Shown here: positions 1-34,830 of the stretch, in pieces
Layout of the letters: every line of letters starts with the position of its first letter
Position numbering within the stretch: position 1 is the first letter of the stretch
Assembly: GCA_014237975.1 (NCBI GenBank)
Contig: JABACA010000036.1
Span: 1 to 34,830 of the forward strand
DNA from: Mariniblastus sp.
Lineage (GTDB): Bacteria; Planctomycetota; Planctomycetia; Pirellulales; Pirellulaceae
Direction of reading: 5' to 3'
Length of the DNA: 34,830 nucleotides
Program-made: the position numbers and the translations under genes
Notes under the pieces: model-generated
The model's input: the letters and a program-made list of their open reading frames with translations, nothing else
What the model was told of the DNA's origin: nothing
Database searches by the model: none

Positions 1-638
1 GTTGCTTCGATAACACGGGGCCCGTTGGCGGCATTACCGGTTCGATTTGCCATGAAAAGGACCAAGCCATACAGCAGGGGTGGCATTAACACCCAACAAA
101 CCTGGTTCTGAAACGTGATCGTTCGATCGTGAAATTCAAACAGCGTTGGATTGAACCAGGGACCGGTGGGGACCAACGGTGCCCAGGAGACGGTTTTCCC
201 CACCGCCAATTGATCGTGGTACAAGTACATTTCCACCAACATGTTCTGGCCCACACACCAAACCAGCAACACCAGGAAACCGCCCCAATGCCAGGACCGG
301 AAAACCTGTTCCTTCCGTCCGCAAACCAACCACATCCAGTACAGGCCCAACATACAAACCACGCCGGAATCTCCCAGCGAATTGAGCAACCAGTTCACGT
401 TAATCGGAATCCACTCGTTCAGAACGGCGGCGCGGCGAACGGTGACTGGATCTCCATCCAGCAAGCCATAGGTGAACCAGATTTCCCAGCCACCGGCGCA
501 CATCAAGAACGCCAGCCCATAGACGATGATCGACCAGGCAGGGATGATCCGCCGGTACTGCAGCCAGGGAATTAAACCGAGCGGCACAATCGCACAAACA
601 TAGAGAACCACTACCAGGCGAATTTGTTCTGGCGACAT
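1..638 (-). CDS. Integral membrane protein of unknown function (3' end cut by window edge)
   Basis: The frame reads from an ATG at 638 to the left edge with no stop, giving about 212 residues. It is hydrophobic throughout, with about five likely membrane helices near residues 6-25, 33-55, 85-105, 118-140 and 180-197, rich in Trp, Leu and Val. Charged loops such as YGLLDGDP and GRKEQ separate them. I recognise no catalytic motif and cannot name a family. The start lies 40 nt after the stop of the thioredoxin-like selenoprotein candidate on the same strand, so the two may be co-transcribed. The frame stays open upstream of this ATG, so a slightly earlier start inside the preceding gene cannot be ruled out. 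The real C-terminus lies outside the window. Confidence 0.75.
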   Translation of the reverse strand, partial: MSPEQIRLVVVLYVCAIVPLGLIPWLQYRRIIPAWSIIVYGLAFLMCAGGWEIWFTYGLLDGDPVTVRRAAVLNEWIPINVNWLLNSLGDSGVVCMLGLYWMWLVCGRKEQVFRSWHWGGFLVLLVWCVGQNMLVEMYLYHDQLAVGKTVSWAPLVPTGPWFNPTLFEFHDRTITFQNQVCWVLMPPLLYGLVLFMANRTGNAANGPRVIEA

Positions 639-678
639 CTGAACCACGCTATTTTCTTGGCAAACAACCGAGGTTTCA

Positions 679-1716
679 TTACCGCCGGTTGTTGCCCCGC
701 CGTCGGTCGGGCACCGGCACCTCGGTCTTCCAATCTTCACCGTTACGTCGACCATAGCGTACATGGCTGCCATGCGATTTGGAAGGTCGAGCATAGTTAT
801 CGGCCAACTTGACCAATGCCTGTTTCAACGCAGACGGGCCCACATCGCCACCGATCGTTTCGATCATTCTGCCTTGAGTTCCATATTCATTGGGCGCAAT
901 CACCAGGATCCCCGTTTTCCGGGTAGAACCCTGGACCGGTTTTAGATCGACTCGGTTGCTGGTCGAAGCATAGATGAATTTCCCCATCAAATCGTCGTCC
1001 CAAATGACCTGGTCAAGTTTCTTGGCCAGCCGGTCAACTTCGGCGTTGTCTTTTCCATGGACCACGATGCACGGCAACCCATCACAACTGGCAACATTCA
1101 AACCCAGTCGCACATTCTTCATTTGTGGCAAGCCATGGATCGCGTCATCTTTTTGTTGTGAATATTGCTTGGCGATACGGCGCAAGTCGGCGCCCATCTG
1201 ACCCGCATCCTGGTAAGCGAAGTTCGGGCCCCGGTTGCTCTGTTTCAATTTCCTGCTGGCATCTGGAGAGAGGATGCTGAAACCAAAATTTCTCAGGTCA
1301 TCACCACCACCAAACAGCGTCTTCTTGAGAAACTTGGCTTCCTGCTTGTCCTCGTAGGTTGCCGTCCTGATGCAAACAAAATCCCGCGAAGCTTTTATGA
1401 CCCCGGCATCGGACAGGAAACTCCTGTCCATATTTTGCTTGCCAGGTCACCACATACCCGGTACGCCAGAACATTGCGGCGCGGCTGAAACCAACAGAAT
1501 CGGCTTGCCCGTTCGCTTGGCTTGTTCCAATCCATCTTCCAAAACACCAAACCAGGCAATGCCAGGAACAACCTGCTTGCTGCCAGGCATACTGCCACCA
1601 AAAGACGCCCCTGTGGGAGGCGCCAGCTGGGCAGCCGAGGGCTCAATCCATGGGCCATGCATGAACACAATGGCCACCAAAGTAACGAAAGAAATGAATT
1701 GCGATTTCGGATTCAT
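679..1716 (-). CDS. Candidate selenoprotein 1: secreted thioredoxin-like protein with in-frame TGA (Sec90)
   Basis: This reads as one 345-residue protein if the TGA at 1449-1447 is decoded as selenocysteine. The ATG at 1716 has an AGGTGA ribosome site five bases upstream and begins a signal peptide (residues 1-29, ending SAAQ). A first thioredoxin-like domain follows: W55, L-E-x-G-L-x-Q-A helix, G-K-P-I-L-L strand, then C82 and TGA at codon 90 in the context GVPGMW-U-PGK. The same frame continues after TGA into the expected helix and into strand DFVCIRTA. A second thioredoxin-like region with strand GILVIAP and a basic Arg-rich tail ends the protein. Only one Cys precedes U, eight residues earlier, so this is not a classical CxxC. 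A SECIS-like hairpin lies at 1411-1429. The alternative is a pseudogene with one nonsense mutation. Against that, the frame is otherwise intact and a paralogue at 29647-30984 has TGA at the same place. Substrate and partner are unknown. Confidence 0.8.
1411..1429 (-). promoter_or_regulatory. SECIS-like hairpin downstream of TGA 1447-1449
   Basis: On the minus strand GGACAGG, loop AGTTT, CCTGTCC forms a perfect 7-bp stem, extendable by one T-G wobble pair, with a 5-nt apical loop. There are 24 nt between the TGA and the loop. Bacterial SECIS elements sit inside the coding sequence just after UGA, with a short apical loop holding G, usually GU, in its first two positions, about 16-37 nt after the UGA. 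The second loop base here is G, followed by U. SelB binding is inferred, not shown. Confidence 0.7.
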
Positions 1717-1940
1717 AAATCACCTGAACTTAGTTTGATTCCAACACCAGCACCGCAGGTTACTAAAACATTACGCCGATATTAAGTTGTCCAAACACAA
1801 AACAAAAGCCTGCTGCATAACAACACGATTATTTCTGGACCTGAGCCCCGCTTTTCTGCTCCAAATGGTTACAAAAGGGCGAAAAACACTGATAAGCCGT
1901 TGGTAACGAGGTAATTACCGTCCCGCCGAACTGCCGTTTT

Positions 1941-2450
1941 TCATGTCTTACCAGAAGAATCCTGATTCTTTGCCGGTTGAGCAGAGCCCGCAACCGTCTC
2001 AACACCTTTGATCGCCATCTCCCCGAACCAATAGGCGTAACCCAATTGCAGGCAGGGAAACAAAATCGCCACAGCAACCAGGTAGGCTACCGGCAAGGCA
2101 TCTCCGTTTAAACGATTGCCTATCAGGCAGGCAGCGCCAAACAGGCAGCCGGTTCCCATTGCGATGGCAATCGGCTTGCCAATCGAACGTTCAAACCCAA
2201 GTCGACCGTGAAGTGCACCGATCATATAATACGTGCCAAACAAGATGACGAACGTGATGGCACCAACCGCCAGCAAGACGTAAACGATCTCGATCAAAGA
2301 AATCCCGCCGTTCAGGACCAAGTTGATCGCGGTAACACCAATCACCACTAACACCATCTGAAACAACCAGAAACGAAATACGGGCAGCAACACAGGCTCG
2401 TCCTGTTTTCGTTGAAGCAGTTTTCTGGCAATGGAATCAGGATTTTTCAT
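1941..2450 (-). CDS. Small integral membrane protein, unknown function
   Basis: This 169-residue protein has a cytosolic-looking charged N-terminus (KNPDSIARKLLQRKQDE). Four hydrophobic segments follow, near residues 23-47, 50-77, 92-110 and 118-141. The C-terminal tail of about 25 residues is polar and Gln/Ser-rich. No catalytic or transport signature is visible. It starts 18 nt after the stop of the secreted hydrolase at 2469-3242 on the same strand, so the two probably form one transcript. Co-location alone does not say what it does. Confidence 0.7.
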   Translation of the reverse strand: MKNPDSIARKLLQRKQDEPVLLPVFRFWLFQMVLVVIGVTAINLVLNGGISLIEIVYVLLAVGAITFVILFGTYYMIGALHGRLGFERSIGKPIAIAMGTGCLFGAACLIGNRLNGDALPVAYLVAVAILFPCLQLGYAYWFGEMAIKGVETVAGSAQPAKNQDSSGKT

Positions 2451-2468
2451 CCTACTCTGAATACCTTA

Positions 2469-3242
2469 TCAAGGTTGATTGGATAACCCGGCAGGCGACT
2501 TTTTGGTTCCCCGTTTCTGTTGGAACATCCATCGCCAAACCTCGGGGGACGTGTAAGCGGCTGACCAACTGCCATGCCCAACCCCCTTCAGTTCAGTGAA
2601 TTTCGGTTGACCGCCTGCCTTTTTCAGGGCGGCCACCATTTCCCTCGATTTCTCCGGTTTGACGGTTTTGTCCTGGTCACCATGGAACACCCAGATCGGC
2701 ACGTTCGCAAACGTTTTGGCCGCTGCGGGTTTACCACCACCACAAATCGGCAGGGCGGCCGCAAACATAGCCGGCCTTTGCTTAAGCGCCTCCCACGTTC
2801 CAAATCCGCCCATCGACAAGCCGGTCATGTAGATACGGTTCGTATCGACCTGCTTCGCATCGGCTTCTTTATCGATCAACGCCAATAACGTCTCCATCGT
2901 AGAACGCGACCAATACGATTTGTCCGGACATTGCGGGGCCAAAATGTAACAAGGATGCTTTTTGAAGAAACCCGATTTGTTAATGTGGTCGAGGAACCTG
3001 GTGTAGGCCAATTGCTTTTGGTTATCATCGCCGCGGGCCCCAATGCCATGCAAAAAAACGACCAGCGGAACTTTGGTTCCCGCCTTGATCTTGGCTGGGC
3101 TGTACAGCAGGTAAGGCAATTCCTTCTTGCCCTTGTATGTTTGCGCCTCGAAATCGCCAATTTCAATATCCGCGGTGGAAATACTGGCCAGCCAAAACAG
3201 CGTCACCGCAAACATGCTGACAAGACATGCACTTCTCTTCAT
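2469..3242 (-). CDS. Secreted alpha/beta-hydrolase (dienelactone hydrolase/PHB-depolymerase-like esterase)
   Basis: A 257-residue protein with signal peptide MKRSACLVSMFAVTLFWLAS, so it is probably exported. The fold markers are in order: oxyanion-hole strand VVFLHGIGARGDD at 61-73, nucleophile elbow GLSMGG with Ser143, acid region FHGDQD (Asp189 or Asp191), and catalytic His223 in GVGHGSW. This layout is typical of the prolyl-oligopeptidase/phospholipase-like esterases that are common in planctomycetes. The substrate is probably an ester, but which one cannot be read from sequence. I chose the ATG at 3242 rather than the upstream extension to 3338 because it gives a proper signal peptide and has AAAGGAA about seven bases upstream. 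It is followed closely by the membrane protein at 1941-2450. Confidence 0.88.
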   Translation of the reverse strand: MKRSACLVSMFAVTLFWLASISTADIEIGDFEAQTYKGKKELPYLLYSPAKIKAGTKVPLVVFLHGIGARGDDNQKQLAYTRFLDHINKSGFFKKHPCYILAPQCPDKSYWSRSTMETLLALIDKEADAKQVDTNRIYMTGLSMGGFGTWEALKQRPAMFAAALPICGGGKPAAAKTFANVPIWVFHGDQDKTVKPEKSREMVAALKKAGGQPKFTELKGVGHGSWSAAYTSPEVWRWMFQQKRGTKKSPAGLSNQP

Positions 3243-3461
3243 GGTCCATTTCCTTTGTCGATTCCCAACCGTCAAACCTGCCATCGCATTGCAGTTTTCA
3301 ACGGCAACACGTCCATTCAATTTTAGAGAATATTGCATCCCGAAACCAAAGTCAAACCTGCGGCCCGGACGAGCCAGTCATCCGCGTTCCAGCGACATCG
3401 AACACGCCTCAGGATTGCGAGTGGATGCGCCGCCGTTTTCGTGTTAGACCGTTTCTTCCCA

Positions 3462-4061
3462 TCACGTTGCAGACAAAGATGCCAGGACATCGCCTCGATA
3501 GGACTCCAGATCATGGACTTCTATTCCGGATTGTTTTCCACCATCATCCCAACGCCGCAATTGACAGGCAAATTTCAGATGGGGCGTGGTTTCAAATTGG
3601 GACCGCTCTTGTTGCGACATCTTCCCACCCTGGATTTCCAGGCTCTTCTTCGATGCGACTGACAGTCCGTCGTAATACGATTCATCAACGGTACACAGGT
3701 AACGTTTGGCCGGCACGTGCAACGCAATCGGAACCGTCACTTCCGGGGGGAAATAAGGCGCCAGGTAGGCAGCGCCCACCTCTTCGTGGACGAGATCTTC
3801 TGCAAACAGGTCGCCTTGCGGTTCTTCCACCAACAGGTGGCCCAGGTCGTGAAACAGCGCGCTGGTGACCTGAGCAGCGGTGCCTCCATTGGAGCGGGCC
3901 AAGGCGGCCGCTTGCAAACCGTGCTCCAACTGAGTCACTTCTTCTTCGTAATAGACGCCACCCTTGCGTTGAAAATAATCAAACAATGCATCGACCTTTC
4001 CACACGGATCCGCACGTTTCAGGTCCTCGGCGAGGGTTTGATCAAATCGATGCGCTGTCAT
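3462..4061 (-). CDS. PhnZ-type HD-domain oxygenase (phosphonate degradation family)
   Basis: A 199-residue HD-domain protein that matches the mixed-valent di-iron oxygenase PhnZ at every landmark I can place. Metal-ligand positions are His47 (in QLEHGLQ), His71-Asp72 (LFHDLGH), His92 (VHEEVGA), His115 (ALHVPAK) and an Asp at 172/173 (RRWDDGG). Tyr37, Glu40 and Lys119 fall at the spacing of the PhnZ substrate residues Y24, E27 and K108 as I remember them. PhnZ cleaves the C-P bond of 2-amino-1-hydroxyethylphosphonate to glycine and phosphate. Its usual partner, the PhnY dioxygenase, is not in this window. The gene is divergent from an FAD oxidoreductase (158-bp gap), with an inverted repeat at 4084-4118 between them. 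myo-Inositol oxygenase-like activity on another substrate is the main alternative. The family call is firm and the substrate is inferred. Confidence 0.85.
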   Translation of the reverse strand: MTAHRFDQTLAEDLKRADPCGKVDALFDYFQRKGGVYYEEEVTQLEHGLQAAALARSNGGTAAQVTSALFHDLGHLLVEEPQGDLFAEDLVHEEVGAAYLAPYFPPEVTVPIALHVPAKRYLCTVDESYYDGLSVASKKSLEIQGGKMSQQERSQFETTPHLKFACQLRRWDDGGKQSGIEVHDLESYRGDVLASLSAT

Positions 4062-4083
4062 TTGTCGATGTCTTTCTTATAAC

Positions 4084-4118
4084 GGCGTTCTGCTTATAAA
4101 ACACCTTGGAGGAACGCC
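4084..4118. promoter_or_regulatory. Inverted repeat in divergent promoter region, candidate operator
   Basis: GGCGTTC (4084-4090) and GAACGCC (4112-4118) are perfect 7-bp inverted arms separated by 21 bp that include TTATAA, a possible -10 element for the minus-strand HD oxygenase gene. Placement between divergent genes is typical of a regulator site. No regulator gene is adjacent, and a 7-bp arm match can occur by chance. Confidence 0.3.
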
Positions 4119-4156
4119 AGCTTCAGTCCATGAAAATCGTGAGGCGGAGTACTCGT

Positions 4157-4215
4157 TTGCCGTTTGCTAACGTGATTTTATCTATATTATTTAGCCTATA
4201 CCAAATCAAAGGATT
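4157..4215 (+). promoter_or_regulatory. Possible promoter and ribosome site of the FAD oxidoreductase gene
   Basis: An unusually AT-rich stretch precedes the start at 4220. TTGCCG (4157-4162) and TATCTA (4179-4184) are 16 bp apart and could be weak -35 and -10 boxes. AAAGGA about six bases before the ATG is a good ribosome binding site. Only the ribosome site is convincing. Confidence 0.35.
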
Positions 4216-4219
4216 GTAA

Positions 4220-5641
4220 ATGAGTACGCCCGCTGAAGACAAATCATTCCAGCCATACTGGTTCGCGGAAGCGATGCAGCGAGAGTTGGGCGGCCAACCC
4301 AATGTGCTCGATAGTGACATACAAACGGATGTCTGCATTGTTGGCGGGGGCTACACCGGTTTGTGGACAGCTATTTTGTTGAAGCAACAGCAGCCAAACC
4401 TTGATGTGGTGATTATAGATAAAGGCTTGTGTGGCAGTGGTGCATCGGGTCGTAATGGAGGGTGTTTAACGACCTGGTCAACGAAATACAACTCGTTGAA
4501 AAAGTTTTATGGCGAGCAGGAAGCGATTCGATTAGTCAAGGCTTCCGAACAAGCTGTCTATGCCATTGACCGGTTCTGTAAAGAGCATGATATCGATGCC
4601 CAGCTTCGGATGAACGGCACCCTTTACACCGCAACCAATTCTGCCCAAAAGGGCGCGATGGATAGCGTGCTTGCGCAACTGGACAAGGAACAGATTAACA
4701 GCTGGCAGAAATGGCAGCAGGCTCGAGTTCAGCATGAGTCGGGATCAACATTGCACCAGGAGGGTTTCTATTCACCCGTCGCGGCCAGTGTTCAACCGGC
4801 CATGTTGGCGCGCGGTTTGAAACAGGTCGCCGAAAAAATGGGGGTCAGGATTTATGAAGATACCCCAATGGAAAACCTCCATGCTGAAACTCCTATAACG
4901 ATTACCACGCCGAACGCCACGATTCACCCAGGGAAAGTCGTGTTGGCTCTCAATGCCTGGATGCTGGAAAAGTTTCCGCAGTTTAAACGAAGCGTGGTGC
5001 TGGTTTCATCGGATATGGCAATCACTCAACCGATCCCCAAAAAACTGACTGCAATGGGACTGACCGACGGAAAAAACGTAGTGGACTTGCGAACTTTCGT
5101 TCACTACTACCGCAGTACGCCGGACGGCCGTTTGATGCTCGGCAAGGGCGGTAACTATTTTCCATTTGCCAACAAAATCTCCAAGGTGTTCGATCAGCCA
5201 AGCCGTTATACCCGAATATTACGCCGTTCGTTTAACCGGCTTTTCCCGTCACTGCAGGACGAGACGTTTGCGGCAACCTGGACCGGCGCTTCCGATCGTT
5301 CAACCACCGGATTGCCGTTCTTCGGCAAATTAAACGATCACGATGATATTGTTTATGGCCTGGGCTATTCGGGCAGTGGTGTCGCCCAAACCTGGATCGG
5401 GGGGCAGATTCTCGCATCCATGACCTTGAATCAGAACAATCAATGGACCGAGTGCGGCCTCGTTTCCGGACCTAGAGGCCAGTTCCCTCCGGAACCGATA
5501 CGCTGGCTAGGCGCGCTGACGGTCAGAAATGCGATTCGTCGCAAAGAACACGCTGAGGATTGCGACAGAAAACCATTGTGGCTTGACAAGCAGTTGGCAA
5601 AATTTGCTAATGCCGTCGCCAAGACTGATAAAAATAATTAA
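4220..5641 (+). CDS. FAD-dependent oxidoreductase, DAO/glycine-oxidase superfamily
   Basis: A 473-residue cytosolic flavoenzyme. The dinucleotide-binding glycine motif GGGYTG is at 42-47 in a beta-alpha-beta fold, with an acidic residue at the end of the second strand (VVIIDKG). It is followed by SGASGRNGG, the hallmark of amine/amino-acid oxidases of the DAO (PF01266) family such as gamma-glutamylputrescine oxidase. The C-terminal FAD-closing segment GLGYSGSGVAQTW is present, and the length is normal. It probably oxidises a C-N bond of an amine, amino acid or aminophosphonate. It is divergent from the PhnZ-type oxygenase, which suggests but does not prove a role in aminophosphonate use. It is one of only two clear plus-strand genes here, and by eye it uses more A/T-ending codons than its neighbours, which could mean acquisition by transfer. 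Confidence 0.9.
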   Translation: MSTPAEDKSFQPYWFAEAMQRELGGQPNVLDSDIQTDVCIVGGGYTGLWTAILLKQQQPNLDVVIIDKGLCGSGASGRNGGCLTTWSTKYNSLKKFYGEQEAIRLVKASEQAVYAIDRFCKEHDIDAQLRMNGTLYTATNSAQKGAMDSVLAQLDKEQINSWQKWQQARVQHESGSTLHQEGFYSPVAASVQPAMLARGLKQVAEKMGVRIYEDTPMENLHAETPITITTPNATIHPGKVVLALNAWMLEKFPQFKRSVVLVSSDMAITQPIPKKLTAMGLTDGKNVVDLRTFVHYYRSTPDGRLMLGKGGNYFPFANKISKVFDQPSRYTRILRRSFNRLFPSLQDETFAATWTGASDRSTTGLPFFGKLNDHDDIVYGLGYSGSGVAQTWIGGQILASMTLNQNNQWTECGLVSGPRGQFPPEPIRWLGALTVRNAIRRKEHAEDCDRKPLWLDKQLAKFANAVAKTDKNN

Positions 5642-5675
5642 TACTGATCGACGCCAAAACAGTGGCAACAGGAAT

Positions 5676-6167
5676 TTATTTCGTGATTGTAAATCTCAAT
5701 GGGTTGGACCTGATTCCCACTGGACATCCCGGTGCAAAGTGCGTCAGCCACAAAACAAATTTCCCCGGCTTTTGAAACGTAAAACCCCCAAATTTTTTCA
5801 ATCCGATATAACCTCCTTTGGCCAGGACACCGCCGTTGCCCATTTCGAAGATTGCATTTTCCCATCCCATCAGATCACTGGCCGGTTGCCGTGGTCTATC
5901 GTCGTTACCAATTCGCTTGAACAACACGTTGTCGAACGGTTGCAATGAAATATCATCTTCTGAATTATTCTCCAACCGCAAGTCAATATTGATTTGCTCA
6001 TTCACCTGAAACTGTTTTTTTTCAAGTTTGAGAATTACATTGATCGGAACGTTTGGACGCGAATAAGAATCCGATGCCACCTCCCTGACCTGGTTTCCTA
6101 GAGGCAAGCCTTGTTCATCACCTACAGCAAGAACCGTAATCGAAATTGAAGTAAAGACGTTAACCAT
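5676..6167 (-). CDS. Probable secreted beta-sandwich protein, unknown function
   Basis: The ATG at 6167 gives 163 residues and has a strong AAAGGAG ribosome site about eight bases upstream, so I prefer it to the longer frame starting at 6227. The N-terminus (MVNVFTSISITVLAVG) is a short hydrophobic segment that could be a signal peptide. The middle, with INVILKLEKKQFQVNEQINI and LRLENNSEDDISL, has the alternating pattern of an immunoglobulin-like or BsuPI-like domain (strand, 'n-gx-v-nnt' turn). The end (KPGKFVLWLTHF, then LRFTITK) looks like the last strands of such a fold. No active site is seen. It is convergent with the FAD oxidoreductase gene, with about 34 bp between the stops. Confidence 0.65.
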   Translation of the reverse strand: MVNVFTSISITVLAVGDEQGLPLGNQVREVASDSYSRPNVPINVILKLEKKQFQVNEQINIDLRLENNSEDDISLQPFDNVLFKRIGNDDRPRQPASDLMGWENAIFEMGNGGVLAKGGYIGLKKFGGFTFQKPGKFVLWLTHFAPGCPVGIRSNPLRFTITK

Positions 6168-6248
6168 CGGAATACTCCTTTCGTGGTCGGCGGCTGGCTT
6201 GCTCCACCGAACGTCCCCTGGAACCAAAATACAGTTCCAAAACGTTCG

Positions 6249-6758
6249 TTAACAACCAGAAACTAAACCATCTTCGCCAACCCGAATAGCGACAACATGC
6301 CCCGTTTCATCGAACAAAAAACTGAAATTCGGATAAAGCAAAAGATCCAAAACCAGTTTTTCGTTTTTTACCACTTCATCACCATTGAGCGGCTCTCCCA
6401 TACAGTCCATCACTGCCCTGCGGGAACTACCCACCTTCAAACCGTTTTCCAACATATATTGATCGGACATAACGGTCAGCCCCGTCATTTCCTTACCACG
6501 GTTAAATTCAAATAGAATCCCCTCATCAGAAAATCGTTTTCGTCCGGCCGTGATTTCCGACCCGAAAATTTCTTCCCGGGTACTGACACCGATTTTCCAG
6601 GGGCCACAACCCTCGGCAGATAGCCGGGTTTTCGAATCAGGACTAGCAGCCTGACGGGGTGACTCTCCCTGTTGCGAGCAACCAAACGCCCCGGATATCA
6701 AACAGAAGGAAAGCAGGGAGTAGCAAACTGAAATCAAGCGATGTCCGTTCATCCCCAT
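6249..6758 (-). CDS. Putative lipoprotein, unknown function
   Basis: The protein has 169 residues from the ATG at 6758, chosen for the GAGGTG ribosome site about seven bases upstream. A hydrophobic signal (SVCYSLLSFCLISGAFGC) ends at Cys27. The box AFGC is a loose match to the lipoprotein consensus, so lipidation is likely but not certain. The mature part begins with a Ser/Gln-rich linker, then a compact domain of about 120 residues with repeated short strands: GPWKIGVS, FEFNRG, LTVMSD, FSFLFDETGHVVAIRVGEDG. The pattern G-x-S-R-R-x-V-x-x-x-x-G-x-P resembles SmpA/BamE-like small outer-membrane lipoproteins, in which a glycine- and arginine-containing turn precedes a helix, but I would not assert that family. 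Confidence 0.65.
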   Translation of the reverse strand: MGMNGHRLISVCYSLLSFCLISGAFGCSQQGESPRQAASPDSKTRLSAEGCGPWKIGVSTREEIFGSEITAGRKRFSDEGILFEFNRGKEMTGLTVMSDQYMLENGLKVGSSRRAVMDCMGEPLNGDEVVKNEKLVLDLLLYPNFSFLFDETGHVVAIRVGEDGLVSGC

Positions 6759-6769
6759 CGTCAAACACC

Positions 6770-7024
6770 TCACGGAAAATAATTACAATCGGACAGTCGA
6801 CTGCCCGCCTTTTTCAACCACAGTGAACATTGCGCGTCGGTTGATTCGTCGTTTGACGAGCAGCAGAACCCGCGCGTTCCCAAGTTTAGACAGAAGACAC
6901 GATTTTCATTCTCAAACATGACCGATATATTGCCCTTTAACAAACAATTGTGATCATAAATATTTAAAATATTGCTGGCAAACTGCAGGGCGTTTGATGG
7001 CTTACAGTTCAAACCAAAAAACAT
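6770..7024 (-). CDS. Doubtful small open frame (84 residues) in a 372-bp gap
   Basis: Between the two lipoprotein genes the minus strand holds an open frame that can start at the ATG at 7024 and encode 84 residues. It has five Cys in the middle and end (for example GFCCSS) and a short basic patch. There is no clear ribosome site, no signal peptide and no motif I recognise. The frame is also open upstream into the neighbouring gene, which could be chance. Nothing else was recognised in this gap. It may be a small gene, the eroded 3' end of one, or non-coding. Confidence 0.22.
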   Translation of the reverse strand: MFFGLNCKPSNALQFASNILNIYDHNCLLKGNISVMFENENRVFCLNLGTRGFCCSSNDESTDAQCSLWLKKAGSRLSDCNYFP

Positions 7025-7130
7025 AAACGGTAAACGGGCCGTTGTTGTCCCCAGCAACTCCAATGTTCCATCCTCGAGAATCCTTTCCGCCGGGATTCGA
7101 CTGTTTCGAGACAACGGTACATGATCGGCC

Positions 7131-7697
7131 TTATTTCCCTGTTTCGGGTCGCACCCATCGTTCACTCGGGTTGGGGCCGTTGGGACCGGTAAGCGTTTTG
7201 CCGTCCAGTTGATAATGGGCACCCAGGCCAACCCCGTTCCATCTGGAAAAGGCAACGACGCGGCCTGTATCCGATATCGCGTAAAGCCCTTGGGTCATGT
7301 TCCCGTTGAAGTCTTCACTGTAAGAACCATCTGCACCAAACACGACTGGGTGATCATTCCCCTTGACCGTTCGCCAAGTCCCCGCCAATTCCCCGGCAAC
7401 GCGCTCCCCAAAATGCCACTGTCCATTCTGTTTATACCGCTGGATCTGCAATTGCAATTCCTGTCGGGTGACCGCCGGGCCTGCGGTCGTATTCCGAGTT
7501 CCCGAATCTACAGGGTTGGCCGTTACCTCGATTTCCGGCTGTTCCATGTTGGACTCGGCGATGTCACCTTCGGTACCGGCATGTTGCCTGAGAACCGGTT
7601 GCTGTGCGTCATCTGTCTGGCAACCCAGCCCTGCTAAACAAATACAGCAGAACAAGCAGACAAGAGGCCTCGTCCGCAGTTCGTCATGAGAATTCAT
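7131..7697 (-). CDS. Putative lipoprotein with C-terminal lipocalin-like or beta-rich domain, unknown function
   Basis: The protein has 188 residues from the ATG at 7697, which gives the best signal sequence (n-region with Arg, then a Cys-rich hydrophobic core ending at Cys26). The lipobox GLGC is imperfect. Upstream starts at 7721 (ATG, with AGGA close by) or 7745 (TTG) are possible. Residues 27-85 are a disordered Gln/Glu/Thr-rich linker. The C-terminal 80 residues have the pattern GTWRTV, VVFGADGSYSEDF, GLYAISDTGRVVAFSRW, YQLDGKTLTGP. This is the 'weight of evidence' layout of small beta-barrel proteins in which glycine turns separate strands. It follows the sulfatase gene by about 56 bp on the same strand. 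Its role is unknown. Confidence 0.7.
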   Translation of the reverse strand: MNSHDELRTRPLVCLFCCICLAGLGCQTDDAQQPVLRQHAGTEGDIAESNMEQPEIEVTANPVDSGTRNTTAGPAVTRQELQLQIQRYKQNGQWHFGERVAGELAGTWRTVKGNDHPVVFGADGSYSEDFNGNMTQGLYAISDTGRVVAFSRWNGVGLGAHYQLDGKTLTGPNGPNPSERWVRPETGK

Positions 7698-7753
7698 TGT
7701 TGGCCCGTTTGTCGACAGCATGATTCCTGGTTCCGATCTTTCCAATTAAATGC

Positions 7754-9226
7754 CTAGCCAGTTGGTTTCGTTGGCGTGTCCGGCTGTAGATCTTTGCTGC
7801 GTTGTTTCAAAAACAACTCGTGCAGTTTTGATGCGATACCCGAATGTTCCGCCGCAACATCGGTTTGTTCCCGTGGATCCTTTGTCAGGTTAAACAGCTG
7901 CCAATCCTGGGCATCCATCGGTTCCTGCTTGCTGTATTTGACGATCTTCCAATCACCGTGTTGCAGCGCCCAACGGTTGGTTTTCCTGTTCCAGATCCAG
8001 TACAGATCACGTTCTACCAACGGTTCATCGGCAAAGACAATCGGTGAAAGGTCCACCCCATCCCAGGGAACGGGCTGGCTCGGTTGATATCCAACCAGAC
8101 CAGCCAACGTCGGAAACCAATCGATGATGTGAACCGGGTCGGACACCTGTTTGGGTTGGATATGACCGGGCCAATTGGCAAACCCGGGAACGTGAATGCC
8201 ACCTTCCCATACGTCTGTCTTTTTTCCCTTCATCGGCAACGGCTGATTGAATTGGGTCAACTTGAGATCGTCGGGGTAGGCGTTGCCCGGCCAACTCCCT
8301 TGCGGTCCATTGTCAGAAGAAAAAAGAATCAGCGTGTTTTCTCGTTGGCCCGTCCGTTGCAAGGCTGCCACGATCTCGCCAATGGCATGATCCAGGTGAT
8401 GGGCTGCGGCCAATAGCAATCTTTTTTCCGGGTCCGGTTCACTTTGGATTTTTCCTGCTGGATCATTAAACCACTTGATCTGGTCTTCATTGCGCCAACG
8501 ATCCGGATTTTCCTTATCCAGCTGAGTCGGCTGGTCAACGAACGGGCCACGCTCATCCAGCGGCGTGTGGACCGCGTGGAAGGCGACATATAAAAAAAAG
8601 GGCCGTGTCCGTTTCTGTTCAATCACTCTGACCGCCTCGCGTGCGACCAGGTCGGTCGCATGGATCCCGTCTTGGCGACCGGGGATCGATTGATGATCCC
8701 GGTGCCAGGTTTCTTCAAAAGGCCCTGGGCGGTAGCGATGGTCGTACATGCCCACTGCCCCGGCCAACGATCCATAAGTATGGTCAAAGCCAAAATGATT
8801 CGGCCCGTGCTCCGGCCTGGATCCCAAGTGCCATTTGCCACACAGGTAGGTGTCATACCCTGCTTCCTTGAACATACTGCCCAGGGTAGGGGTGCCCAAT
8901 GGAAAGGCCGGTTCGTTACTGGCGGCCAATGCCTGGTGGCCAAAGCGCCCCGGGTAGCGACCCGTCATGACGGCGACACGGGTTGGTGTACACTGCGGCA
9001 TCACGTAATGCCTGGTAAACGTGGCACCCTGTTTAGCCAACTGATCGAGGTGCGGCGTATAAACCTTGGGATTGTTGTAACCAATATCGGCCCAGCCTTG
9101 ATCGTCGCTGATGATCACAATCACATTGGGTCGACCCTGTTCAGCCAGCAGTTGCGAGCATGCGGCAACCAGAACCAGGATTCCAAACACTCCAACCATC
9201 CATCTCGACAAGCCTGCTTTAACCAT
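7754..9226 (-). CDS. Secreted sulfatase (arylsulfatase family, formylglycine type)
   Basis: A 490-residue enzyme with a signal peptide (hydrophobic 11-27, ending LAEQ). The active-site signature C-T-P-T-R at 79-83 is the C-x-P-x-R site where Cys is converted to formylglycine. Calcium ligands are expected at D41-D42 (ISDDQGWAD) and in SSDNGPQGSW further on. The KWHLG motif, typical of family S1 sulfatases, is also present. It should hydrolyse sulfate esters outside the cytoplasm, probably on marine polysaccharides or glycosaminoglycan-like substrates, but the exact substrate cannot be told. AGAGGA-type ribosome bases lie about eight nt before the ATG. It begins 23 nt after the 1406-residue cytochrome-type protein, so the two are likely an operon. 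Confidence 0.95.
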   Translation of the reverse strand: MVKAGLSRWMVGVFGILVLVAACSQLLAEQGRPNVIVIISDDQGWADIGYNNPKVYTPHLDQLAKQGATFTRHYVMPQCTPTRVAVMTGRYPGRFGHQALAASNEPAFPLGTPTLGSMFKEAGYDTYLCGKWHLGSRPEHGPNHFGFDHTYGSLAGAVGMYDHRYRPGPFEETWHRDHQSIPGRQDGIHATDLVAREAVRVIEQKRTRPFFLYVAFHAVHTPLDERGPFVDQPTQLDKENPDRWRNEDQIKWFNDPAGKIQSEPDPEKRLLLAAAHHLDHAIGEIVAALQRTGQRENTLILFSSDNGPQGSWPGNAYPDDLKLTQFNQPLPMKGKKTDVWEGGIHVPGFANWPGHIQPKQVSDPVHIIDWFPTLAGLVGYQPSQPVPWDGVDLSPIVFADEPLVERDLYWIWNRKTNRWALQHGDWKIVKYSKQEPMDAQDWQLFNLTKDPREQTDVAAEHSGIASKLHELFLKQRSKDLQPDTPTKPTG

Positions 9227-9249
9227 CCACTTGATCCTCTCGTGTATAA

Positions 9250-12200
9250 CTAATTTTTGAGCGACTGCAGGTAATCCAGCAAACTGATAAAGTCATAGAG
9301 GCTGAATTCTTTCATCAAACCTTCTGGCATGCTGGAGATCGCGGATTCCCTTCTGGATTCAATCGTCTCCTTGGGCTGAATCCACTCTTTCCCCTCCTTG
9401 TCTCGCATGACAACCTGGTCGGCCGACTCCTCGGTTACGTATCCGGCAAGCAGGCGACCGTCGACATCCAGAATGATATTCGTTTTAAAACCTTGCGCGA
9501 TCGTCTTGTCAGGCAGGAGAATCGCTTCTGCCAGTTCCTTGCGTCGATACGTGTTGGAAATGTTACCCAGAAACGGTCCAATCGGTTTATCCCCTTGATG
9601 GACCGTATGACAAGCATTGCAATTTGCCTTGGCAAACACGACCTCACCGTGCCCGGCATCGCCCTTGGCCTTCAGTGCCTCGGCAATCACCTGCTCGTTT
9701 TTGAGCTGGGCCAATTTGGGCGTTTCGTCCCTGCGGGTTTTCAGCTTAAGAACTCCCACCGCCAACTTGGCCGCCTGCGACAACTCCGTATCGGGATCCT
9801 GGACGGCATCCAGGATCCAGTTGTCCAGGAAATGGTTTCCCGTCATGGCCGACGCACGGATCAAGCGAAGACGCGTCAGCGGATCCTTCCACTGTCGAGT
9901 CACTTCTTTGCTGGCGATTGTCCTGGCCGACGGTTTAGCATTTTTTCTGGAGGCGACCGTTAACAGGAATCCCTGTGGCCAAATACCGTTTTCCGGCCGT
10001 ATCGATTCCTTCACAACTAAATCAATATGGTTTTCAACCACCTTGGAAGATCCACAGACAAGGGCCAGTCGCTTGAGATCCGTCTCCGGCATCCGTTCAT
10101 CCGACAGCCGGGTCAAAGCTGCAACCATCGGTCGAATGACCGCCGGATCTTTCATCTTCGCCAAGACCTGGATGGCATCGGCGAGCACCGTATGCGAGAT
10201 CGGGCGACGTTGCAGCATCTTGTCCAAAAAGGGGAGGGTAGTTGCTGGCAGGGAACCTGCCGTCTTAAGCACTGAGATGGTGGGCCCAACCAATTCGGGT
10301 TGAGAACCAGCCATCTCAATAAAGTCGTTTAACCAGGCATCGTCCACCATCCGGTTTCGCCCGATGGTCTCCATCATGTATGCGGCGAGCGGCACGCCAG
10401 CCTGCTTCAATTCACTTCGCATAATCTCGCCAATCCGGGCACTCCCCTGCCAGGCCACCGGTTGGTAATAAGGCCCCCGCGTGTCCGGTCGCGTGCCCCA
10501 GGATCGACCATCCCATTCCGCTTCTTTATAATAAAGTCGACACAGTGTTTTCAAAACGTTTCTCTTTTGTCCGTCTGTGCTGCCGGGCAATAGGCCAATC
10601 AATTCATCGACGACCGCCACGTCATGCATCATCGCGAGCGCCCGAAACAACGGCGCGTCCATTTTCTTATCCTGCTGGATACGTTCGATACAGGCCTGCC
10701 ACACCTTGCGATCAGAATTGCCCGAAGCATACCGCTTGGCGAGCTCCCGGATGGCCGTATGTTGGACTAGCAAATCCTCATGGCCCGCGAGATCGAGCAA
10801 TTGTTCCAGGGTGCAAGTCGTCTGAATGTCGTGCACCATGGATCGCGGTTGATTCCGTCGGTCAAGGCCCAACGTTAACAACTGTTCCTGGCGGGAATCG
10901 TTGCGCCGAATCAATTCCCGTTGCGACTCCAGGCGGCGGCGGTGACTCGGCGAATCAAACAGCCCCACCAACTCGTCGTTTGACAGTTCCTGAAATTTCG
11001 GCAACGGCTCAGGCTGAAAGTCTTTCGGTTTTACCTGCACGATAAAACCGACATCCGCTCCCTCCCATTTGAAGGTGGCCCCTTTCCAACTGGAACAATA
11101 CAAACGGCTCATTCCATCCACGTCGGCATCGGTGGGTCGGGTTAATTGAACAAATTTTTGCGGTGACCGTGTCTCTCGAAATGTGGCCCCGGACGGTGCA
11201 ACCGCATGATGATACAACGCCCCGGTGCCCCAATCCGCTGAGAAGGGAGCGTGGTTCCAATCGCCAAACCCGGGTTCATCAACATAGACTGCCCCGCACC
11301 CCGAACCGCCACCATAATCGGCCAAAGGTGCGATGCACTCATCCGCAAAATTTTTGTACAGGCGGGGGTAACCATGATCGTCCCCGCCGGTAAAGTGATG
11401 AAACCGAACGTCCCAACCTCCCCCATCATTCGTATTATCCCGGGCAAACAATTCCAATTCGGGACTCACCGCAACTTCCAATATATTTCGCGTGCCCGTC
11501 GAATAAATTTCCAACCCCGTTCCGTCAGGACGCACCCGAATCACCCCGCCTCCTCGATGAGTGAGTCGTGTTCCATCGGTTCCCTCCGCATTCAAAAAAC
11601 CAAAGTCTCCCCCGGCAACGTACAAATACCCATCAACTCCCAGACTCAAACCATTGGTCGTGTGGTCTGCCGGGCGTTTGTCATAGCCAAAGGCTAGATT
11701 CTTTACCAGAACGTTCTGCTCATCCGCGACTCCATCGCCGTCGTTGTCAATGAAGACTGACAGGTGGGGTGGGTGCATCAGGTACAACCGGTCATGATCC
11801 CACACGAGCCCACGCGGCGCATCGACTTCGCAAAAGACATTGGTCTGATCGGCCCTCCCGTCACCGTCGATATCTTTCAGGCGAATCACTCGCCCACGTT
11901 TGGGATCCCGCCCCAGTGATCCGTTCCCATCCGAACTGACAAACAGGGTACCGTCGGGTGCCGCTGCGACGAACACCGGGTAGTTGACTGCCGGAGGCGC
12001 TGCAAAAACGGTTGCCTCGAAACCCTCTGCAACCTTGACGCCTTTCAAAATTTCCGCCTCCCGCTCAGGCGTTAATCGTTTCATAACGGGCGGAGCGTTG
12101 CCCTGCTTGGCATACGGATCGTCTTCGCCCGGTTTCTTGCCGGCGGGCGTCGGTTGGAACAGCGGTTTGAATTCCTTGCTTGCCGGCCAAAGGTTCTTCA

Positions 12201-13470
12201 GCTTTTTCCCTTTGAATTCAACTTCGCGAATACTGCACCAGCCACCTTTGTTTGTTCCCAGGCCTTCGATTCGAATTTTCTTGACCGGTTGATCTGCATT
12301 CGGCAATGCCTGAAACCCGGGCAGGTCCTGATCGTTATTTTCTACATCCACCACAACCTCAAATTTTCCCTCAGCCGCGGCCGCCAGCACCTTGTATTGG
12401 TAGGCCACATCGCGTTCCCACGTGATCTTGATTTCAGTAACCTGCTGCGGTTTCTCGAATTCAAATTCGATCCATTGCGGATAGCTGCTGTCTTTGGCAC
12501 ACCACCGCGTGTTGCGGTCGCCATCCAAAACATCCTGCGGTTCGTGGTTAGGCTGGACGGAAGAGGCGGATACGTGAACCAAATTGGCATTCTTGGGCAT
12601 GGACTTGGGCTTTGGCTTGGCTTTCTTGTCCGCTCCTCCCTTGGATTCGACAAAGGTAACCTTGTTTTTGCCGGTAAAAGGAACCAGGTTCTCAGGAGAC
12701 AATTTTCCACACGACCAAAGGGTGCCCCGGGTCACCAAGTCCAAGTAACGATCGTCGGCTACGCCCTCGTTATAATGACCCAATGACATGCTGAAACTCC
12801 GCGCTCCCTGTTTTTCATTGGTCCAGATCACGACCGCCTGTTGTTCGGTCTCCTTTCCGTTGCGGTTAATTCTCTGCTTGCCGATGGCCAGAGGATGAGC
12901 GTCGAAAAGCTTGGCATTATTGTAGAGTTCGTCTTTTTCGATCGTCCAATCCTCTGCGCCCTTGACGATCGGATGCTCCCGATCTACGAATTCGACTTCC
13001 AACGGAACGTGCGGTCCATGACCGGTGGATTGTAGTCCCAGATGTTTAAACCACAAATCGGTCCCGTTTCGAAAACTGTGCATGGCACAGTGCAGGTGGA
13101 CCGCTGGCGTTTTTTCGTGCACCTTGAGAATTCGTTTTACCAACTCGACATCTTTGTTGCTGGCCGCACATTCGTCGTGAATGATAACGTCATATCCGTT
13201 GGCCCAGTTGACGTTGTCATAGACGGTCAAAGGAGGATTGGTCGACTTGTCATTGGTCCACCAGACATCGACCTGAATATTGCCGCGCTGCTGGATTCCC
13301 TCCGATAAAATTTTATGCTGCTGCACGTAATCGTGACAGCATCCACCGCAAATGAGCAATGCCCTGATCGGCTGGCTGGACGACGGTGCCGATTGGACAG
13401 CGCCGTTTTGAGCAACCATGATTCCAGGTAAAGCGAGCAGTGCCCCCAGACAAATGATTCGAACAATCAT
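9250..13470 (-). CDS. ThuA / discoidin-like / Pirellula-type propeller / HEAT / cytochrome c fusion protein
   Basis: A 1406-residue exported protein with signal peptide 1-20. In order: a ThuA-like domain (34-262; start IRALLICGGCCHDY); a Lys/Pro linker; a discoidin or F5/8-type domain (297-421; QDVLDGDRNTRWCAKD); the 'Pirellula/Verrucomicrobium' NHL-type six-bladed propeller (about 475-830), seen as repeated DxDGDGxAD calcium-type loops such as DIDGDGRADQTN and FIDNDGDGVADE; HEAT-like helical repeats (about 880-1230); and the C-terminal Planctomycetes-type cytochrome c domain with haem site CNACH at 1284-1288. Such proteins are thought to oxidise sugars or alcohols at the cell surface and pass electrons through the haem. 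Here substrate and acceptor are inferred only. The ATG at 13470 has AGGGA six bases upstream. The following sulfatase suggests joint use on sulfated glycans. Confidence 0.93.
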   Translation of the reverse strand: MIVRIICLGALLALPGIMVAQNGAVQSAPSSSQPIRALLICGGCCHDYVQQHKILSEGIQQRGNIQVDVWWTNDKSTNPPLTVYDNVNWANGYDVIIHDECAASNKDVELVKRILKVHEKTPAVHLHCAMHSFRNGTDLWFKHLGLQSTGHGPHVPLEVEFVDREHPIVKGAEDWTIEKDELYNNAKLFDAHPLAIGKQRINRNGKETEQQAVVIWTNEKQGARSFSMSLGHYNEGVADDRYLDLVTRGTLWSCGKLSPENLVPFTGKNKVTFVESKGGADKKAKPKPKSMPKNANLVHVSASSVQPNHEPQDVLDGDRNTRWCAKDSSYPQWIEFEFEKPQQVTEIKITWERDVAYQYKVLAAAAEGKFEVVVDVENNDQDLPGFQALPNADQPVKKIRIEGLGTNKGGWCSIREVEFKGKKLKNLWPASKEFKPLFQPTPAGKKPGEDDPYAKQGNAPPVMKRLTPEREAEILKGVKVAEGFEATVFAAPPAVNYPVFVAAAPDGTLFVSSDGNGSLGRDPKRGRVIRLKDIDGDGRADQTNVFCEVDAPRGLVWDHDRLYLMHPPHLSVFIDNDGDGVADEQNVLVKNLAFGYDKRPADHTTNGLSLGVDGYLYVAGGDFGFLNAEGTDGTRLTHRGGGVIRVRPDGTGLEIYSTGTRNILEVAVSPELELFARDNTNDGGGWDVRFHHFTGGDDHGYPRLYKNFADECIAPLADYGGGSGCGAVYVDEPGFGDWNHAPFSADWGTGALYHHAVAPSGATFRETRSPQKFVQLTRPTDADVDGMSRLYCSSWKGATFKWEGADVGFIVQVKPKDFQPEPLPKFQELSNDELVGLFDSPSHRRRLESQRELIRRNDSRQEQLLTLGLDRRNQPRSMVHDIQTTCTLEQLLDLAGHEDLLVQHTAIRELAKRYASGNSDRKVWQACIERIQQDKKMDAPLFRALAMMHDVAVVDELIGLLPGSTDGQKRNVLKTLCRLYYKEAEWDGRSWGTRPDTRGPYYQPVAWQGSARIGEIMRSELKQAGVPLAAYMMETIGRNRMVDDAWLNDFIEMAGSQPELVGPTISVLKTAGSLPATTLPFLDKMLQRRPISHTVLADAIQVLAKMKDPAVIRPMVAALTRLSDERMPETDLKRLALVCGSSKVVENHIDLVVKESIRPENGIWPQGFLLTVASRKNAKPSARTIASKEVTRQWKDPLTRLRLIRASAMTGNHFLDNWILDAVQDPDTELSQAAKLAVGVLKLKTRRDETPKLAQLKNEQVIAEALKAKGDAGHGEVVFAKANCNACHTVHQGDKPIGPFLGNISNTYRRKELAEAILLPDKTIAQGFKTNIILDVDGRLLAGYVTEESADQVVMRDKEGKEWIQPKETIESRRESAISSMPEGLMKEFSLYDFISLLDYLQSLKN

Positions 13471-13699
13471 TTAAAATCCCTAACTAAAAACTGACGATAC
13501 CAAATTATTACCGCTTAACAGGGTGCCCCTACTAACCGATCAGGTCCATTATCCTGCGGCCGCCAAACAAAACTAGTCACCCCAACCATAAAAGCCAGGA
13601 AACCGTTTCAAGGCAACGGACCCGCTGGGAGCATTTGCGACCAAACAGGTCCGCTGTTCGGGGGGGCAGGGGAGTAGAATCAGGCAGACAATTATCAGG

Positions 13700-14230
13700 T
13701 CAGCTCTCTTGGCCACAACCACGGATGGCCAGCGATCGTCGATAGCAAACCACTGCCAGCCAACCCCCAATCGCTGCGAACAACCAACCCCACAACAATT
13801 GACCGGCGCCCATAAACAGTTCGCGCCAAGGTTGAAACTCCACGTTTGGCCCAAAACCACCGCCTGCCGCGGGTAACACCGGATTCAAGGCAGGGTCTAA
13901 CGGAACGGGCCGCACCACTTTCGAATAGGTCCAAGTCAGCAATTGGTTCGTCAAGAGCGGCGAGTCCATCGCGTTGTCCGTTTCAATCAAACCCGACAAC
14001 GTCACGTAGCCCAAGCCCCACAGGCAGAATCCGATCCAGTAGGCGCGTCTTGCACCTGGGTGAAATATTGCAAACAGCAAAGCGCACAAGAGGCCGACGA
14101 GCGTCGCCGTCACGAAAACGGCAAACAGGAATGGCGACGACTGAGTCATGGCAATCAGCCCCAACGCCGATACGGTTACCACCACCATCAATTGTAAAAT
14201 CGAAAATTGACGAGACGACGTTTGCGACAT
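13700..14230 (-). CDS. Small membrane protein, planctomycete-specific type
   Basis: The protein has 176 residues, with a GAGGGAGA ribosome site before the ATG at 14230. The N-terminus (RQFSILQLMVVVTVSALGL) is the short 'R-x-F-S-x-x-x-L' entry followed by a hydrophobic helix that I have seen often in planctomycete membrane proteins of unknown role. Four hydrophobic stretches are visible near 12-28, 32-55, 64-82 and 140-162. A Pro/Gly-rich loop (LDPALNPVLPAAGGGFG) separates the last two. No catalytic motif is seen. It stands alone: about 230 bp separate it from the large cytochrome gene downstream, and about 270 bp separate it from the DUF1254 gene upstream. Confidence 0.72.
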   Translation of the reverse strand: MSQTSSRQFSILQLMVVVTVSALGLIAMTQSSPFLFAVFVTATLVGLLCALLFAIFHPGARRAYWIGFCLWGLGYVTLSGLIETDNAMDSPLLTNQLLTWTYSKVVRPVPLDPALNPVLPAAGGGFGPNVEFQPWRELFMGAGQLLWGWLFAAIGGWLAVVCYRRSLAIRGCGQES

Positions 14231-14433
14231 TGCGCTCTCCCTCTAGTTTGACAAGCAATCCAACTTGTCACGCTATTTCTACCGGCAGCCGGGTGGCAGG
14301 CTCAAACCTATATTGAATCATAAAACAAGCGACACGCCTTACAACAAGAACCGTGAATCAACACAAAATTGAACCGGAACGGAAAATAAGGGCAGCCTTT
14401 GTATCTCATTCCACGCAACGAACGGGTAGAAAT

Positions 14434-14502
14434 AAAGGCCCGTCGGATGACACCAGCGGACCGTTACCAACAAGGGCACTACGATTCCAGACGGTGGCCT
14501 TT
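14434..14502 (-). terminator. Probable intrinsic terminator of the DUF1254 gene
   Basis: Reading the minus strand, AAAGGC (starting within the stop codon) and CCGTC pair with GACGG and GCCTTT, giving 11 base pairs with a 2-nt bulge, followed at once by TTTATTT. The loop is long (about 45 nt) and may hold its own small hairpin. The stem plus U-rich end right after the stop codon fits a Rho-independent terminator. Confidence 0.5.
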
Positions 14503-16030
14503 AATCCACTCGCTCAATTTCACCCGGCCTCCAGGTCTTGTCGAACCACGGTTTCAACGGGCCGTACAAACGCAAGCAGACGAACCATCCTTTTCCAGGA
14601 ACCGTTTGTATCCAGTTAGCCTCGTGGCCTGTTGGCGCCTCGGGCGAAAACCAGATCGTGGTAGAACCATCCGCATTGGGTTTCATATCCCGGTTACGTT
14701 GATTGTTTTTGCTGGGGTAGAGCTGACCCGTTTGCAGCATCGACCGAGTTTGTGGGTCATAGACCACCAGCGACCAAAAATCCTTGGCCGGGACATCGGC
14801 CGGAATGTCAACTTGATAGGTTTTGCTGCCATCCAGATATTCTCCTTGGTCGTCGGTTGCCGCCAACGCATATTGTGAACCAGCACCAACCATTTCCAGA
14901 ACCATCGCAGGTGTGTTCACCGTCGCGATATAGAAAAACAGGGTGCGGGCATCCTTGTTGCGGCCCCCCTTACCCTGGTCAATCAGCCACCGATAATCGG
15001 CGCCATCAAAAGCGCTGAACCAGGCACTTTTGGGACCATAGTATCGAATGGTCTTCGACCGGGGACGAAATGCGAGTGCTCGCGCCGTCGCGTTGCCGAC
15101 CGCCACGGCGTCTGTAAGGATTCGTTTCATCCGTTCATCCGGCTTGAAAGACTTACCTTTTTCAATGCCGATGGAAGCCAGGTTTCCTCGGATCTCGGGG
15201 TCTAGAAATTCAATCGGTTCGCGTTGAATGACATCGTCTATCTCCGCGTAGAACGAAAAATCATTGGCGTGAATGGTGTTCATGACTTTGCCGGTGCCGT
15301 TGACCACTTCCAGTGCTGGCGGATTGGCCGCATCGGCCAACGGGTAAATTTTCAATCCCTCGGTCCACATCTTAACGGCCGCGTCGGTCTTGCCGTCCTT
15401 CAGGAAACCGCGCAGTGGCAACCAATTCACATAGGTACGACTATTTGCCACGAAATAACCTTTGGGAACGTCGCCTTCATAGCCGGGCGGCAGAATCAAA
15501 TACTTCCCACCCTTGCCCTTGTCGGGACCGGGCGCACCCATGTCGACGACAAACCTAAAATAGGCGTCGTTGACAGTTCCGGGACCAGCCCCGGGTGGAA
15601 TCTCGACTACCGTTGGCCCATCTCGTTCGAGATTCAACAGACCGATGGCATAAATGGTGTCGGTGTTACCGGTCAAAAACAATGCGTTGGAGTCCATCAG
15701 TTCCTCGAACAACAGGACTTTGTTAGCCTTGTCGATCCCCACGCTCTCCATTCCGCGTCGCATTGCTTCGATGGATGCGAGTGGAACGAGATCGAGGAAT
15801 GCCTCGACACCTCGCATGCGGTCCAGGTTTTCATAGACCTTTTCGACCGTCGATGGCTCAGGCATCCCGTCAAAAAAACTGAGGGTTCCAAGTTGTTCGG
15901 TTTGGACTTCGTCCGGCGTCATAATTTCGGAGGGGATGGGAGTGTTGTAACCAGCAGGTACCTGGGCAACACCCATCCCGCCCCACAACGACAACGCGAA
16001 AATTACCATAAGTTTTAATAGTTTCTTCAT
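14501..16030 (-). CDS. Secreted DUF1254/DUF1214 domain protein
   Basis: The protein has 509 residues. Signal peptide 1-22 (KKLLKLMVIFALSLWGGMGVAQ) exports it. The first half carries the DUF1254 features FLTGNTDTIYAIGLLNLERDGP and the VEIPPGAGPGTVNDAYFR turn. The C-terminal third is DUF1214, with strand patterns DGSKTYQVDIPAD, FWSLVVYD and TWRPGEIERVD. Both domains occur together in a widespread bacterial family of uncertain function, predicted to be periplasmic. No catalytic residues can be assigned. The ATG at 16030 has AAGGACT five to ten bases upstream. It stands alone on its strand, ending at the terminator-like inverted repeat, so it is probably a single-gene transcript. Confidence 0.9.
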   Translation of the reverse strand: MKKLLKLMVIFALSLWGGMGVAQVPAGYNTPIPSEIMTPDEVQTEQLGTLSFFDGMPEPSTVEKVYENLDRMRGVEAFLDLVPLASIEAMRRGMESVGIDKANKVLLFEELMDSNALFLTGNTDTIYAIGLLNLERDGPTVVEIPPGAGPGTVNDAYFRFVVDMGAPGPDKGKGGKYLILPPGYEGDVPKGYFVANSRTYVNWLPLRGFLKDGKTDAAVKMWTEGLKIYPLADAANPPALEVVNGTGKVMNTIHANDFSFYAEIDDVIQREPIEFLDPEIRGNLASIGIEKGKSFKPDERMKRILTDAVAVGNATARALAFRPRSKTIRYYGPKSAWFSAFDGADYRWLIDQGKGGRNKDARTLFFYIATVNTPAMVLEMVGAGSQYALAATDDQGEYLDGSKTYQVDIPADVPAKDFWSLVVYDPQTRSMLQTGQLYPSKNNQRNRDMKPNADGSTTIWFSPEAPTGHEANWIQTVPGKGWFVCLRLYGPLKPWFDKTWRPGEIERVD

Positions 16031-16061
16031 GGGAGTCCTTGCAACTTCAGTTAATCAATAA

Positions 16062-16330
16062 ATCGCCTGCGTTGAAACTCTACAATATCTCAACCAGGAA
16101 CCTGTAGATGCCACGCTTACCGGCTGGCTCTGGGACTGGGAAATGCCCCAATCGATCGATTCGGTCATCAACCACCGAGATTCCTGACTCGCCAGCCAAT
16201 CTTCGTACGGATACTGGATCGATGTTGACGGGAAAGAACCGGGATTTGTGCCGAATCAAGTCACAACATTTTTACAGACCACGAACCAGATCGTCAACGA
16301 CTCTATTATCGCCAGGTCGCAAACGTTAAT
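16062..16330 (+). pseudogene. Possible relic of a PAS/PAC sensory domain
   Basis: Frame 3n on the plus strand, after a TAA at 16059, reads ETLQYLNQEPVDATLTGW then LWDWEMPQ, which resembles the start of PAS domains in bacterial sensor kinases (A-T-x-x-G-x-W-D-W). A TGA follows at 16185-16187. The same frame then gives WIDVDGKEPGFVPNQVTTF and LQTTNQIV, which resembles a PAC motif (D-G-K-P-x-x-x-x-x-x-D-I/V-T-x-x-x-Q-x). The central part of a PAS domain is missing, there is no start codon or ribosome site, and the frame runs into the end of the channel gene on the other strand. I read it as a decayed fragment of a PAS-containing kinase or cyclase. This rests on weak similarity by eye. Confidence 0.35.
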
Positions 16331-16955
16331 CAGTTTGTGCCTTATGGTGATCGACCAAACGGTGCTGGATAAAGATAAGTGGTGTACAAACAAAAACCAA
16401 TGTTGACATTCGCTCGCTAACGGGAACCAGCACCACGCCGAGAATATTTAAACCGATTGCAGCCACAATCCTCAAGTCCATACCTACGATCACGGCCCTG
16501 GAAATTTTGTGATCCGTTAAAGCTCGCAACCCGTAATGCCAAATCAACAACAACAACAAATAATTCGCAAGTTGTACAAAACCGAACAGGACCGCCACAT
16601 TAAAATCGGTGGGATAATGGGATCGTATACCCGTGACCCACGGGGCCAACGAAAGCGGCAGCATGAAACACAGGTTCATCCAGATAAAGGTACGGTTACA
16701 ACGCACCATGTAATTGAGCATCACATGGTGTAAAACCCAGTAGGAAGCAATCAACGTGAAACTGGTAAAATAGGGCAACAACTGGTGTTCAATCTTGGTG
16801 AAAAAAGCAAGAGTTCCCTGGTTGATGAAATCATGTGATTCCGGAATATCCAGCCCCAAAACCATGATGGTGATCACGATCGCGAAAACACCATCGGAAA
16901 GACTGAACAAACGGTCCATTGTCAGCGGGACCGGAAATCCCTCTTGATTTGTCAT
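16326..16955 (-). CDS. TMEM175-type (DUF1211) potassium channel-like membrane protein
   Basis: A 209-residue membrane protein. The signature R-L-F-S-L-S-D-G-V-F-A-I at 15-26 (R15, F17, S18, D21, G22) in the first helix is the conserved selectivity-filter region of bacterial TMEM175/DUF1211 proteins. These have six membrane segments and form potassium-permeable tetramers. Five further hydrophobic stretches follow, including LLPYFTSFTLIASYWVLHH and LIWHYGL, which fits the family. I chose the ATG at 16955 because AAGG lies nine bases before it; the extended frame to 16964 would need a TTG. It is monocistronic as far as can be seen. It overlaps by a few bases, on the opposite strand, the PAS-like relic. 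Confidence 0.85.
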   Translation of the reverse strand: MTNQEGFPVPLTMDRLFSLSDGVFAIVITIMVLGLDIPESHDFINQGTLAFFTKIEHQLLPYFTSFTLIASYWVLHHVMLNYMVRCNRTFIWMNLCFMLPLSLAPWVTGIRSHYPTDFNVAVLFGFVQLANYLLLLLIWHYGLRALTDHKISRAVIVGMDLRIVAAIGLNILGVVLVPVSERMSTLVFVCTPLIFIQHRLVDHHKAQTD

Positions 16956-17264
16956 GAATTGCAACCTTACTCGGAGTTCCTTTTGGCCATTCTGTCACGT
17001 TGCCGCACGCGGTTATCAATGTAACAGTTCCCCTTTGTTATTGTAATTCCATCGATTGAATTGGCAGCCACCTCACATCATCACACCGCCCAATACGAGT
17101 TACCCACATCTGATTTCGTCTCGAGAAAGGCGGTTCGAGACAGGCGGTTCGACTTGCTGCTTGAACTCGATTCCTGCCCATAAAACTGCCGGCCGGCTCA
17201 ATCACCCCATCCGTCCCATTCAATCCAGACAGGCAAGACTCCGATCGGCAAATCAAAAACCTGT
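16956..17264. other. Non-coding gap with a short direct repeat
   Basis: There is no gene that I can support in this 309-bp gap. It contains a perfect 10-bp direct repeat GGCGGTTCGA at 17129-17138 and 17143-17152 (14-bp period) near the 3' end of the glycosyltransferase gene. The repeated TTCGA recalls a tRNA T-loop, but no acceptor or anticodon arms can be assembled, so I do not call a tRNA. Confidence 0.3.
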
Positions 17265-18089
17265 TCAGGTGGTCAGCGGCGTCTTATTGATTCCATCTGA
17301 AATCTTCGTCGTACCATCCCATCTGCGACGCCGAAACACCTGCCGGTTGCGTCGGGAAACCTCCGGATCAAAGTGCGTCTTGGGATGGTCCAGGTGAAGT
17401 TGCATCAGCGAATACTTCAGGTATTGCGACTTGATTCCCGAGTTTCTTAATCGAACGCCCATGTCACGATCTTCGCTGCCGTAACCCGGGAAATTCTCAT
17501 CAAACCCATTGACGTTCAACAAGTCCTGCCGCCAAGCGGCCGCGTTGGAACCGCTAAACACGCAATGTCGCCAAGTCAACTTATTCATGATCGCAATCAT
17601 TCGTTGGCCTGCCGTGAGCCGGTTACGGAAACGCCGCATTGATCGATCCCGTTGTTCCAGGAAATCCGGATCAAAAACCTCGCTGCTTAGAATTTGTTGA
17701 TCGGTAAATTGCTTATGAATTTTCGATGGCACATCAATCCGACCACCTGCCGTAAATGTCGATGGTCGGGCCAACCGTGCATGACTCGCCACGAAATCCT
17801 TGCGGGGGATGCAGTCGCCATCACAGAAGATCAAGTAATCCGCTTCGGTCCGGGAAATGGCCGCATTACGGATCGCCGACAGTCTGAATCCATCGTCCGG
17901 ATGCCAGACATGCTGCAAGTCGAGACCTGAAAAGCAATCCTCTCTTAGCACCTCCGCAGTTCGCTCATCGGATCCATCGTCAGCAACGAGGATCTGGAAG
18001 GTGGCATCCTGCTGGGTTACGAAACCGAGCAGACTCATGCGCAATACGAATGGGCTATTGTAGGTCGATAAAACAACGGCAATTTTCAT
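17265..18089 (-). CDS. Family 2 glycosyltransferase with C-terminal galactosyltransferase-like domain
   Basis: A 274-residue GT-A enzyme. It starts with the strand-loop MKIAVVLSTYNS and the nucleotide-binding VADDGS (Asp37-Asp38), then has the metal-binding D-G-D at 90-92 (IFCDGDCIP). The segment NGFDENFPGYGSEDRDMGVR at 194-213 is the acidic 'F-x-G-Y-G-x-E-D-x-D' motif of the glycosyltransferase-7 C-terminal domain, with Glu206, Asp207 and Asp209 as likely catalytic or binding residues. Such proteins add sugars to polysaccharides or lipid-linked saccharides in the cytoplasm. Donor and acceptor are unknown. No strong ribosome site precedes the ATG at 18089. It is not adjacent to other cell-surface saccharide genes in this window, so the context gives little help. 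Confidence 0.88.
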   Translation of the reverse strand: MKIAVVLSTYNSPFVLRMSLLGFVTQQDATFQILVADDGSDERTAEVLREDCFSGLDLQHVWHPDDGFRLSAIRNAAISRTEADYLIFCDGDCIPRKDFVASHARLARPSTFTAGGRIDVPSKIHKQFTDQQILSSEVFDPDFLEQRDRSMRRFRNRLTAGQRMIAIMNKLTWRHCVFSGSNAAAWRQDLLNVNGFDENFPGYGSEDRDMGVRLRNSGIKSQYLKYSLMQLHLDHPKTHFDPEVSRRNRQVFRRRRWDGTTKISDGINKTPLTT

Positions 18090-18461
18090 TAGCTCAAATG
18101 TCGCTTTGCAGTCTTGACCGGCTCACCTGCGACCCGCTGCAGCTGAAATAAAACGCAACGTTTCTAACGCCCGGGAATTTACCAAAATAGACTGCTCACG
18201 TCATCAACGATTTTTTAACCGCAACACGACGCGCGGCAACCCGGTTTTCGACTGACATCCAGGCAGATTGGACCGTTTAAATACGTTGATTTTGACAGAA
18301 CGGTGGTTTCCGAAAATTCGAAAGCAGGGAAACCCCAATATTCCCGATAGCAGATTGCCCCGGTTCATTGCTCCAATAATTCGCCAGACAGCTCAACCGA
18401 TAGACGATTCTCTGACCGCCAAAGTGGTTTCCGGTTGAAAATCTCGACCGCGCGGTTCGGA
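18090..18461. other. Non-coding gap with a small hairpin
   Basis: There is no supported gene in this 372-bp gap between the glycosyltransferase start and the end of the efflux operon. GGTTTCC (18305-18311) and GGAAACC (18328-18334) are perfect inverted arms of 7 bp with a 16-nt loop. No T-run follows on the minus strand, so it is at best a weak transcription end for the efflux genes. The region probably also holds the promoter of the glycosyltransferase gene, which I cannot locate. Confidence 0.3.
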
Positions 18462-19688
18462 CTACTTCTTGGCAGGGGGAGCTTTTTCAGTGTCGGTTGT
18501 GGGTGCAGCGGTTTGGCCAGTTGTCGCTTGAGTTTTTACCTTCATCCCGGGCTGAACTTTCTGCGTCCCTTCACTGATAATCTGCTCGCCGACCTTCAAT
18601 CCTGTCAACACGATGAACGAGTCTTCGTATTCGTTTCCGATGGTAACTTCCCTGACCTGGACCACATTGTCAGAACCGACCAAGTAGACCTGCGCTCCCA
18701 GCTGACCCTGGATGAGTGCAGACTGTGGAATCAGCAAGGCGTCCTTAATCTGTCCCAAATCAAGCGTCAGCGGACAATATTGTCCTGGCAGCAACTCGAC
18801 CTCATCCGTACCCAAAAACGCATTCTTGAAAACGGCGCGAAATTCCAACATGTCCGTATTTGAATCGATCTGGGCGCTGACATAATTGACTTTGCCAACC
18901 TCGCCGTAAGGTTTCCCATCGGGCAGCATCAGCGTTACATCACTGTTATCCAAACGACTGGGGTCCGTCTTGGACCCACTCTGTAAATCGAGTGCTTGAA
19001 TTTCTGATAATTGATTGCGACTGATATTGAACAGCACATAAATCGGATCTACCTGGATGGCCGTCGTCAACGTGTCTTTATTTTCCGTTACCAGAGCTCC
19101 CAAGTTGATCTCGGTTGACTGAATACGAGCGTCAAATGGCGCCAGGATTCGGGTGTAACCAAGGTCGAGTTGCGCCGACACGATATTGGCCTCGTCGCGC
19201 TGAATCGCGGCTTTCAACTCGGCCACCTTGGCGACGGAAGATTGTTGTTTTTCCAAGGAACCAGCTCCTTTTTTCGCCAACTCCGTATAACGTTTTACCT
19301 CGATGTTCCAATATTCCAGGCTCGCCTCGTTCTGAGCTTTTTGAGCCTCGGCTGCGTCAAGTTGTGCCTGGAAGGGCCGTGGATCAATCTGGTACAACAA
19401 CTGGCCCTTCTTGACGATATTCCCTTCCACGAAATCACGTGATTGCAGGTAACCCGTTACGCGGGACATAATCCCCACCGATTTCACCGCCTGCAAGGTG
19501 CCCGTAAAACTAAGTCGTCGTGGAATGGTCTTCGCGACAACCTGGGTAACCGTTACCGTAGGCTCCTTGGGAGGCTGAATATTCGGCTTGGGTATAATAC
19601 AGCCGCTGATGCCAATCGCGGTGAGCAACAGCATAACCAACCCCCAGGACACGGGTGGTTGGTTTAGATGGAATCGATACGTGTTCAT
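18462..19688 (-). CDS. RND efflux periplasmic adaptor (membrane-fusion protein, lipoprotein)
   Basis: A 408-residue AcrA/MexA-type adaptor. The signal peptide ends in the canonical lipobox ISGC with Cys30, so it is anchored in the inner membrane facing the periplasm. It has the split lipoyl fold: VGIMSRVTGYLQSRDFVEGN then KKGQLLYQIDPRPF before the helical hairpin, and GYTRILAPFDARIQSTEINL after it. A beta-barrel and membrane-proximal domain with QSALIQGQLGAQVYLV follow. The C-terminus is a Thr/Ala/Lys-rich tail. I chose the ATG at 19688 because it gives the lipoprotein signal and has AAAGGTGAG nine bases upstream. It starts only 4 nt after the pump's stop, so they are co-transcribed in the order pump then adaptor, the reverse of the usual operon. 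Confidence 0.93.
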   Translation of the reverse strand: MNTYRFHLNQPPVSWGLVMLLLTAIGISGCIIPKPNIQPPKEPTVTVTQVVAKTIPRRLSFTGTLQAVKSVGIMSRVTGYLQSRDFVEGNIVKKGQLLYQIDPRPFQAQLDAAEAQKAQNEASLEYWNIEVKRYTELAKKGAGSLEKQQSSVAKVAELKAAIQRDEANIVSAQLDLGYTRILAPFDARIQSTEINLGALVTENKDTLTTAIQVDPIYVLFNISRNQLSEIQALDLQSGSKTDPSRLDNSDVTLMLPDGKPYGEVGKVNYVSAQIDSNTDMLEFRAVFKNAFLGTDEVELLPGQYCPLTLDLGQIKDALLIPQSALIQGQLGAQVYLVGSDNVVQVREVTIGNEYEDSFIVLTGLKVGEQIISEGTQKVQPGMKVKTQATTGQTAAPTTDTEKAPPAKK

Positions 19689-19692
19689 TGGT

Positions 19693-22600
19693 CTACTCAC
19701 CTTTTGCTGGTCCCTGTTCACTGTCGGACGGGCCGGGGTCTTCTTCTGGCGGCTCGGAATCCTTGTCTGATCCATTATCAACGTCTTCACCGCTGGATTT
19801 TTCTATTGGGCTATTTGCCGCAGAATGATCATTCGAGTTTGTACTGCCGTCATCGTCAGGATGCTGACGCGTTTCGCTGCCCGCTGGATCATCGACCGAC
19901 ATTTCATCCCGGGCTCGACTACTGAATCGTTCACGGACTTTTTCAACCATAATAAAAAATACGGGAATGACGATGATTAACAACGTTGCCATCGACATAC
20001 CACCCACAACGGTTGTCCCGATCGATCGCCGCGAGTTAGCACCTGCACCAAACGCGATTGCCAAGGGCACCGTACCGAGGATAAAGGCAAAGGCTGTCAT
20101 CAGGATGGGTCGTAAACGAATCTTGGCTGCCATGATGCCCGCTTCCCGGGGAGAATCTCCACTCATCCGGCGGTCCCGGGCAAATTCGACAATCAAAATG
20201 GCATTCTTGGCGCTCAAACCGATCAACATCACCAGACCGATCTGCGCATAAATATCCAGCGCGCGTTCACAGTAGTGCAGCGAGTACGCGGCTCCCAGTA
20301 ATCCGGTGGGGACTGCCATCAGCACCACCATCGGCATCGCCCAACTTTCATACTGAGCTGCCAATACGAAAAACACCAACAGCAGAGACAACCCGAAAAC
20401 AATGGGGGCCAGGTTGCCGGAAAGATTTTCCTGGTAGGTAACGCCAGTCCAGGCAAACGAATAACCCTGTCCCAATGTCTGGTTGGCAATTTTTTCCATC
20501 GTCTCGATCGCCTGACCTGCGCTGTAACCAACCCCGGGCTGCCCGGTCAGGGCCACCGAGTCATACATCTGATAATGGGTCACGTTATACGGCCCCGTCA
20601 TCGGTTTCGTGGTGACCAGGGCACTCAAGTCAATCATCTTGCCCTGCCGATTCCTGACCTTCAATTCGGTAATGTTTTGTTCTGTCTGTCGGGCCGATTC
20701 ATCCGCCTGGATATAGACGCGGTAAACACGTCCAAACTTGTTGAATTCATTGACGTACTTCGATCCCAGGTTGATTTGCAACGTATCAAACAGGTCCTGC
20801 AAAGAAACATCCAACGACATCGCCTTGGTGCGATCGATATCAATGAATCTTTGCGGCGTATCCGTCTTAAACGTGGTGAACACCCTCGCCAGAGCTGGAT
20901 CGGCATTTGCTTTCTTGATAACCTCGCTCGCCATCTCATTCAAAGAATCGTAGCCCCGCGACATACGATCCTGGATCTCCATCTGGAAACCCCCTACCGT
21001 GCCCAATCCGGGGATCGCCGGTGCGTTGACGCAGATGATTTCCGCATCCGGTATGTCAAAGAACTTCGTTTGAGCGCGAACCATAATACTGGAAAGAATG
21101 CCCGCTTTTGTTGTTCGTTCGCCCCACGGTTTGAGTAGCGCAAACAAGATACCGGCGTTGGTTTGTTTGATCGAATCGATGCCGTTAAATCCGCTGATCT
21201 CAACCACATGTTCGATGTAGGGATCCGAGGAAAGGATTTCACGACAACGGCCTACCACCTCTTCTGTTCTTCCTATCGACGAACCGCTTGGCATTGACAC
21301 TGCGACCAGGAAATACCCCTGGTCCTCTTCGGGAACAAACCCGGTCGGAAGCTTGAGCAACATTTGGACACCAAGGAAAGTGACCACACAAAACGCCAGC
21401 ACCGTGAGTGGCCAGCCAAACCACATCATTTTGACGCACCATCCATACACGTCCGTCATTTTCTCGAAACCGGAATTGAACCATCGAAACAGGATGAACG
21501 GCCGTTGCCCCTTTTTGGGCGGTTTTAAAAGGATGGCGCACAAAGCCGGACTGAGCGTCAACGAGTTGATACCCGACAAACCGACTGAGATGGCGATCGT
21601 CAATGCGAACTGGTTGTATAATTGCCCCGTCATCCCCGGCATCATGGCCGCCGGTATGAAAACTGCCATTAAAGAAAGGGTCGTGGCGATAATCGGCCCA
21701 CGCACTTCCAACATTGCTTCCGCAGTGACTTGACGCAAATCCGTCATGCCTTCCTGCAATCTGCGTTTGACATTTTCCACTACCACGATCGCATCATCTA
21801 CAACGAGGCCCACTGCCAGCACCATGCCGAGCAGGCTCAATGTATTGATGGAAAACCCTAAGATTTTCATAAAGGCGAACGTTCCCACCAGGGAAACGGG
21901 AATCGTGATCAGCGGGATCAGTGTGGATCGAAAACTCTGCAGAAAAATATAGACCACAATGAAAACCAACAGAATTGCGATCAATAAGGTTTTGACCACC
22001 TCTTCAACCGACGCTTTCACGAACCGTGTCGTGTCGAAGGGAATCAAATAGGTCAAATCTTCCGGGAAGAATTTGGCCTGTCGCTGCATTTCTTTTTCAA
22101 CCGCTTCGTACAGGTCCAATGCATTGGCGTCTGCTAATTGGTAGATGCCCAGCGCCCCGGTGGCACCTCCATCAAATTTCACGTTCCAGTCATAATCTTC
22201 CGAACCCAAATTCACCCGTCCAATATCACGGATCCGAACCACCGATCCGTCCGCGTTGGCCCGCAGAATGATATTTTCGTATTGTTCAACCTGGTCCAAC
22301 CGGCCTTCTGTATTGAGTTGGTAAGTAAATATCTTGTTGGGAGGGGCGGGCGCCTGACCAATTTTTCCGGCGGCAACCTGTTGGTTCTGCTGCTTGATCG
22401 CCGTTTCGACATCCATTGCCGTCAGACCCAAGTTGCTCAACTTGGCAGGATCAAGCCAGACACGCATCGCGTATTTTCGGAATCCGAAATTTTGAATCGA
22501 TGCGACACCCGGTATACGGGCCAGTGCGTCGGTCAAATGGATGTCAGCATAATTGCCCAGGTATTTGTTGTCGTAGGTTCCATTGGGTGAAATCAACTGA

Positions 22601-23016
22601 ACCACCAAAACCATATTGGTCGATTGTTTCTCGACCGTTACACCAATTTGGTTGACCTCGGAGGGCAACTGCGGCACCGCCTGTTGCACCTTGTTTTGCA
22701 CATCTACCTGGGCTATCGAAGAATCGTAACCAACATCAAACGTCACGTTGATAATCGATTCACCATTGTTTGTACTTTGCGAGGACATGTAGATCATGCC
22801 TTCGACGCCGTTGATCTGTTCTTCCAAAGGGGTCGTGACGGAACTGGCAACCGTTTCAGAGCCGGCACCAAGGTATTGAGAGACCACCTGAATTTCCGGT
22901 GGAACAATTTGTGGGTACTGGGCTATTGGCAGCAGATAGGCGGAAATCGCACCAGCCAGAACCATCAACAACGCGATGACACCCGCGAATATCGGTCGTT
23001 GAATAAAAAAGTTCAT
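19693..23016 (-). CDS. RND multidrug efflux pump, HAE1 family
   Basis: A 1107-residue inner-membrane proton-driven transporter of the AcrB/MexB type. It starts with NFFIQRPIFAGVIALLMVLAG and carries the proton-relay Asp pair D407-D408 in GLVVDDAIVVVENV. The numbering is identical to AcrB, which shows that no domain is lost. The second-half motif GLSAKNAILIVEFARD holds the Lys equivalent to AcrB K940. Two large periplasmic porter/docking regions lie between helices 1-2 and 7-8. The last 70 residues or so form an unusual acidic Ser/Asp/Glu-rich cytoplasmic tail beyond the usual end. The likely role is export of drugs, detergents or host/natural toxic compounds. It is divergent from the outer-membrane factor, and no local TetR/MarR-type regulator is visible. 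Confidence 0.95.
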   Translation of the reverse strand: MNFFIQRPIFAGVIALLMVLAGAISAYLLPIAQYPQIVPPEIQVVSQYLGAGSETVASSVTTPLEEQINGVEGMIYMSSQSTNNGESIINVTFDVGYDSSIAQVDVQNKVQQAVPQLPSEVNQIGVTVEKQSTNMVLVVQLISPNGTYDNKYLGNYADIHLTDALARIPGVASIQNFGFRKYAMRVWLDPAKLSNLGLTAMDVETAIKQQNQQVAAGKIGQAPAPPNKIFTYQLNTEGRLDQVEQYENIILRANADGSVVRIRDIGRVNLGSEDYDWNVKFDGGATGALGIYQLADANALDLYEAVEKEMQRQAKFFPEDLTYLIPFDTTRFVKASVEEVVKTLLIAILLVFIVVYIFLQSFRSTLIPLITIPVSLVGTFAFMKILGFSINTLSLLGMVLAVGLVVDDAIVVVENVKRRLQEGMTDLRQVTAEAMLEVRGPIIATTLSLMAVFIPAAMMPGMTGQLYNQFALTIAISVGLSGINSLTLSPALCAILLKPPKKGQRPFILFRWFNSGFEKMTDVYGWCVKMMWFGWPLTVLAFCVVTFLGVQMLLKLPTGFVPEEDQGYFLVAVSMPSGSSIGRTEEVVGRCREILSSDPYIEHVVEISGFNGIDSIKQTNAGILFALLKPWGERTTKAGILSSIMVRAQTKFFDIPDAEIICVNAPAIPGLGTVGGFQMEIQDRMSRGYDSLNEMASEVIKKANADPALARVFTTFKTDTPQRFIDIDRTKAMSLDVSLQDLFDTLQINLGSKYVNEFNKFGRVYRVYIQADESARQTEQNITELKVRNRQGKMIDLSALVTTKPMTGPYNVTHYQMYDSVALTGQPGVGYSAGQAIETMEKIANQTLGQGYSFAWTGVTYQENLSGNLAPIVFGLSLLLVFFVLAAQYESWAMPMVVLMAVPTGLLGAAYSLHYCERALDIYAQIGLVMLIGLSAKNAILIVEFARDRRMSGDSPREAGIMAAKIRLRPILMTAFAFILGTVPLAIAFGAGANSRRSIGTTVVGGMSMATLLIIVIPVFFIMVEKVRERFSSRARDEMSVDDPAGSETRQHPDDDGSTNSNDHSAANSPIEKSSGEDVDNGSDKDSEPPEEDPGPSDSEQGPAKGE

Positions 23017-23345
23017 TCGTGTAAGCCAATCAATAAATTCAAGCGCAGGAAGACGCCAACCTGCCAGGGCAATTGCCCAGGACTACCTATCTTAACAAGC
23101 TGGATCCGCGCCGATCCAATTTCCATTCTAATTTGGCGCGTTTAGGAAAAATGCGCTCTGAAAATGAACTCGTAAGTTATTTATCAGGAGTTCGATAGAC
23201 TTTGACGTTTGGCGAACAAATACTACTCCCTTCAGGCCGATTATTCCGATTGAGTTGATTGTATACGAGTTTTTCAATCAACAGGGTTCTCCGGTGTGGG
23301 TCGTGCATAACTCCTCCGGAACTGCTTGGCGAACCGGTCCAGTCC
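23017..23345. promoter_or_regulatory. Divergent promoter region of the efflux system with palindrome
   Basis: This 329-bp gap separates the pump and outer-membrane-factor genes and must hold both promoters. GGGCAATTGCCC at 23067-23078 is a perfect 12-bp palindrome about 50 bp before the pump start, the size and place of a repressor operator. A possible but poor plus-strand promoter is TTGACG near 23200 followed by TACTCC 16 bp on. No gene is seen in the gap. Confidence 0.35.
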
Positions 23346-25301
23346 ATGTTTCGTTTTAAATCCAGTAATCGGTTGACCTTTAACGGTCGCTGCCCGCGAC
23401 AGGGCCTCTATTCGCTTCGGTTTGCGCTGCTCTCAACGTTGCTGACCTGCCTTTGTCTGACCGTTACCGGTTGCACTTCGTTGCAGCAGTGGTGTGACAA
23501 CGGTTTCAAAGTCGGACCGAATTACCATCGGCCACCGGCCGCCGTTTCCGAGGTCTGGCTGGAAGCCAACGACCCTCGCGTCAGCTCGGATGGCTCGGAT
23601 TTCACTGATTGGTGGGCTGTCTTCAATGACCCGGTCCTGGATGGTTTAATTCTCAATGCCTACCAGCAAAACCTGACATTACGGGAAGCCGGATTCCGCG
23701 TCCTCGAGGCCCAGGCCGACCGGGCCATAGCCGACGGCGGACTTTGGCCGCAAACACAGAAGTTTAACGGAAATTATTCGCGGAACCAGATGAGCTTCAA
23801 TAATGCTCAACGCATTCCGGGGATACCCAGATCGTTTGATCATTGGCTGCTAGGGTTCACTGCTTCCTGGGAGCTTGATATTTGGGGCCGCTTTCGTCGC
23901 ATGGTAGAGGCTGCCGACGCGAACCTGGATGCATCGGTCAACTCATACGACGCCATCCTGACCAGCCTGATCGCCGAGGTGGCCATGTCGTATGTAGAAA
24001 TCCGAACGTCCCAACAACAACTGCAGTACACTCGTGCCAACGTTCTTATCCAACAAAAATCTCTTGCACTCTCCGAGGCCCAATTCGATGCAGGCAGTAC
24101 CGACCAGGTATCGGTCGAATATGCCAAGGCCAACCTGGCAGAGACCCAATCACTGGTTCCCCAACTGGAAACGCAATTGCGAACGTCCGCCAACCGGCTA
24201 TGCATCCTGTTAGGCGTTCCTCCCCGGGAGCTCGGTCCGATCCTCGGCCTGCAAGCGGTCCCGGTGGTCGCGAACGACGTGACGGTTGGAATACCGGCCG
24301 ATTTGATCCGTCGACGGCCCGATATCAAAGTGGCCGAACGTCTGGTCGCGGCCCGCTGTGCCGAAGTCGGCGTGGCCGAATCGGAACTCTACCCCGCCTT
24401 TTATATCAACGGAGATATCTCTCTGAATTCCAAACGCATCAACGAATTGTTCAGCGGGGACAGTGTGGCGGGTGTGATCAGCCCCGGCTTCCAATGGAAC
24501 ATTCTGAATTACGGTCGTTTGATTAACAATGTACGTGCTTACGATGCCGACCTCGAACAGGCCGTTGCCGCTTACCAACAAACCGTATTGGAGGCCGCGG
24601 AAGAAGTCGAAAACAGTTTGACTGGCTTCCTCAATGCCCAAGACCAATACACCGCGTTCCAGCAGAGCACCGATGCCAACCTGCGGGCACTGGACCTGGT
24701 ACTGATCCAGTTCAAAGAGGGCGAAATTGATTTCACCCCTGTCTATGTACTGCAAAACAACATCGTTACCCAACAAAACGAACTGGTTCAGGCGCAAAGC
24801 AACATCGCGTTGCAACTGATCTCGCTTTACAAGGCATTGGGCGGAGGCTGGCAATTGCGATGCTACCTGGACCAAAAGTGTGGCGTGATTGTCGATGGTT
24901 TCCAGGGAATCGCCCCACCCGTTTCCGGGCCCATCCCGAACTTACAGGAATCCCGCGAAGAACTTCCGGTCCCTAAAGGAAATAACCAGGACGAAGCGCC
25001 CGGCGATGTTCCCTTGATCGAATCGGTACAGGATTTGAGCGACTCGGATGTTCGCCGATTGGCCACGGAACTTCTTAAACGGCTGACCCAAACACCGCCC
25101 GTGGTCCGTGAAGTTCGGTCGGTACAACACACCACACCGGCCGGCAGGGGCCAGCTGCCACGATCACCCAACCATTCCCGACCGGCCGACACACCGGTAC
25201 CGACCGAGACAACGGCCCGGATCATTGATCACCGAAATGTACCATCACCCAGAACGGCTGAACGCCTGAGCGATCAGGATGCTTCATCTCGACACCGATA
25301 A
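23346..25301 (+). CDS. Outer-membrane efflux factor, NodT/TolC family lipoprotein
   Basis: The protein has 651 residues from the ATG at 23346. The lipobox VTGC (Cys43) marks the acylated N-terminus typical of the OprM/NodT group. It is followed by VGPNYHRPP and a 'W-W-x-x-F-x-D-P-x-L' segment (DWWAVFNDPVLDGLI) that opens OEP domains. Two helical repeats with ARALNQLALLLG-like ends (here RTSANRLCILLGVPPREL) complete the trimeric channel/periplasmic tunnel. The family usually ends near residue 500; here a Pro/Arg/Thr-rich tail of about 130 residues follows, probably disordered. The extended frame back to 23259 would need a TTG and lacks a signal, so I rejected it, though the ribosome site at 23346 is weak. 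It completes a tripartite pump with the divergent genes. Confidence 0.92.
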   Translation: MFRFKSSNRLTFNGRCPRQGLYSLRFALLSTLLTCLCLTVTGCTSLQQWCDNGFKVGPNYHRPPAAVSEVWLEANDPRVSSDGSDFTDWWAVFNDPVLDGLILNAYQQNLTLREAGFRVLEAQADRAIADGGLWPQTQKFNGNYSRNQMSFNNAQRIPGIPRSFDHWLLGFTASWELDIWGRFRRMVEAADANLDASVNSYDAILTSLIAEVAMSYVEIRTSQQQLQYTRANVLIQQKSLALSEAQFDAGSTDQVSVEYAKANLAETQSLVPQLETQLRTSANRLCILLGVPPRELGPILGLQAVPVVANDVTVGIPADLIRRRPDIKVAERLVAARCAEVGVAESELYPAFYINGDISLNSKRINELFSGDSVAGVISPGFQWNILNYGRLINNVRAYDADLEQAVAAYQQTVLEAAEEVENSLTGFLNAQDQYTAFQQSTDANLRALDLVLIQFKEGEIDFTPVYVLQNNIVTQQNELVQAQSNIALQLISLYKALGGGWQLRCYLDQKCGVIVDGFQGIAPPVSGPIPNLQESREELPVPKGNNQDEAPGDVPLIESVQDLSDSDVRRLATELLKRLTQTPPVVREVRSVQHTTPAGRGQLPRSPNHSRPADTPVPTETTARIIDHRNVPSPRTAERLSDQDASSRHR

Positions 25302-25363
25302 CCAACGATATTTGTCTCTGAATCAAACCATGGCAAACGCAACGTCGTGCGTTGCCGTTGGTT
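25300..25363. terminator. Nested inverted repeats between convergent genes, possible bidirectional terminator
   Basis: AACCAACG (25300-25307) and CGTTGGTT (25356-25363) are perfect 8-bp arms. Inside them GCAACG, loop TCGTG, CGTTGC (25339-25355) is a perfect 6-bp hairpin. They fill the short space between the convergent stops of the outer-membrane factor and the DUF6868-like gene. A long T-run is lacking, so termination is a guess based on structure and place. Confidence 0.45.
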
Positions 25364-25365
25364 GA

Positions 25366-25608
25366 CTAGCCCATTATTTTCAGTGCGAAATAGGGCACAA
25401 TGGTAAACACAACGGACAGGATCTTATACTGCGAAAGGTATCGCAAATAAACCTGCTTCAAACTTTTCTCATCCAGGTCGAATATTTTGCCGTGAATTTT
25501 CAACGCCTGTTCCCGGCCAAACGTAATGGCCGCCAACGACAGGATCAGCATTCCAATATTAATGACAGCGCACCAACCTAAAAATTCTGTCAATGTTTCA
25601 ATGATCAT
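25366..25608 (-). CDS. Small membrane protein, DUF6868-like
   Basis: The ATG at 25608 gives 80 residues with a strong AAAGGGA site four bases upstream; the longer frame to 25668 is rejected on that basis. Two membrane helices (ETLTEFLGWCAVINIGMLIL and ILSVVFTIVPYFALKIM) flank a basic-acidic loop with KIHGKIFDLDEKSLKQVY. This layout, with F-G-W-C-x-x-I-N and I-H-x-K-x-F-x-L, is what I remember for DUF6868, a small protein of unknown function found in many marine bacteria. It lies 63 bp downstream of the alpha/beta hydrolase on the same strand and may share its transcript. Confidence 0.72.
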   Translation of the reverse strand: MIIETLTEFLGWCAVINIGMLILSLAAITFGREQALKIHGKIFDLDEKSLKQVYLRYLSQYKILSVVFTIVPYFALKIMG

Positions 25609-25671
25609 TCTATCCCTTTTAGTTTTAATCAACGGCTTGAACAAGTTTCTCTGCGGCCGACGCGGCACCCG

Positions 25672-26376
25672 TCAGCCATTCATTAACTGGTCTGCCAGTT
25701 CAGATGGCTGTGACAGCATCACATCGTGTCCCGAGTCGATAAAATCCGGCTCCACTCCCAATCGCGCTGCCCATTCCAGGCACCATTCCCGCGCCAGACA
25801 CTGGTCGCGTTGACAAATCAGGTACCGGGTCGGACAACCGGGAACGCTTTCCGGGATGGAGTCGAAATAGACTTTTAACGGCTGCGGTGTAAGCTGTTTG
25901 TATGCCCAGCGTGCCTGTTCTTCTGTAAGGTCATTAAAAAAAACGGAGCGAGCCTTTTCAAACGGCCAAATCACGGAGTAATCCTCCGATGCCTCGGCAA
26001 GGTCAAGGTAAGTTTGCTGCCGTTCCTGCGGAAACAGGTCGATCGCACGTTGGCCAGGTTTGCAAACGATTGCCGCCAAAAAGACGACCTGATTCAGACG
26101 TGCCGCATATTGATCCGCCAGTTCCGGGAGAAGGATGCCTGCCAATGAATGGCCCACCAGTGTCAGGTCCTGGCAATCAATAGATTCGATTTCAGCCCGA
26201 ACGGCTGACAAATAACTATCCCGCTTGACCGTCTGGCGGGGAGTCGGGTCGGCACCATGACCAGGCAAGTCCGGCGCGGAGGCGGTGGCGCCTCGCGATT
26301 CCAATTCTCTCTTCAAGGCCTGCCAACACCAGCTGCCATGGCTGCCGCCATGGATTAACAGAAAATGTCTCCTCAT
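25672..26376 (-). CDS. Alpha/beta-hydrolase, methylesterase/EstC-like
   Basis: A 234-residue cytosolic hydrolase without a signal peptide. The oxyanion strand FLLIHGGSHGSWCW opens the protein. The nucleophile elbow GHSLAG gives Ser77, the acid is probably Asp191 (CQRDQC), and the base is His217 in DSGHDVMLSQP. The HGGxHGxWxW start and the 'SGHxxMLSxP' end are typical of the plant methylesterase/hydroxynitrile-lyase and bacterial EstC-like subgroup, which act on small esters or cyanohydrins. The actual substrate is unknown. An AAGGTGA ribosome site is present before the ATG at 26376. The length is normal for the subgroup. Confidence 0.87.
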   Translation of the reverse strand: MRRHFLLIHGGSHGSWCWQALKRELESRGATASAPDLPGHGADPTPRQTVKRDSYLSAVRAEIESIDCQDLTLVGHSLAGILLPELADQYAARLNQVVFLAAIVCKPGQRAIDLFPQERQQTYLDLAEASEDYSVIWPFEKARSVFFNDLTEEQARWAYKQLTPQPLKVYFDSIPESVPGCPTRYLICQRDQCLAREWCLEWAARLGVEPDFIDSGHDVMLSQPSELADQLMNG

Positions 26377-26505
26377 GTCTCAGTCACCTTGTGCAACAGA
26401 ACAGGGACGGCGGTCACTTGACCCGGCAAATGAGAGCATGCCAACTGATTGACCGTGCAGCGGAATCGTTCAACGCCAATTGTATCGACCAACGGGAACC
26501 GATGA

Positions 26506-26805
26506 CTACCTGCCAAAATTTGCCACGGCATGCGCAAACAAAGCCTCGATCAGTGATTGGCTGGAGGACCGGATATTCCACAGCGGAGCGTCTTCTTCTG
26601 TCAACGCAATGAAATACAACCCGTCCCGTTCAAACAACCGGTATCGATCATTCAGTTCGAAACCGTCCCGGGCCTCTGAATCCAACAGGGTTTGGACGAA
26701 TTCTTCGTTATCCACAATTCGAATGAACTCTTTTTTGTCTTCATCCGACGAAAGAATTTCCCACACAGAGGCGTAAGTCTGTTTGTTAACCGGTCCGTTT
26801 ACCAT
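26506..26805 (-). CDS. Small cytosolic protein, unknown function
   Basis: The protein has 99 residues from the ATG at 26805; the frame extends three bases further to a TTG, which I did not use. It is acidic and has no signal or membrane helix. Predicted features are an amphipathic helix around KKEFIRIVDNEEFVQTLLDS, a strand RYRLFERDGLYFIAL, and a C-terminal helix SQSLIEALFAHAVANF. I do not recognise a family. A weak ribosome site, AAGAAGAG, precedes the start. It lies between the alpha/beta hydrolase and a sulfatase gene, with 60 bp to the latter and 129 bp to the former. Confidence 0.6.
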   Translation of the reverse strand: MVNGPVNKQTYASVWEILSSDEDKKEFIRIVDNEEFVQTLLDSEARDGFELNDRYRLFERDGLYFIALTEEDAPLWNIRSSSQSLIEALFAHAVANFGR

Positions 26806-26865
26806 CAACTCTTCTTTCAGGTCGGATGCATGAAACGTCTGTTTGCCAGCTAAATAATCATCGAT

Positions 26866-28242
26866 TCAATTCTTGATTTTTAACGGATAACCGTCGCTAC
26901 CATCGCGGATCACATCCAATAACGCCTTCAGTTCGGCAACCTTGGCGGGGTGTTTTTTGGCCAGGTTCGTCGTCTCACCGATATCGGCATCCAGATCATA
27001 AAGTTCTTCCACTTCCTCGCGCTGCCGATCGCGGGCATAGCCATGCATGCAATGTTTTGGCTTGAGGTATTTCCACTTTCCCTGGCGAACCGCGTTGACA
27101 TAAAAGAAGCTGTCCCGGTTCCCCTTGACATTTTTTCCCAGCATCAAGTCCGTCTGGTCGACTCCGTCCATCTTGCGGTCAGCGGGGATATCAAATCCAC
27201 AAAGATTGGCAAACGTGGGCATGAAATCGATCGTGGCAAAAATCGCGTCCGACGTTTGGCCGGCAGGAACCTTGCCGGGCCAGCGAACAATGCAGGGCAC
27301 CCGGCAACCACCCTCGTAACACGACCCCTTGCCGTTTCGCAATGGACCGGCGCTTCCCCAGAAGACGGAACCCTCGGGATGCCCCTTTTTCTTGTCGGTA
27401 TAGGCCGGCTGATTCCAGGGCCCGTTGTCCGTCGTGTAGATGACAATTGTATTGTCGGCCAGTCCCAATTCATCCAGCGTATCGAGCAAACGGCCCGTTT
27501 CAAAATCGAACTCCTCAACCACATCACCGTACAAGTCTCCCTGGGACGTGCCACGAAAACGTTCGGAGGCACCAATGATCGTATGCATCATCGTGTGGGC
27601 GACGTACAACAGGAACGGTTTATCCGGGTCGCGCCGGTTCTTGAGGAAATCGATTGCCTTGTCCGTGTACAGTCGGGTCAGGCTGCCCATGTCTCGGGTC
27701 TGGCCCGCCTGCTGGTTGTCTTCGTGAAACGTGACACTGCCGTTGTCGTTCGCGCCCAACGTCCCAAAATAATAGTCAAACCCTTGTGCGTTAGGCATCC
27801 GGTCAATGATCGGTTTCCGATTGGACACATCCCATTTGCCGATGCAAGCCGTTTGATACCCGGCCTGTTTCATCAGCTCGGCAAACGTAACTTCGCTGGC
27901 GGGCATTCCCCAGCCTTTGCTCCGGTGCGGATAGCGGCCGGTCAGCAGTGCCGACCGCGAGGGCCCGCATACATGCTGGGCGTAAAAATTTGTAAAACGT
28001 GTCCCTTCCTCGGCCAGCTGATCGAGCCGGGGCGTCTTGTTGATTTCCGAACCGTAACAGCCGAGGTCGCCATATCCCTGGTCATCGGTAAAAAGGATCA
28101 GGATGTTCGGTGGCTCCAGTCCACCCTCGGTCCTGCCATCCGCTTGTGCAAGCAGAAGGCTCGTGTCCAGACCGACCAACAAAGTGAAAACGGCCGTGCA
28201 AGCCGCAAGTTGGTAACAATGACTCTTAAAGTCGGAAATCAT
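26866..28242 (-). CDS. Secreted sulfatase (arylsulfatase family, formylglycine type)
   Basis: A 458-residue enzyme with a signal peptide (hydrophobic 11-31). C-G-P-S-R at 92-96 is the Cys-to-formylglycine site. Calcium-binding Asp53-Asp54 are in LFTDDQGYGDL, and the second acidic pair is in YTTDNGPWNQP. It differs in sequence from the other two sulfatases in the window: the helix after the core signature is RSALLTGRYPHRS, and the region before the C-terminus is shorter. This suggests a different substrate. An AGGTAGG ribosome site lies before the ATG at 28242. No partner glycosidase or transporter is adjacent. The maturation enzyme (FGE) is not in this window. Confidence 0.95.
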   Translation of the reverse strand: MISDFKSHCYQLAACTAVFTLLVGLDTSLLLAQADGRTEGGLEPPNILILFTDDQGYGDLGCYGSEINKTPRLDQLAEEGTRFTNFYAQHVCGPSRSALLTGRYPHRSKGWGMPASEVTFAELMKQAGYQTACIGKWDVSNRKPIIDRMPNAQGFDYYFGTLGANDNGSVTFHEDNQQAGQTRDMGSLTRLYTDKAIDFLKNRRDPDKPFLLYVAHTMMHTIIGASERFRGTSQGDLYGDVVEEFDFETGRLLDTLDELGLADNTIVIYTTDNGPWNQPAYTDKKKGHPEGSVFWGSAGPLRNGKGSCYEGGCRVPCIVRWPGKVPAGQTSDAIFATIDFMPTFANLCGFDIPADRKMDGVDQTDLMLGKNVKGNRDSFFYVNAVRQGKWKYLKPKHCMHGYARDRQREEVEELYDLDADIGETTNLAKKHPAKVAELKALLDVIRDGSDGYPLKIKN

Positions 28243-28431
28243 ATGCGATGCCTACCTGGTTGTTGAATGAACCTGTTTATCGGGCAAGGGCTGCTCGCTC
28301 GTCCGATCAATATACCTCAATCGCCTTTCCAGTGACCAGTGGATTCCCGCCGGGATAACAGTCGAGGACACGGCCTGCCTGTTAGAATCAACCCAACCGA
28401 TCGATCGTACCGTCTCATGCACCACCCGAAA

Positions 28432-28899
28432 TCAGGGGTCCAGCGCCTTGCCCGGGAATAGATTGTATTGCCTGCTGCCCAGGTCGACCCGCACATGGCC
28501 CGCCGGTCGGATTGAAATGTTTAAATTTGCTGGCAACGCTTCCCCGTCCAATTTCACATCGCTAAGTCGAATCATATCGGACGTGCCATCCAGGGTCCAG
28601 CTCGCCTCGATTCGTTTAAGCGTCAATGGTTTCCCAACCAGCTCCTCAACCAAATCCGGCGGGATCGGCTGGTTCCCGTTCTCAATCACCAGGCGGTTAC
28701 CGATAAAGTTCCATGTCAGGTCACTCCGAATATACACCAGCCGAGAGTCTTTCAGTCTTCCAACCGTCACTGGGGTCGATGTACTTCCGGGCGGATGAAT
28801 TAGCTCGTTGGGAAAGCAACCTGCCACCCCAACTAAAGCAACCATGGTGATCATCCATCCGTGTCGTATGGTTCTATTCAAAGTCACCGATCCCGACAT
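28432..28899 (-). CDS. Putative lipoprotein, unknown function
   Basis: A 155-residue protein with a canonical lipobox VAGC (Cys28) after the hydrophobic segment WMITMVALVG. The mature part is a small beta-rich domain of about 110 residues: RLVYIRSDLTWNFIGNRLVI, LTLKRIEASWTLDGTSDMIR, then LNISIRPAGHVRVDLGSRQY. The pattern resembles a lipocalin-like or DUF-type sandwich, but I do not recognise a named family. An AGGTAAC ribosome site lies six bases before the ATG at 28899. It is 42 bp downstream of the secreted protein at 28942-29520, and both follow selenoprotein candidate 2. Confidence 0.72.
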   Translation of the reverse strand: MSGSVTLNRTIRHGWMITMVALVGVAGCFPNELIHPPGSTSTPVTVGRLKDSRLVYIRSDLTWNFIGNRLVIENGNQPIPPDLVEELVGKPLTLKRIEASWTLDGTSDMIRLSDVKLDGEALPANLNISIRPAGHVRVDLGSRQYNLFPGKALDP

Positions 28900-28941
28900 T
28901 TTTTGTTACCTGTTACCCAAACGGTTAAGCAGCCACATCGT

Positions 28942-29520
28942 CTATTGTTTACCTTCCACCACCGCCTGGCGTTTCTGTTGGGACTTCATCTTGTGTTGAC
29001 GAATGAAATCCTCGATTTCGTTGCCGGATTGCAGTTCCAGCTTGGCCGGGAGTTTCAATTGCCCCAGGTCGATGTGGCCCCCGGTCCAGATGTCCACCGT
29101 AACTTGATGGGCTTTGGAAAACGGGACGTTTTCCAGTTCGGCAATTTCCTTGGGGATCGGTCCCGAAAATGAGACGGCCCAATCGGCCGGGCACACGGGG
29201 GCCTTGGACCAAGGTGATTTTGCCTGGCCGTTCCCCGCATGCAGTACGACTTTCATTTCGACATTTTCCAATCGAGACAGACCATTGACCATTTTTTCCA
29301 TTTCGGGGTTGCCTCCCTTGTAAAAAAATTCGTCGTAAAAATTGACCCAGTAACCATGCACGCGGAACGCCTGGTTAACCAGCTCATAACTCCCCTTGGG
29401 CCAATGCGGTTGGCGGGGCAAATCGCCCGGTTCGTGGTCCGCTCCCAAATAATTGGCTGACAGCACGAAGGCCACCCAAAACAAGCAATGGAATGCTAAA
29501 TAATTTCCAAAGTGCAACAT
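28942..29520 (-). CDS. Secreted protein, unknown function
   Basis: A 192-residue protein with a signal peptide (hydrophobic 9-24) and a GAGGT ribosome site before the ATG at 29520. The mature region starts Trp/Pro-rich (QPHWPKGSYELVNQAFRVHG) and has a middle domain with strands MKVVLHAGNGQAKSPW and ADWAVSFSG. It continues with IELENVPFSKAHQVTVDIW-like strands, and ends with a basic helical tail EDFIRQHKMKSQQKRQ. Two Trp-rich turns suggest surface binding, but there is no known motif. It lies between selenoprotein candidate 2 (127 bp away) and a lipoprotein, and a shared function at the cell envelope is plausible. Confidence 0.7.
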   Translation of the reverse strand: MLHFGNYLAFHCLFWVAFVLSANYLGADHEPGDLPRQPHWPKGSYELVNQAFRVHGYWVNFYDEFFYKGGNPEMEKMVNGLSRLENVEMKVVLHAGNGQAKSPWSKAPVCPADWAVSFSGPIPKEIAELENVPFSKAHQVTVDIWTGGHIDLGQLKLPAKLELQSGNEIEDFIRQHKMKSQQKRQAVVEGKQ

Positions 29521-29646
29521 GCCAACCTCGTTATAAGCGCCGGAACAGGTAATCGTTCATGATGCGATTTCGACGCGATCGAAACCGCCAAGTTCCCACA
29601 AACATCCTGGTCCAGCAAGATTTTATGCCAGGACCTCGGTTACAGT

Positions 29647-30984
29647 TCAACGTTTTCCAGTGGGCAGCCGGTCCCGGTTCTGTGAGCGGGGCGGTTGACC
29701 AGCTTTCACTTCGGCCACGATGCCGTACCTCACACGGCTGTTCAAATCAATCGTATGGCCACTGGGCAAGTAGGAGACATCGCTCTTGGCCAGGTTGCGC
29801 TCGGTACCAAACTTGAGACGTTCCCGGCCTTTCGCCGAAACGATGATCTCCGTAACCTGGCCCGATTCCACCAAAACAAAGCCATCCCAATCGAGCTGGA
29901 CCCGGTGCAGGTCACCCGGCGTCGCATTGCACATCCGGTCATCGTGGGAGGTATCCGATTTGCCTGTGATCCGCCAAAGTCCCTCCGATCCGGCTACCCG
30001 TTTCGCCGAAAATTCACAAGTCAGCAACTCCCCCTTAATCGGGCCCGGGTTGAAAATGGGCGCCACATCCAGCACGCCCAAATACGCATGCGCAACAAAA
30101 GGGCGAAACAACGCCTCGGGAAAGGCAACTTCCTGTTCTTCCTTCCCGGAGAGCAATTCAGCAAGTTTCCCGGTCACGCGGGGCGGGACAATGAAACGTT
30201 CTTCCACATAATACTCCTGACTTAATGGATCCGGCCTCGGTTGGCCCTCCTTGTCAAACGCTCGACCGACCAAACTCGCCTCGATGGCACCCTCCGGAAT
30301 CGGTGGGGTGGCCGGGCAGTGAGTACCGGCCGCGTGTCGTTCCGCAACGGGCAGCGCCGCGCCGTTGTCCATCACGTCGTCCAATTTCCGGTTAGGAAAA
30401 TGCATAAAACGTTCGGCGGCGACAGGTTTACTGGCGTCGGGATATTCGTGGTACCGTTTGAGGGAGTGGTCCAGGAAGGCAATGACTTCTTGATCACCAT
30501 TAAATGAAACAACCCATTCGAGGACTTTGCCAGCCGGGTTGACGACGCAGATCCCCTGCGGCAACGGTTGAGAGCGGGCAATTTCACGGTACAGCCGTCC
30601 CTCCTCGTCGTCGGGAGGACGGTTGACCAGTCCCGCCTTGAGCGACACAGGGATAAAGTCCTGTCGCACACGGCGAATCACTTCCGGTTTGGAGAAAACC
30701 GCCTCACGGGCGGCACCGGCAAACACTCAGCACCGCGCGTCGTCAGCCGGTCGATCGATAAACACCCATAGTAATGCCGGTTTTCCCTCTGCGCGGGCTT
30801 GCCGAAGTCCTTCCAACAAACAAGGTTGCCAATCAATTTTTCGCCACGCGACGTCGGAAACCTTCATTGCCTCAATGTTGGCTTTCATCATGGCCGGCGT
30901 TACCGGTTCCTGGGCGCGACTGAGTCCTCCCATGTAACCAAGCAAAATGACTGCCGTTAATATCATCATTCTTTTGTACTGCAT
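29647..30984 (-). CDS. Candidate selenoprotein 2: exported thioredoxin-like protein with in-frame TGA (Sec86)
   Basis: This is one 445-residue protein if TGA at 30729-30727 is read as selenocysteine. Signal peptide 1-24 (to SRAQ) is followed by a thioredoxin-like domain: helix DWQPCLLEGLRQARAEGKP, strand ALLWVFID, then C85-U86 in ARC-U-VFAG. After TGA the same frame continues into helix AREAVFSKPEVIRRVRQDF and strand FIPVSLKA, with ICVVNPAGKVLEWVVSF as later strands. The remaining 250 residues are a beta-rich C-terminal domain with SQEYYVEERFIVPPRV and several Cys. A 5-bp perfect SECIS-like hairpin lies at 30699-30713. Adjacent C-U could form a vicinal selenenylsulfide. The start ATG at 30984 has GAGGG 12 bases upstream. 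The alternative is a nonsense-mutated pseudogene; the intact frame and the paralogue at 679-1716 argue against it. Confidence 0.82.
30699..30713 (-). promoter_or_regulatory. SECIS-like hairpin downstream of TGA 30727-30729
   Basis: On the minus strand CCGCC, loop CGTGA, GGCGG forms a perfect 5-bp stem, extendable by a G-U pair, with a 5-nt loop starting C-G-U. There are 18 nt between the TGA and the loop, within the 16-37 nt usual for bacterial SECIS elements. The loop has G in its second position, as in the hairpin of candidate 1. An outer pairing CCGGT with ACCGG nearby may support the fold. SelB binding is inferred. Confidence 0.62.
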
Positions 30985-31205
30985 GGAAATCTTAACCCTC
31001 TGTCATCGCAATTATTTTTACCGGAATTCCAACGGACAGCGTCCGACAAGATATTGGCCGAACGCTGGCTGAAATCCAACCGCACGAACTGTCAAGGGAC
31101 CATTATACGACTAATGGTTCGTTCGTTTCAATTATCCACAAAACGAGTTGGTGTCTTTAGCGATAAAAACGGTGCCTGCAGCGCTGTGCAAAACACAAAT
31201 GTCGA

Positions 31206-31610
31206 TCAAAGCTGGTAGCTAACCACTCGCGCCGTTCGATTCGGATTGTCATGTATTTTGACATCGATCACCCGCAGGTTCTGGGTCGCGTTAGATTGGT
31301 TGGTCAGTGCAAATATCTTCATTGCCGACCCGCTTCGCTGCCAAATACCCCGTACCGTGCCGACAATCTTGGTCCCATCCTCCTGCAGAACCGATTCGTT
31401 GCCGGTAAAATCGCCCGCTGTTCTAGATCCCGGTGTGGGCGTCCGGTTATGATAGTTCAACACAAATTGGCCATGCCCCGGAACGTCACCTGCAAAGTTA
31501 ATTTCCCCCACATACGAGTCATCGTCCTGGCTGGTATCGTCTTCCAAAAAGACAACACTGGTCAGCGTCATTTCCGTGTCAAACAATGCGGTCTGAAACA
31601 AGTCTTTCAT
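31206..31610 (-). CDS. Small beta-rich protein, unknown function
   Basis: A 134-residue protein with no signal peptide. A GAGGATTAGG ribosome region lies before the ATG at 31610. The sequence alternates short strands and Asp/Asn/Gly turns: TLTSVVFLEDDTSQDDDS, GHGQFVLNYHNRTPTPGS, TKIVGTVRGIWQRS, KIFALTNQS, LRVIDVKIHDNPNRTARVVS. This suggests a beta-sandwich or lipocalin-like barrel of a type I cannot name. The Asp-rich loop near residues 24-32 could bind a metal ion, but this is a guess. It is 118 bp downstream of the glutamine amidotransferase gene on the same strand. Confidence 0.62.
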   Translation of the reverse strand: MKDLFQTALFDTEMTLTSVVFLEDDTSQDDDSYVGEINFAGDVPGHGQFVLNYHNRTPTPGSRTAGDFTGNESVLQEDGTKIVGTVRGIWQRSGSAMKIFALTNQSNATQNLRVIDVKIHDNPNRTARVVSYQL

Positions 31611-31728
31611 GCCTAATCCTCGGGAAAGAAACCATTCAATCGATTCTTTATTCTTTTCACATGTGACCTGATCCAGCCAACGTCAGCCAGGTTATTGGCG
31701 GTTTGTTCGCTGAGAACATTAGGCCATT

Positions 31729-32556
31729 TCACCCAGGATTGATTGTGGGAACAAAATCGGTCGTTTGAACTTCACCGCCTTCAAACAACAAAGCGGTTGA
31801 CTCCGGCACCTGGACCCAATGGTCCTGCATGGCGTCCAGCGGTTCGGAAACCACTGCAACCGCGCCGGGCGAAAAAAGGCCCGGATCGGGATTAACTTGC
31901 TGCAGCGCCTTGATGTCGGCACTGTGGTACAAGCTGCGTGATTGGCGTTGCGAAGAATAGCGGACGGCAAACAGGCGTTGTCCTTCACTGACGGCCAAGG
32001 TCATTTGCAAGGGAAACTCAACTCCCTGGTCACGACCGACTTTTTCGACAAAACCGGCCATTCGTTCCAAGGCAGGGATCGGTTCTGATGCCAAGCCAAA
32101 GGTCAGGGCTAAAAAAAACATCAGTTCCGAATCGGTATTGCCCTCGATTGACGGGTACATCGATGGTTCCACCGCCATGGCCAATTCGCGTTGCAACTTG
32201 GGGTATTGGTCAATGTACCCGTTATGGGCAAACATCCAGTTACCGTGACAAAACGGGTGGCAATTGGTTTGCTGGATCGGCGTGCCGGTCGTTGCGCGAA
32301 CATGGGCAATAAACAGGTGGGACCTGATATTCCTGGCCAGTGAAGCGAGATTGCGATCGTTCCAGGCGGGTTCGGTCGAACGAAAAACGCCCGGTTCCAA
32401 CAGGTCACTGTACCAGCCCATGCCAAAACCATCCCCATTGGTCGGTTCGGCTCCCTCTCGACACGAATAGCTCTGCTCGATCAGCGAGTACTCCGGCTTG
32501 AGGATCAACTCCTCCATCCGCAGCGGGGCACCGGAATAGGCGATCCAACGACACAT
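31729..32556 (-). CDS. Class II glutamine amidotransferase (YafJ/EgtC-like)
   Basis: The protein has 275 residues from the ATG at 32556. This start puts the catalytic Cys at position 2 (MCRWIAYSG) after Met removal, as the Ntn fold requires, and is preceded by GAGGAA. The glutamine-binding residues Arg87 (LFIAHVRATTG), His111-Asn112-Gly113 (FAHNGYID) and Asp133-region acidic residues (EGNTDSEL) are in place. Families of this size without a synthase domain (GATase_4, DUF3412 and YafJ type) hydrolyse glutamine or a gamma-glutamyl compound; the exact substrate is unknown. A longer start at 32574 would place Cys at residue 8 and is rejected. Downstream lies a beta-rich small protein; no EgtB/EgtD genes are seen, so an ergothioneine role is unlikely here. 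Confidence 0.9.
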   Translation of the reverse strand: MCRWIAYSGAPLRMEELILKPEYSLIEQSYSCREGAEPTNGDGFGMGWYSDLLEPGVFRSTEPAWNDRNLASLARNIRSHLFIAHVRATTGTPIQQTNCHPFCHGNWMFAHNGYIDQYPKLQRELAMAVEPSMYPSIEGNTDSELMFFLALTFGLASEPIPALERMAGFVEKVGRDQGVEFPLQMTLAVSEGQRLFAVRYSSQRQSRSLYHSADIKALQQVNPDPGLFSPGAVAVVSEPLDAMQDHWVQVPESTALLFEGGEVQTTDFVPTINPG

Positions 32557-32700
32557 GACAATTCCTCGGAACACGTTTTGTAAGACGGGGAGCGGTTCCG
32601 CTGATTCTACGTGATCACGTTTCGCAAGAAACCCGGCTTCGCACGGTTTCGGTAATAATCGACCTGTCGTTCCCGTAAACTACGGGTTTCAACAGCCTCG

Positions 32701-33126
32701 TCACGAGATGCCCGACGGCTTGCGGGTCCCAGCTAACCGGGCTCCCAGGTATCCCATCGGCAAGTAGGCCAGGATCAGGTCCGAGGCGATGAACCAAACC
32801 GGTCCACCCACCATCACGACCATCAAGATACCGCCGAGCAGAAAGAATACACCGATGATCAGACCGAGCAGAATGGTGTGCCGCCCGGCAATTTTTGCCG
32901 CCACGAAGGCACCTGCCAAGGTTCCCACTGCGTGCGCCAGGAACGGGAACAGGAAATCAATCGGCTGGTACGATGCCAGGTTTTGACGAAAACCCTCAAT
33001 CGTTTCGGCAACCCCTCCCGGGGGCGGGATCAGGACGCCGCCTACCATGACCAGTCCCATGTTGACCAATCCACCTAAAACAACACCTGCCACCACGGCG
33101 ACAACCGTCATCACGATTCGTTTCAT
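32701..33126 (-). CDS. Small integral membrane protein, unknown function
   Basis: The protein has 141 residues from the ATG at 33126, with a strong GGAGGGG ribosome site just upstream; the ATG two codons earlier would leave no spacer. Four hydrophobic helices are visible: RIVMTVVAVVAGVVLGGL, a middle one at FLFPFLAHAVGTLAGAFVAA, then ILLGLIIGVFFLLGGILMVV and WFIASDLILAYLPMGYLG. A Pro/Gly-rich loop (IPPPGGVAET) follows the first helix. Many small bacterial proteins share this layout and I recognise no family. It follows the EamA half-transporter on the same strand with about 108 bp between them. Confidence 0.7.
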   Translation of the reverse strand: MKRIVMTVVAVVAGVVLGGLVNMGLVMVGGVLIPPPGGVAETIEGFRQNLASYQPIDFLFPFLAHAVGTLAGAFVAAKIAGRHTILLGLIIGVFFLLGGILMVVMVGGPVWFIASDLILAYLPMGYLGARLAGTRKPSGIS

Positions 33127-33234
33127 ATTCATCCCCTCCCACTGCGCACCAATACGGTTGTTCCAGGGCCCCTGGTCGACCCGCCCAATCGCTACCGGCA
33201 GGTCGATAGAGAACCATCTGTCTCGTCCACGGAT

Positions 33235-33672
33235 TCAATGATCATTGAACAGGGTCACCAGGGCAGCGCCGGCAATGCACAAAGAGACTCCCAACCATTG
33301 CACCATCTTAAGGCGCTCTTCGAGGAACAGGAAACCCAACAAGGTACCGACCACCGGGGTCAGGCAGAAAGCGATCGTCAAAACGACCGATATTTGCCCC
33401 GATTTCAAAGCGGAATACAGAAACACGATCCCCAGGCAACCGGCGATCAATCCACCGCCCACCGCAATCAACAAGACCGGTTTGACGCCGGCCGATTTGA
33501 CCTGGCCCCAGAATGGATAGGAGAGAGCCAGCAACAGCATCATCGATACGACGGTCCGCACGGTCGTCCCCATCACCGGGGTAAAATCTCCCAGCTTGAC
33601 GCCTTTCTTTTCCAGTAGAGAACCACAAGCCCAACACAACGCAGTCAGCACTGCCCAAAATTCCGGTCTCAT
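33235..33672 (-). CDS. EamA/DMT-family half-size transporter
   Basis: The protein has 145 residues from the ATG at 33672. Five hydrophobic helices are visible: EFWAVLTALCWACGSLLEKK, VVSMMLLLALSYPF, VLLIAVGGGLIAGCLGIVFL, ISVVLTIAFCLTPVVGTLL, and WLGVSLCIAGAALVTLF. The C-W-A-x-G-x-x-x-x-K start and the P-V-V/E-E-R end with GFLFLEERL are the EamA repeat hallmarks. A single repeat of about 140 residues is a normal short form that dimerises; full-length DMT exporters have two. Substrate is unknown. The longer frame back to 33699 would start with TTG; AAGG lies about 13 bases before the chosen ATG, so the start is uncertain. Confidence 0.82.
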   Translation of the reverse strand: MRPEFWAVLTALCWACGSLLEKKGVKLGDFTPVMGTTVRTVVSMMLLLALSYPFWGQVKSAGVKPVLLIAVGGGLIAGCLGIVFLYSALKSGQISVVLTIAFCLTPVVGTLLGFLFLEERLKMVQWLGVSLCIAGAALVTLFNDH

Positions 33673-34010
33673 TTCAATCAACGCCTTATAAAAAATCAAA
33701 ATTCCAAGCCGACAGCCAAACGAGCGCTCGCAAGGCTCTCTCTAACCACCGCGCCAGACTGATCTTCGGGATCACGATCGGCAGCGTTCCATGGTTTATG
33801 GCGATCCCATACCCGGACGCCCATCTCACGAATTTATTCCATCACCAATATAACGGAACCTCGAACAGATTGTTCCGGACAACTGCCTGGCCAAACCGGA
33901 AATAACAGGGACTTAACCAACGGCACAACGCTGATTGCTTCGTGTTGGTGCCGGGATTCAAGGAGAGTGGCGTTGCCCCCTGTCGGTCACTTTGTCCCTC
34001 CGCCGGCCCG
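33673..34010. other. Non-coding gap with a short palindrome
   Basis: There is no supported gene in this 338-bp gap between the sulfatase stop and the EamA start. CGAGCGCTCG at 33721-33730 is a perfect 10-bp palindrome about 50 bp before the EamA start and could be an operator or a chance match. No clear terminator of the sulfatase gene is visible. Confidence 0.3.
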
Positions 34011-34830
34011 CTACTTGCTACGGTTCTGATCCTGGAACAACGGGAAGGTGGCAGAATCGATCCTGGCTTTAGAAAAAATCGCCTTCATCTGCTGGACCTT
34101 GGCCGGGTAGTCGGCCGCCACATTGTTCTTCTCGCCCAAATCACGCGACAAGTCATACAGCTCGATCTTGGCATCCGCGTTCTTGCGAAGATTGCCCCGC
34201 ACCGCCTTAAAGTTTCCCTGCCGGATCGCCTGCCAACCTCCCCGTGGGCTAAATTCCCAGTACAGGTAATCGTGCTCTGGCTGTTCCTGCCCGAGAAAGG
34301 TCGGCAGCATCGAAATTCCATCCACGTTTTCGGGAACTTCCAATCCGGCCATTTCACAGAACGTGGGCAACATGTCCCAGAAGGCCGAGATATGGTCCGA
34401 CGTAGAACCGGCCTGGATTTTCCCTGGCCAACAAGCCACCAGCGGCGCCCGGATCCCCCCTTCGTACAGGTCCCGTTTGATTCCTCGCAGAGGTCCATTA
34501 CTGTTCCAGAACTCCGGGTTGTGTCCACCCTCGCGGTGCGGCCCATTGTCGCTGGTAAAAATGACCAGTGTTTCGTCCTCGATCCCCAGTTCGTTCAGCA
34601 AGGCCAGGATCCGCCCCACGCCATCATCCAGGTGCTCGACCATGGCCGGAAAAGCGGCGACCGGGTTTTGCACCTTCTTACTCGCATAGTTACCGACCTT
34701 GTCTTCGAATTGCGGGTAACGCTTGCGATACTTGTCGTGTAAATGCTTTGGCGCCTGCATCGCCGCATGGGGGATGGTGACCGGCAGATAACAGAAAAAG
34801 GGTCGGTCCTTGTTGGTCCGAATGAACTTC
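34011..34830 (-). CDS. Sulfatase, arylsulfatase family (C-terminal part; 5' end cut by window edge)
   Basis: The reading frame is open to the right edge and continues upstream of the internal Met at 34760 (KFIRTNKDRPFFCYLPVTIP, then HAAMQAP), so this is the C-terminal 272 residues of a longer enzyme. The calcium-site pair TSDNGPHREGG, the GGIRAPLVACWPGKI strand and the ELYDLSRDLGEKNNVAAD closing motif are typical of family S1 sulfatases. The catalytic C-x-P-x-R and the signal peptide must lie outside the window. It is a different sequence from the two complete sulfatases here. It ends 338 bp before the EamA gene start. Substrate is unknown. Confidence 0.93.
   Translation of the reverse strand, partial: KFIRTNKDRPFFCYLPVTIPHAAMQAPKHLHDKYRKRYPQFEDKVGNYASKKVQNPVAAFPAMVEHLDDGVGRILALLNELGIEDETLVIFTSDNGPHREGGHNPEFWNSNGPLRGIKRDLYEGGIRAPLVACWPGKIQAGSTSDHISAFWDMLPTFCEMAGLEVPENVDGISMLPTFLGQEQPEHDYLYWEFSPRGGWQAIRQGNFKAVRGNLRKNADAKIELYDLSRDLGEKNNVAADYPAKVQQMKAIFSKARIDSATFPLFQDQNRSK

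Follow-up and report, generated by a model that had tools for sequence, protein, structure and literature searches.

A bacterial family of thioredoxin-like proteins with an in-frame TGA, very probably read as selenocysteine, and a C-x7-U motif

Described thioredoxin-like proteins and the Mariniblastus locus

Thioredoxin-like selenoproteins usually carry a CxxU or UxxC active site. Ordinary members of the DsbD C-terminal domain, AGR2/AGR3, TXNDC12 and DsbH groups contain CxxC or a variant of this motif, and C-x-x-C was observed in TXNDC12 in a PDB alignment. A selenocysteine (Sec) form with the motif CxxU is known for Trx7/PDZ (NF041199) according to the table of PMC13188914.

The gene analyzed here lies at positions 679-1716 of a 34,830-nucleotide stretch of contig JABACA010000036.1 of Mariniblastus sp. 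(Pirellulaceae), hereafter the window, and its family departs from the usual layout with C-x7-U followed by P-G-K (U-P-G-K). When eight family members (four Sec and four Cys forms) were compared with the NCBIfam models, none reached a cut-off. The nearest (seleno)protein models were Trx7/PDZ, VPGUxxT (NF041383) and TsoB (NF045694), each scoring very low. The likeness to Trx7/PDZ is weak similarity of a thioredoxin-like domain (13.5 bits across residues 54-119 of the window protein, up to 19.4 bits in a Cys relative), but the cut-off of 300 bits was far from reached, the window protein had no Pfam PDZ match and CxxU was absent, the Cys standing 8 residues before Sec. VPGUxxT weakly matched the paralogue L035 (12.7 bits) and L039 (11.6 bits) and shares a VPG element near Sec; however, its cut-off of 275 bits was not reached, the window protein was not among the matches listed, and the window gene encodes VPGMWU (VPG-x-W-U-PG), in which Sec comes two residues later and UxxT is missing. 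Since Trx7/PDZ and VPGUxxT were among the nearest models, though at such scores, the family may be a sister group of these two.

At the level of predicted structure, AGR2, AGR3, the DsbD gamma (C-terminal) domain, TXNDC12 (1sen) and DsbH were among the folds closest to domain 1 in Foldseek (TM-score by target ~0.53-0.64), but the window protein differs from all of them in its C-x7-U and its second domain. Multi-domain protein disulfide isomerases gave the best whole-model E-value, yet they are alike in domain order alone and superposed poorly (rmsd ~15-19 A, TM-score by query ~0.21-0.25).

No thioredoxin-like entry with C-x7-U or UPGK was found in Table 1 of PMC13188914 (2026; 119 families by its text) as far as the paper was available; entries without a printed motif were judged by their NCBIfam model, where one exists. 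The accessible portions of PMC12013277, PMC2398784, PMC5330540, PMC1794560, PMC9312934, PMC1242214 and PMC4807772 do not name the family either. Sec insertion is standard here; the family and its active-site layout are absent from the catalogues consulted, to the extent that these were available, and an earlier listing cannot be excluded.

Reading of the TGA codon

The initial annotation had taken the two minus-strand ORFs at 1447-1716 and 679-1431 for one thioredoxin-like gene, interrupted by a TGA that probably stands for selenocysteine and is followed by a hairpin. The two frames are indeed in register, the TGA at 1449-1447 being the sole stop from ATG 1716 to TAA 681-679, and the hairpin was found as described (GGACAGG-AGUUU-CCUGUCC at 1429-1411; 7 bp, a 5-nt loop, loop start 24 nt past the TGA). 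By itself the split-ORF pattern is not above chance: 1142 TGAs in the window part in-register frames, and for 39 of them the frame stays open over 60 codons or more in either direction. What lifts this case above chance is the hairpin, the lowest in energy among the 39 (-12.8 kcal/mol), together with the conservation of TGA in relatives. We conclude, with a probability of about 0.96 and with no evidence at the protein level, that 679-1716 is one gene whose TGA is read as Sec (Table 1).

Table 1. Positions of the two genes and of their features in the window
Feature	Position	Strand	Details	Basis
Selenoprotein gene	679..1716	minus	345 residues, ATG 1716, TAA 681-679, Sec = codon 90	frame and homologues
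TGA read as selenocysteine, residue 90	1447..1449	minus		TGA in 115/123 de-duplicated family genes, Cys in the other 8
Probable signal peptide	1630..1716	minus	residues 1-29, ending ...SAA before Q	sequence by eye and model
Cys82, proposed partner thiol	1471..1473	minus	-8 from Sec	Cys at -8 in 120/123 genes
Cys115, invariant	1372..1374	minus	strand after the active-site helices	123/123 genes; model strand 114-119
Domain 1, thioredoxin-like, with Sec	1222..1569	minus	~residues 50-165	model, Foldseek, sub-threshold Thioredoxin_7 match
Domain 2, alpha/beta	787..1131	minus	~residues 196-310	model; without invariant Cys in A1, A2
Bacterial SECIS-type hairpin	1410..1430	minus	7 bp and flanking pairs; loop AGUUU at 1422-1418	
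Second probable selenoprotein gene	29647..30984	minus	445 residues, motif DARC-U-VFAG, related thioredoxin-like domain	
Second in-frame TGA, residue 86	30727..30729	minus	hairpin loop CGUGA at 30708-30704	

The published rules for bacterial SECIS elements (PMC13188914) ask for a loop of 3-9 nt with G in its first two positions, placed 16-37 nt after UGA, on a stem of 4-16 bp with an energy of at most -7.5 kcal/mol. The window hairpin, with its loop 24-25 nt after UGA, fits them. In a strict scan that allowed no bulge, the rules were passed by 74 of 115 TGA genes of the family, by none of the 8 Cys genes and by 132 of 2300 in-frame positions drawn at random within the same set of genes; of the 41 TGA genes that failed, many keep the loop but have a mismatch in the stem or, in subfamily B, a weak stem rich in A-U pairs. 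The loop position held a G with U or G as the next base in 114/115 TGA genes vs 1/8 Cys genes. The mean helix at the fixed loop offset measured 7.3 bp compared with 2.0 bp after shuffling of synonymous codons (200 shuffles per gene; 82/115 genes at or below 0.05), and with at most 2.13 bp at the 39 other offsets tried. Stem positions showed several standard pair types, e.g., AGG-AGT-TTC vs AGA-AGT-TTT. Judging from these comparisons, the hairpin is under selection.

The complete Sec machinery, with SelB and tRNA-Sec as the components whose absence would have refuted the reading, was detected in the 5.0 Mb draft genome to which the window belongs: tRNA-Sec scored 70.2 bits (cut-off 47), SelB 271 bits (cut-off 242), SelA 576 bits (cut-off 268) and SelD 266 bits (cut-off 125), the SelB match beginning at a contig edge (model positions 45-580).

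Relatives were collected in three sets. Among 60 related genomes, own included, 25 were matched by the read-through protein and 24 had the TGA gene. Exactly one TGA was found in 33 of the 35 matches, the exceptions being a C-terminal piece of one gene (G014) and a short match to an ordinary W-C-x-x-C protein (G041). The own genome has four copies, on contigs C299 (the window), C166, C109 and C5. A sample of 392 genomes from the phylum, with at most 5 candidates scored per genome, yielded matches in 59; of the 54 long matches from genomes other than the own one, 52 had the TGA, three of them with two TGAs and three with an extra TAA or TAG, and of the remaining two matches one starts at a contig end past the site and the other is frameshifted with the TGA still there. 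The third set comprised the best 80 of 139 loci on genome contigs, ranked by likeness to the Sec query. TGA forms in these best 80 came from records labelled Planctomycetota, Verrucomicrobiota, Melainabacteria (Obscuribacter) and Eremiobacterota, and one Fimbriimonas record had Cys at the site. Actinomycetota and Proteobacteria each appeared as a single label, perhaps through errors of binning. The weak stop-free matches (L033 and six in the 392-genome sample) were inspected and none proved to be a Cys form of the family. Plasmid records searched with the protein gave no match.

After removal of entries with identical DNA round the site, 144 genes, window gene included, were reduced to 123, of which 115 had TGA and 8 had Cys at the site. 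This ratio is not a prevalence, because the set draws on the best 80 of 139 loci by likeness to a Sec query, one of the two search patterns for the contig relatives had Cys in place of Sec, and at most five candidates per genome were scored. The eight Cys forms made up a single clade (support 100/100), and the tree row nearest to the window gene came from a Mariniblastus MAG of Pirellulaceae. A change from Sec to Cys is likely, but as the tree was rooted at the midpoint, this direction is not proved.

The form of the gene went along with the machinery. In 18 genomes, tRNA-Sec was found in 10/10 with the TGA form vs 0/8 with the Cys form, and SelB in 7/10 vs 0/8. All 24 TGA genomes among the 60 relatives (own included) had tRNA-Sec or SelB over threshold (22 each), and the gene was present in none of the 16 genomes with neither (Fisher p = 5.7e-5, a guide only, since the species are related). 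The gaps, namely SelB above cut-off not found in 2/24 TGA relatives and in 3/10 TGA-form genomes, and tRNA-Sec not found in another 2/24, all concerned drafts. Two of the 16 genomes with neither (G004 and G024, 80% and 71% complete) nevertheless have a TGA gene that belongs to the second family (see below). Purifying selection acts after the TGA in the pairs compared: the comparison of the window gene with its relative L010 gave pN 0.202 and pS 0.645, and that of the relatives L013 and L017 gave dN 0.025 and dS 0.36 for the part after the TGA, while some other gene pairs were saturated at synonymous sites.

Altogether, the outcomes that would have refuted the initial annotation (a genome without selB and tRNA-Sec genes, homologues lacking the C-terminal half or with stops scattered elsewhere) were not found, and its selenocysteine interpretation was supported by the machinery, by homologues with TGA or Cys and by the hairpin. 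A plain nonsense mutation, or a sequencing error, would leave both ORFs as debris of a pseudogene, and it is true that split ORFs of such size are no rarity in the window (39 of 1142); with TGA at the same codon in 115/123 genes of several phyla, purifying selection past it and a fixed hairpin, hardly any room is left for this explanation. An ATG 15 nt after the TGA (Met96, ATG 1431) would permit a reading as two genes, one for a short N-terminal peptide and one for a C-terminal protein, but the modelled fold takes in both sides (strand 73-78, helix 91-99), the eight Cys forms read straight through and subfamily B does not conserve the Met, so that we give two genes almost no credence. Reading of UGA as another residue, such as Trp, or a general read-through had no supporting evidence that we could see. 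It is contradicted by relatives that have Cys as the alternative and whose genomes yielded no tRNA-Sec, by the whole Sec set of the own genome and by a hairpin apparently under selection, and we consider it extremely improbable.

Fold, active site and proposed action

The AlphaFold2 model, based on 61 alignment rows, had a pLDDT of 90.0 and a pTM of 0.86. It starts with a helix (residues 5-19) and a low-confidence linker. Domain 1 is predicted to be thioredoxin-like, with a strand at 73-78 before the TGA, a helix at 91-99 after it and a further strand at 114-119, and with Sec90 as the N-cap residue of the active-site helix, where thioredoxins have their attacking Cys. Foldseek with the predicted model showed similarity to the thioredoxin fold at the domain level. 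The window protein stayed below the gathering score of Pfam Thioredoxin_7 (PF13899; 19.3 bits vs 27 bits); of the 33 members of A1, 32 matched it at E <= 1, the best at 5.2e-07. Domain 2 was also considered as a duplicate of domain 1 and rejected, the profile comparison giving a probability of only 1.6%. The protein is probably exported and two-domain; export is inferred from the signal-peptide-like start here and in relatives, without a prediction program.

In the window protein, Sec stands in the context APQC-SGVPGMW-U-PGKQNMDRSFL, and the family motif is C-x7-U-PG-(K/Y). The remark that CxxU is lacking was borne out: the active site is neither CxxC, CxxU nor UxxC, with G instead of Cys at -3 in 123/123 genes. 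It had, however, left out the Cys at -8, which is present in 120 of the 123; one of the other three genes is cut off ahead of the site, and the TGA genes L154 and L156 have their loop Cys elsewhere. Around Sec/Cys, W or F at -1 was found in all 123 genes, P at +1 in 120, G at +2 in 122 and, at +3, K in 102, Y in 19 and F and M in one each. Cys at +25, Arg at +27 and Glu at +32 were invariant (123/123 each).

Sequence alignments do not settle whether Sec corresponds to the first or the second Cys of CxxC. Those with TXNDC12 (2k8v, 1sen; E 0.7-0.8) and with L033 put W-U on W-C, i.e., Sec on the first Cys of W-C-x-x-C, with ~8 residues inserted ahead of W. In L188 (C-Y-W-C), Cys82 falls on the first Cys and Sec on the second, and the short alignments with 3ph9, 3ira and 3fk8 end at Cys82, placed on the motif region. 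C-x7-U can accordingly be viewed in two ways: either Sec holds the attacking place and an inserted loop supplies its partner thiol, or a CxxC has been lengthened by five residues.

Selenolates are better nucleophiles, and for this reason, and because the model favours it, we took Sec90 as the attacker with Cys82 as its partner. This assignment was inferred without a Cys82-Sec90 distance; the L188 alignment in the other register lowered our confidence, and we put it forward only tentatively. The Sec90 selenolate at the N-cap would attack a disulfide, a sulfenic acid or a peroxide, Cys82 would resolve the resulting selenenyl-sulfide, and a periplasmic donor might re-reduce the protein, e.g., DsbD, which is encoded in the own genome. 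The invariant Cys115 could be an alternative partner or a structural residue. The function inferred is that of an exported thiol/disulfide or peroxide redox enzyme.

Two other views of the Sec residue, both of which we think unlikely without dismissing them, must be weighed against this assignment. The roles may be swapped, with CxxC stretched by five residues, Cys82 as the attacking thiol and Sec90 as its partner; L188 and the three short alignments (3ph9, 3ira, 3fk8) speak for it, whereas the model helix starting right after Sec, in the place of the first Cys, and the 2k8v, 1sen and L033 alignments speak against it. Alternatively, Sec may act alone, without Cys82, in a peroxidase-like or a metal- or oxyanion-binding site, as the lack of both CxxU and UxxC would allow. 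A genomic association points the same way. Methanethiol oxidases related to the selenium-binding protein SBP56 release H2O2. One paralogue of the own genome (L185, contig C166) adjoins an SBP56 gene and lies ~3 kb from selA, with histone-like and RTX-repeat genes in between, so it sits between selA and SBP56. Relatives of SBP56 have been described as methanethiol oxidases (PMC10277263). Against Sec acting alone stand the Cys at -8 in 120/123 genes and the rarity of the SBP56 neighbour, which recurred only at locus L021, i.e., in 2 genomes among the loci examined, many of which have short flanks.

The second gene, genomic surroundings and implications

The window holds a second TGA gene (Table 1), probably a selenoprotein of a related family, as inferred from sequence comparison. 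Its protein gave no Pfam match (E <= 0.001) and no NCBIfam match (E <= 1), and its hairpin has -9.7 kcal/mol. In the 60 relatives this family had 33 matches in 23 genomes, 32 of the 33 with one TGA. At the 20 loci examined, Cys directly precedes Sec or lies one residue apart; a loop CGUG(N) 18 nt after the TGA was present in 17/20, and 9/20 reached -7.5 kcal/mol. Its profile matched the thioredoxin-like domain of the first family with Sec opposite Sec (probability 92.6%, E 4.5e-7). Four first-family and three second-family matches make seven TGA-bearing genes in the own draft genome, two of them in the window. The motif of the second gene at 29647-30984 reads DARC-U-VFAGAAREAVFS, and distant kin have GC(V/T)U-NNG.

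A third TGA-split frame (33237, minus) was rejected as a selenoprotein, its hairpin failing at -2.3 kcal/mol; the TGA is probably an ordinary stop. Searched apart, its two pieces resemble a portion of an EamA-type transporter and a different, seemingly unrelated membrane protein, with all matches below cut-offs.

The surroundings of the family loci were scanned up to 2.5 kb from the site, counting stop-to-stop frames with 100 codons or more. EF-hand patterns (12/307 vs 2/406) and sulfatase signatures (11/307 vs 2/406) were enriched near the site. The EF-hand enrichment is a lead only, as 9 of the 12 cases are Verrucomicrobiota loci, possibly of shared ancestry, and the neighbours give no function. 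Kinship among the loci weakens the sulfatase excess as well. The Pfam check of these calls was limited to L140, L097 and L144 for EF-hand and to L148 for sulfatase.

Several observations may be recorded beside these counts. EF-hand-pattern genes lie within 2.5 kb of L132, L134, L135, L136, L139, L140, L141, L148 and L150, and of L097, L104 and L114. An EF-hand-like stretch precedes the domain in two Cys forms, L144 (below the Pfam cut-off) and L146, and several subfamily B proteins end with a DRDGDGKID-like loop. A sulfatase-cluster frame comes next on the same strand, within ~10 nt (stop-to-stop), at L128, L132, L136, L139, L140, L141, L142, L148 and L150. The 35-kb window itself contains three sulfatase genes or gene parts (7754-9226, 26866-28242 and 34011-34760, minus); many sulfatases are usual in planctomycetes.

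The observations raised a wider hypothesis, which we rate at somewhat under even odds. Planctomycetes of this lineage would export paralogous thioredoxin-like selenoproteins with an enlarged C-x7-U motif as a selenium-based extracytoplasmic redox system, in which the resolving thiol has moved to the loop before Sec or CxxC has been stretched by five residues, and standard annotation would cut these proteins into fragments. The family adds a mostly Sec-form member to the prokaryotic selenoproteome, one that is easily overlooked, since gene callers end the frame at UGA. Its Cys forms, in genomes where no tRNA-Sec was found, represent a natural experiment, and the C-x7-U / U-P-G-K active site is directly testable. 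The use of selenium by planctomycetes may have been under-counted.
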